From Rhodamnia argentea (lineage: Eukaryota > Streptophyta > Magnoliopsida > Myrtales > Myrtaceae): a stretch of 64,000 nt of DNA. The position numbers and the translations under genes are program-made. The stretch spans positions 31,737,294-31,801,293 of the forward strand of contig NC_063155.1 in assembly GCF_020921035.1 (NCBI RefSeq). Direction: 5' to 3'. The notes under the pieces are model-generated. The model searched no databases. It worked only from the letters and a program-made list of their open reading frames with translations, and was not told the DNA's origin. This document shows, piece after piece, positions 1 to 64,000 of the stretch. The first letter of the stretch is position 1, and every line of letters starts with the position of its first letter.

Positions 1-250
1 AAATTCTTCACTGCCCATCTCCAAAGAAGTAAACCTGCAAAAGCGAAAGCAAGGTTGCTTAAACCACTAAGGAAGGATATACATGTGCTTAAAAGAGCAA
101 GAAAGAGTAGGTGAAGTTGCTAAAGATCACCTCTACTCTGAGATTCACTAAAGCACATCCTCTCGGGCATGAAAGAATCGTTAGAGGTTGTAGCGTCCAA
201 GAATAACACAGAACAGAAACAAGTGAGCATAGTTTGAGGAAGACACTCAA
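1..250. other. No gene seen
   Basis: AT-rich sequence at the window edge. No family-like reading frame, RNA gene or clear repeat was recognised. It could be the flank or untranslated part of a gene outside the window. Confidence 0.4.
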
Positions 251-912
251 AATGGGAAAGTCCTAAACCTATTGTACTGTGGCCAATTCAGTCATTAATA
301 TTATAATTATGTCAATTAAGTCCTAAATGTTTTGACAGTTTGTCAATTTAGTCATTCTAGCCAATTTTGTGAGAAAATTGTTGAGGTGATGCTAGCCGTC
401 CTGCGTGGCACAATCGATGCTGACGTGGAGAATTATTTATTTTTTTTTTTTGATTTTTTTTATTGTTAATGGCCGGCTAAGGGCCACGGGCCACTAGGCA
501 AGGCCTTGTGAGCCCTCATTGGCTGCAGGCGAGAGCCGTGAAGCCACCGCGAGTAGCTTTTGAGGCTTGCGGCCCTCACTCATAGTTGGGTGAGGGCTCG
601 CTGCCCTCGAAAAGATCGATTAGGGCAACAATCCGTCATCTAGATTTGAGCGAGGGGCTTTTACCGATAACAAAATTCACATAGGTCATAAAACTAAAAA
701 AAATTAAAAATTTTCAAATCAAATTCCACATCAGCGTCTGTCGTGTCGCTTAAGACATCGGCGTCCACGTTAGCAATTTCAAATGAAAAAAGTTGGCCCA
801 AATGACTATATTGAAAAATTATCTAAAGGTTTAGGACTCAACCAGCACAATCAAAAGGTTAATGACTGAATTGGCCGAAGTGCAATATAATGAAGACTTT
901 GTGGACAATTTT
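251..912. mobile_element. Non-autonomous MULE-like element with long inverted ends
   Basis: The left end (about 255-350) and the reverse complement of the right end (about 780-912) share a series of segments, such as ggccaattcagtcatta followed later by gtcctaaa. They enclose a GC-rich core (about 465-610) unlike the AT-rich flanks. This is the usual look of short non-autonomous Mutator-like elements in woody dicots. The outermost left bases are degraded and I could not find a target-site duplication, so the boundaries are approximate. The short reading frames at 927-1201 just outside look like noise. Confidence 0.55.
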
Positions 913-1454
913 CTCCGCCCAAAATCTTGCTTAGAGGGAAAAACAGGGATGATATAGATTGTGTCCGCATGCCACAACCCCCATGTACGTCAACTGTCCC
1001 GAGTTGCACGCTCAAATTAGGAGCGTCAAAGAGAGAGGTAATGGATGTTCTCCAATGGCTTTTTCCCAGAAGCGCTGCTTTTACAACATCTCCGATTATT
1101 CCTCAAAAAATGATTTGGAGTTGTCCTTGACCAACTCCGGAAATATCAAAGCCTTTCCCTCGGCGTCGGGGAATCCATATACAGTGCCAGATTTTCATTA
1201 GATGCTGTCTGGAGACCAATATTAATTTCTGTAGGTGTCCATGGAGGGATCAACTTAAGAGAATTAGTTCACCAGTCTTTAATGTATCAATTTTGTCAAT
1301 GTGATTCTAAATCTTTACTCGAAATTCTAATGTAATTCTTCTGCTCAATTTCGATTTGAAAATGTTCAAACGGACGTCCAATCCCCACGAACAATCCTAT
1401 GGGGCATAAACACCGTATGAAGTTGAAATACTTATATTCACTTTTTTTATATTT

Positions 1455-1785
1455 AGAGATAAGTCCATCAAAAGTCCTAAAACTTGTCACGAAAGTACAA
1501 TTGAATGATAAAAATTTCAAAAAGTACAATCATGTCCTAAAACTTATTAAGTTAGTGCAATCAAATCCTTTCATTAACTTTATTTAACTTGACAAACGAA
1601 AAATCCTACCAAGTTTCAAAACTTCATTGCACCGACTTGACCAGCTTTAGGAATCGGTTGTAGTTTTTGAAAGTTTAATGACTCAATTGTATTTTGTGAT
1701 AAATTTTAGAATTTGATTACACTTTTTCAAGATTTTAGGATTTAATTACACTTTCGTGATAATTTTTAGGGCTTTAAGTGCCTTT
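1455..1785. mobile_element. MITE-like inverted repeat
   Basis: The left half (agtcctaaaacttgtcacga, continuing with aagta) recurs in reverse complement at the right end (ccctaaaaattatcacga followed by aagtg), with further matching blocks between. It has no coding capacity. It resembles the MULE-type MITEs elsewhere in the window but has different terminal sequence. The target-site duplication was not resolved. Confidence 0.5.
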
Positions 1786-1789
1786 ATTT

Positions 1790-3655
1790 TTTACATTTAA
1801 TTTTTCTGATTTTTTCCCCTTTTTTTCTTCTTTTTGTTTGAATAATGTTGATCTTCCTCTCCCTTCGTTTCTTGTACTGTTCATCTCCAAGCTACCACTT
1901 CGGACCTCAATCTAGACCTCGAGCCACTTACAGGTATGGATGTCAATGGGTGAGGTCAAGTCGGGTTTTTCATGATACCCGACTTGGAACACAACACATG
2001 TATGCTTGGCCCGCCCCGGACCAAGATTGAATGGAACATGACCTAACCAATCGGGTAGGGTTTCGTGCTTTGAATTTGAATTTTCTTTTGTTTTTTTAAT
2101 AACCGGAGGCTCCCAAAAGTAATATGATGTATTTCTCAATTCATCAAGCTACAAGTGAAAATCAAAATATCATAACGAAAATTGTGCAACACCTCATTGA
2201 TAGAATTTCGAGCTCGTCAAAATACTAACATAAGTATCAATTTGCGGCTCAAATTTGGAAAAAAATTACAACCTCAAAATGTTCTATGTTTGCAATTGTG
2301 ACTTGCTCGATTGATTACAAAAACCACAAAGGAGGGGGAGAAAGTAAAGCAAACAATTAAGAAACTTCGTTGTTTTTGCAGAGGACGGATAACATAGAGA
2401 AACTTCATTTGGACAGTTTATCTCTGCGCTCTTTACGTCATTCTCAACGTGATCACTTTAATTAATGCTACTGTCCCTTTACTTCGCCAATTCTTGCTCA
2501 ACATACGTCACCCTGTTGTAGCAGATATAACGATAGCAATTATAACAAGTGACTGAATTGAAGCTAATAGGTGAAATATCCTAACATGAGCAAATAGCTA
2601 AACATATCAAGACATGTGGGCAATCGGGCACATGAGAAATAACAGATGCTGAAAATTCATTAGCTTGCATGGCGATTTTATCAAGTCTTGCATTACCAAA
2701 TTCTGCTAGGAAAATTTAATAAGACAATCCGCTCACTACGTGAGTGTCATGAACACGTCAAGTAAAGGCTTTAAATCAGAAAGGACCTTACACTCGCTCT
2801 CAAGAAAAGTTATCTATCATGTTAGCAGGATTAAGAGAAACACTTCATCTACCCATTGTTACATTCAGTAAGGGTCTATTCTTGCATTGATACTACGATA
2901 TGTAGGATGAAGACTCTGGTGACCTTGTCTTTTCCAACTATGTTTTGTTCAATTCCACTAATTAAATTTTTATATAACGTGGAATGGACTTCTCTGTTTT
3001 CACTCGCTTGTATTGACATGAATATCATGCAAGACAAATTTTGTGACGTCATCCCTTACCATGATCGTTTCTCGTTATCCTTGTATTAGAAAAGAGGCAT
3101 CCATTAGTTGTTCCTAAATTCAAAAATTAAGACTATCATCGAAAACAAAGAATTGAGCTTGTCGGTTATAGCAATTTAATCTTTTAATATAATGGGTTGC
3201 ACACTGCACTTCAAGTTCAATGTCGTATCATTTCACCATGATTTTGCGAACTGTAAATAAATCCCTTGTCAAGAACTCTTTTTGATGGCCCATTAAAAAT
3301 TAGAAAATAAAATGAGAGCATTGAGGACAATCCATGTGCCCATCCCTAAGGCATTTCTTCAAAATTCTTTCACATTTACCGAGGGAGTACAGGAAACAAA
3401 ATAGAGAAGAAATTATTAAAAAATAAAAAATATATTAAAATACTATTAAAATTTGTACATTTTAGTGCCGGCCGACCAAATGGATTGAATTAACACAATT
3501 ACAATAAGTTTAAAATTTTTTTGATAATTTTCCTGACTCATCATTATTAAATTTCTAGTTGCCATGCCACCACAAAGACTGAGATAATTATATGTAGACT
3601 TGCCTGTTCGGTTATGATTGCACCCATCTGTTTTAAGATTTTTGGGTAGAAGTTT
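1790..3655. other. Intergenic, no gene seen
   Basis: AT-rich intergenic DNA. A short GC-richer patch at about 1930-2065 resembles fragments of hAT-type MITEs (compare 4826-5205). Nothing else was recognised; the short reading frames have no family-like composition. Confidence 0.4.
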
Positions 3656-4680
3656 AAGGAGCGCATGACAACACTTCTACTTTAGAAATCAACTTCCAAT
3701 CAGAAATTGATTTTTATACTTCTATTCAGAAGCATAAGTTGATTTTTTTACTTCTGCTCCAAAAGTTGATTTCTGATCGGAGAAATTTGTTTGGTAACGG
3801 TTGAAAATTTATACTTTTAAAACATTATTAACACAAAATTTTCTATGAAAAATTATTATCGGTAATCGAAAAATTTCTACTTCATTTTTAAACTTTTAAA
3901 ATTTCTTTTAAAAATAATTTTTATTATTATGAATATTATTTAATTTTTAAAAATAAAAAATATTATTTATTTTTTACTCCGGTGGCGGCAGTAGGCGACA
4001 ATCGTCGCGGTGGTGTTTGGCGATGGTCAATGGCTGGTGGTGGCAATTGGCGGCGGCGGGGGGTGACGATATGTTGTGGTCGGTGGTGGTCTGCGGAGGC
4101 AAGAGGCTATGGTTGCGGGCCGAGGTCGAAGATGAGCGGTGGTTGGCGATTGGTGGGGGGTGGCAATGGTCATGGGTGGCAACCGACAGTTGGAGATGGT
4201 TGTGGGCGGCGGTGTTCGCGGGTGGCAATAGGCACGATCGGCGGTGGGAGATGGTTGGTAGGGGGTGGACAGCGGGCGGCAACCGCCGCAGGCGATGGTG
4301 GGTGGCGGCGGGCGATGGTTGGCTATTGGAGGTGGTCGTGGGCGACGATGGTTAGCAGTTGGTAGAGGAGGGCAATGGTTGTGGGCGGTGGTGGGCGACG
4401 ACGGAGGTAGGCGATGGCCGGAGGTGGGTGTGGTCAAAAAGAGGGTGAAACGAGAAGTACTTATTGAGCTGAGAAGCAATGTTTTCTTTACTTCTTAAAT
4501 AGGAGAAAAACAACTTCAGAAATGAAAATTCACTTCAAAAGTAGAAATTTCTTTTAGAAGTAAAAATTTTTACCAAACAAATTTCTACTTTAGAATTTAT
4601 ATTACAAAATGGATCTTTGCTTTAGAAGCATTTTTGGAGCAGAAGTTTACTTTCAAAAGTGTTACCGGATGCACCCTTAG
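3656..4680. mobile_element. Putative non-autonomous DNA transposon with a GC-rich core
   Basis: The left end near 3656 (taaggagcgcat...aacactt) resembles the reverse complement of the right end near 4680 (taagggtgcatc...aacactt). Both arms are crowded with short repeated words such as acttct, agaaat and gaagt in both orientations, as in subterminal repeats of hAT-like elements. The arms enclose a GC-rich core (3978-4470). There is no transposase. No target-site duplication was confirmed, so class and exact ends are tentative. Confidence 0.4.
3978..4470. repeat. Degenerate GGT/GGC-rich low-complexity tract
   Basis: About 490 bp of imperfect repeats built from ggtggcggc, gcaatgg and gatggttg-like units on the + strand. 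Long reading frames exist on both strands in several frames at once (Gly/Trp-rich on +, Pro/His-rich on -). That is what biased composition gives when stop codons are scarce, not what a gene gives. Confidence 0.6.
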
Positions 4681-4825
4681 CCATAGATTGTTGCGAGGCA
4701 ATAAGACGAGAGCAAATTCTTGATGGAACACGCCCAACAAAAAGTTAAAGATTGTGTGTCAAAAGACCAATGTGCGGGCATTTGCCATTCCAATCTTGAC
4801 AAATGAGAGCATTGAATATAGTCTG

Positions 4826-5205
4826 GTAGGGGTGTCAAAAAAGCCCAAGTCGGCCTGACCCTCTCGGCTCGACCCGGCTCTGCCCGAAAATTCACCAAAT
4901 TTTTTGGTTGGGCTTCGGTATTGTCCCCATAAGGCTCGAGCTGGGTCGAACCGAGCCAACTCCGGCTTTTTTCACATCCATGTTTTCTTTTTAATTTATT
5001 TTCTTTTAATTTTTTAATTTTTTATATTCTTTCATTTGACGGGCTTGTCAAGTGCTTTTGATTCTAAAAAAAAAAGGGAAAAAAAAAAAGAATCCGACTC
5101 GGCCCGAAAAGTTGGGGCATATGTAATTCAGGCTTAGGTCCGGCCAAGCTAGGTATTGTTTAGTTTTGGGTTGACTCGGGCCGGCCCCCCTACAATGTGG
5201 TGCCT
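4826..5205. mobile_element. hAT-like MITE remnant
   Basis: The segment starts with taggggtgtcaa and ends with ggcccccctaca, which are imperfect inverted ends of the type common in plant hAT MITEs. It contains two GC-rich arms with related words (cggcctgaccc, ctcggcccg, gactcgggccgg) around an AT-rich centre. No 8-bp target duplication was verified. Confidence 0.4.
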
Positions 5206-6494
5206 ATTCCTATGTAGCAGAAAAGGAGCATCTTATCATCCTTACGCGGAAGGACTAGTGACTTGTAATTGTGATTGTGAGGACACCACCACCAATTCAA
5301 GTTCTCAATAGATACAGAGATGACACAAGAAGTGCTAAAAAAATAGTACGGTGCTCGCTTTAGTTTTAAAATTTTAATTGATCATTTGATGGTTATTTTT
5401 ATAAAAAAAAAATATGATCATTTAAGTATCATTCTCGATTTGAATAGTGGTTCATCGATAAGAGCCACTTCATACTTAAATACGATGTTAGACTTGATTT
5501 TTTATTCACGTTGGATATAAAAAAATAATGCTTTTTAAGAAGAAGAAGAGGAGGTTGATGATGATGAGGTGCTGATGAAGATGAGGAAGGTAATGAAAAA
5601 CTAGTGGTTGACAACGAAGAAGAATATACATATAGGCGATTTAGCCGATTTTATCTTTCCTCTTTCTCTTCCTTGGAAATAAGAAAAGCCTTTCTTTATC
5701 ACAACGGCCTTCCTTTATTCGGAATGAATTCATCTCGGTCAAGACAAATGTGAACTTTTGGGAGCTAAAGGACCACATCTCACAGTTGTTAGCTCTTAAT
5801 TAACGAATTGGGGATAACTTCGTTAAATCCTATTTGTTCGTCAAAACCAATTTCTAAGGTGCTGACATCATCATCAACTCGCCGTCCTTCGCTGTTACCC
5901 CCAAGGCGAAGCCAAATTTGGGCCCAGCGACCTCCCAGATCTGGGCTCACCCCCAACTTCACCCCGTGGATAACTGAGGGCCGAGTTAGGGTTTGGAGAT
6001 GATTGTGCAGGGTTGGGTCTATTGAAGTTGAGGCGATGCTTGGATTGAGGGGTTTGAAGCTTTGTGTGCGATTGACTCAATTTGGAGGAGGGTGTAGGTG
6101 CCATTTAAGAGCAAAACGTAGAAAAAAAAAAAAGGTTATTGAGAAAGTTTTCAATAGCAATCCATTACCTCGAGAAGGATCGACGAGTTTCATTTTTCTT
6201 TTTGTGGAAAAGGGTGAATGAACGCTTGGGACAAAGATGCGAAGCACAGAAGGCGATAGAGAGCAATTGCTAAGGAACAATGGAATTGAATCAGTCGATG
6301 TTGAAGCTATTATAGATGGAGTTGAAGAAATCGGCATCGGCGAGCTTATTCTCAACAGACGGCCTCACCGAAGATTTCGAGCTGATCAACGCCATTGATG
6401 TCTGTCACCCCCATCATGTGCTGATCTTTAGGCTCTGCAAAATAATTCATGATCTTGTGATTTAAATGAATGTTCTAGGTATGATAAAAGCGCG

Positions 6495-6537
<43 letters not shown>

Positions 6538-7720
6538 ATTAAAAGATTATTAAAAGGAAAATGCTTCCCTAACAGTATAATAGAACTGTCAGTTATTTCT
6601 GACCATAAATCCAACACACCATCACCGCGTGTTTTGCACAAAGTACTCATTAATTAGAATATCATTAGGTCATAAATAATGACAAGACTATCAATTTGTC
6701 ATGCTAGCGACTTCCTTATTAAAAATGTTATCATCTTCATTGACCTTTTCTTTTTATAAGAAAAATCACGCAAGAAATAAAATATTATCACGAAATGCCA
6801 CATAAGATGGATCGCCAGAAATTTTCATCGGAGGTACTTAAATGGTCATCTTTTATTTAATGTGGCATTGAAGTGATCCAAATAAATATTTTGATATTAA
6901 AGTGAGCATCGTACGAAAGTTATGGTATTTTTAATTGCCACTATATCTGTTCATGAGTACGTGCATGATGAGAAGAGAAGACGGGTCAAGGAAAAGAAAG
7001 AAGCAACTTCAAATGCCTGATAACATGTCAGAATTTACTCGCGCTAATAAGAGATGAATCTACTGGCCGTCGCATGAGTAAGGAGGAAAGGAGAAGTCTT
7101 CCGGAGGAGAGAGAGTGTGTTTCAGAGGATGCAGAGACTTTTCTAACAGGTGAGCCCGCACGCGCCACGTGTCGCATGCGGAGTGAGCCTGAGTGCCACA
7201 TGGGCAATACCCCGTGGATACCTACTATTTTCTCACTAATTCATAAGCGAAACCTTATTGTCCTTTTTTCTTTTAGTTGTTCCGCCATTATTGGTGATGG
7301 ATGCTCCATCCTTCTTCAACTCGCCCTTGATCACGACCATTTCTGATGACGATCTCAATGCAAAAGGCCTAATATCCTCAATTTTTACTTTTATCTCAAT
7401 TCTACCATCCATATTAGTTAATCTTACGTGGCTCGAATTTTCTTGTCAAACTTACGAATGAATATTTAAAATTTAGAAACAGTAGATTTTAGAGACGACG
7501 AGATTTTAGATCATTCGTCCAAATATCTCAATGTCTAGCCATTCTTTGGGCTAAGAGAATACGAAACGTGCCGTCCCGAGTGACTTTGTATCTCCCGATT
7601 ATATGTAGGGAAAGAGAGTTTTTTCATGTCATATTTATTGAGGTATAATTCATTAACTACGTGAAAATGCCACGTAGGATTGATTAATTAATTATGATTA
7701 CGGACGGAAGGCTAACGGTA
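5206..7720. other. Intergenic, no supported gene
   Basis: Mostly AT-rich intergenic DNA. At 6237-6430 two overlapping + frames read plausibly as protein for about 50 codons each, but neither extends further and no family could be assigned with confidence. A (GA)n tract lies at 6497-6534. Confidence 0.35.
6497..6534. repeat. (GA)n microsatellite
   Basis: Nineteen uninterrupted GA dinucleotides. It lies in intergenic DNA and gives rise to spurious Arg-Glu and Leu-Ser reading frames. Confidence 0.95.
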
Positions 7721-7964
7721 GTAGAATTGGGACAAAAGTAAAAATTGAATGTTTTTTACGAGACAAAAAAAGTTTTGGATATAATTGGGATATATACTAA
7801 AGTTGAGAGTTTTTTTTTTTTTTTTTGTATTAGACCGGTGAAATTGAGACAAAAGTAAAAGTTCGGAGTAGAATTGAGACAAAAGTAAAAGTTGAAGGTT
7901 TTTTACGAAACCAAAAAAAAAATAAAAAGTTTTAGATATAATTATCATAAATGCTAAAGTTGAA
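7721..7964. repeat. Diverged tandem duplication, unit about 147 bp
   Basis: The phrase gtagaattg(g/a)gacaaaag begins at 7721 and again at 7868. Each copy is followed by taaaagttga-like, gttttttacga, and gttttggatataatt-like blocks in the same order. The copies have diverged by substitutions and homopolymer expansion. It is non-coding. Confidence 0.65.
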
Positions 7965-7969
7965 GGTCT

Positions 7970-9036
7970 TTTTGGATATTAGGCCCAATACAAAAAAGGA
8001 TATCAAAAAATCTAAACTATGCTGAGGGAAAACAAAACTCTACTCTTCGGACCCAAAGAGCCCATATTCCTCCCATTGGAAACAACTCGAATAATCTAAT
8101 CTACGCATTTTCGTCTTTCTGGGAATGTGATTGGTCCCTTCAACGAATATCCAATTTGTATAGCTATCATCACTTCCCGCCACAAAGCCATAGCGTAATC
8201 AATGACGTCAAATCAGAGTAGTTTAAATCAAGTTCAAATCAAATTGATACGATAAAAATCTATGGCACGTTCGATTATAGTGTTTTCCGACACAAAATTT
8301 ATTACATTGTCACGTTGTTTACTTGCATTGCTAGCTATTTCTCTGTCATAGCCCCAAATTTATGTAATCGATGACCTATTAAAGACAGCCTCGTCTCGTG
8401 CTTATTGATCAACGTTGAAAGATCATGTAATACCCTCTCCTTTCCCTCCCTCTCTGCCTATCAATACTGATATAATCTTGGTTACAACATTGTGTTAATT
8501 ACTTGTTTATAGGATTAGATCATTCACATATATTAGCAAACGGTGGTTGCATCCATAATTGTAAGATGACAGAACAGTTGCTATAAATATCTTATACATT
8601 AGACTAGACATAACTATGATAAGCTTATTATATTAACATATTCTGCATGATGACAATACAAAGCCTCTTTACACGTATATGCGTCACTCACGCAGGACCG
8701 AATTGCTAAAGCCAATTGCTATTTCCACGAGAGCAATGATGCGAGAAGAAGAGGTTTGCCTGGCCGACGGAAAAGAGATCATTAAGCCATGATGATTGCA
8801 TCCACGATCCGGAGTCTAAAGGCAAAAATATTTGACTTTTATGCTAGTTTGACTCACAAACGAACACTATTGGGTGTGGTTCATATTTTCCATCGATAGG
8901 AAAGCACAAAAATCTCGTTCTCTGGTGAGCGAGCGGAGGTCCGAGGGGTAGTGGCTTTGGACGCCATAGGGTTTTTATAGTTTGAATCAGTATTTTATTG
9001 GTAGTTTGGGCTTGGGCCCATGAAAACTGTTATATA
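7970..9036. other. Intergenic, no gene seen
   Basis: AT-rich sequence without a recognised coding exon, RNA gene or clear repeat. Confidence 0.35.
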
Positions 9037-9045
9037 ATCTCTTTT

Positions 9046-10270
9046 AGGAAAATTACCAAAAAAGTCCTAAATTCATTGCAATTGTGTAAATTCTGTCATA
9101 AACTTCTTTTTTTTGTCAATTTAGTCCTAAACTTTTTGCATTTGTGTCAATTCAGTCCATTTAACCGGCCGACGCTAATGTGGCATTGTCGGTCTTGACG
9201 TGGCCCATTTTTAATATTATGTTAATAACTTTTGGATTTTCTTTTTCCTTTTCTTCTATTTCTACTTTTTTTTCTTCCTTTCTCTAGCCTACTGCCAAGC
9301 CCAATGACCAACCAAAGTCGAGGGCCTTTAAGGTCGACCTCGTCGGCCACTAGAGAGGCTCGACCTCGCCCAACGACGGCGAGGTCAATCTTGTCTAGTG
9401 GGCGGTGAGGTTGCACCTCGTCAGCCTCTTGGAGGAAGAAGGAAGGCAAAAAAGAAAGAGCGAAAATAGAAAAATGAAAAATGAAAATAAAATAAAATAA
9501 AATTAAATTAAAAAACTATTAAAATACTAATGATAATATGCCATGTTAGTGCCGGTAACGTGAGATGGCCAAATGGACTGAACTAGCACAAATGCAAAAG
9601 ATTTAAAATTGAATTAGCATAATTGCAATAGATTTAGAACCCAAACAGTTCTAAACCTATTACAATTGTATAAATTCAATCCCAATTTTTTTTTTCGATT
9701 TAGTTTTAATTTTTTTGTAATTATGCCAATTCGGTTCATCCGTCTGGTGACATAATATTTTAATATATATTTTTATAATTTTTAGTTTCATTTTCATTTA
9801 TTTTCTTTTCTTTTTCTTTCTTTGTTTTTTCTTCCCCCTTCTTCTTCCTCTTGCCGGTTGCTGGCCAAAGAAGATGGTCGGCGATCAAGCGAAGCTCGCA
9901 GAGAGTGTTGTCATCGTTGGACAAGGCCGGCCTTGTTCGGGGACAACGAGGCTCGCCCTTGCTAGTGTTTAGCGGTAGCGAGCTTCGCCTGATGCCATTG
10001 AGGTTGGCCAGAGGAGGAAGAAGAAGAAGAAGAGGGAAGAGAAAAAAGGAAAAAGAAAAAAAATATGTAAAATTCACAAAATCGAAAAAATTAAAATTCT
10101 ATGTGGTCAAAAGAATGACGCCAACTGGCATTCACGTTAGTCTTGGCAGGCCAAAATTAGCCAAGTAGACTTAATTGCACAATTGAAAAAGGTTTAGATT
10201 GACGGCAAGAAAAATTAGAACTAAATTGACACATTTATAAGAGGTTTATGACTTTTTTAGTAATTCTCTC
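9046..10270. mobile_element. Composite non-autonomous MULE-like element with 9-bp TSD
   Basis: The outer ends are inverted repeats: aggaaaattaccaaaaaagt on the left and, in reverse complement, gagagaattactaaaaaagt on the right. The element is bracketed by a 9-bp direct repeat, atctctttt (9037-9045) and atctctttc (10271-10279), with one mismatch. Nine base pairs is the hallmark target duplication of Mutator-like transposons. Inside are two similar modules, about 9046-9640 and 9641-10270. Each has a GC-rich core and its own pair of TIR-like arms, and they join at arms that have lost their termini. No transposase is present. Confidence 0.65.
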
Positions 10271-10279
10271 ATCTCTTTC

Positions 10280-11770
10280 TCTTATAATTAAGAGTTGTCA
10301 CGGAGATGTGAGAGATGTTAATTATAGTGAAATTATCTTTTGGATGTAGTCCTAATTTAAGAGTAAATCAAGATAAATCTTGTCTCTCGATTTTTTTTTT
10401 CGTCCTTACTCTTTATTTGATTATGATTATATATCTAATTTATTGTGAAAAGTAGAAGAATCTTAAATTGTTGTGCTCGTTATAGTGCACTGGGAATCTG
10501 TCTATTTTTCACATATGTATAGGAAGGCTTACGTGGGTCGGTTGAAACATCATTAGAAAGGAAAAAAGAGAAGTGTGCGATTTGAGGCATGCCATACATG
10601 AATGGGCATCGGATGTCATCACATTGGTTCGGTGCAAGACTTTCTGCACATGTCGGGGGATGAAACGATTGTGGAATCGAGAAGACACAGTGTTGCTGAT
10701 ACGAAGTTAGTCAATTATGGGTGTGTATCTTCGATGGATGTGATCCACCAACCACCCCACCATCCATCTCATCTGGTTGGTGGTGCCACTTGGCCATGTC
10801 TCTACACACTCCAAATGACCTCTATAGCAGCTTCTCATTATATACCCTAATTCGATGACAACCCTGACAAACTATAGGATAGAGTAGTTGACTTCGTCTT
10901 TGTTTTCGTTGGCTAAGGGATGCCGACACGGGGAAATTGCCAAAAGGTCGAGGTCATATAGCCCCCCATAATACTTTTGACCAAAAAAGGATTGAGTGAC
11001 AGTCGTGTCCAGGAAAATTTTGTGAGACTAACCATATATTCTAAGTCGAGCGAGATGGAGAAGCGTCTTGATTTAGAAGCTTCTGTTGCACGGTAATGTT
11101 TGTCTCGGTTGTGCTCGGATGTTCCGAGCACCTCAGAGGATCAAATTCAGAATTTCGTTCCAATCTCCTGTGATGTTTCATAAGGATCTTTATTTGATTA
11201 TTTTCTAGTTCACAAGAGCCAAGTATAATGAAAAAACATACTTTTGAAAACAAAACATCTTTGTAGACCAAAACAATCGTCGTGGTTTGAACTTCTACAA
11301 AGAGTTTAAGAAATTGGAAGAATAAGGATCGTTTGGATCATCCAATTGTTCTCTTAGAAAAATGGGCTTTTTTCCCCTTCCGGTCTGGTTTTGAAAAATT
11401 TGGTAATCGTCAAAAGCCGTGTGAAGAAAAGCCAAATTTCCCTACAACTTGATGACACTTTTATAACGTTACTAATTCGTTTCGACAGTTTACAACTAAT
11501 CAAATTGTTTTTATTGTACTTACTTTAATTTATCTTTTTTTGCAAACACCTTAAAAGTCGCACATCCCATTGCTTCAATTTGAATTACCTATAGGATTTT
11601 TCGTTTTTCTAGTATGATTAAAAAAAAGATCAAAAGAAAAGAGAAATGACTTTCGAAAGACTCAAACTCATAGGGAAGAAAATCGATTTATGGATGGAAT
11701 ATCAGTTCATATATGAATTCACTATTACTTATTTGAGTGACTTATCAACTTTGTTTCGATTGTAAGCCAA
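10280..11770. other. Intergenic, no supported gene
   Basis: Short reading frames (for example 10602-10850 + and 11041-11271 -) have no recognisable domain, and no splice context was found around them. Nothing else was recognised. Confidence 0.35.
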
Positions 11771-11779
11771 TTAGTTTTT

Positions 11780-11994
11780 GAGAAAATTTCAAAAAAGGAC
11801 CTGAACTGCCATCGTTTTCTCAAATAAGGGCATGAAGTTAACTTTGTTTCAATTAAGGGTTTGAAGTGCTCAAATTATTTCAAAAGAGGGCCTAACTGAA
11901 GGGTATTTTTGACTTTTACGTTTTCATTATTTTTTTAATATTTTTTTTTACCTTGTTTTTTTCTCCTCTCCTCCCTCCTATTCATCATCTTCCC
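11780..11994 (+). repeat. Left terminal inverted repeat of the Pack-MULE
   Basis: Starts gagaaaatttc directly after the left copy of ttagttttt. It pairs with 15814-16004 and then 13066-13094 in reverse complement, with scattered mismatches. The homology ends at cttccc (11994). Confidence 0.8.
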
Positions 11995-12057
11995 CTCGCA
12001 ACCGATCGATCCCACCATCGAATTCACGCAGACTCCAAATAAAGAGGGAGAGAAGCC

Positions 12058-12180
12058 ATGACTGGAAGAAGCTACAATCTCTTGAAAGTGGTGATCGCCC
12101 TCTCTCTATTCAACACCCTCTCTCTCTGTCTCTACTTCCGCCCTACCCCGAAGCGAACCCTCAAAGCTTCTTCCTCATAG
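12058..12180 (+). pseudogene. Possible captured N-terminal fragment of a membrane protein
   Basis: An ATG at 12058 opens 40 codons ending in TAG at 12178. The translation has a short polar head (MTGRSYNLLK), a hydrophobic stretch of about 16 residues, and a basic tail (FRPTPKRTLK). That looks like the start of a type II membrane or secretory protein. It continues after the stop with DDDPNGFIPQ-like sequence in the same frame. It lies between the left TIR and the helicase fragment, so it may be a second captured gene piece. I do not recognise the donor, and chance is not excluded. Confidence 0.3.
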
Positions 12181-12296
12181 ATCCTCGATGACGATCCGAA
12201 CGGTTTCATTCCTCAATCAACCATCCTCGGGCCAATGGTCAAAAATATAAGTCACGAATTCAAAACCTTTAATTTCAAAAGAAAGAAACCTTCGAG

Positions 12297-12298
<2 letters not shown>

Positions 12299-12353
<55 letters not shown>
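12299..12353. repeat. (CT)n microsatellite
   Basis: About 27 CT dinucleotides immediately upstream of the captured ATG at 12358. It resembles the CT-rich 5' untranslated region of many plant genes and so may have been captured with the gene. Confidence 0.9.
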
Positions 12354-12354
<1 letters not shown>

Positions 12355-12357
12355 GCC

Positions 12358-13065
12358 ATGGCGGACCTTGACGGCAACGCCCTCCGGGCCCTTAACCGGC
12401 AATTCTGTGAAGCAAATGACGACCCCATGTCTTCGCATGTCTCTCGGTCTTCTTCTTCTTCCTCTCAAGCGTCCACCTCCGAAACTTACCTCCTCGGCTT
12501 CATCATCGCCAACATAGTCGAGCTCCGCCACTATTCCGGCACCATTAGCGGCCGCGAGATGGTGGGCCTTGTCCGCGAACCTTTGAATCCCTATGACGAG
12601 AAAGCAATCCGCCATCCGGGTCCTCAACACCAAGACCATCCGGGTCGGCCACATCAAGCGCGACATCGCCGCTGTCCTTGCCCCTTTGATCTCTGTTGAG
12701 GGCATTGTGCCCAACAAGTAGCAGTGGTAGCAAGTTCAAGATCCCTTGCCAAGTTCACATCTTTTCAAGAGTCGAGGCCTTCGACCTCGTGAAGTCGGCT
12801 ATTTCATGAGGCGGGTTAGTGCTCATTTTGGACAAGGGAACTTCGTTTGCCTTGTCGAAGGCGGTCATGGTGAAGGAGAAGAAGGGTCGGAAGGAGGAGG
12901 GGAGTGTGGATGAGATTTTTAAGCTGGTGGACAAGAATGTTGGGAAGAATGTGACGATGGAAGCCCTGGAGCCACCAAGGGAGGTGATAAAGTCGGTGCT
13001 CTTCGATCACCGGAAGAAGGGGTTGGGCTAGTTGGTTCATAGGGAGAACTCTGGGGAATTGCATT
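12358..13065 (+). pseudogene. Captured SMARCA3-like (SNF2/HIRAN) helicase fragment, decayed
   Basis: Reads like the N-terminus of plant SMARCA3-like 1 SNF2 proteins: MADLDGNALRALNRQF, a Ser-rich linker, then HIRAN-type sequence (YLLGFIIANIVELRHYSG, GLVREPLNPYDEKAIR). After a frameshift near 12610 it continues with VGHIKRDIAAVLAPLI. After TAG codons near 12718-12729 and a return to another frame come FKIPCQVHIFSRVEAF, a TGA near 12807, SFALSKAVMVKEKKG, DEIFKLVDKN, EPPREVIKSVLFDHRKKG and a TAG near 13029. It stops just where the helicase core would begin, at the inner edge of the right TIR. With several lesions and no ATPase motifs it cannot make a helicase. No intron is evident. In intact relatives the HIRAN domain binds DNA ends. 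Confidence 0.8.
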
Positions 13066-13094
13066 GGGAAGATGATGAATAGGAGGGAGGGGAG

Positions 13095-15813
13095 TGTCGC
13101 GACCTAAAATTTAGGCTAACGGATTATCGAGTCAATTAAATCAACCAACCTGATTCGAACCCTCCCAAGTCCTATCGAATCGCAACTTAGGTTTATTCAT
13201 GAAAAAATATTCAATTGGAGCCGCCACTAATCATTTACGGAAGGTTGATTAGAAACCTTAATAAAATAGAGGGAGAACTATTTTATTTCTGCGCACTGGA
13301 GAAAAATGGGTTCGGGGACTTGGTTACGCTAATTGAAAAATTAACGCCCTTTCGGTACCAATTTCATGAAAAAAAACTTTCCGATTGATCGATGTGAATT
13401 GAATGATTTTGATTTTTATGAAAAATGCAATACGAGACCATATATATTATGCGTCCAGAGGATGATTTTTTTTGTATTTTCGGTGATAAAAGAAAACATT
13501 CAAAAGCAATAAAAAATCTGAACAAAATTAAACAAAAATGCCCATAATATACCTTTAATTTTCGATTTTTACGAAAATCCTCTCATTCCCAAAGATCCGG
13601 GCTAGAGCGAGATTTTATCCGCTACATCCTCGAAGATTCGAACCGGTATGCGGATATGTGTATAGAAAAACAACATCCCTTTTGCCGAAGGGCAGAATAC
13701 AAATTTCTATACTAAATCACCATCCCATTCCACGAGATCGTGGCTAAGGCGTGTGATTTATTTTTCCGACGGGTCTAGACACATAGGGGAGCATATATTA
13801 TAGGCATGTTTGTTTAAAATTGTGCAAATTTTATAACAACCAAAACAAACAAGCACGATAAAAATAAAATAAAAATGAGTCAATTTATTTTGGATTTTCG
13901 AAAATATGAGAGGGGTGACCAAAAATATGAGATTGGGGATCCACCTTTCCTCATCCAAAAATTCAATCCAATTTTAATTTGAGAAATTATCTTTAAGGAT
14001 CGGAAAATTTACTTTCGGATAATTCTCAAAAATGGGATAATTATCCAGTCGAACGCAAATATTATCTCTAATCAAATGCTTTCAGAAAATTTACCAGAGA
14101 TAAGATCAAATAATCATCTCAACCGATTCACATGTTAAAGATAATCATCGGAATCAAAAGTGTATCCACAACGACCAAATAACATCCAATTAGACACAAA
14201 ACGTATCCATGACATGAGCACCCATAAAAGATAAGGCAATATAACCAATAGAATAAATGTGAGATAACTATCCGAAGAAAAAGATTATTCACAAGTCAAA
14301 TGTTATCCAGTTCGAAAATTCCCAAAGATTAGATAAAGTTTATTCACATGATCGTTATCCAATTCACATGAGATAAGATTGAACAACCAACGGGATAACA
14401 TCAACTCAACCAATTGAGATAAAAATCAAAACAATGCTCATCCATCCATATGCAATTCAGCCGAGAGAGCTATGGTACCGAAAGTCAATTCCTTTCCCAC
14501 AAAAATTCTTATCCTCTCCAATTTGTCTAATTTAATCTAAAAATGGTTGGACCAAATTCGAGAAAAGATTTTTCCAATCAATTTAATCAATTCTCAAGGA
14601 TGTGCATGAAATTCAACCAATTTTATAATCAAATTAGCCTTGCTAAAAAAAAATCAGATTTTTAGTACCACAAGAGTCACGTTTTCGGTTTTCGACATAA
14701 AAAAGCTTGAATTTTTCAACTTTAATTGCAAAAATCAATGTGTTCAAAGATGCTAAGAACAACAAGCAAGTTACCAAGCTAACTAGCATGATTTAGCAAC
14801 CAAAAGTTGAGAATTTTTACCCTTTCTAAGCCAAATTCTGCACCTGCGCGCTTGCTGGAAATTTACCCAAAATCGCACTTTTCGAGTTCGGTTCGCTATC
14901 GAACTTCTCCCGAATGATCTACTACAAGTAATAGCATTGTCGGGTCCTCAAATAACCAGAAAAGAAGAGCTGATCAACCTTCAAAAAAGGCTGGACAGCA
15001 GCGAACAGCAGCTGATCATCGATGCTAAGTTCGTCGGGATTGGCTTGAACGTTCGCTGAGGATTAGTGGAGACGGCACAAAAAATTGGATCGGAAAAGCA
15101 CTCAAAAATGCCAAGGACTACGAGGATCTGTGAAGGCCGACCACATTTTGTGCCGAATTCGTCGATGAAAAACGCCACTTTTCTTGTACCTCCTCACGAA
15201 CTCACGTGTGATGACAATTGTGTGGCCTCCTCCAACAATGGCCGTGCTTTTTAATGAAGTCCCCCCAACAATGGCCGTGCTTTGGATGAATTCCCCCCTA
15301 ACCCTAAGGTATAATGAGGTATTTATAGACTAAAGGGTTGCATAATCCTAGTTGAAGTATGATTCTTTAATGACCATCGGATTAAATTTCTGATCTTCAA
15401 GAGTCCGATCCCGTTAAAATTCCTCACAAATTGGACTATCATGGGCTATTCGAATTTCATCCTCTTGCGGGCTTGATTGCACACTCTCGGACTCAAATTG
15501 GGCTTTATGAATAATAGACATTAAATTGAAAGCCTTTACAAACTAAATGGACTTGAACAAATTAAATTGAGCTTGAAGTGGGCCCAAATAGCTCACAAAA
15601 ATTCTGCACGCCCAATTGTGGGTTCGGACGAAAATCTTAGACTCAATTCGGTCCGGCCCTTTGTTGAAATTAAGCTCAATGACTAATCTTTGACATGATT
15701 GACAAAAAGTAAATATGCAACGCATGAGAAATTATTTTTGCGAGAATTATAACTAATTCTCATTTTATGCTTAAATAAATGATTTACTAAAAATCAAAAT
15801 TTAGGTGTCAACA
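13095..15813. mobile_element. Solo LTR inserted in the Pack-MULE right TIR
   Basis: A 2,719-bp segment begins TGTCGCGACC and ends TAGGTGTCAACA, that is TG...CA ends. It is flanked by gggag (13090-13094) and aggag (15814-15818), a near 5-bp target duplication. Removing it and one flank restores the right TIR as a continuous match to the left TIR, which independently fixes both junctions. It has no coding domains. A TATA-like tatttatag lies near 15320, compatible with a U3 promoter. It is best read as one long LTR left after LTR-LTR recombination of a retrotransposon, family unknown. Confidence 0.7.
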
Positions 15814-16004
15814 AGGAGGAGAAAAAGAAAAGATAAAAAGAAAACATTAAAAAAATAACAAAAACGTAAAAGGAAAAAATACCCTTCGGTTAGGCCCTTT
15901 TTGAAACAATTTGAGTACTTCGGGCCTTTATTTGAAACAAAGTTCACTTCAGGCCCTTATTTGAGAAAACGATGTCGCTTCGGGTCCTTTTATGAAATTT
16001 TCCC
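15814..16004 (-). repeat. Outer part of the right terminal inverted repeat
   Basis: Reverse complement of the outer left TIR. Its outermost bases, gaaattttccc, are followed at once by the target duplication ttagttttt. The inner remainder of the TIR is at 13066-13094, beyond the solo LTR. Confidence 0.8.
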
Positions 16005-16013
16005 TTAGTTTTT

Positions 16014-16660
16014 TGCTATTTACTCTCATTTCATTTTTTCACTTTATCGACTTTTGTTATCATTTACCAACTTGTGTTTGTCTCCCTTACAAAATGCCTC
16101 AAGTTTGTCAACTCTCGTATGATATGCCACTTTTTATTTGTGCGACTTACTAGCTTTTCTCTCATTCGATCAAAATTGGTTTTGGTTTACCAAGTTTCTT
16201 TTGAATTGCATACCAACGGCTACTTTTTTTCTTATTTACCTATTTTTTATTATTTATTTACCAACCTTAATTTTGTCTTGCTTGCGATCCTGTTAAATTT
16301 TACCAACTTTTTTTTAGAATTTACTAACTTTAATTCGAGTGATCACCAACTTTAATGCTAATAAGCTACCAACAAATTTTGCGTTGCTTCTTGTTTAAAT
16401 TGATTATCGACATTCATTATCGTAAGTTATAATTTTGTCTATTTCTACTTATGTATGATCATAGTTGTTAATTTGAAAGAAGGAATGAATTTTCTCATTT
16501 GTGTAAAAGTGGAATATGTAGTTCACTATAAAAGTATTCTGTAGATTATCAACCCATTTTATACGAGTCTTCCTCTTTTAAACAAAATAAAGGTGGAATT
16601 TTGAGTTCGAATTGTGTATTCCTAAAAAGTTTACGGATTCGATAAGGAATTTTGTTCTCA
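16014..16660. other. AT-rich, accaac(t)tt-repetitive tract
   Basis: Words such as taccaactt, tcaactct and accaacttt recur irregularly from about 16060 to 16370. It has no gene-like content and may be degenerate low-complexity DNA. Confidence 0.35.
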
Positions 16661-17700
16661 TTGTTGAGGCTAGCGATATCACCCAGGGAGTGAATAGGTG
16701 ATTCCAAAAAAAATTTGAAAATAATGCGAAATTAAAGAAAACAAGTTTAGAACTAAGTGAGAGTCTGATCAAGAATAAGATCTGAACTAGCTTCAGAGTT
16801 TGTCTATGCACAATTCTATTGGGACTTTGTTTCACGGTTTCATAATAAGTTGAATGAGAAATGAGGGATGAAGAGTCCTACAGTGGAAAAAGAGTAGAAG
16901 GAAGATATGTTTAAATATTGCAACATCTCAAAATGGGTTTGGACCCCAAGGGGTACCCCACTTTTGTGGAAGAGAGAGGACCTACACAAAGTGAGGTCGG
17001 CCCACACGTGCGCCTCCGCCGCCGCCCGCCGGTGGGCTCGGGTACGTGTACGGGTACGGGTACGGGCTGGGCTGGTTCTTATTCTTATTTTTTAACCCAT
17101 CATTTTTTATTTTATTTTTATTCTATTCTTTTTCTTTTTGGACGTGGACTAACTTGAACAGATGTGTTTGTTCAGAAACTTCCTTGAACGAACATGCTGA
17201 TCAACCGTATTCCTTCGTCGACGAAACGATACGACTTCATGGCTTTTTACCGACAAACTTCTTCAGTTCGACATCATTCTTTTGACGAAACACTATGCTT
17301 CGTTGACAACCGTCGTGGAGACTTCGTGACTTTTCGTCAACGTCTCAATATATATAGAGCCCTTGACATTTTCTGAAAAAGTGACTTGCTCTCTCGGCAC
17401 TTCATTTCTTCTTGCATCGCATCATACAATTCTCTTCCTTCTTATTTTCTGTGCAACTATTCTGCAAAGTTGTGTTCGAAGATTTTCTCTAAAGAAGTAC
17501 CGCTTAGAGGAAAGACGATCTGTTCTATCCTGGGAGGCAATTATCCAAGAACCTTGGATATCGGTTGAGGGGACAAATTTGTCTTAAGGACACAACGTGA
17601 ATTTGTTGGGCTCGGATAATTCTCGTCTGCATTTGGTTATTTAATTCCGTTGGGTTCAGGTTTGTCGATCAATTTATTTTACACAACATAGTTATGAAGT
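16661..17700. other. Probable retroelement remnant, no intact gene
   Basis: A GC-rich block (16975-17070) with repeated tacgggtacggg is followed by repeated Tyr/Phe- and Cys-poor short frames. A TATA-like aatatatatagagccc near 17346 is followed by sequence resembling the transcribed part of an LTR. No TG...CA pair, primer-binding site or domain was established, so this is a tentative reading. Confidence 0.25.
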
Positions 17701-17707
17701 TAACGTG

Positions 17708-17711
<4 letters not shown>

Positions 17712-17758
<47 letters not shown>
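17712..17758. repeat. (TA)n microsatellite
   Basis: An uninterrupted run of about 23 TA dinucleotides. Confidence 0.95.
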
Positions 17759-17759
<1 letters not shown>

Positions 17760-17761
<2 letters not shown>

Positions 17762-20640
17762 AAATGAAACTACAAACCGTATGTTGGAATCTTGATTTAC
17801 GTGTTCTGTTCATTGCCATTTTTTTTTCTTAGTGTTGAGATTCTACATGGATGCATACCACTTCATTGTTTATGTGGATGTATATTGATTATTAGCCAAT
17901 CAGCCAATTTCTGTAATACTCTAGTACCAACAAATTATACTATAGAGAATAATATAGAAGATTTTAAGGGATAGATAAATTGCACACAAAATTTATGGTA
18001 ATTTGACTTAGATCAAACCTATGTCTATTTCTTCAAGCTAGCAGTTAATTGGCTGGATTCCACTATTGAATCGCTCAGAGGTTACAACTTGGTGATGATC
18101 TTTGAGTCAATAAACTACTATGTCTTACACTCAATCACTTGAATGAGAATCTCTACATGATTATAGTGTGTAGACCAATTATGAGAAGGTAATGTAGAAG
18201 CTTTCTTGTATTTTGAAATTTCAGATTCTAGGCTCTTGCATTTTCCTCGACTTTAAAGTCTCCTATTATACTACTCCACCTTCAATCTCTCCAATTAGCC
18301 CGTTGGACGAGATTGTATAAACATGATTTTGTAGCCGTCGAGAAACAAGATTAGAATCTCCCATTGATCCAATCGCCCAAACAATTAAATATGGGTTCTC
18401 GAAGATAGAATTCTTCATTTGGTAATAAATCTTCTCTTCCTCAATCCAAATCTTTGATAGAGACAAATAATCCTTAGAATTGATAATCTTCAAAGACGAA
18501 TCCAAACCTGATTGTTAGTCGTTATAATAATACAACATATCTCAATCTGAGTCTGGGACTTAATCTCATATATAAATTTGAAGATTGCTCCTGAAACACT
18601 CATCTGAACTCTTCCTTTGTCAGCGTATGATCTTGAATTACAAAATCAAATTCTATATAAACATTCCAGCTTATTCCTCAACATCGGAATGTGTTTAGGA
18701 TAATTTGTAAAAGAGTATCTCTATGTATTAAATCAGATTCTAGAAAAATATGGATTTTTTTGTCAATTTCAAAATCAATTAGGAGGTCTTCTCAACACTT
18801 ATATGGTGTAAAAATATTGTATATGAAATTAACTGCATTATTGTAATAATGAAAACTTTCCTTCAAGGAAATACTCAATAGGAAGAGTTAAAAAAAATGT
18901 TAGAATTGCATTTGCAACAATTAAGCTATTTTCACAAATCATAACTTATGTTAGACAACATCCAAAGTATTGAACGACGAAAGTACAAATTCTTAGTTCA
19001 AAGCAAAATGAGTTGAGAGTGAGAGAAAAGTATTAAGCGGAATGATGAGTCCCTTGCAGTAACAGTCCTTAGAAGCAATCTTTGGGGAAGGACCAGTGAT
19101 TATGTGCTTATATAAATGGCTGGTCGGGTCATTAATTTCCTGAAAATTTATATTGGGAAAGCAGATTCCTCTTGGATTGCCTGCCGGTAACTCCTTCAAC
19201 TCGTTCACTTAAATAAGCGCGAACCAGTAGAAGCCAGCTAATCTCATGGTCGTATAGATCGATGTAATAAGCCGCTGAGCTGTAGGACATTTGGAGTTCG
19301 ACCAGTCTCCGTTTGATTCAGTCCTCGCGAACCGAGGACTGCCGGACAGAAAAAGCCGCCAGACTCAACCGATCAACCAAGTATCGCTTTACATTGTCTT
19401 AGGCAGGCCGGTTTGTGAATGTTGTCGCGTCAGATTGAGTTCGCATAATGTCGTTGATCTTGATGCATGAGAAGAGTTCTTGACTCTCAGAAAATAGAAG
19501 GCCTGCCACATTTTGGATTATTGGACGAGGAATATTTTATACGACCCGTTGCGTTCGCATACTCGGTCATCCGGGAGTAGCATGCACAAGACAAATGCCG
19601 AAGTACCTTTGGAGAAATGTTCAAGATAAATCACCTAATTGCCTGAAAGACACCGCACATTTGGTTTTACTAAAATGCCTAAATTCCTAGTTGATTAGCT
19701 CTTCTACAAAATTCGATAGAATCTAATGTCCTCGCTTGAATAGTAACCAATTTTAATCACCAATAGCAATAACACCAACTCTCAATAAGATTATCATTTG
19801 GACAATACTCCGTGGGTTTTGATTGACCGAAACAACAAAGTGTATAGATTTGAGCAATTGATTTCCTTTTTCGGTTTGACCCACCTAGCTTGGCTTGTCA
19901 CGTTAATTTTTTAACCACTAAAGACTTAAACTGATACATCTGTGACAATTTTACTCAATGTTAGTTTCCGTTAAATTATGGTAATACCACAAGAAATCTA
20001 AAACTAGTATACTTATGATAAGTGGAGGGTAAAAACTCCAAATCATTACATTCATCAACTGCTACGTGTTATCCAACTCAGCAAGTTGATAGTAAAATTT
20101 AATAAAAATAAAAAAAATATAAATTTATCACGAATGTTTTAATTTGAGATTTTTTGTGATATTAACTTCTAACTATTACAAAGAAAACTGTAAATAACAT
20201 TTCACATGCGAATTTAATAGATATGATCGATGGGTGGGCCTGAGCTCTGCGCTGATACTGAAAATTCTTTCATAGGTCCGCTTATGATTTTAGGAAAAAA
20301 GATCTTATTAAATGTGCTCCCGTGGTACTTGTTAAACGACCCAATGGGGGAGCATTGCAATTTTCAGCATGACCATGTCCATGACATGTGTAGTAAATGC
20401 TTTCAAAATTGTACGTTTCCTCATTTCAGTGAATATTACGGAGACACTTGTTAATCAACCATGTAAAATATAATTAATGCATTTCTTCGGCAACCAACTA
20501 AAAGGCGGTGCAGTCCTCGATGCATGGACTAATTTTTTGCGTGTTATATATATGGTTAATGTCTTGGAAGGTGAATGCTATGCTTAACAAGTTTCACGAA
20601 GAGCTCACCAACCTAATAAAAAATTAGGAGAAGCGTCGGG
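17760..20640. other. Intergenic, no gene seen
   Basis: Short reading frames (for example 18266-18505 -, 18993-19208 - and 20230-20454 +) match no family I know, and no splice-linked partners were found. Nothing structured was recognised. Confidence 0.35.
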
Positions 20641-21270
20641 AAGTATGGGTGAGCGATTTCGGGTTCCTTACAGGTTCCACCCGCAACCTACCCATCGGAA
20701 CAAATTTATCATTTTTTGGAACCCGAAACCTACCTATCATATCTTGAAATCTGGAATCTACTTTGTCACGGATTCTAAGATCCGTTCTCGGGTACTCGAA
20801 ACTTGCCAATTTCTTTTCTTTTCTTTTTTCATTTTTAATTAAGCAAAATGAGAGTGAGCGCTACAACTGCTAAGGGGAAGTAAAAATAAGCGATTTTAGG
20901 TTCCGTGCAAGTTATATTTAAAACTTGAAGCCAACTCTTTGGAATAGGCTCCTCATTTTTTGCAACCTAAAACTTAAAAATTTTCTTGACTCCAGATTAT
21001 ACACTCATCATCGGATGTCATAAAATATTATAGGATCGTGTGAAGACATAAGCCAAGAAAAATATAAAAAGTTATTTCGGGATCCTGCGTCTAGGTTCCA
21101 AGTTCTAGGTAGTGGAACCTAGAACCTACCCGTCGGAATAGGTACCTCAATTTTTGGAACCCGAAACCCGCCATACATATCTTGGAATTTAGAACCGGAT
21201 TGGTTCCCGCAGGCTCCTATTCCAAGTTTTCGATTCTACCTTGAAACCATATTCATCCCTATCACGAAGG
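20641..21270. repeat. Three diverged copies of a ggaacc-rich repeat
   Basis: Blocks at about 20645-20815, 20875-21000 and 21080-21265 share the order ttcgggttcc / aacctacccatcgga / tttttggaacccgaaac / atcttgaaat / ggttcc-like words. The first starts tatgggtgagcg and the last ends ccatattcatccct, a weak inverted match. Together they may be a MITE or nested MITE family. The copies are strongly diverged from one another. Confidence 0.5.
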
Positions 21271-22005
21271 GCAATATCAACTTTGACCACCAGTTAAACA
21301 TGGGTATCTAGTTTCTACTTTTACTTGCAAAGGCAATGTTAGTAATACGAAAACGGATTTGACATGAAGAAGATGAGTTGAGCCATTCTGTAAATCAGGC
21401 ATTGTCGAAAGAGGAAAACTATGTCAACCATTGTTATCATGTAAGTGCATGATTATTACTTGATGCACTTACAAATCTTACATCCATACATTCTCGAAAA
21501 AGATTTTGTTAACAAGTGCTCACTATGATAAATAAAATCGGTTATCCCCTATGCATTTATTCACTCGTTTCATGCGTAATTTTATGCAAAACCTTTATGT
21601 ATCAAATATAGAGTTGAAAGAATTAATGGCGACAAATTAAGATAGTTGATATCGCGGAGGACTATTGGGATCATTTGGTACTGGACTATGGAAGAACTCA
21701 AAGATACATATGCCTGTGGGAATAGATAGTAATTTGAATCAGATTTCTAGGGTTCTATCCTCAAATTCCGTCCATGGTTAACTATTAAGAGCAGTGGGAA
21801 ATACCAGAGAAGTATCGAGAGGGAGGAGCGTAGCCGTAGTCGGCAAGCGTGCAGCGTAGTCCTAGGGAAGAAATAATAAATAAAAGGGAATTGAGAACCG
21901 TCCGTCCACTAAAAGCTCCCAAAATTTTCTTCTTCTTTTTTTAAATTAAAAAAAATTGGATTACAAGTTTCAAAATAATTATGTCCCTTCTCCTCCCCTC
22001 CACCC
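21271..22005. other. Upstream region of MIR390
   Basis: No gene is seen. An 11-bp perfect inverted repeat (tgtaagtgcat, 21440-21450, and atgcacttaca, 21463-21473) lies about 570 bp upstream of the TATA box. The last part before 22010 is C/T-rich, as in many plant core promoters. Confidence 0.35.
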
Positions 22006-22009
22006 CCAC

Positions 22010-22016
22010 TATAAAT
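22010..22016 (+). promoter_or_regulatory. TATA box of the MIR390 primary transcript
   Basis: TATAAAT in a C-rich context (cccccactataaat). Transcription would be expected to start around 22040-22045, which places the MIR390 hairpin about 60-75 nt into the primary transcript. Confidence 0.65.
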
Positions 22017-22100
22017 TCAGTCGTACCCTCCTCCTTCTCTCTTCACCCACCCACTACGACGCTCACCTTCTCTTCTTCTCTTCCGTGTCGCTGGGGGCAG

Positions 22101-22206
22101 TGCCGGAGAATCGGTAAAGCTCAGGAGGGATAGCGCCGTTCCAAAACCTTTTTTTTTTTTTTGGAGGTGGGCGCTATCCATCCTGGGCTTCACGGCTTCT
22201 TCGTAC
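22101..22206 (+). ncRNA. MIR390: MIR390 microRNA precursor
   Basis: The mature miR390 sequence (starts AAGCTCAGG, ends GGATAGCGCC) is exact at 22117-22137. The complementary 3' arm lies at 22170-22190 with one mismatch and one G:U pair. The miR390* would be 22172-22192 (CGCTATCCATCC...), leaving the usual 2-nt 3' overhangs. The lower stem continues (22104-22116 with 22191-22203) and the loop is about 32 nt with a T run. In plants miR390 is loaded by AGO7, triggers TAS3 tasiRNA production and so restrains ARF2/3/4 in leaf polarity and lateral root growth. The arm order (miR on 5', star on 3') agrees with known MIR390 loci. Confidence 0.95.
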
Positions 22207-25200
22207 TTTACGATCACTTGTTGTTTGGTCGGCACCGGTGGACAAGATGCATCTTCTGTGTAAGGATGATGGGTTTCTTTTTCCACCTGCGTCTTCCCTT
22301 TTCTCTCTTGTGATTTCATGATCCCAGCAGTCGATGTATACATATCTCGTATGGGTCTGCTCTTCCTCTCTGATCAGGGACTAGGGTTCAGGAAAACTGA
22401 TTGCTTCTTCGTTTCTACCTTACTATCTTTCGGGGACTAGGTCTTCGGTTTTCTTGGAGGCTGCGGCGCGACCGGCTTCACTGGAGGGGAAGATCGAGAG
22501 GCCAGGTATAGGAAGTTGCCATCAGGCTATTTACTTCTAATTAAATGTTGAGTTTGTGTATTTAACTCTCTCATACTGATGACTCTTGCCAGCTTCATGT
22601 CTAAAGCTTGTTTTGCATGCATCGTCTCTAGTCATCCGCATGGCGTTGATCGTTTTGGACCCATTTCAAGGGCTAGCGCTATCCCATCCCATGGTGGATG
22701 AGTAAGTTTTACTCCTTCCTTCGTACCCAGATCTCTCTCTCTCTCTAAAAGAAGAAACCTTCACGGTTCTAGTGCTTTACTTTTATGTGGGTGTATATTC
22801 TAACGAAGGCCTCGCTACATGGTTTTTAGTTACTGCTGAATTGGTCCCCAAACTATGGATTACTACTCCATCTCCAGGTTAAATCTTTACTTTGTAATCT
22901 ATGCACGTTCCATATCTTTTGTTTTCGAGCCAGATGCACCTGCTTTTCTTTTTGTTCTCTAGCAGGGTTAGCTTCTGAGATGGTCGTCCTCTTTCTGTTC
23001 CCCCAGTTTTTTTTTTTAATTTTATTTTAACGAGGACATTATATGTCGACATAAGATCCTTTGTAATCAGTAAGTTTAGCTTGGACGAGTGTCCGGATCT
23101 TTTCTCAGGATATTTCCTTTCTTCGATGTGATCGGGTGTCTTGCTCTTCTGTATATCCGTGCAGAATGGTGCCATGTAACTTTATCGAATCCTACTTTAT
23201 TTCGCAATCTATTTCATCTGGTTTTCGACACTTGAGTATGAGAAATTGCTTTGTTTTTCAACTAGGTCTTTTATTGTTCTGACTCCCCCAATCTAATTTT
23301 TGGAGTTATAATGAGTCCGTCGCATTTCCATTTCTAGGGTTTTGTGCAGCTTTCCGAGACTCTCGTATGTCTTTTATCTTAGGAAGAGCATGTTTTTGGC
23401 TGTTAGATCTTGTCTCCTTGGATTTGCAATCTTATTAAATTATCTTCGTGCTTAGCTGGTTGGGCTGCTATGATATGACCTCGAAACCCTAGCCTGCAGC
23501 TGAAGCAGCTGAAATTAGAGTTGCAGGTTTAGGGTTTCAGGTCTGGTCGAGTTAAAACTATTGCAGGCTTTTTTTTTAATGAAGGACAGTAATTGCGGAT
23601 GTTGACTCACTCCCACTACCGTTCAAGTCATCCACTGTATATCTGTATTAATTTTTGAACGTGTTGATCCCATGTATACGCACCTATCATGATGGCGATC
23701 ATCATGGCTGCGTTGGAATTCAAATTTTTTGTTAATTCATACAGTTCCATCACGTATTTAGAGACTATCAGATGGAAGGGTTTATTTCAGGTCCTTCATG
23801 CAGCGGGTCAAAAATTGGCAACAAACCTCCTGTGTACAGACTGATAATGATGTTGAGGTTGACCTCTAATGAGTGTTGAAGCTAATTATTGACCACTCCT
23901 CCATGATTTTCAAGTGCAATGGGAATTATCCGGTTGGCCATTATCGTGCGGCCAAGCCAAGTGTATGGTTGGGTCGCACGATATTATATTCGGATCGAAA
24001 GTTCTGGGGTAATAACTTTAGGGTGCAAGTTGTGTCCTATATTTTGGAGACAAAGGAACACATTAATCTGTAACGCACGACTCATTACAGGCATATACTC
24101 TCTCTCTCGTGACAGCGTTTCACCTTTCAAGAATTCCATCTTCACGAAGATAGTGGTAGCTTTTATGTGCCCCAACAGAAACCACCACCATCAACCCCTC
24201 CGCCTCCTCTTTCGATCATTTCGTCGACACAATAACGTTTCCTGCCCTTCTTTACCTGATCAATCCATCTTCTTCTTCCTCTTCTTCCGACCCTCAATGT
24301 ATCGTATCGCATCGTCATGGCACCGACACCTATGCCTCTCTCTCCCCTTCTCTTTCTTTTCTTTTCTTGTACTGTACATATATTGTATTTTTTATGTGGA
24401 TTGTCTTGTTATAAACCGAATCCAACAACAATTATTAGTTTCCTTGATGCGTTTGACCAGCGACGATGCTAGGAATCACGTACTTTTAAATAACAATTTC
24501 TTTCTGTGTTACGTGCTCGACTTTTCAACTCTGAATAATAAGGAATGGAGTACGTAAGCTGTATTTGGCGTTCTTTTCCTTAATCCGAACCCACCTGAAT
24601 AACAATTGTAGCTTCATTCGCGCACTTGACCAACTATTATTACAGTTCACGTTTTCCGAATGAGTAAACGTTAGAATACCCATTCGACAAAGCATGCCAT
24701 GGATAACTTCGTTCTGGTTTGATCATAGTCTGCCAAAACACGACTGTAAGCACGCTTGGTTCGGGACACGATTTCACTAATCCGAATGCACTCACGATGA
24801 CAACCAGCTTCCAGCTTCTTGGCCAGCGAATTCAAGCATATTTCCAAATGAAAATAGCAATACAAGAAGCTACGAATAAAAAGCATAAAACTGCTACTGA
24901 AAGTATCTCTTTGATTATCCAATTGAGACACTTTTCAAATATCTTTTAAGGAAAGAGCAGCAGGTACTGGCACAGCCCTTTTCAGAGAGTATAAATGGGG
25001 GCATTAACTGAAGCATCAGGTATGTGAAGAAGAGGATTTTGAAGGAATGAAGATGTCGTGCCTGAATCTCCACCTCCACCTCCGTCAAGGTGGTCCAACT
25101 TCCATTAACTTATACAGACTGAAGCAACATAAAACCGTGGGCCCATTGGGCCCTCGGCTCCATAATGACCCCTTTTTTTATTTTTATATTTATTTTTGCC

Positions 25201-26376
25201 TTTAATTCCCAAACTTTATTTCATACCCTGCCAATGTGGCGGCGCCGATTTAGCTGCACCCTCCTTCAATGGCTTTCCCACAATTTTTTGATCGAGTCCT
25301 TCACCTTGTACATATTTTCAAATCGAGTCTCTCCGGCATAAAATTCGACCAAATTCCGATGATGCGGTAATTCTAATGCAGATATCATCCACGTTGATGC
25401 GTGTGAAAAAATGTAGCTAGTGCAAACAATATCATAAATATGTTCTCGATGAGTCTTAGCCAATGTAGAGGCTAGTGTAGCCGTTCCGTATTGGAAAATT
25501 TCTATGCTCATCATGGTATGATGTCGTTCGATGGCAACATCAATGGGATTTAGTTAGATTTGGTCTAAGAGGTGCTTGATTAAAAAAATTTATAAAAGCC
25601 GAATGACTTGATTAGACAAAATTGAAGATTGAAAGACTTCGTCAGATCAAAGGCGATGAAGCACATGGACAAAAAATAGAAACTCCTTCTTTTGTTTTGA
25701 TTTGGGTTAGGACAGGGCATCCAGCCTAGTGTATATCATTAATCCACGACATGTAACGTAACGGACAAATTTGCAATGTCGAGCGAATCTAATTAATGAA
25801 TCAGTCGAATTGTCTCAATGCGCGTCCCATTTATTGATCAGCCGACTTGTGAGATGAGACAAAAAGGTTAAACTAATTGATCTAATAAGAGATTAAACTA
25901 ATTTGATGATTGTTTTTGCATGACGTGACGATAACACATGCAAAGTAAATCGACAGCGAAATAGTAGTGAAGGCATTCTTTCTTCTCCTTTTTATAGCAA
26001 AGGTCTTTTGCCACGCGGCTTCCGGGGCTTAACCCCAGCGCAACCGACTTCCAACTTTCCACAAGTTTAGTTAAGACGGTTATACTGGGGAATTTGTTCA
26101 GTGGTTGACCAATTAGCTCCCCGTCTCTCGCTTGGCATCGTCCAGATCGAAGCAAAACCAAAACTTTGCTACTGCAACCGAAAGCGGAGTCGAAACTGGC
26201 AAGTAACATGTCCACCGATTTTGAAGCTCCAACAGAACAGAATGATGACTCCTATTGCCTGAATCTGCATCTCCAACAAATTTTGGCCGCGATGACTCTC
26301 CGCATCTCGGATGCTCGGTGCTTGCTGCTCGGCCGATCGTTTTTATCATGGTCTTGAGCCAGGAAAATTAGGCAGC
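22207..26376. other. MIR390 downstream transcript region and intergenic DNA
   Basis: The first 1-2 kb probably contain the rest of the MIR390 primary transcript; candidate splice sites exist but cannot be chosen without RNA data. Short frames (such as 23919-24557 + and 25898-26215 -) show no recognised domain. No other gene was found before the CHX start. Confidence 0.4.
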
Positions 26377-29079
26377 ATGCCGATTCTGAAGGTACTCATG
26401 CCTCCCCCTGCCATGAACATTGCCCACGTAAGTCGTGATGTCCATCTCCCACCACCGCCCAGCCATGGCAACACGGATTTCCTAACCAAGTGCGTCAAGA
26501 CTTCCAGGGACGATTTCTTCGGCGTCTCCTTTGACGAGACCGCTGAGAATAACTTATTCTCTCATGTACTCTTGGAAGTGTCATTCGTCATCGTGGTCTC
26601 TCGGGTTATCCGATTTCTCCTCAAGCCTCTTCGTCAGCCTAGAATTGTCTCGGAGATCCTTGTGAGTATTTCGCCTCTACCGACTTATTATATGTTTCTG
26701 TGATTTAACGCCTTGCGGGGGCATTGCAATTCAAGGAACAGATACAATGATTAAATGGACCCAAAGCGATTCTCACTTTGATTTTTCGTTTTCTTATTTA
26801 TGTCTCCTCCTTACTCTGAAGGGTGGAGTGATCGTTGGACCCTCCGTTCTGAGCCACAATCGCAAGTTCATAAGATATGTGTATCCAGATAGTGCGAATT
26901 TTGTGGTCCGAAACGTCGGCACAATAGCTTTCATGTATTTCCTCTTCATGGCGGGCGTGAGAACGGATATGACCATGGTGAGGAGGTCGGCGAAGAAACA
27001 CGTGTACATAGCATTGACATGCGTGTTCGTTCCCTCGTTCGTAGTGATAGCAGTTGGTCTGATCATGCAGCGGTCCATCAACCATGCTTATGGAAATCCG
27101 TATGCCCTCGGAGTCCTTGGTTCATCCACTGCCATAACGGCATTCCCCGTTCTGTATCCCATCCTCAAGGAACTGAATCTTCTGAATTCTGAGATTGGAC
27201 GCCTGGCCTTATCATCTTCAATAGTTGGGGATATGATAGGAATCGTCGCTATCATTATATTTGAAGCAGCTGTCCAAGCGAAAGCCGGTTCCATCGCTGG
27301 CTTCTGGTGCTTGGCTACAACGGTCGGATTGATGGCCATCATGTTCTTCGGCATTCGGCCTGCATTTGCTTGGATCATTCGAAATACCCCAGAAGGCCAG
27401 CCCGTTGACCAAACTTACATCATAGCGATCCTTGTGGCGGTATTGCTTACGGGGTTTTTGACCGACTTCATAGGCGTGGCCATCGCTAACGGGCCTTTGT
27501 GGCTGGGGTTGATGATTCCTGATGGGCCCCCGCTCGGGACAACGTTGGTGGAGAGGAGCGACACGATAATCATGGAGCTTCTTATGCCATTTTCCTTCAT
27601 GTACATCGGCCAGTCCACGGACTTGGTCGCGATGGGGAAGGCGTGGTCGAGCCTGAAACCAGTGTGTGCCATTGTTGCAATTGGGCACTTAACCAAAGTG
27701 GTGACAAGTCTTTTGGCCGGTCTCCTAATCGACATGCCCGTCGCGGATGGTCTTGCCCTTGGCCTCATCTTGACCCTCAGGGGTCAGGTTGATCTCTTGC
27801 TGTTCATTCATTGGTTGGAGAAAAAGGTACGCGTCGCATACGAGAACTTCGTCTAATTTATTCGCGAGTATAATATGCACATCAATCTTAACTTTTGTCT
27901 GTGGCCGGATTCCCAAATGAAATGCAGGTCATAGAGCCGCAGGTGTACACGATGATGGTGATGGTTTCGGTGATGGTCAGTGCAATATCGACACCATTGA
28001 TCGGCATTCTGTACGACCCCACAAAGCCTTACATGGTGAACCGAAGGCGAACCATCCAACACACACCTCCATCCACGGAGCTCGGCGTAGTGGTTAAAAT
28101 CCACGACGAAGAAGATACCGCCAGGTTCATCAACTTCATAGACGCCTCCAATCCTACCATGAGCAATCCGATCTCAATCTATGGTCTGCACATCGTGCAG
28201 TTGGTCGGTCGCGGGTACCCTAGGCTCATCGACCACGGGAAGCTGGCGCAGTATTCTAAGTACGCCATCTACGAGACCATCCACCAAGCCATGAAAGTGT
28301 ACCAGGAAAGCAAGAGCGAGTGCATCAGCTACCAGGCCTACACGGCCCTGTCCCCGAAGCGAACCATGTATCGAGATGTATGTGAGATCGCCCTCAATAA
28401 CAGGGCTACTTTGATCCTGCTCCCATACCACAAAAATCTCCCACGGAACCACCATGGAACTGTGCTTGTGAGTGACGTGTTGGCCAACGCACCATGCTCG
28501 GTGGGCATCCTCTTGGACAAGGGCCACTGTGGAAGCAACTCGATGCGGATGCCGGTGCCCATGGTCAGCCCTTCGGACATCCAAGCACAGTCCCACCAAT
28601 TAGTGGTCCTATTTTTAGGGGGCGCGGATGCTCGAGAAGCGCTGTATTACGCAGATCGAATGGTGGGGAATGTGAACGTGCGTCTCTCGGTGATCCGATT
28701 CCTTGCCCACAACGGGGAAGGGGATGATGAGATGGAGAAGAAGCTGGACGACGGGGTGGTGACCTGGTTTTGGATGAAGAACGAGGTGAACAGGAGGGTA
28801 AACTACAGGGAGGTGGAGGTGAGAAACGGGGAAGAAACGGTGGCCACCGTGCACGCGATGAACGACAACACGTTCGATCTGTGGATCGTGGGGAGGAAGC
28901 AGGGCATAAACCCGGTGCTGCTGCAAGGGTTGACGGCTTGGAGCGAGAACAGTGAGCTGGGAGTGATAGGCGAGTACGTGTCGTCCATGGATTGTGATGC
29001 GGCAGCTTCGGTGCTAGTGGTCCAACAACAAGTTCTGAGGGAGCAGAGGCATTGGCTTCGGCGTTTTGGGGTGATGTAA
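26377..29079 (+). CDS. CHX-family cation/H+ antiporter
   Basis: Three exons, 26377-26661, 26822-27826 and 27928-29079, all phase 0 with GT-AG introns, encode 813 residues, the usual CHX length. Residues 1-95 hold the cytosolic head and first membrane segment (LKPLRQPRIVSEIL). Exon 2 is the CPA2 exchanger core, with GGVIVGPSVL, TAITAFPVLYPILKELNLL and ALSSSIVGDMIG, which contains the conserved TM Asp (about D232). Exon 3 is the last membrane segment (STPLIGILYDPTKPY) and the hydrophilic C-terminal domain (VVVKIHDEEDTARFINF, ASNPTMSNPISIYGLH). CHX proteins move K+/Na+ against protons at plasma or endomembranes, often in pollen. It sits in the CHX3/4/15-like group by feel only. An in-frame upstream ATG (26311) would add 22 residues. 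No disabling lesion is seen. Confidence 0.9.
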
Positions 29080-29901
29080 CAGAACCTTAGGAACAGAGCG
29101 TCTGTAGCTGTAGAGTCCAGTTTTGCCTTAGGATAGGTGTTAGGAAACCAGGAAAAAAAAAGAAAAAGAAATAACATCCAAGCGGAAGAAGCATTACGAT
29201 GGGTCTTCGTTTCATATGTGGAACTGGAAGAGATGGTTGCTCGAAACATCATGGGATGGATAGGTCTGGGTTGGTCAAAAGTGCTGAAATTTTGCAAATC
29301 CATGTTCGATGATCCTTACAATTTTTCTTCATGAGTGTGAGATGTAAGACAGACATCCGCTTTTACGAGAACCTTTCCTTTGGGGTGGGAGTGCCATGGC
29401 CTAACGAACGGTAATCGAGTTTATTATGCACACGAGTGCGAAGAAATATCATTCAATGAACGACGCGTGGCACCTGGGTCCGCGATGGGACGAACACAGA
29501 GAGCATTGACCCCCGTTTGGCTTTCTTCTTCTGTTTTTTTTGGTTGGGATAATTTCTGCCATAAATAAATATATATATACAAAAAAAAAAAAAAAGGAAA
29601 AGCGCGGGTGCTCCTTTTTGGGGCTTTGGGGGACAAATTGGGTCTTCAAATGACGATGGCTCCTTCTTTTGGGCTCAAATAGTTCCAACTTTAAGGCCCA
29701 TTCTGTCTCCCTCCCGGTCCCATCCTCTCTCTCTTTCTTCTCTCTAGAAGAGAAGAGAAGCGAAGTGAAATTGATTGAGAAGCAGAGGCGAAGGAGCGAA
29801 TTAGGCGGGCGGCATTTCTCAAATCCATCCATCCATCAGAGCCCTCCTGATTGCCCACACCATCAATCACGGTCGCCGCTGGTGCTCTCAGCTCTCCAAC
29901 C
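29080..29901. other. CHX 3' end and SWC6 promoter/5' UTR
   Basis: No gene. An A tract lies at about 29580-29595. C/T-rich sequence from about 29700 to 29860 probably belongs to the SWC6 5' UTR. Confidence 0.35.
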
Positions 29902-31738
29902 ATGGAAGATGAGTCCTTGAACCCACTCCGTCGCATGTCCAGCCGGACTCGCAAGGTCGCTCCTAAAATGGTTGCTGCCCTCACCAGCAGCGACAATCGA
30001 ACTCAGGTCTGGCTCTCCCTCCCTCTCTCACGTCATACCTTTGATTTTGAGCTCACAACACCAAAAACCGGGGACGGTTCAGAGTTTCTCTCTCTAACTT
30101 GGAATCCCCTTTTTCGCCTTCAGGCCGTGCTCGCTCGACTTGAAGCTTTGGAGAACGACAATGCTGGAACCGAAGTGGGAGATCTTATTGACGACGACGA
30201 CGCTTCCCTGGACGACGAAGACGACGACGGTACTTTTCAATTTCTGGCCCGTGTAGCATAGCCACCTTTCTGTACCCAATTATCTTCCTGCCTTCTCTTT
30301 GACCTCCTATATCTTTATTGAAATCTCTCTCATTAGCCCAATGTTGCTGGCAAGAGAGTGTGATAATAATGTGGCTCTTTCTTCTGGATGCTAGGCTGTT
30401 AGGCTGTTCAATTGTGCTTCTTGATCCAGGTATCTAATTCACAGCTCTAGCTCTGCACTCGAGCTAAAAGCATTCCCCTTTTATCCTTGTTACCATCGTT
30501 TATGTCCATATTAACTTAGGGTTCCAAGTGACCGGATATCTCTCTCTTTTATGAAGTTGATTCTGAGTAGTTCGGCTAAATTTTCAAGGTTCTGATGCTC
30601 TCGTTTGTGTAGAGTGTTCCACTACATCCATTTATAACCAGCCCAGGTGAAAATATCTGGACCGGCTCTTGCCTCCCTCATTCTTTCAACATCCTCGCCC
30701 CAAATCAAACCAATGATGAGTACCGCCTGCATTGTCAAGATTACCCTACCCCTACTCATCTATAAATCGCCAGACTTTGGGTGGCTTGTGTTATTTCGCG
30801 CCTCTCCTTGTATCTGTTCCTTTCAGTGATCATGAGTTAAGCGAAGTACATAGGACAAGTGTTCTTGGCTGGGCTAAGGAAAATTAGTCTTTAAATATGG
30901 GAGAAATTGTGTAGGAACTTCCACCCAAGACCACCTGCCTCCACACTGCGAGAAGCCGCCTGAATGACCATACTTACGTATTGGTCCGTTTCTGTCATTT
31001 TGATTGCTCTTGATGTTCTTGTCATGTCCACCCTGTTTGTGGAGTAATGCTTCTGCTTTTGTTCCCTATGATGATTATAAGGATCGATGCCTTTTTCTTC
31101 CTCCTTGACTGGTAGATGAAATTGGTCACTCTGTCGTGCAATAGTTCATTGGAAAGCATTAAGGGGGATATGTCGAATGTGTTTTTCTTCGTCAGGTCTT
31201 TAAGCGAGACCTTGCGAGGAAAGCCATCGTTTGGAATTGATCGTGCATGGTGGCTTTATGTGCATTAATACATGCAGGTGCATGTTAAAAACTATTTGCC
31301 TTCTTGGACTTTCGGCCTCAGGTTATATGCACAAAAAGCAATCCAAGAGCACAAAACGTAAGACACGTCAAGCGAAAGCTCTTGAAAATGCCAGGAAAGC
31401 TCCTAGAACATTCATTGAGCTACTGCATGAGGTATAAGATTGAGGCAGATGCTTTTCCTTTTGGCTATTATCTTACGAGTTAGACGCCTTTTTTTTTTTT
31501 TTTAAAACTCATGACAACGTCCTTCTGAATACAGGCAAACCTTGAATCCTTGCCTCCTCATATTCCCTCATACTCAAGGGCAGCGGTTGGTCCTCCAAGT
31601 TCTACCTCTCGTCGCCATTTTTGCACTGTTTGTGGGTTCACTGCCACTTATACATGTGTGAGGTGTGGGATGCGTTTCTGTTGTCGCCGATGCCAGAACA
31701 TACATAACGATACCCGTTGTCTTAAATTTGTGGCCTGA
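29902..31738 (+). CDS. SWC6: SWR1 complex subunit 6 (HIT-type zinc finger)
   Basis: Four exons, 29902-30006, 30124-30229, 31322-31431 and 31535-31738, splice in phases 0, 1 and 0 to give 174 residues. Arabidopsis SWC6/SEF is about 171. The protein begins MEDESLNPLRRMSSRTRKV, then a Leu-rich helix (AVLARLEALEND), an acidic run (DDDDASLDDEDDD), a Lys-rich segment (KQSKSTKRKTRQAKALE) and IELLHEANLESLPPHIPSY. It ends with a HIT zinc finger (about residues 137-169: CTVCGFTATYTCVRCG, CCRRCQNIHNDTRC). SWC6 is a subunit of the SWR1 remodeller that deposits H2A.Z and, with PIE1 and ARP6, maintains FLC and flowering time. It is convergent with the laccase downstream. Confidence 0.92.
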
Positions 31739-32507
31739 TTAGCTAGGAAACTGTTGGCAAGTTCTTGCACTGAGCAGAGGACCTGCTCTTAATCCTGATA
31801 GTTGCACGGCAGGGTCATATGCAAAATTATCTCCTTTGTAGGCGTTTTTGTAACTAATGTATCTTTTAAGTTGGATGTGATTAGCACGAGTATCTGGTTG
31901 TCTGGTGCCACGAGGACTGTGAATGGTAGATGATGCTTTTTGTTATATAGATCCAGGGGATAAATTCTCTCTGGATAACATCATTTGCTTCATATAGTCA
32001 GCAGTGAAAGCTTGCTACTGGTAGTACTTGCCTCTGGACAGGCGGCACAGGCCAAATGTTTTCTGTGCTTTGTCTATCTGTGTACATATGCCAACCCCAA
32101 CTAGTTTGGGATAAAAGTGATGTTGATGTTGATGTTGATGTCTATCTGTGTATATATCAGGCGCCTGCCGGTAAGTCTGCACTCAACCGTATACTCTTTA
32201 AGGAATGACAATCTTGGAATATAATCACCGATATTGGTTGTACGCTTTTCTTTTCCAAATGGAATCCACTACAATCGGAACTATGCCAAATCGGCTGTTT
32301 GATGGAACATCACAACTTTCTAACTAATCTGATTAACATCAAATCACAGGAAAAAACAATGACGACAAATCTGGGAGAAAAATCAATCATAGCACGTGAT
32401 GACTGGATTCGAGACATCCACACATCCTGGAACTTTTGTAAGTTAAGCCGGCAATTGGTTTGACATCCACAAATCCTGGAATTTTTGAAGTTTAACCCAC
32501 AATTGGT
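31739..32507. other. Convergent 3' intergenic region
   Basis: Lies between the stop codons of SWC6 (+) and the laccase (-) and contains both 3' UTRs. The only recognised feature is the short LINE tail insertion at 32085-32138. Confidence 0.5.
32085..32138 (+). mobile_element. 54-bp 3' tail of an RTE-type LINE, with TSD
   Basis: The perfect 14-bp direct repeat tgtctatctgtgta (32071-32084 and 32139-32152) brackets 54 bp. The insert reads catatgccaaccccaactag, then tttgggataaaag, then a (tgatgt)n tail. The same words end the LINE fragment in SNX2 (59657-59704: gccgaccccaattag, tttggaataaagg, gatgtt repeats). It is a severely 5'-truncated retroposition product, all tail. Confidence 0.85.
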
Positions 32508-34794
32508 TTAACAGCGAGGTAGATCTAGTGGGGGTGGTATTACGGATTGCAACTCTCCAACACCGTTCTCCACCAGGAAAGACATGGCCAGACCCCAGAC
32601 CAGATGAGAGTCAATGTGACAATGCATCAGCCACACTCCTGTAAGAACAACACAGGAAATAGAAATGGTCAAATATGAGGTTGCGTTGTCATTTTGCACT
32701 TGTTTTTTCTCTACTTTTTTGGATTCATTCATATTGGTTGTTTCATTTATTTCACCTGGATTATCGGCCACAAATCTGATCGCCACCCAACCACCTGGAG
32801 GTGTTCCAATCGTATTCCTCACTGGGGGATCGATAAGATTGAACTTGGCCGGATCATTTCTTGGATTGAAGTTCCCAAATCCCGCCCCAATCACCGCGAA
32901 GGAATATCCATGAAGATGTATTGGGTGATCTTCTGTTGAAACGATGCTTGTATCTTGCAATATAATTTGTACCCTGGAACCAAATTTTAGCTTGTAAAGC
33001 TTAGTTGCTTTTACGGGTTGCCATAGGCCCCGACTCACGTTACCGGTGTAATCGAATTGAATTGGAGGAACGGGTGGAAAATCTGTTGTGAAGACTCCAG
33101 GAATTCCTTGATAGTAGGCTTGCATCAAGGAATTTGTTCTAGGAAAAACAAAAGAAACGTTGTTCATGCTGGCAGCGAACCGAGTCCCATTGGGACCTTG
33201 ACATCGAGGGCTATTAGGATTGGAGCAATTGATAAGTCCTAATCCTACAGTGAAAAATAGGTTTTCGTCAATTTGAGTTGGGACTTTGATCTTCCAAGGA
33301 CTCCTCAAGCTCGAAGTAAATGCAGTTGCAGTGGCTGTATCATTATAGGCAGGAAGTCGTGGGAGAATTGGCCTAGAGGATTGTCCCTTCCCACTACTAC
33401 CAGACGCCAATATGTATTGGAGAATTGCTGTGGTGGTGGTGTTATCAAAGGCAGCATTTTGAGCAGTTTGGTAGGCTCGTGCTGCCATGTAATAACGACC
33501 CGCGGCTTGGTTAGCTGTAATGAGCACGTTGGTGGTTTGCCCGGGTCCTATCATAATGACATTGGTTGCGAAAGGCCTGGTGTAGGCGGCATCGACGCCC
33601 ACGACCGTCATTTGATGGTTTGCGACGGAGAAGAAGAGTTCTTGATTGAGTGCAGCATTGATGATCCTCAAGAGAATTGTCTCCCCTGGCAACACTGGAA
33701 ATACAGCAGTTCCTGCATTTTCTATGCATGGTCAAAAATTTCTCAATTTCACAAAGCCAATGATCTTGAATTAGAGCAATGAAGGGGTTCGAATGGGACT
33801 AACCTTTGCTAGAGCATCTGTACAGATCTCCAGGTTGACCGTTGATTGTATACGCGTCAGATACGTTTGGAGCAGCGCCTGTGAATAATGCTTGCTTAAG
33901 CACATCCATTGGGTTTCCGTCCCACCATTCACCTGTCCAAGGACGCAAATAAAACCGATCATTTCATTGCTCGAAATTAGACAGAGATGTAATCGACTGT
34001 ATCCTGATACAGATTGCCATGGAACTATCAAGATTTTACCTAGAAGTATAGGGAATTCTCGCTTGGGCATTGGGAAAGGATAATGCAAACCCCATCTAGG
34101 AAAGATTATGAGAGCTCCATAAACGGTGGCCCTAAGCCATTTGCTGTGAGCATGCCACCACAGTGTTCCCTCCTGACTTTGGATGGTGAACCGGTATGTA
34201 TATGTTCCTCCAGGTTGGATGGGGCATTGCGTCACATATTCAGGTCCGTCTGCCCATGGGTTTCGTAATTGACGAATTCCATGCCTAATGGTCAGACAAG
34301 TCAGGAGAGAAGTTATTCGAGTAGAAGAAGTTCCGTCCTTCCGAAGATTTACTGTATGCATGAAGTGTGCCAAATGGAGCAGTTTAATTGTAGCCTCTTT
34401 GCTATAGATTACCAATGCAGAGTGACGTTGTATCTGGCCCGGTTTATGGCTGTGATGACAAGAGAATCTCCATCTCTTACTGCCAGTGTTGGCCCTGGGA
34501 ATTGGCCATTGACTGTGATAGTGCTGTGGGTTCTGCATAGTCTCTTCACTGGCCTAGCTTGGATCTGTAACAATGCAATCAATCAAACAAGTTGACGAAA
34601 AAAGGTTGTTAGCACAAAGCCTGTCATCTTGAACAAGTTCATAAAAATGCAGACAACATGTGGAGATCAAATAGAGATACCACAAACTCGTGGTAGTGAA
34701 CTTCGCCCGCCGGGAAAGAAACCGAGGACACAAGTAGTGTCACAAACAAAAGGCAAGAACACATCCAGAAGTTAGCAAGCTTTTGAGGGTCCAT
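32508..34794 (-). CDS. Laccase (secreted multicopper oxidase)
   Basis: Six exons: 34681-34794, 34413-34564, 34040-34284, 33804-33932, 32756-33712 and 32508-32638. Exons 2-4 are 152, 245 and 129 nt, the invariant sizes of plant laccases, and the protein is 575 residues, the normal length. The N-terminus has a hydrophobic signal peptide ([18 protein letters not shown]). All copper-ligand motifs are present: HWHG (split by intron 2), [16 protein letters not shown] and HCHIDSH, with Leu at the T1 axial site (HLVWGLAM). It should oxidise phenolics such as monolignols or flavonoids in the apoplast using O2. The ATG at 34794 directly precedes the signal peptide and sits 67 bp below a TATA box. The subfamily was not determined. 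Confidence 0.93.
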
Positions 34795-34860
34795 GGCTCT
34801 TATCAGAAAAGGCTTGAACTTGATGTGGGTATGCATCGAACTGATCAGGAGGACCCTCCT

Positions 34861-34867
34861 ATTTATA
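34861..34867 (-). promoter_or_regulatory. TATA box of the laccase gene
   Basis: Read on the minus strand, TATAAAT in the context gatgtataaatagg, 67-73 bp upstream of the ATG. This predicts a 5' UTR of about 35-40 nt. Confidence 0.6.
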
Positions 34868-34869
34868 CA

Positions 34870-35879
34870 TCATTTTGGGAGGGAAAGGATTGCCTACTGA
34901 CCTTATTCTTTACTACAACTTCACAAGTCAGTAGTCTAAGCATAAAAAATAAAAAAAAAAAGCGTTAGCAAAATTAGGTTTTCGAGTCAGCAGCGAAGCT
35001 TATAGATCGAAGGACATTTAGTCCAACCGCAAAGAGGATTTGTTACACCCACTATAGCCCCATCAATTGTCACTAAAAGGGAAGAGATTCTGCGCTTTGG
35101 GGATGACGAACTTCGTTTTCTCACATTAAGACTTTCGTGGCTGGGGCAGGTGCAGAGATTTGATTATGCTCTCCTCTTCAGGTCAGTAAAACCACCCTAC
35201 CATTCCCTGTGAGTGGGAGATAACTAAAATGTTGGTTTCTCTAATCTCATTATTCAATTTATTAAAAGCTAAGGTTAAGGAACTCGTCTGACATTTGACA
35301 TCAACTGTTAGCTCAACGATTTAACCGCGCGTGGACCCTATCTGCGAGTTTCTTCAAATTGTTCTCTCTTTTTGGCGCTTTGGGCTGGAGTAATCTTTAC
35401 TGTAAGACAGCGGGTGCAGGTTCAGCTCTTGATCGGGTTCGGTCAACAAAGCAAGAGCAAAATGTATATTTATGCCTACCAAGTTCTGTGGCGATGATGA
35501 AGGTGTCAAAAAGAAATCACAGCTTAAATAGATATACACATTAAGAAGAGTGATCATAAGAAGAGTGATCATCATGATCACATCACTTAATCAGTCAAGA
35601 GTAAACCTAGTATTGTTCCTCATGAATTAGTCTGCATATACTGGTCCGGTCGACTGAACACCCCCTCACTTGAAATAAACAAAAAGCTCAACAGCCAACT
35701 TACGCAGCGCCAAAAGTGAAATTACCCCCTTTGGTTGTTTTAGTCTGAGAATTAACAATCCATACTTGTCATAGAAATAGCAAGTTAATACGCAAGAATC
35801 CCGACGGTTCTTGTACGAGGAACGGAGTAGCCTGCCAGTGCCACCTTGAGTTTATCCAAGATATGGACATTTAATGTTA
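34870..35879. other. Laccase upstream region, no gene seen
   Basis: AT-rich upstream and intergenic DNA. No other coding exon or RNA gene was recognised. Confidence 0.35.
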
Positions 35880-35888
35880 TGACGTGGC

Positions 35889-36116
35889 GTGAGAAAATTG
35901 TCCAAAAAGTACGACACCCATTGTCTTTTTGCCAATTTAGTCCTAAACCTTTTAATTTCGCTAATTGAGTCGATCCGACTAATCTAGATAAAAAAAATTA
36001 CTGATGTGGACGCCAGCTATCCCGAATGGCATGGTTTATGATTAAATTGACAAAATTAAAATGTTTGACTGAATCGATAAAATTCATTAGATTTAAAACT
36101 TTTTGGACAATATTCC
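35889..36116. mobile_element. 228-bp MULE-type MITE with 9-bp TSD
   Basis: The left end gagaaaattgtccaaaaagt matches the reverse complement of the right end (ggaatattgtccaaaaagtt). The exact 9-bp repeat tgacgtggc flanks it (35880-35888 and 36117-36125). Internal blocks such as caatttagtcctaaacctttt and gatgtggacgcc are shared with the larger MULE-like elements at the left of the window. It is non-coding. Confidence 0.75.
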
Positions 36117-36129
36117 TGACGTGGCACAA

Positions 36130-37116
36130 TCCTGTTTTCATATAGCCAAAATTGTTTTCTTCTGCTTTTGGGGGGTGCCTTATTTTCAAACATCAATCAA
36201 GCCGATGATTTATGCGGACTGCACTTCTCTAGCTTTTTTTTTTATTAAGGGGTCAACAGAAGAAGCAAAGGAGACAGGTTTTGTAGGTCTACTCCCATGT
36301 TTCCCTTGTAACTACTTCACTAACTGAAGTATCCGCGCTCCTGTTTCTAAAAGAAATGATAAGACGTATGTCAGCAGTGTTGAATTAGGTGTGATAGCAA
36401 TGTCATTTCCTTCTTGTTCTTCCTGTATTTCGAGTAGGTAACGTCGCCACTTGCTTCTTCGGATGGATCAAGAAAAAAATTGAGCTCCGGAAAACAAACA
36501 CCAGCTGAAGATGTACACGACACTGGCTGTAGCCTAGAGGCACATCACTCCCAATATGGGTTGAATGATGAAATTTAACATCTGGAAGACCCAATGGCCA
36601 ATAAATAAATTAAAAAAAAAAATCAGGGAGGCGCGCAACACATGAAATTCTCGGACTTGTTTAAATAACCAGCCAATTGCATAATAAAAAAAACTGTTCA
36701 GTTCGATTAAATTGATGAAATAATGTGCATCTTATTCCAAATAAGAATATTTACATAACTCAACAATGAAAAAGGATGAAACACTCACCCGAATAATATT
36801 GAAAGAATTGAAAGATGATCTGCCTGTGAAAGAATCTTTTGAAAAGAAATACGCATCAGAGCAATTTCAAGTTCATCCAGGGTACAAAATCCAGCAAACT
36901 CTCAAACCACCCCGAGACTGCTCGGAAGGCTGTCATCACTGATCGTAGTGAAATCTGGACATCATGGGAGACCTGAAGCCATAATCATACATAATGTATC
37001 CTCGCAGCCTTTGTCAGCAAGTCTCTGATAAGATGGAAAATCTCTCATCCGTGTGGAACTGAACGGAATCCTGTTTAACACTTTTCAAGTCTCGCAAATG
37101 GCACTACAGAAACTGT
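36130..37116. other. NAA25 3' flank
   Basis: No gene seen. The part nearest 37116 should be the NAA25 3' UTR (minus strand). Confidence 0.4.
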
Positions 37117-40100
37117 TCAGATTTGTGAAATCTTCTGTTTTAGTGCGTTCAATGTTCTACATTTTGATTCACAAATTGAAAGAGTTTCAGAAAAAACTGC
37201 ACGTTGACCACTTACTATTTTCCGAACAAGATTATCAGGATCCCAAGATTCCAATGCTCCAGAGATTCTATCACCAAGTTCTTTACTGCCTGAAGAGCAC
37301 AGAGTCTCTAAAATCTGGAAAACTCGCCCAGGCCTTCCCTTTTGTACTTCACTCCTCATGGAAAGAAACGTGCCTTCCAGATTCTCTTCCTCATACTCTA
37401 ACTTCCTATTCTGATTTCTCAACCATCTCATAGCCTCTTCAAATGTACCACATAGAGACCGGATTGAATCGTGAACTACGCTGGATAAGGTCAAGACTGA
37501 TGGATCCGCGGATGCGCTTTTCTTTTTCTTCTTTCCAGATGGGACAGAAGTTCGGACATAACACTGAATTAGAAGAACACGCCAAGACAATGGCTCTGTA
37601 ATCAACCGAACTAACGTTTGAAAATCAGTACTGTGAAGAGATATTGGGTTACTCAGGAACTTAAGCCGCTCTAATATACACCTCTTGAGTAGGGTGTCAA
37701 CATCATGCCAACTACCAAACTTACGAGCCTCTCTCTCTTGCAAGTCAAATTCATGAGAATTCAACTTCCAAGCACTAGAGAAAACAGCCAAGTTCACCCA
37801 GTCGATCATGTCCACACCAAATACCTGCCCAAGTTAAGGGTAGAATAAGAAGATGATGATGAAGCCAATAAGGGTTAGGCGAGATACATGACTTTTCTTT
37901 TCATTTTTTTTTTCCAATAAAGGAAGCAAAACATTTTGTCCTCAACCATTCAAGTTTAAGACATGGATTACATATCTAGGAGTACTAGCAAAATCTAAGA
38001 CTGCCTGTTTTCTGAAGCAAGAGTGGCTGTCAGTTTTCATTAAGAATTATTAGTATGCAGGTACCACTTCTCCACAAGCAACATAAGCGAAATTCTAAAG
38101 AAAGAATGTAAGCATACCTCAGTCGATATTAAACCTCTACACACTTCCCCAAGCACTCCCAATGCATCAGATAAATGATAACCCAAAATCTTTGCATAGT
38201 GTTCAAGCAGGAGCTTCATCTCTGATGAGACATTAGGATTTGATACAGACCCATTCACTTCAACACCATCCTTGAATGATACTGAGGCACTCTGGATAGA
38301 GAGAGAGATCATTCGCGGAAGAAGGGCTTTCTTCTCAATCAATGTCCGAGTGTTGGCTTCCCGTTTCTTCATCTAGTTTAGTGGCAGAAAACCAAATTTT
38401 AGTCTGAAGTACTTAAAAGGAAGAAAACGAACGCATCGATCATGCAAAAAGAACTTCATAGAAGACAGTTCAACCAATAAGAATTATTCCTAGAAGACAA
38501 GGTCCAAGTACAGAACACATCTAGGGACAAGGAAGAGAGCAACCAGAATTTAAATGAGTCAACCTAAATGTCATTGGCGACCCCCAAAAAAAAAATAAAA
38601 AAATAAATGTCATCAATGGAGGAACTTTCTCAGATACTGAGTTACATACTTATGTCAATGAAATTATAGTGACCTGGGGGGAAGACAGGAAGTGCATTAT
38701 AAAAGGACCGTGAAATTTTAGTATGTGGTAGCAACAATGCTTCATGGTGCCAACCCCTTCTTCCCCAAAAATACAGTTTGTCAAAAGAGTAAAAAGAGAG
38801 TTGAGCAAGAACTAGTTTGTCAAAAGAGTAAAAGAGAGTTGAGCAAGAACTGTATGCCAAAAAATCTAGTTTCCCACTCCAGACGAAATAGTTGGCGTAC
38901 CAGAAGATTATTAGACGAAAATAGGATTATAATGATGTTCAATGTCTATACCATGATATGACAGAAAAGTAGATGATATTAATTCTTGCCAAGAATGGAC
39001 AGATCTTGGGATAGTAATACCATATATATTTGGCAATTTATTATTCCATAAAAAGGGAAAATGCTACCACTACAATCAAAATTTTATGAAAATCATGCTC
39101 GTCTTACATGTAATTATAAAATTTTCAGATTTCCTGACAAAAGTGCGCACAAGGCACCTCTTATGAATGGTTTTTGCCTTGGGGAAGTAAAAACGTGATA
39201 TCTGAATATGCGCTTTTACTCATTTTCAATATCATGAAAAATGAACTTACTGTCACTGGTTTAACTAGCCCATATAATCCAGCCTAAAGGGTTTGACTTC
39301 ATTGTGTGCCAATTTGGTCTATTTAGGCTTCTAAATCATGATATTGTGCAAAAATTTAGGCATATCAGAATCCACCAATTGCTCCATTGCAGTCACATCT
39401 CTCTAAACTCTCATGTTTTTCATTGACTACATACCTTTTTCTGGATAAAGGATTTCACTGATCACATGGATGTGATGGGAGATCCATATGGAAGAATGAA
39501 TTCTTACTGGAGCTGATGCCCACAGAATTCTCCAGCGCACACGTATGAAGATACAATTGAATTTCTATTTGGCATTTGCCACTCATAAAAAAACCAAACA
39601 AGTCAATCCTAAAAAAATCTTGCTAAAAAATGTTTCAAGTCTGCAAAAGGTGCGGTCTCATGTTACATGAGATCTAACATCCTAACTCCCTCCCACACAT
39701 ACCAGCCGTTTTCCCTTAGATGATTTTCCTACAGTGTAGCAAAAGCTCCTCCTTGTAAATCCATCAATCCTCTTCCAAAGAAAACTTCAACAACTAAAAG
39801 AAATATGGTGCTGATTTGGAAAAGATCTGCATCCAGAAGCATCTATATCCAATCATATATCGCATTTATTATTTTGTCCCCTAAAATTCTATAATCTATG
39901 AACTACTAAGACCATTTACTACAAGACTTGCGCAGGTGATCAACCCTGAGGACTCTTGAGATATAGTTACTTTTGGTAAGTAAATTTATTGAACTTAATA
40001 TTTTCAATGTTCTAACAAATGAACTTACAGTAGTTGGTTTAGTCAGTGCCACTAAAACACATATTCTAACCAAAAAGATCTCACTTTATTGGGTCACACA

Positions 40101-43100
40101 ATGTGTCCATTAATTAGTAACCTGCATAAATTGGTTATACAAACCTTCAAAGATTGCTGGTGCCAAATAGGGCCATGCAAGCTTTTCCATGCACACCCAC
40201 TCCAAGCCTGCCCACGACCTATAAGTGGCTGGCCGAAAAAAGCTGCCAAGCCCATGATCCGTTCTAATAGTTCTTGAATAAACACAGATTGCTTGACCAG
40301 AACCTCATGATCAAGTCTATCTGAAGTATATGCTTTAGCTGGTGCGATAAAGCTAAATGCTGTAATGGGAATCCATGGTTGTTTACATTTGAGGCTAGAT
40401 TATGCCACTTTTCCTGAGGCTGATGCTCATGAAGATTTCCCCTTCTCTCGCATCAAAATTAATTTGTTTTCTATTTCATTCCTGCTACTTATTGGTGAAC
40501 CAAACAAGTCATAATCCTTAAAATTTAGTTCTAACTTCACATCAGCAAAAAGCTGCACTCTCATGTTACATCATGTTACATCAGCTCTAACATTTTGACT
40601 TTCTTTCCACATCCCCACCGCCTTTTTTTTTCCCATGGGGTTTCTCTTGGCTTTGTATACATGTAGCCACCCTCCACCTGATGGCTTAAACTTCTCAATA
40701 GGATATTCTGACATGGTAATGGAGCCAACTTTCAATTTGTTCATGTCCCATTTAATGTTTTATTTTGGATCGAATTTCTAACAGCTGTCAATCGCTTTCT
40801 ACGTTGTAAATCAAGTTCTTCACTACACATCCACACAATCCTCATCCAAATTCAAAGAAACCAACTTTCTCAAACAAAAGAAAGATGGTTGTGATTTGGA
40901 AAAGATCTGCATCTAGTGCTAATCTGTGAACTCTTCAATTAACTATGAAACTTCCCACAGTGATCAGCCAAAGCTTGAGGAAAGACTGATTTTGGACACA
41001 TTTCAGCAATCAAATCCATCTCTGACGACCATATTTAGCATGACAATATAAGCAAAACATGGATTTGCATTTTCTGTCTGCTAGCAATTTTTTATTGATT
41101 GTACAAAGAGCTTCAAATCTAGAATATCAAACAACACTTTGCAAGCAATATTACATAAATGCATGTTATATATAGAGATGGAGCAATTGATGAAGTTGTA
41201 ACTTCTATACATAAATACATTTATATGAGAAAATATAGTAAAAATTCATTTAACAGTAAGTAGATTGAAGAGATGCTGCATGTAAACTGTCATAAACAAG
41301 CATGATGCATTCTCCAAAGAAAAAATATTAAGGAACAGCGAGTATGTGAAAAAACACTGGACGAGGATTCACTCACTGAAGAGATCAACTATCTAGCCAC
41401 ACAAAACAGTATGTTATCCACCTTTAATTAAGAGAAGTGAGTATTCATAAAAGGAAATTACGTAAGAAAAGGTTTAGAAAACATCCATACCAAGTTGTCT
41501 TTGGGAAAATGGGAAATCTCTCCAACTGGACCTGATAAAAAGTTGACAGCTTGAATTCAGGTTATCTATTCCACCAAAGAAAGTAGATATCTTTGTAAAT
41601 TAAAAAGAAACATATGCGCAGTCAAGAAGCAGGTGATAGTATCTTCTGCAGAACAAATAGCAAACTTGACAAAAACATTACAAATATCAACTGACCTAAA
41701 AGATAATTTTCCTCAGGTGTTGGCGTCCACCAAGGTCGAGACTCTAAATCTTCATTAAAGGTCAAAGACTTTGATCCAATCTCATTTGAGAGCTCAACAA
41801 AATGCATCCCATACTTTAAATTCTCAAGAATGCACTGAATAAGAGAGTAAAAATAGTCAAATTTCATTAGAGGTCAAAGTATTAGATCCATCTCACTTGA
41901 AAGCTGGACAAAGAGAATTCTCCCATTTCAGGTTCTCAAAATACACGGAATAAGAAAGTCATAATGAATGACTTCAAAGCATTCACAAATTATAATAACC
42001 CGTCATTCTGAACTAGGGCTATACCTCCACTTCGTCAACGTTACCAGCATTTTGCTTTAACTGCAAAATTGCTGATTCAATCCTGGCAAGTAAGTACTGA
42101 TTGGAGTTCTGCAACCTTTCCTTGAACTGAACAAATTCAATCGCCTGAAATACAATGTCCATCCAATGTAAATCGAGGGATTCTCCATCGACAAGCAACA
42201 ATGCATAGTTGCAGAATTGAAAGGCATAACAATGTATTCAGATGTTTACACGTATGAATGTCATCTAAATAACATATATGACCTCGAAAAAAAGCTGCAA
42301 AGAAATTTTTTTACGTTGTTTAAATTGCACATGCAACAGCAATCATTCATGTGACTTCCACCCCAGCTTAACTGCTTCAGTAAACGCCACACGCATTAGG
42401 TGAAAATCGTTAGATCAAAATTCAAAGTCAAAGAACAAAGGGTCTATCAGACCAACATATCACACATAGAAGTAAACAGAGAACATTTATTCGTTTCATC
42501 AATCTCTCAAGCAGGCAAAGCATAAAAAAATGGACTTAACATAAGGAAGACCATAAACAAATATCACTCGCAGTAGAACTAGCATCAACATAGTAATGAC
42601 TCCTAAAACATCATTCTGAACTAAAAAAATCAAACACAAGCAACAGTTAGAACGGAAAGGATCAGTTTACAATAACATGCTTTAAGCAGTAACAGATCAT
42701 ATGTCGCCAGGGATCTTTCGCATTGCAAACTTCTTAATATTTATCAATCCAAATTCTATTCTTAATTCAGCTTAAAAATTTGTTAACTAACAGAACTTAG
42801 TCGAAAAAAATCATCTGCAAAGTTCTATGCTCACTTGAGGAGCCTTCCGGAACTGACACTCGTCAGTGGATGAGAGAGTACTGGGAGGAAAAAAAAGGTA
42901 ATATGAGTGAGTGGAAGCTTCATTCAATTAATCCTCTCCACCACATACACCCAAGACTATTCTCATCTAGGAACACTAAAGACCCTATTTGATGGAGACA
43001 AGTATGAATAAATACGTGATAAATTAGTGTGTATAAGAACCAATAGGTCCATGAACATCTGCCAAACCATTTTATAAAATATGTTTCCTGCCAATGGAAA

Positions 43101-43376
43101 CACCAAGATCCTCCTCAGCACTCCCTCTTTTGGGTGAAAACTTAACATTTCTATTAAGGACCAATATCAGCAAATTCATTAAAGACATCTCTACTTATCT
43201 GGGCTCTGCTAAACTCGAACAAAAAATCAGAAACAAGTTTCTCCTCATTTTGATTATTTGACGATAAGAAACCAGCATTCATGCAAAGAACACTTGCAAG
43301 ACCCACAGATGCAGAAGCATACCTTAAAGGATTGCCGATTAACGTGTCCTAATGTGTGCCCCCATGGAGACTCTTT

Positions 43377-43417
<41 letters not shown>

Positions 43418-46400
43418 AGGGAGGGAGGGAGGGAGAGGGAGAGGGAGGGAGGCGCTCCATACAATCACATGAAGAAATACACACCTCATCGAGGAAGAAG
43501 AAACACATTCTAATCTATACAAGCTACTCATTCAAAGTAATTCATTGTTGTAGAGAAACAGAACTCCTTATTGAGTACAATATTGCAAAAGTGAAAACAT
43601 ACTTTTGAGTAATTTCTGTGTCGATACGCAAGAAATGTTAAATCTGCCGATTCTTTGAAATGATCATCCATAAACTTGAGGTAGTCCCTCAACAGAGTAT
43701 TGAGATCCATCCAAAGAGGGGAACCCAACATCTGTGGAAGAATGTTGTGCGAAACAGTTTCCAGCAAGATGTTCTTAACTTCCAAAGACTTGTACCTATG
43801 TATAAAGCAAGATGATTTGTCAGAATTGACCGTGGGAAGAGTGTTGTACGCATTATTCAAGTGCAATATAAATAGAAGCTGCCTTGATTAAGAAATGAGT
43901 GTTAACTTGTCAAGACCTTACCAGTCATATGCTAATGAAATGGCACCCAAGTGAGAATACAAATGCATTAATAAGATCTTGTACTGCCAGACATGCCTAC
44001 AAGCATAACAAATTCAAGTTATTTCCAGGTAGAAGCATCCAGACTTCGATTATCATACATTTCCCATGAAGAGAACTAGTAGAAATTTCAAATCATGTTT
44101 TGATTACCCAAAAACTAAATGACTTATTAATATAAATCTGTGCCTCAGATGTACATTTGCTTTCTTACACTTAACAAAAACATCAAGGACAAGCACATGG
44201 CTTCCAAGAGGAAGCAACGTACTTTTGAGCCTATGTGCTTCAACAGGAGATGTAGCTTTGAGAAACTTAGAGCATTTCCATCTCCAGAAGCTAGAACTTA
44301 ATTTGAAACTATGCTTCAGAGGCAGGTTATGATGAATTTATGAGAAATTTCTCAGATGCTGCTATATAAAATCACATGGAGACATCCAAAAAAAAAAAAA
44401 AAAAATTCCAATCAGAAATTATCACATCGAGACATCTGAAGACATAGCAGTCGAACAAAATGAGCATAAACAATTCGCAGCGGAAAAATGCTCCACCCCC
44501 TACAGCATACTGCTGCAATCACAAGTATACTAAATCTGTGGATCCAAGGGAGACTTCCATATTTTCTATGCATTAGGTACGAACAGCCTCCCACCCCCAA
44601 AAATGTCTAGTCAAAATGATTATAAAAGCTAGTTGAGTACAAGCTTGACTCAAACCTCTTCACTCAGAATAAGAAATCCCACACTAAGAATAGAAATAAA
44701 GGCTACACCAACAGTGTGCAGGTGACCAATCCAAAGTGTTAGCAATACTAAGATATTAAGTTTATTCTGCATATCTGTCATGGATTATGCATATATCTCG
44801 TTTGATATTGCATATCCTTGATTGATTATATTTGATATTATCTTTATGGTATTGCCTTATATAGTTATGTAATAAAGCCTATAAATAGGCTCGCTGTAGT
44901 CTTTTCTATTCATATCAAAATATACAAGTTCCATATTTCTCTCTTCCACATTATATTTCTCACGTTGGTATTAGAGCCTTCGTGCCCGATGCAACCCTAG
45001 TGCACTATGTGCACCCCGAGATCCCAGTGCACCCTTGCACCTCATGCACCCTGTGCCTCCCATTAATCCATAGCAAAATAAATCCATCCCCGTCTCTCGA
45101 GAATAAAGCATTCTTTTCTAAGTAAGTGCCATAGTAGTCGTGTTATGATGTCGGTGACATATCGCCTTGTCAAGCATTTTTCATGGAGATGGCTCTTCTT
45201 TCGATGCTAGCCACACGGGACGCATCGCTTAGTAACTATTTTTCAAGTCTGCCATATAGGCCGCATCGCTTAGTAACTATTTTTCAAGTCCGCCACATAG
45301 GCCGCTTGATGCTACGGCGCCAGCCGTATAGGCCGCATTGCTCGGATATTGTTTCACAAGCTAGCCAAATCGGCCGCTTGCTGTTTTCCCTCCGATTCTC
45401 GACGTTTCGCGTGTCATTTCAAGAAGTCGATACCACCACCAAACTTGCTACCGTCAAACAATCAACATATTGAAATCCCATTGTGCCCGACGTTGTTTAG
45501 TGCCGGTTTCGACCATTGCGCTATCTGAATGCATGGCGATCGAAGATTTGCTTTGGACATTGTTCGGATTGTTTTTCAAACTCAAGTTGATTCAACTCAT
45601 CTTGCGTTTGAGGGGGAATGTTAGCAATATCAAGATATTTATTTTATTCTGCATATCCGTCATGATAATGCATGTATCTCGTTTGCTATTACATATCCTT
45701 GATTGATTATATTTGACATTATCTTTATGTTATTACCTTATATAGTTATGTAATAAAGCCTATAAATAAGCTCATTGTAGTCTTTTCTATTCATATCAAA
45801 AAATACAAGTTCCATATTTCTCTCTTCCGCATTATATTTCTCAAGTTTGACAACGAGTCCTAAATACTCTTTATATTCATGTAGTTTCCTTCTACCTATC
45901 GCCTTAAGCTTTGGGTTGAACTTTCTAACATGGTATCGAGCCGAGTACTTATCCTTTTGTGAATGTGGGTGGTCAAAATTCCACGTGAATGTTCATTGTC
46001 AAAATTCCACGTGCTACTCGTAATCCGGCTTGCACGCGAGATGGGGTTTGACAACGGGTCCTAAATACTCTTTATATTCATGTAGTTTGCGTCTACTTAT
46101 CGGTTTAAGCTTTTGGATCGGACTTTATAACACAAAGTTTACTGAGGACTTCACTGATCCACAGCTCCAACAAATTCTACTTTTGGATGAGAGATGAATG
46201 ACAAATGAGAGTTCACAATACGGACACTTTTGTCAATGCATAATATCTGAATTTACAAGGGATAATCTGTCATCATAAAATTGGTTTCTTCTTGGGAGTA
46301 CCATGAAGTTGGATCTTGAGTACGAAATGGAAAACTTAATATGATTAGACTCATAAGGCTATTATAGTAGTTTCCACTAGCATTTTTTGCTAATTATCTC

Positions 46401-49400
46401 CAGACATATAAAAACTATCTCCACAAGCATTTTTCCTCTCACATTTCCTTCGATCAAAGGCCACTTTAACACTGCTCCTCACTAAATCAACCAATCTCCG
46501 TCTTACACTTTCAAAAGGTAATCAAGCATGAATGTTGTATATCTTCGTTTGAAAATTAAAAAAAAAAAAAAAACCACCAATATGTCAGCAGCAAATGCAA
46601 AACCATGTAGCCAGAGGCTCCATGAAAAGCCAACACATAGTGGCTGTTGCTAATACATCCTGCCACTTCACCCTCTTCAATTCACAACTAAGGGTATGAA
46701 ACCATTTTTTTTATACATAACGGCATATGCAAATTTAAACAAATTTACATGCAAAAAAGCTGAATAGTTTGCGACCAATTTGAAGACACAGCATGGCAAG
46801 AAAGTAAAAAGGCACATAAATTTTACCTTCGGATGGTTAATCCAAACTCCAAAACCATAATTGCGTCCAGGATGAAGCCAAAATATTGTGTACGCCAGAA
46901 TAACTATATCATAAGGCAAAATTGCAGATGTTATTACTGTATTACATGAATAAAATCACGAGTCACTGGTATATGACCATCAAATCCAGTTATAGATGAC
47001 ACACAACAGTATTTGTCAAGCAACTGAAAATGTACAGTTAACAAATGGATATCTGCACCCGATCACGCAACAATGTGCATTGTGACAGATTACAACTGAA
47101 GTTTTCCATGAGAAGATTTAGACATCTCATTGATCCCCTTAACCAATATGTAGAGAATGCCGACAAAACATATTACCACCCATTTTCCATTCAGTGCAGG
47201 AGACTAGACTAACCTACAATCATCATCATTGAACCGCCATCTAGCCACGAAGATAAGTTAAAACACACAGCTACCTAGCATACGAAAGATACATGATACT
47301 AAACATGCCAGCTCATCCAAAGAACCGATTAGTGTTAGCCACTGGCTCAAACTAAACACTTGTGATTGTTCAACTTTATGTGATACTTGCAGTTTTAATA
47401 AGTCTCTCAAATTCACTTAGTAGATTTATCAAGGCAGATAAGCAGAGAATCCAATATCCAGCATCTCAATAGTTGAAAACACTACTATCTTGTCCCAGTC
47501 CCACCCGTATCAACTAGGTGTCACAAGTAGTTCCTTGAGGGAGGAGGTCAACCTACATAGTTCCAATCAAATAAAATAGTCTTGAATCATGATCCCAATA
47601 ATTTTCATCCTCGTATCCTTCTCTGTTAAGCAGATTATTGGACAAAGATAAAAGACAAAGCAAACGAGCACAATAAACTTAACAGCTAAGACCACAAGAC
47701 AAAGATTCTGATTTCCGAAGTGTCTGCTTCTATGTATAAATAAAAATTTTATGCAATTGATGAAGGTGCTCCTCTCATTCTTTAGTTTAATAAAGCAGAA
47801 AGAATTTTATAGGCAGCAATGAAATGAAATGTTTCATATCTTAGTTGATTGAACATGTCAACCGAACATGCGGACCTCCAAAATGGGTTACTTTGTCGAC
47901 ATAAAATACCTGAATTAACACATTACACGCCATTGTTAAAAGCTCTTCGCCATGCATGCTCTCTTGTGGATCCAAGTCCTTTGAAAGAGGAAGATTCATA
48001 CAGAACATCTCTACCATCTTTACTGCAAGATCCTCGAGTCCTGCAAAGATCAGGAAAAGTTAGCATTGAACCAGTTAACTACTAATTGTTTGAATGAAAT
48101 AACTCATCTGCAAAAAAATCTCCTAAATCAAGGCACCCATTAATCAACAGAAAAAGTGAAGAACTCAATAGTATGCTCAATGATATGTAACAAGTTCAAA
48201 ATTTAATCCCATTACCGGATACACAACAAAAAATGAATATGCTCCATGTTATCAGTGTATAAAAGTTAGATAAGGGAATGCTGCAAAAAAAAAAAAAGTA
48301 ACATTGACTAATCACAAACATATAAAATGAGATTATGTTGGACGCACCACCCACAGTGAGCCCGTACATGTTTCCTAGAAATTGCTGAAACTTAAATATT
48401 GTAATTGACAGCCCCAATGCTTTCGCTGGCACTTGAGAAATTGTTGAAGAGCATTCCATCAATTTCTTAAACAGCTCCACTTTTTTATCTGATGACAAGA
48501 CTTGAACAAACACCTCGACATCAGAAGTGAAGCATGCTAAGTGGCCAAACCTGTCACAGAGACAAACAAAATGGCAGACAAGAAATAGCCACACCATAAG
48601 CAATAAATCTACAAATAAAAATGTGTGGAATCCAAAACACATTTCTTTGAATCTTCTGACCTGATGATATTAACCAAAGAATTTATGATTATATTGAACT
48701 TTGCAGCACTTGTACAGTCTATAATCACACAAACAAAGCCATTCTAAAATGATACAAGGTAGCAATATACCTAAAAAAATATTGTATAAGATCCTCCATT
48801 AACTTTTGCTCATCTCCTTTGCCATATAAGTGCTTTCTTCTTTCAATCTCCAGATTGGCAAGGTATGGACATCTTACAATATCATTTCCAAGGTTCTCTT
48901 GCAACTTATGCACAAAAGTTGATGCTCTTGTTATACGAGAATCAAACTGCGAATCCAAGTCACATCATTTGATGCATGAATACTAGTTGAAGTTAGCAAT
49001 TTAACAACACCAACAACCATAATAATAACAACAGTAATCCAGAAATCATTATTAAGAGGCCAGAAATCATTGTTAAGAGGAATGAGCAAGTACCACTTCA
49101 TCTGTCAAGGGAGATAATCTGCAGTCTGCACATTTAATAGCATCAATCCTATTTTCAATGGGTTCACTGCCCCAGGTTGGGTCATCCTCCAGCAAACAGT
49201 CCAGATAATGTTGGAGACACTCCCAGTCATCAGGGCTGCCAGAATATACAAACAAGATCAACAGCTATAAGTATATCTAAGGAGGATAGGTTGCTCATGA
49301 GATTGATTTTCCCTTAAACACACAACAATTACTCTCACAATCATTTTCAATTAAATGAAACAAGAACTTCTATTAAAAATGCTAGTGGACCAGGCTTCAG

Positions 49401-52400
49401 TTAAGCCATTAAAACCCATCTACATAGTCATGTAGTGTTTTTCTGATATGAGGAAAAGGAATAGAGCACTATTGTTAAAAAAAATGGGCTGCCAAAATTT
49501 AGACAAGAAAATCTAGGTGAAAAACCAGTCAATAGAAGTAGCAGAGTAAAAGAAGAAGTATTTAACTGCACCTAAATTAGTAAAGATCCATTCAGATTAA
49601 CACATTATATCAACTATGATATGACAGACCACAACTTCAAGTTCAGAAACAGGTCTTTCAGTCATTTGCAGAAGTTGAGGATGAAAAGGAATAACACATT
49701 GTTGCTAGGTCAAACTTCAAGAAAAAGGCCAAACAAAAAGAAAAATCTCCAAGAAAATGGAAGAAAAAATCTTACAGCCTCAAAGAATACATTAAGGTCC
49801 GCAAGCAAGGATTTTATACTACAAGCACATAAAACAACTCTCAATATATCCATGTACACAGCCACAGAGGCTTTCCCTTCTCGCGTGTAGATAGAAAACC
49901 GCAAATTTGTTACTAGAATTAAAGATACAGTGTCTTATTTAATGTATACGGCAAATGCCAAAAACTAATCGAAAGTTGAATTTACTGGGATGTGACAATT
50001 TAACTTGATATTGCTTCACATTCATACCATGATTCTAAGATCTTCTCATACACATCGGCCGCAGCTTTATAGTCACCTGTCCGAGCAAGAAGTCTCCCCT
50101 GTCAACTTAAAGACAGTGCGAGATGATAAGAAGGCAAATGAATAACACACGGTTGGCAAGCCCAATTGATGTTAGCAAGTTCTACAAAAACAGTGAAAGA
50201 CCTCCTTCAAAGCATCAATTTACATATATGATTTCAAGAGATTTAAATCTTTCCTCTTTCACCTCTGTTCTCTCTATGTCCCAGCACTCATAAAGGAAAG
50301 CGATTGAAAGAAAGATTCTGGGCAAAAAAACAAAGAATAAACCCAAGCAAAAAGCAGCTTATGTGTAAGTAGATCTTGATCAGACTTAAGAGCAATTCTT
50401 CACCTTGTTCACAAGTCTGAGTTTCTATCTAAGAAAGTGGCTGCAGAGAACCTGATTTTATGCCATGCCACATATAGATGAAGCATGCTAAATTATGCAC
50501 TTAGAGCTCCTTTCCATCTCCTCTTTGCGGTGTGACGTTACAATAGAATAAACTGGATATCTCTATTTCCTAGAATTCTCTCACCAACTTTTCTTCTGAT
50601 CTCACAAAAATAGATCTCTCATCTGCGTGTCAACAACACATGCACACATGCACGCACAAAACACAACAAAGCACCTAGGGACCACTGGAAAAAGCCGTGC
50701 TGTGCTGAACCACCAACGGAGCAAATTTGTTCAACTTTCCCCACCAATGTGGCCAAGAGTCTTTTCAGGTGGCTGGTCGACACTAGTATCCAAGCCTCCA
50801 AGGAGTAAAGAGATGCCTCAACTAACAAAGTTTGGACTATCACGGTATGACTCTTATCTCATGGAATGAATTTCTTTTAATCAGTAACACTTTCTTATGG
50901 AGAGACGAACATAAAAAAATTAAATCTTTCGAGTATTCTCAAGAATCGATGTGCAACATTACATGAACTAGCAACATCATCATTTGGAAACTGGTCTCCT
51001 CCAAAAAGTTCAATTGTCCTTTCTCAGTAAAACCATAGTCAAGCGTCTTATAAATTCCAAACTTTACATAGTTGAATAGACCTAACTTCAGAGAATAGTT
51101 GTACAACAAAACATTTTTGAAAACAGTAAGAGGAGGGGTCGTGGGGTTCAATTTCTTATCATTCTCATCATCCTGGAGCCATTTCTACCTCTAAAGTGAA
51201 TGATGCAAGGTTTTTCTCCTTTTACTCTTTTAAGAATCATTTAGTATATTTCATCAATATTATAGCCTTGTACTATAAAAAGCTCTACAAGAGGGAAGTT
51301 CAGGAGGTCAGAAAGCTGTCTAGAGTACCTGTATACGTAGCTTATCAACTTCAACCATCAGAAGTGATCCCAAATTTCCTGACAGAATTTCAAGAGCATG
51401 ACCAAACTTATCTTGCTGTTCCAACAAAGAGATGTAGACCATAAGAGCTGCCATGAGATTAAAGTTAGCATTAGGGACGTAAATACATATTCATGGTATG
51501 GCATATAATTTCCTGAACCCGTAAAAAATACCTTCAGGTTCATGCAAGCCATGGGTAGCAACATGCTTCTTCAGCAAGCCCTCTGCTAACAGCAACAGCT
51601 TCTCTCCGCCATTGCCGAAAAGAACCTGTATGAAGAGGTCCTCAATATACAGTCAGAAAGATAAGAATCATCGTAAACCCACGCTTACAGCCATCTAAAG
51701 ATGCTTGTTTCAAGAAAGGGAATCTTCAGATATCCACAAAAAGCAAGTACATCTTAGAAAGCTTTTTCCGTATTGGATTTCATAGTCAAATCCAGATAAG
51801 AGGAGTTTGCATCTCTTTCAGTGCACAGAGTTCTTTTTTATGTACGAAGTTCCCAAAATAGTACGGCCACTTATTTGTAAGTTTTTGGCAACGAAAACCG
51901 AACTACTGCCTGGACATATATGTCGGCGAACTCTTCCCAACATTGCTGAAGAAATTATACTCGAGCTAAAGCACCTTGCTTATGACTGACAACCTCAAAA
52001 GTAAACTTATGCAGAAGAATGATGCCCAGCCGAGCCCATAATTATTGCTCAGTAAACCCTACTATAACCCAAGTTAGATTATATGCATAAGAAGCTGTCC
52101 CTATCATCCCCGTTCAATGACAATTAAGGAGAAGAACGAAAATACTTAGTTTTCGATGATTCAAAACATCCGATGTCCAAATCATCCATGAAAAGTGATG
52201 GCCAATAGTGGAATAAGAGTCATATTACAAACACCTTATACTAATAAATCAGAAGCAAGCAAGCTTTATTGATTCACCATGCTTCCAACCAAATCATGAC
52301 TAGCAGACCTTGTCTTCAAAAGTTTGCTCAAGCTATTGGAATTTCAAAGTTTGGAGCCCACAGTTTGCTTTTGTACCCCTTCTCAAGCCTGTTTCTTTTT

Positions 52401-53666
52401 CTTACTGTGGGTTGGAAATAGACGCAAATAATATCACCCACCAGATAAGTGATCTTTGCAGGAAAGTCAACTAATGTTCATCAATATATGTAAATATCTA
52501 GAGAGGAGGAGGAGAAAGTTCAAACCTGCAGTTGGATGCTACAAACAGCCCAGAGCAAGAATCGTTCTTCACTGGCTATTTTGTACATTTTGATAGCTGT
52601 CTGTAAAAAGGCAGGATAGAAGAAGTAAAGATTGGGCAGTAAGTGCAGGGTAGAAGCAGATAGCGTGATCTGAAAATGCATATTCCAGAAAAATGATAAG
52701 AAAAACCTGTTGTTGCTTCACAAATGAGCTTTCGCGAACGTAGCAGTTGAAAAGCCCCATCATAAGGTCTAAATTGTTTGGAAATTTTGCAGCAGCATGT
52801 TCATAACAGCTAGTAGCCAGGTCGGCTGATAGAATAACGAAGAAGTTAGGCACTGCAGGAACCATTGTATAGTTCTAACATCACGAGCATGTAGAAATTT
52901 GGAAATACTGACAGTGACCAAGTCGCTGGAAGACAATTTGTAATGTACTGAGAGTGAGATCATCCATCAAAGCGGAGTCATTGGAGTGCAGCTGCTCCTT
53001 CGCACTCAAGCAAACAGACAAAGCTTCATCCGACTTTCCCATCCTTTCCAGAACGAGAGCTTTAAGAGACTGCACAACGCGACATGTTATCCAACCGAAA
53101 CCGAGAGCAACTCCAGCCGGTACAGAGAACAAACAAGAAAAGAGAATCCATAAGGCAGTTATGACACTCTCATCTGAGCTGCCGGAGTTCCCACATTGCT
53201 TCACCGGGTACCGAATTATATTTGTAAGCAGAAACCCCGATTAACTGGGCATTTTCTAAGTTTAAAAACCTCATGCCGATAATTAACATCAGCCGAAAGA
53301 AAATCAAGTCTCGAAACAGAACAAGTGTAAAACGAGAATTGTTATCCTAAATATAAAAAAGTGCAGTTTCAGCATCACAGGGCATGGAGCGAAGCGAAAG
53401 GAGTGATGAGGGCAAGAGATAGTCTAATAGCAGAGACGAAGACTCAAAATCAAAAACAAAAGAAGAAGAAGAAGAAGAAGAAGAAGAGGAGTAATTGGGA
53501 CATAGAGATGGGATCTTACAATGATGTAAGGAGAATTGGGGTACTTCCCGAGGAGTGAAGAGACGAGCTTGAGAGCATTCTTGAATTGACGAGAATCAAT
53601 AGCGTCCCATATCGGACGGACTCGCCGCTCCGGTATCCCACCGGCTAGACCGAACTTGGACGCCAT
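37117..53666 (-). CDS. NAA25: NatB auxiliary subunit NAA25 (TCU2-like)
   Basis: Nineteen exons (5' to 3'): 53520-53666, 52913-53069, 52707-52825, 52526-52600, 51532-51625, 51329-51447, 50028-50098, 49094-49235, 48771-48946, 48351-48550, 47910-48040, 46827-46903, 43922-43996, 43603-43795, 42025-42144, 41696-41834, 41491-41531, 38118-38372 and 37117-37824. All are GT-AG, and phases close to 1,012 residues. The start MASKFGLAGGIPERRVRP and helical repeats (KALVLERMGKSDEALSVC; FPNNLDLMMGLFNCYVRE; ARTGDYKAAADVYEKILE; CPDDWECLQHYLDCLLED; VLEFGLTIRR; SADLTFLAYRHRNYSK) are characteristic of NAA25. It scaffolds the catalytic NAA20, and NatB acetylates Met-Asp/Glu/Asn/Gln N-termini co-translationally. 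In Arabidopsis loss alters flowering and growth. Introns 12 and 17 are 2.8 and 3.1 kb because of inserted or duplicated DNA. No lesion is seen. Confidence 0.93.
38775..38851. repeat. Two tandem 39-bp units in NAA25 intron 17
   Basis: The unit starting agtttgtcaaaagagtaaaa and ending ttgagcaagaact occurs twice back to back; the second copy is one A shorter. Intronic and non-coding. Confidence 0.8.
39240..41000. repeat. Old tandem duplication inside NAA25 intron 17
   Basis: Two diverged copies, about 39240-39990 and 40018-41000, share landmarks in the same order: aatgaacttac(t/a)gt..ggttta, gaggctgatgc or gagctgatgcc, accaaacaagtca, tctcatgttacat, aatcctc-ttccaaa, atttggaaaagatctgcatc, ctatgaac/ctgtgaac and gtgatcaaccc/gtgatcagcca. 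It is non-coding. It explains about half of the unusual intron length. Confidence 0.6.
43378..43453. repeat. (AG)n(GGGA)n microsatellite in NAA25 intron 14
   Basis: About 16 AG dinucleotides (plus strand) run into gggagggagg-type repeats. They produce spurious Arg/Glu and Leu/Ser frames on the two strands. Confidence 0.9.
45221..45383 (+). repeat. 41-bp minisatellite inside the TRIM-like element
   Basis: Units starting cgcatcgcttag (45221), cgcatcgcttag (45262), cgcttgatgctac (45303, partial) and cgcattgctcgg (45334) mostly end with a ccacataggc-like motif. The first two are almost identical; later copies are degenerate. Confidence 0.65.
45619..45930 (+). repeat. Complete 312-bp LTR of the TRIM-like element
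   Basis: Bounded by TGTTAG and CTAACA, preceded by a polypurine tract and followed without gap by a tRNA-Met-type primer-binding site. Its first 225 bp match 44737-44962 and its last 86 bp match 46046-46132. A TATA-like run (ataaagcctataaata) lies in part A. Confidence 0.7.
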
Positions 53667-55134
53667 GGCTCTCGCGACGAAGACGGTTTGACGATGATCC
53701 CTTTCCACGAACTGGTTATGGCTGATGAGATGAGCAGGGGTTTAAGCTAGGGTTTCGCTCCACACTCGCTCCACATTAACACAGTATCATCTCCAACTTC
53801 TTCCGTATACTTTTATTTTATTTTTTTTCCCTTATAAATCTAGCTGTTCATTTTCATACCCCGTTTGGTTGTCTTTTCTTTTTCTTTCGGTCAGAAAACA
53901 ACAGATTGACGTGACTTTGCGGTTACTCTTAGGTTGTTCCCCGTGTGTTTGGATGACGGTGCCCATTTAGCATCGTCCTAGCCCTAACTCCGATCCCAGT
54001 CCTGGAATAGGATCACCCGGTTTAGCACTAGAGCTTGAAATTCGGATGCACCTAATTTTGCGTTAAATTTTATATGGCCCAGTGTATTGACAAAGACTAG
54101 ATGGTGTGTAAGGTCCAATCCAGGAATTGAAAATATAGTTTGAAGGAACTATGAGCCATCTTCTTACGGTTTCTTGAAAGTGAAGTTAACCAGCGATATT
54201 AGAAAAAATTATATATGCATCGCTTTTAATTTAAAAACATCAACACTTATATTCTAATGTATCATAATTTTAGATTTGGTATCGATATATGTTTCATACA
54301 TAGCACTCAAAATAATAGGCATTAATGTACTTCGAAGTTTTTCAACTATAAAATTAAGTAACAAAGGACAATAATTTTTTAAGATTTCGCATGATAGTAT
54401 AAATTTAGATTTAATATAATGGTGTCATTGATGTTTGAATGATTGGATTCGATTACACAATCTCTCGAACCATGTCGAGCGTATGATATTAGATGGATAT
54501 AATTACGATAAGCACTAATTGGAAAGGATTTCGAATCGCGTTATTCTTGTTTAGTGAAATAAATGAGAGCGAAAAGGGTGAAAAGCAAAGCAAGATCGAA
54601 CCGGCCGTGTGATCATCGGATGTTGGCAGACTGAGACCGACCGGTGAAAATTTGCCCTTTTCCCACGACTCTCCTCGCGAGTCGCGACTCGCTCATCTTC
54701 ATCTTCATCTTCTTCGGTTTTGCCGTTGGTTTACTTGGTTCCTTGTGCGATGTCCAAAGTCCAGCCATAGAGCCACGTGCAGCTCGTCCTCCATCGGCGC
54801 CATCTTCATCTTCATCTTCATCTTCTTCGGTTTTGCCGTTGGTTTACTTGGTTCCTTGTGCGATGTCCAAAGTCCAGCCATAGAGCCACGTGCAGCTCGT
54901 CCTCCATCGGCGCCTCCCACCTTAGCCTAAGCCCCGCCGCCCCCCCTTCCATGACATACGACTCTCTTTTCTTCCTCAATTCAATTCCATCCTCCTTCGT
55001 CTCCTTCACTTCCCTCGCTTTCACTCCGCTTTCTCTGAACCTCCCCTCGCCCTCCCCCTCCCCGTCTCATTGCTAGATCAGCGAGCGACGCTCGTCCGAC
55101 CTTCCATCCCTGCCTCCGATCGTTTAATTCGAAG
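53667..55134. promoter_or_regulatory. Divergent NAA25/SNX2 intergenic region
   Basis: A 1.47-kb region between the ATGs of two divergently transcribed genes, so both promoters lie here. The SNX2 side carries the duplicated G-box block at 54692-54917. The middle (about 53950-54560) is AT-rich with no recognised feature. Confidence 0.6.
54692..54917 (+). repeat. Near-perfect 113-bp tandem duplication upstream of SNX2
   Basis: Copy 1 is about 54692-54804 and copy 2 about 54805-54917. They agree almost base for base from the (catctt)n start through tcttcggttttgccg to ccatcggcgcc. Each carries a perfect palindromic G-box CACGTG (54774-54779 and 54887-54892). The duplication ends about 220 bp before the SNX2 ATG, so it is in the promoter or 5' UTR. 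Sequence identity implies a recent event or an assembly artefact. Confidence 0.85.
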
Positions 55135-58100
55135 ATGATGGGCTCCGAGAACCAGGGTTTCGAGGAAGCCCACCTCTACGCCTCCAAAGAAGAGATGGAG
55201 TCCCTCGTCCTCGGCGACGCCTCCATATCCTACTCCAACTCCGACTACCGGAGCGCCATGTCCAATTCTCTCTCCGACACCCACCATCCTCTCTCCCCTC
55301 CGATTCTCCCCACTCCCGCCGACTCCGATCCCCTCCTCGCTCCCCCTCCGCCCTACCCCGAGCTTCGAAACCCTAGCTCCCACGACAACTCCTCCTACAT
55401 CGAGCCCCCTTCCTACTCCGATGTCATCTTCAGCCCCTTCGATGGCGACACCTCCTCCGAGATCAATGGCGTCGATAGCCCTAGCCCGAGTTCCGACAGT
55501 CCCATAAGCTTCTCCCGATCTTCCTCCTCTAATGCCGAGTACATCAAGATTACCGTGTCCAATCCCCAGAAGGAGCTGGAGGTCACCAACTCCATCGTGC
55601 CTGGAAGTAACACCTACGTCACGTATTTAATTACGACCAGAACCAACATACCTGAGTTTGGTGCCTCCGAGTTTAGCGTCCGCAGGCGGTTTCGGGATGT
55701 CGTGACCTTATCCGATAGGCTGGCTGAGTCGTACAGAGGGTTTTTTATCCCGCCAAGGCCCGATAAGAGCGTAGTGGAGAGTCAGGTGATGCAGAAACAG
55801 GAGTTTGTGGAACAGAGAAGGGTGGCCCTTGAGAAGTATTTGAGGAGATTGGCGGCTCATCCCTTCATTAAGAAGAGCGATGAGCTGAAGGTGTTCTTGC
55901 AGGTGCAGGGGAAACTTCCCTTGCCGACGAGCACAGATGTTGCTTCGAGGATGCTCGATGGTGCGGTCAAGCTTCCAAAGCAGCTTCTCAGTGAGAGTGT
56001 GGTAGCTCCGCATGAGGTCGTGCAGCCGGCAAAAGGGGGGAGGGACTTATTGAGACTGTTTAAGGAGTTGAAGCAGTCGGTTGCCAATGACTGGGGAGGT
56101 TCCAAACCTCATGTGGTTGAAGAGGATAAAGAGTTTTTGGAGAAGAAGGCGAGGATGCATGATATGGAGCTACAACTAAGCAATGCTTCGCAGCAGGTAA
56201 TTTGTTGCTGTCATATATGTCCAGAATGAACTTTCGCCCCTGGCCATGTATTTGCTATATCTCAAACTGATCTTTGGTTGCTTGATGTTGTGTGCACGTG
56301 CTTAGGCGGAATCATTAGTTAAAGCTCAGCAAGACATGGGGGAAACAATGGGAGAGCTGGGACTGGCCTTCATTAAACTGACAAAGTTCGAGAATGAGGA
56401 GGCCGTGTTTAATTCTCAGAGATCACGGGCAGCTGATATGAAAAATTTGGCAACTGCTGCGGTTAAAGCTAGCAGATTTTACCGAGAATTAAATTTGCAC
56501 ACGGTGAAGCACTTGGTAAGTTCTCCTCCTGTTTTAAGTATTTCAATCTGGCAAATAAGAGACTTTATCTATGATGTTATGAAGGTTCAAAGGTAAAGCT
56601 TTAACTCAAGCATGAAAATTTCATTACCTTTGGCTAATCCCTTTTGTCGAACTAAAAGGACATTACAATATCTCAATATGAATTGCAGGATACCCTTCAT
56701 GAGTACTTGGGTCTCATGTTAGCAGTACACGGTGCCTTCTCAGATCGCACTAGCGCTTTATTGACGGTGCAGACTCTTTTATCAGATTTATCTTCGTTTA
56801 AATCAAGAGCTGAAAAACTGGAAGCGGCGTCATCAAAGATATTTGGTGGTGACAAGTCGAGAATACGCAAGATAGAAGAATTGAGGGAAACTATAAGTGT
56901 CACTGAGGATGCCAAGAATGTTGCAATAAGAGAATATGAGCGGATTAAGGTAACATGTATCGTTATTCACTTGTCTTCATGTGATTGTATTGAGACTTCA
57001 GTGATTGATTTCAAGAGACGGGCCCTTTAACAAGCACAAGAGCTGCTGAATTTTCTGGTTTTGTTTTCTGAGTTTCAAGTTTCTGTCGACTGTTAGGGTA
57101 TCTTTAGTACCTCCGAAGAAACTTTCTTTTGTATAAGGTGGTTCAATTTTAAAATATGCGGAGTTGTTTGTAATATTTTCTTGACAGGCAGAGGCACCAG
57201 TATATTTTTAGCGTTTAGCACTTTCACCTTCAACTGAGGCAGTATTATTGCAGGAAAATAACTGGACTGAACTTGAACGGTTGGATAAGGAAAGGCATGC
57301 AGACTTCTTGAATATGCTGAAGGGGTTTGTTGTGAATCAGGTACGTTGTCTCTTCTTCTTCTGTTGACTGCGAATCTCAGCAGCCGCAAGAATTGTAGCA
57401 ATTGTCTAGTATGGCGCTTCTTATTTGTTGTCTCTCCTCCACTGGTTGCTGTTTGTGGATGCTAGCAAAGAGAAGATGACCCTAAGTACTGATATCTACA
57501 CGTAATTCAAGTACAATAGAATTTGAAAATAGCGGCTATTTTCTGGTCGGATTTGAGTCCAGCAGTATACTCAGCTTTTTGGCTGGATAATTCGACGATC
57601 ACTTGTATGTCATGGTCATGGGCTGTCAACTGTGTAAGATCTATGACGTAGCATTTTTCGACTCTCTAGCTACATCTTGTCTCCATGTAGGCTGTAGTTC
57701 TTGATAACCCTTTAAAGTAGTGTCAGGCAGATCCATTCTTGTCAAATGCCACATAATTCCCGGCAGATTATTTCAGTGGGTATTTTTTTATGGTGCTACT
57801 GAAGTTGCAGTGCATGGATGGAGTGGGTATCTGGAAACACCTTTCACCGCCAACCTTTAGAGGGAGTCTAAGTTAAAAAATAGTTTAAGTTTTGTGCAAG
57901 ATTCCATCACCTTGGTAATTACCAGTGGCATGATTGATTGGAGTTATAAGTTTTGAAGCAACAAATGGTTAAAATGTAGGTGCGGGCTAATTTACAGTCG
58001 TACTGCTGCTAAGTCTAATATTGTGGTTGAGGAAGAGGGTATGCCTTGAAGGAGGCTCTGATGAGTGCCTCCAACAGCGACAATGCATCTGTCTCAGTAG

Positions 58101-60391
58101 AGAGTAGGTGCCTATCAAGTTTTTACCTGTTTCTGTGCTTGCCTCACTAGCCCATGTTTTTGAATTCACAATCGCAAGGACAGATTGCCGTTACCTGTAT
58201 CAACTCAGCCTCTACTATCTGGACTTTGGATTTGAATAAGTAGTTATCTGGCTTAAAATAGCAGGCAAGGTTAATCTCAAGTTCTCAAAGCAATATACAG
58301 ACAAAATCAGGATACTGAACAAGACCAGAATTATAGGCAGGTCATGAGGTCTAATGAGAGATTGCAGTTGGAGCCGTAGTTCCGTGCTTGCCTCACTAGT
58401 CCATTTTTTGAATTCACAACCGCAAGGACACGTTATTGAGCATCGTTTAAGAATAGGAATCAAGATCTCTGTAAATCAATTTGGATTTATGCCGGGAAGA
58501 TCTACCATGGAGGCTATCTTCTTGATAAGACAGTTGATGGAGAGATATCGAAAAAAGAAGAGGGACCTACATATGTTGGTTATTGATCTCGAGAAGGCGT
58601 ATGATAGGGTTCCAAGAAAGGTTCTGTGGTGGATTCTTGAGAAGAAAAAAGTACCTTCAAAGTATGTAGAAGCAATTAAGGATATGTATGATGGTATTAC
58701 TACATGTGTGAAGGCTTGTAATGGCACATCAAGTTATTTTCCAATCACAGTAGGCTTACACTAAGGTTTTGCTTTGAGTCCTTATCTTTTTGCCTTAGTT
58801 ATGGATGAGCTAACAAAAGATATCCAAGATGAGGTGCCGTGGTGTATGCTTTTTGTAGATGATATTGTGCTTATTGATGCGACGAGGGCTGGGATTGGCG
58901 CTAAATTAGAATTATGGAGAAGTGTGTTGGAGTCTAAAGAATTTACATTAAGTCGAAGTAAGATCGAATACATGAAGTGTGAGTTCGACACTACAAGAGG
59001 AGGAGATCAAGAATCCGTGAATATGCTCGGATAGGAGGTACCCAAGAAAGATGCTTTTAGATATCTAGGATCAATATTGCAAAGGGAGGTGAGATTGATG
59101 AGGATGTAAGCCATAGAATTAGAACAGGTTGGATGAAATGGCACAGTGCATTAGGGTTTTTGTGTGATCTCAAAATCCCTCTCAAGCTAAAGGAAAGTTT
59201 TATAGAACAACAATAAGGCCTGCAATGCTATATGGAGCTAAATATTAGCCAGCACAAAGGCAACATAAGCATATAATGAGAGTAGCGGAAATGAGGAGGT
59301 TAAGGTGGATGTGTGGTCATACAAGGATGGATAAGATAAGAAATGAAGATATTCGACGAAAAGTTGGAGTAGTACCGATGGCAAAAAATATTAGAGAACA
59401 TAGATTGAGATGGTGTGGCATATTCTTCGAAGATCCTTATATGCTTCGGTAAGAACAGAAGTTTGTTACCGAGAGCATGACATGAAGAAAGGAAGAGGTC
59501 GGCCGAAACTTACTTGGGGGAAATCGATTGGCGTACGGTTTGTCTTAGGACGGAGTGGAGGAAAGCTATTAATGTTTTGGAGAGGCAGAATTCCTATTAT
59601 TTCTTTTCCCTCAATCGGTTTTGTTTCTATTTTATTTATTTTTGGTTTTATTGTCTGCCGACCCCAATTAGTTTGGAATAAAGGTGATGTTAATGTTGAT
59701 GTTGACAATCGCAAGGACAGGTTGCCATTACCGGTATCAAATCAGCCTCTACTATCTGGATTGTGGATTTGAATAAGTAGTTATCTGGCTTAAAATAGCA
59801 GGCAGGGTTAATCTCAAGTTCTCAAAGCACTGTACGGACAAAATCAGGATACTGAACAAGACCAGAATAGTAGGCAGGTCATGAGGTCTACTGAGAGATT
59901 GCAGTTGGAGCCATAATTCTCCTTCGCAAAGAAGGGAATGTGTCTTTCGTGATATTCACGTAGTCAAAATAAGTGATTCACATTCATTCATTTATTTGAT
60001 TTTTCCTTGGCTACTAATGGCTTTCTGAGACAATTTTGTCCTTGGCTACTAATGGCTTTCTGAGACAATTTTGTCCTTGGCTACTAATGGCTTTCTGAGG
60101 CAATTTTGGAGTAAAATTCTTGGATCGTGGTTATCTTGGATTCACGATCTGATAATCCTTTTATTGGAGTTTCTATGCCAGATGACATGACAGCCTAACT
60201 TAATCAGTCTGCGTACTTTATGTGGTTTAATTAACTTAGATATCTGTTTTTTTTTCCCCCATAGTGCTTTCTAGTTGGATCATGTCTTCTTTGCCTGCGC
60301 AATGTCACAGGTTGGGTATGCTGAGAAAATTGCCAATGTATGGGGGAAGGTTGCAGAGGAGACGAGTGCATATGCGAGAGAGAGCAGTTGA
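55135..60391 (+). CDS. SNX2: Sorting nexin 2 (PX-BAR)
   Basis: Five exons, 55135-56196, 56306-56515, 56689-56949, 57254-57340 and 60311-60391, all phase 0 and GT-AG, encode 566 residues, close to plant SNX2a/b. The N-terminal 130 residues are Pro/Ser-rich and disordered. A PX domain spans about 135-255, with the phosphoinositide-binding RRRF (183-186), IPPRPDKS, and the arginine-rich [18 protein letters not shown]. The C-terminal half is a BAR coiled coil ([82 protein letters not shown]). With SNX1 and the VPS26-29-35 core it works in endosomal sorting. Intron 4 (57341-60310) is enlarged by a duplication and a LINE. ATG codons at 55135 and 55138 are adjacent; the first is used. Confidence 0.93.
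58134..59918 (+). repeat. About 249-bp tandem duplication split by a LINE (SNX2 intron 4)
   Basis: Copy 1 is 58134-58382. Copy 2 starts at 58383 (cgtgcttgcctcactag), runs to about 58430, is interrupted by the LINE, and resumes at 59705-59918. Matching landmarks are gaattcaca(a), cgcaaggaca, cctctactatctgga, ggatttgaataagtag, aaatcaggatactgaaca and gagattgcagttggagcc. The break point in copy 2 identifies the pre-insertion sequence. Confidence 0.8.
58431..59704 (+). mobile_element. Dead, 5'-truncated RTE-type LINE fragment
   Basis: Flanked by acaaccgcaaggaca (58416-58430) and acaatcgcaaggaca (59705-59719), a 15-bp target duplication with one difference. It encodes reverse-transcriptase pieces in order: [31 protein letters not shown] (motif A), [15 protein letters not shown] (motif B, preceded by a stop), [10 protein letters not shown] (motif C), FRYLGSIL and [20 protein letters not shown] at about 58762, TAG at about 59032 and at least one frameshift disable it. 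The endonuclease domain and the 5' part are absent. The 3' end is a typical tail, accccaattagtttggaata followed by gatgtt-like repeats. It is in the same orientation as SNX2. Confidence 0.85.
60005..60109 (+). repeat. Three tandem 35-bp units in SNX2 intron 4
   Basis: The unit beginning ccttggctactaatggcttt starts at 60005, 60040 and 60075. The copies are nearly identical. It lies about 200 bp before the last exon. Confidence 0.9.
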
Positions 60392-61030
60392 ATTATGCAG
60401 TTGTAAATTCAAATCTTTCTGGTTTTCTTACTCTTTAACTGTATCTTGGTCATTGCACTTCTAGGAAAATCGCTCAAGATTCATATATTTAACTAATAAA
60501 GAAAATGGATGAAGTTTATATGTTTCCTCACCCTCGCCTGGTCAAGGAAGAGACTTTATTTTGTTGGAAGGGCTGTTACTCGCATTTGTTAGTGGAGTTG
60601 TAAATTTGAATTGTCCTTTGATATTTGAATTTTTATTTTTTTGGACCAGGTATTCGGATATTTAAGTTCCCAGTTTTGATCTCGAGTTAATTGCATGAAG
60701 AAAAAATGGGAGCATTCAATAGAATGTATTGTTCATTTGGCCTTGGTAACTGATCCTCAAATGCTAAATTTATAATGTATCTGTAAAGAAGAAACAATTC
60801 ATCCCCTTGGCTGACAGCTGACCCTTAATCATCGTTCATGAAATTTCAATTCTAGCCTTGTACAGATTTGATCAATAAACATCATATAATTTACTATATC
60901 AGAGGATCTGGCCATGCTCTCATAAAGTTGAATTTTGAACGAATACTTTCTTCCATTAATATTTGCTAGTTATGTGTAATACCTGCTCCCTTTTTCTTCT
61001 TTGTGCAATGGCATCTAGATCAATGGATCT
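60392..61030. other. Convergent 3' intergenic region of SNX2 and the GDSL gene
   Basis: Contains both 3' UTRs. No other feature was recognised. Confidence 0.4.
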
Positions 61031-62372
61031 TCAGTATTCATTTCTAGAGTTGCCAAAGAATAATTGAGGAAGAACTTGCTCCTCTAGGAACAGAGACATG
61101 TAGTAGTACGCTGACTCGCTTGGATGGATGCTATCCCAGAATAAGTGTTGCAATGAATTAAGACATGTTGGTGTGAGTTCGTTGCACAGAGGTCCTGCTT
61201 CCACATATCCAGTGCCACAGCATCCTTTCTTTGTCTCCAGGAATCCTGTCACCCATAATCTCAGCAAGTAAAACATAAATGGACAGATAATTGCCTATGA
61301 CTAAAACGTGCCCTTTGAAAGCTGAGGGAAGAGTGGAGAAACGAGAGCATTGTAATGGGACTCAAGATGAGAACCGTAAAAAGTGTTTTATTCGGCATAC
61401 CATACTTATGAGGATGATTGATCATGTCAATCATTGGCTCGTACACATCGGCATAGGCAATCTTGCTTTTTGGAAGCACTGATTGTATTTGAGGCAAAAG
61501 ATTTGCTAGCTTGTGATTGTAGCTTCGGGCATCTAGGTTTTCATCTTCTACACATTTTCGATCCTCGGGGTTCTTGAATTTTGCAGTCATCTGAATGGGC
61601 AGACAACCAACTGGAGGAAGCCCCGCCACTGCTATCTTACGGCATCCGAGATCATGGAGTCCCTGGGTAAGTACACTTTTTAGCAGTATGGCTGAAATTA
61701 CTACCAGAACGGAAACTTCATAGCTGTGTGATAGGTAGGTTCTCATCTCACCAATATGATGTCTCGTAGTCTTCCCAGCAAAAAGTCTTGGTATCCGCTG
61801 ATATTGAACTGGATTCTCCTCGTGGGAATATCATAGAAATTGAATATGAAGTCATTAGTTCCTGCACTGATGATGACCAACGCTCCTCTTAAAATCTTCT
61901 TTGCCTCCTCTTCCCCAACCATCTTGTTAAGCCTCTGAATGTACTTCTTCACGTATTCAAGCTGCTTTGACATCGGGATTACACCGGAAGCTGCAGTTGT
62001 CAGATCATCAAACCCCGATCCTCCCGAGGCGAAACTGACACCGGTGCAGAGTTGCTTGTCCTTTAGGTCGGGATCTAGAAACGGAGGAACTGTCTCCTTG
62101 ATACTAGCCGCAGAAGCGATGAAATCAGGAATGAGTTTTCCATTAGAAAATCTACCTGTGGGAACTTGACCAGGGAAGTCGCGACCATAAGGGAGGTGGT
62201 TTCCCTTGAACAAAGTCGGGATGTAGTTATTATTACCAGTGTCGACTGTTGAGTCCCCCAGAATTAGGATTGTCGGGAATAGTTTAGCTGCTTCGGACGT
62301 GGCATTGAGGAAGCTGGAGCCAGTATTCACCAAAAGTACCATGACTAATATAAGCAGCACGGCTGGTGCCAT
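61031..62372 (-). CDS. GDSL esterase/lipase
   Basis: Three exons, 61752-62372, 61401-61662 and 61031-61245 (phases 0 and 1), encode 365 residues, the usual length for plant GDSL enzymes. A signal peptide (VLLILVMVLLVNTGSSFLNA) is followed by block I (LILGDSTVDTGNNNY, nucleophile Ser41), block II (GVSFASGGSG), block III (SAGTNDFIFNFYD, Asn173), KIAVAGLPPVGCLP, GCCGTGYVEAGPLCN and block V (WDSIHPSE, Asp332 and His335). All catalytic residues are present, so it should be an active secreted serine esterase; the natural substrate cannot be told. The ATG at 62372 is preferred. The in-frame ATG at 62573 would add 67 residues ahead of the signal peptide and is unlikely. Confidence 0.92.
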
Positions 62373-62688
62373 TGCATATATTTCTGAAAGGAGGACTAAT
62401 CGACTATGATAGCCCTTGATTCTGGGATAAATAAGTAGATGTTGGCTTGTGACATCGCACTTGAAAAGCATACTTAACCTAGAGGTAAAGTCACTCCTCT
62501 TTTTACCTTGACAAATAATAAAGGACACGTGCACAGAATTCCCTAGCGTCGGAAATGCTATTTTGTTTTCCATTTACTCAACTAGGGTTCTTAAGATTTG
62601 GAAAATCACGTCAAGTTCCTGTTCTGTCGACCCAAATGATGTCTATGTGAAACCAACTTGTTAGTGACGTGGGGAATACTTGAGTATG

Positions 62689-63255
62689 TCATGATCTACT
62701 CAAGGCTCTGTCTGTAGAGCTTGAAACTTGACAGAGAATTAAAGTTTTTGCTTCCTCCTCCCGTGAATTTGATATCTTGAGTCTTAAGGGGGGAATTGGA
62801 GGAGCAAAACGCGTTCTCAGGGTTAAAGAGTTGGTAATAAGGGAACGATAACTTAGACGGCTAGGACGATGCTTTTTTTGGTTTGTTTTTTGCTTACATC
62901 TGTTAGCTAATGCTGCAGAATGCCCTCCAGATCCATAATGCAGCGTCTTGTGAGAAACAAGTGGATGATCCAAAACATTCATGATGCATGTATCAAAGTA
63001 TGCCATCGTTTGATCTAACGTTTTGCCTGTCCGACTATTCTCTAAGTTGAAATGGGATAACAGTGTCCCTAAAGCACTGAAGGAAACGCATAAGACTCTC
63101 CAAACGGCATCCGCGTGATTCCGCAACCTCACACAAAATAGATTTGGTTCGAAGCTGCCATCTCCAGCCCATTCCAGGCAAAGGCGAGCTGCATTTACCT
63201 GCTCCGGCTGTCTAGACAGGTATGGAGACCATGCTCCTGGGTTGTGGGCTCGAGT
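62689..63255 (-). CDS. Unrecognised open frame, possible gene fragment
   Basis: A 189-codon stretch without a stop on the minus strand, with the first Met of the obvious frame at 63132. The first two thirds look protein-like (NPGAWSPYLSRQPEQVNAAR, LCLEWAGDGSFEPN, NHADAVWRVLCVSFSALG, HFNLENSRTGKTLDQTMAYF). The last third turns Arg/Ser-rich and less convincing. I do not recognise a family. It could be one exon of a gene running out of the window or a pseudogene piece, and chance is possible. It starts 317 bp upstream of the GDSL start on the same strand, so it is not part of that gene. Confidence 0.2.
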   Translation of the reverse strand, partial: TRAHNPGAWSPYLSRQPEQVNAARLCLEWAGDGSFEPNLFCVRLRNHADAVWRVLCVSFSALGTLLSHFNLENSRTGKTLDQTMAYFDTCIMNVLDHPLVSHKTLHYGSGGHSAALANRCKQKTNQKKHRPSRLSYRSLITNSLTLRTRFAPPIPPLRLKISNSREEEAKTLILCQVSSSTDRALSRS

Positions 63256-64000
63256 TCATCTATCAGGCCAGTCTCTTTGTTTGATGATCATGTTTGATAT
63301 GTGCATATATCGTTCATGGCGGCATCTTTTACGCCCCTCATTTGAAAAGAAGGAAAAATGAAGATCTTACCTCCGCAAGAGGAGACATGCAAAGCCGGAG
63401 GTTACGTTGACTGCATCTGCAATCAGCGACGTCATGTCTCACCAACCTCCAGATATTTCCCTCTTCTCAGAATGAACCTCTCTTTGGTAAGGTTTCAGAT
63501 TCGGCAAACATGTGATACTTTTTTATCTTTCTCCTTCTCTTCCCATTTGCACAAAGCAAATACACAAGCTTAGGAAGGCACTGGGATCACGACACCACTG
63601 TTGCGACAGAACATGCCTCACAGAGACTATCAATCCCAAGAATTATAGCATGGTAATAAAGAGAAATCCTTGACTTGTGAATGGCCGAAGCACGAATTGG
63701 TGGCTTAATGAACATACGTCTTTTGGAGAATTTGCGTCCGTGGGGATTTAATCATCTTGATAGAACAGCGTCCCACATTTTTCATGTCAGTGCGAGCTGA
63801 TCCCCATCTCGTTTTGTAACCAATACATTCGCAGCCTTAGGAAGGTACGATGATAAGGGACCATATGTCCTTTTCGTACCCTGAAGATAATGAAGCAAGA
63901 GGTTGTCGGTGACCGGTCTGATATCCCGCCAAATTATTCCATTTTTAGGGGGGCAAAAGAGAAAAGGAACATAACCACCACCCATCATCATCAATCATAC
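63256..64000. other. Window edge, no supported gene
   Basis: Short frames on both strands (63358-63573 + and 63782-63994 -) have no recognisable domain. They may be fragments of a gene beyond the window. Confidence 0.3.

Follow-up and report, generated by a model that had tools for sequence, protein, structure and literature searches.

Within the window, a stretch of 64,000 nucleotides of Rhodamnia argentea DNA analysed here as a whole, a Pack-MULE is bordered by positions 11780 and 16004. It is a non-autonomous Mutator-like transposon of about 1.5 kb, a known kind of element that is defined by long terminal inverted repeats (TIRs) and a 9-bp target site duplication (TSD). The sequence-only reading had proposed a Pack-MULE with an exact 9-bp TSD, and its TIRs, TSD and HIRAN fragment were all confirmed. 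The duplication TTAGTTTTT is found on the left at 11771-11779 and on the right at 16005-16013, and these are its only two occurrences on the plus strand of the window. In chance controls, a 9/9 flank match at zero offset was observed in 2 of 200,000 random window intervals, and when offsets of up to 8 bp were permitted in 9 of 5,000.

The left TIR (11780-12001, plus strand) was delimited by alignment to the split right TIR and to sibling copies, and the right TIR lies on the same strand as an inner part of 36 bp (13059-13094) and an outer part of 191 bp (15814-16004). Left and right TIRs share 86.7% identity over 188 columns (E 2.4e-58). The inverted ends described previously are thus real, but not at the proposed length of about 215 bp: because the innermost 36 bp on the right side sit beyond a 2,719-bp insert, the full TIR measures about 222 bp. 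Of 474 candidate places for the transposase domain PF10551, 150 were scored, and none of these lies at the locus. Except for about half of a short filler, the interior of the element is explained.

The insert that splits the right TIR (13095-15813, plus strand) begins with TG and ends with CA, and its flanks GGGAG and AGGAG match at four of five positions. It is absent from all 10 siblings of the element, divides the right TIR and arrived later than the element itself. An LTR-like pair at C8:3512268 and C8:3521744 repeats its two ends and encloses a gag-type match; in the pairs found on contigs C8 and C2, alignment is confined to the beginning and end of the insert and does not extend to its middle. 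It most likely represents the solo LTR left by a high-copy Ty3-type retrotransposon family. The interval 11771-16013 had been taken as a single Pack-MULE; its TSD and TIR ends stand, but 64% of it is this later LTR-like insert, which illustrates how nested elements can mislead.

The larger captured piece comes from a SMARCA3/HLTF/RAD5-like helicase gene. Its leader (12263-12357, plus strand) is followed by the start of exon 1, with the HIRAN domain and beyond, in a frameshifted state (12358-13058, plus strand). The parent lies on the minus strand at C7:10116354-10117065, with 86.5% DNA identity to the piece in the window, and is an intact HIRAN-SNF2-RING helicase gene whose product matches HIRAN (E 1.1e-21) and SNF2 (E 9.4e-54) clearly. 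In the window copy, the Pfam HIRAN model PF08797 matches the open piece 12358-12600 at E 7.4e-4 and 19.7 bits, which is under the curated cut-off of 24.7. The earlier identification of a HIRAN-type N-terminal fragment of a SMARCA3-like gene, broken by stops and frameshifts, is borne out by this parent in the same genome, and the stops and frameshifts of the window copy are real. So is the capture of the 5' part of the SNF2/HIRAN gene together with its CT-rich leader, as the leader of the parent aligns. The CT microsatellite of this leader is longer than in the parent both in the window copy and in one sibling, L022.

A single captured gene, the helicase, had been claimed; this did not hold, as a piece of a second gene is present at 12002-12216 (plus strand). 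It comprises the 5' UTR and first codons of a gene that has a GT61 glycosyltransferase ORF further downstream; the ATG lies at 12059. Its parent is on the minus strand of C2 at about 4440595-4440810, where 192 of 220 columns (87%) are identical. The first ORF of the parent gave no match in Pfam and NCBIfam scans, while PF04577 is matched by another ORF, which follows on that strand after about 2.8 kb. From the common strand and this distance, the two ORFs probably belong to one gene. It may encode a beta-1,2-xylosyltransferase, the domain matched in the downstream ORF being GT61. The literature searched gave no match for Pack-MULEs together with xylosyltransferase.

Including the window copy, 11 elements bear the same chimera. 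Each is flanked by a perfect TSD of 9 bp or longer, no two of the 11 being alike, and all retain the internal order TIR, GT61 piece, HIRAN piece, TIR, one (L032) being internally deleted. The chimera has therefore transposed after capture, and the 11 different TSDs argue against the loci being segmental duplicates with common flanks. The TIRs themselves belong to a large family with 359 end sites genome-wide, against none for the reversed pattern. Sibling copies had been proposed as a check by the sequence-only reading, which had made capture depend on a common TIR family. That family exists, and the fragment stands between its TIRs in 11 elements with differing TSDs. The stops and frameshifts alone could have suggested a pseudogene or diverged HIRAN gene born from ordinary duplication, with inverted repeats by coincidence; the recurrence of this piece at 11 places, always between these TIRs and each time with another TSD, and the contrast of 359 end sites with a control of zero refute this explanation, whose probability is close to nil.

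Two further sets of loci were observed. At L033 (C5:25714431), the HIRAN tail and the right TIR are present and no left TIR was found when it was looked for. Loci L034 to L039 were considered as a pre-capture state and set aside as a sister family, with common TIRs and another interior of about 0.75 kb.

Lesions common to the copies make the order of events readable. All 11 copies carry a 7-bp insertion that disrupts the HIRAN frame, so this key frameshift is ancestral and the cargo was broken prior to its spread. Four copies carry a 15-bp deletion and the other seven an overlapping 44-bp deletion; the same seven have an 11-bp deletion in the GT61 piece. In the HIRAN piece, K2P distances range from 0.026 to 0.059 within these seven, and the four other copies differ by 0.095-0.132 mutually and by 0.102-0.131 from the parent. 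A FastTree phylogeny of this piece sets the seven apart with supports of 0.997 and 1.000, and the order among the four older copies receives 0.18-0.80. An early phase was followed by a later burst of seven copies. The earlier view of capture followed by decay is only partly correct, because the main frameshift, common to all 11 copies, predates the spread. A TAG at 12178-12180 in the GT61 piece is present in the window copy only.

These lesions bear also on the idea that the chimera is, or used to be, translated into a useful fusion protein in which a glycosyltransferase membrane anchor was joined to HIRAN, and that this cargo drove amplification. The glycosyltransferase start, the leader and the HIRAN start of the window copy do lie in one frame bar one TAG, and in sibling L024 an ORF of 100 codons extends from the ATG of the first gene into the start of the second. 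Against this, the 7-bp frameshift interrupts the HIRAN part of every copy, and the 11-bp deletion in the first piece is common to the seven youngest. In addition, polymorphic sites among the copies in the HIRAN piece fall on codon positions 1/2/3 as 63/67/56 (p=0.62), without bias, whereas differences specific to the parent are distributed 7/2/20 (p=1.3e-4), with bias. In view of the common frameshift and the codon test, a fusion-protein function is very improbable and was discarded; the chimera would be devoid of protein function.

Between the two captured pieces lies filler DNA (12217-12262, plus strand). A 22-bp patch at 12215-12236 (plus strand) matches perfectly C2:4474114-4474135, 33 kb from the GT61 donor, and by pattern match its footprint is found in 9 of 11 copies. 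For the second half of the filler no source was found, all eight 24-mer hits being inside family copies, and comparison of the filler with the two donor loci gave chance-level matches only, beyond 13 bp of the HIRAN leader. Gap filling or template switching is the most likely route of acquisition, as we infer it. The position of the patch hints at template switching and, tentatively, at a serial FoSTeS-like path from the first donor on C2 to the patch, 33 kb off along that contig and in opposite orientation, and then to the second donor on C7; this path is possible but rather doubtful.

Taken together, a Pack-MULE acquired 5'-end pieces of a GT61 and a HIRAN-SNF2-RING gene, joined via a short filler; a MuDR-like relative would have supplied transposase in trans; copies moved to 11 or more places and produced a separate 9-bp duplication at each; and the window copy later received an insert, probably an LTR retrotransposon now reduced to a solo LTR. 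Judged from sequence, this account of a two-gene Pack-MULE, amplified and then split by an LTR element, is very probably correct, and it builds on observed TIRs, TSDs, two parents, common lesions, siblings and a nested insert. A MuDR-like element of 6.7 kb was found at C3:8703714-8710416, with a PF10551 match and the TSD TTAATTAAT. Since it resembles the family TIR over the outer 87-113 bp or so only (77-79%) and contains one in-frame stop, the transposase may have come from elsewhere.

Alternatively, the main effect of the copies could be to give rise to small RNAs that lower the expression, or raise the methylation, of the two parent genes. Every one of the 11 copies has exact 21-mers in common with the HIRAN parent region (27-100 per copy), and 8 of the 11 have some in common with the GT61 parent region, which makes such an action possible, if unproven; according to PMC4858842, 24-nt RNAs map to rice genic-MULEs. 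However, the copies are about 9-13% off the parent in the HIRAN piece, so that only part of them could act in trans, and both parent regions, on C2 and C7, retain long ORFs. The literature searched gave no match for Pack-MULEs with small RNAs, parental genes and multiple loci. This role as the main one is unlikely, and amplification of a two-gene Pack-MULE is the preferred reading.

Like the Pack-MULEs of rice, the element has long TIRs and a 9-bp TSD. It also agrees with their description in PMC8277862 and PMC4858842 in that its host-gene pieces stem from unlinked loci, that no transposase was found in it, that it combines several parents and that it occurs in multiple copies with distinct TSDs. 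Rice captures are GC-rich, and the pieces here have a GC content of 0.50 and 0.55 versus 0.40 for the window. The parents differ from those in rice, and the copies here reveal ancestral lesions, two phases of spread and a 22-bp patch in the filler. According to PMC3310237, the tomato Pack-MULE PM-ZIBP is likewise a gene-fragment MULE amplified to a similar number (14 copies), but it holds a piece of one gene and has tandem TIRs in 13/14 copies, in contrast to the single TIRs and two gene pieces found here. For animal Pack-TIRs, the gap-filling and FoSTeST models of PMC8277862 involve template switching by microhomology and captured fillers, which resembles the process proposed here; those are animal studies, whereas this is a plant, and junction microhomology was here judged by eye. 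The same paper terms the origin of the acquired gene pieces perplexing and considers the application of the models to plant Pack-MULEs worth exploring.

The filler patch makes it possible to test concretely by what route MULEs pick up parts of genes. If true, serial template switching would be the origin of a plant Pack-MULE, with a footprint persisting in most descendants. With both donors identified in the same genome, the family shows transposon-mediated exon shuffling cleanly and with events that can be put in order, and as it spread with its HIRAN cargo already broken, its amplification needed no working HIRAN protein.

A Pack-MULE element occupies positions 11780-16004 of the window. As the sequence-only reading had described, an exact 9-bp target-site duplication, TTAGTTTTT, is found on both flanks and the long ends are inverted. 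The TIRs are 86.7% identical over 188 aligned columns. The right TIR is split into a 36-bp part at 13059-13094 and an outer 191-bp part at 15814-16004. In the genome that holds the window (346.7 Mb, 74 contigs; window at C6:31737294-31801293), the TIR end pattern occurs 359 times with at most one mismatch, versus 0 for the reversed pattern. Pieces of ordinary genes are also found near the element, namely a multicopper oxidase (32511-34553, minus strand), a PX-domain protein (55039-56226) and a GDSL lipase (61746-62573, minus strand). In addition, plant CHX cation/H+ antiporter domains are matched by both of two open stretches that follow one another at 26666-29076, each in its own frame; they are probably one gene with an intron or break between them.

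Judged by its genomic matches, the cargo is derived from two genes. The first piece, at 12002-12216, aligns to C2:4440595-4440810 on the minus strand with 192 of 220 columns identical. An ORF at this donor locus has an ATG and begins with a hydrophobic stretch. A second ORF on that strand, about 2.8 kb further downstream, has a GT61 domain (E 9.3e-11), and the two were taken as one gene, presumably a beta-1,2-xylosyltransferase. From about 12263 onwards, CT-rich leader included, the element is 86.5% identical to C7:10116354-10117065 on the minus strand. At this locus, HIRAN and SNF2 domains were found in an open stretch of 550 residues, which resembles RAD5 and HLTF chains by sequence match; RING and Helicase_C domains are found further on in another ORF. 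The genome search that had been proposed for the parent of the HIRAN fragment was successful, and the capture of the 5' part of an SNF2/HIRAN gene with its leader holds, although not as the sole cargo in view of the GT61 piece. The window copy (at 12299-12355) and its sibling L022 have a more extended CT repeat in the leader than the parent or the eight remaining copies in which this stretch is preserved.

The chimera is multicopy. Eleven elements, the window copy and its siblings L022-L025 and L027-L032, share one order: TIR, GT61 piece, HIRAN piece, TIR. L032 is shorter: its TIRs are incomplete, and the filler between the two pieces is missing together with the GT61 end and the HIRAN start on either side of it. 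Searching with the GT61 piece scored 12 places, the 11 elements and the C2 donor. With the HIRAN piece, 13 places scored: the same 11 elements, the C7 donor and L033 (C5:25714431-25714755), which matches in part. At L033, other DNA is joined to a right TIR and the final 99 bp of the HIRAN piece, and no left TIR was found; this locus may be a rearranged or second-round chimera. A perfect flanking duplication of at least 9 bp was observed in all 11 chimera copies, with 11 different sequences. Among random window intervals, a 9/9 match without any offset turned up twice in 200,000 trials, and one with an offset of up to 8 bp in 9 of 5,000.

The suggested search for siblings through the TIR also returned elements with the same TIRs and a different interior. 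L034-L039, at C5 and C1 loci, form a six-copy sister family whose 0.75-kb interiors are 91.6-96.0% alike. In L040 (C2:8614500-8620500), interior 2560-3453 contains a coding start that we take to resemble an F-box/PP2 protein, probably another gene capture. Eight such TIR-sharing elements were checked, and three (L035, L038, L041) have a perfect 9-bp duplication at their ends. L034 has one only at a one-base offset within a TA run, L040 has 8 bp within a T run, and none was found at the ends of L039. L036 and L037 carry the identical pair of words with one mismatch and may be one duplicated segment.

Regarding assembly, both captured pieces are 5' gene ends, with a GC content of 0.50 and 0.55 versus 0.40 for the window; GC-rich capture by MULEs is reported in PMC4858842. 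By eye, TTGC is common to the HIRAN parent and the inner TIR end at the right junction, and the remaining junctions have microhomology of 1-2 bp at most. The filler holds AATCAACCATCCTCGGGCCAAT, a perfect match to C2:4474114-4474135 on the opposite strand, 33 kb from the GT61 donor. Such a 22-mer is expected about 4e-5 times on both strands of the genome, assuming equal base frequencies; a pattern search gave 10 hits, the C2 site and nine family copies. For the rest of the filler, no source was found outside the family, all 8 genome matches lying in copies. The cargo may have been acquired by gap filling and template switching, a model discussed in PMC8277862 with which this single patch agrees.

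The copies also record the order of events. Relative to the parent, the HIRAN part of 11/11 copies has a 7-bp insertion that shifts the frame. Four copies have a 15-bp deletion; in the other seven, a 44-bp deletion covers this spot, and 11 bp are also deleted from the GT61 part. K2P distances among these seven in the HIRAN piece are 0.026-0.059, and the trees separate them with support of 0.997 and 1.000. The four others are 0.095-0.132 from each other and 0.102-0.131 from the parent, and the trees leave their branching order unsettled. It follows from these shared lesions and this divergence pattern that the HIRAN frame was broken before the common ancestor spread, one subfamily bursting later. 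The earlier proposal of capture followed by decay is only partly right, because the main frameshift predates the spread. Two stops (12178-12180 and 13029-13031) are confined to the window copy among the siblings compared. Variable sites among copies in the HIRAN piece are evenly spread over codon positions 1, 2 and 3 (63, 67, 56; p=0.62). At these positions, the parent alone differs at 7, 2 and 20 sites (p=1.3e-4), the pattern expected of a gene under purifying selection. In the GT61 piece, which is short, no codon-position bias was found among copies (p=0.54) or in the parent (p=0.91).

The two parts of the right TIR are separated by a 2,719-bp insert (13095-15813) that starts with TG and ends with CA. 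A solo LTR is the most likely identity of this insert. Its first 600 bp scored 40 places, the window included, the best 40 of 2,276 first-look candidates and every one at least 90% identical. On C8, two same-direction matches to its start (3512268 and 3521744) are each followed about 2.5 kb further by a match to its end, as expected for an LTR pair, and a similar pair is found on C2. Inside the C8 pair, an ORF of 473 codons matches Ty3 capsid and retrotransposon gag models with scores just over the cut-offs. The middle of the insert is unaligned at these pairs, however, which counts against the LTR reading. The flanks of the insert, GGGAG and AGGAG, are 4/5 identical. The insert is absent in 10/10 sibling elements and arrived after the window copy was already in place; 64% of the originally reported interval was thus foreign to the Pack-MULE at its insertion.

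A 6.7-kb MuDR-like element (L066/L067, C3:8703714-8710416) is flanked by the 9-bp duplication TTAATTAAT and gives a match to MULE transposase, with one in-frame stop (TAA) in the transposase coding region. The outer 87-113 bp of its TIRs are 77-79% like those of the Pack-MULE family. By this likeness, MuDR-type relatives of the TIR family are present in the genome; the presence of the C3 element does not by itself demonstrate that it supplied the enzyme.

The GT61-HIRAN chimera was not found in the open-licence literature searched. One third of Pack-MULEs are multicopy according to PMC8277862, and a tomato family with 14 copies is described in PMC3310237. Multicopy and chimeric Pack-MULEs are already known, and the present element is a well-resolved further member. 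All 11 copies have exact 21-mers in common with the region of the HIRAN parent, and 8/11 with that of the GT61 parent, and small-RNA effects of the copies on the parent genes are possible. The element is best read, from its sequence, as a parasitic transposon that is non-autonomous and carries neutral cargo.
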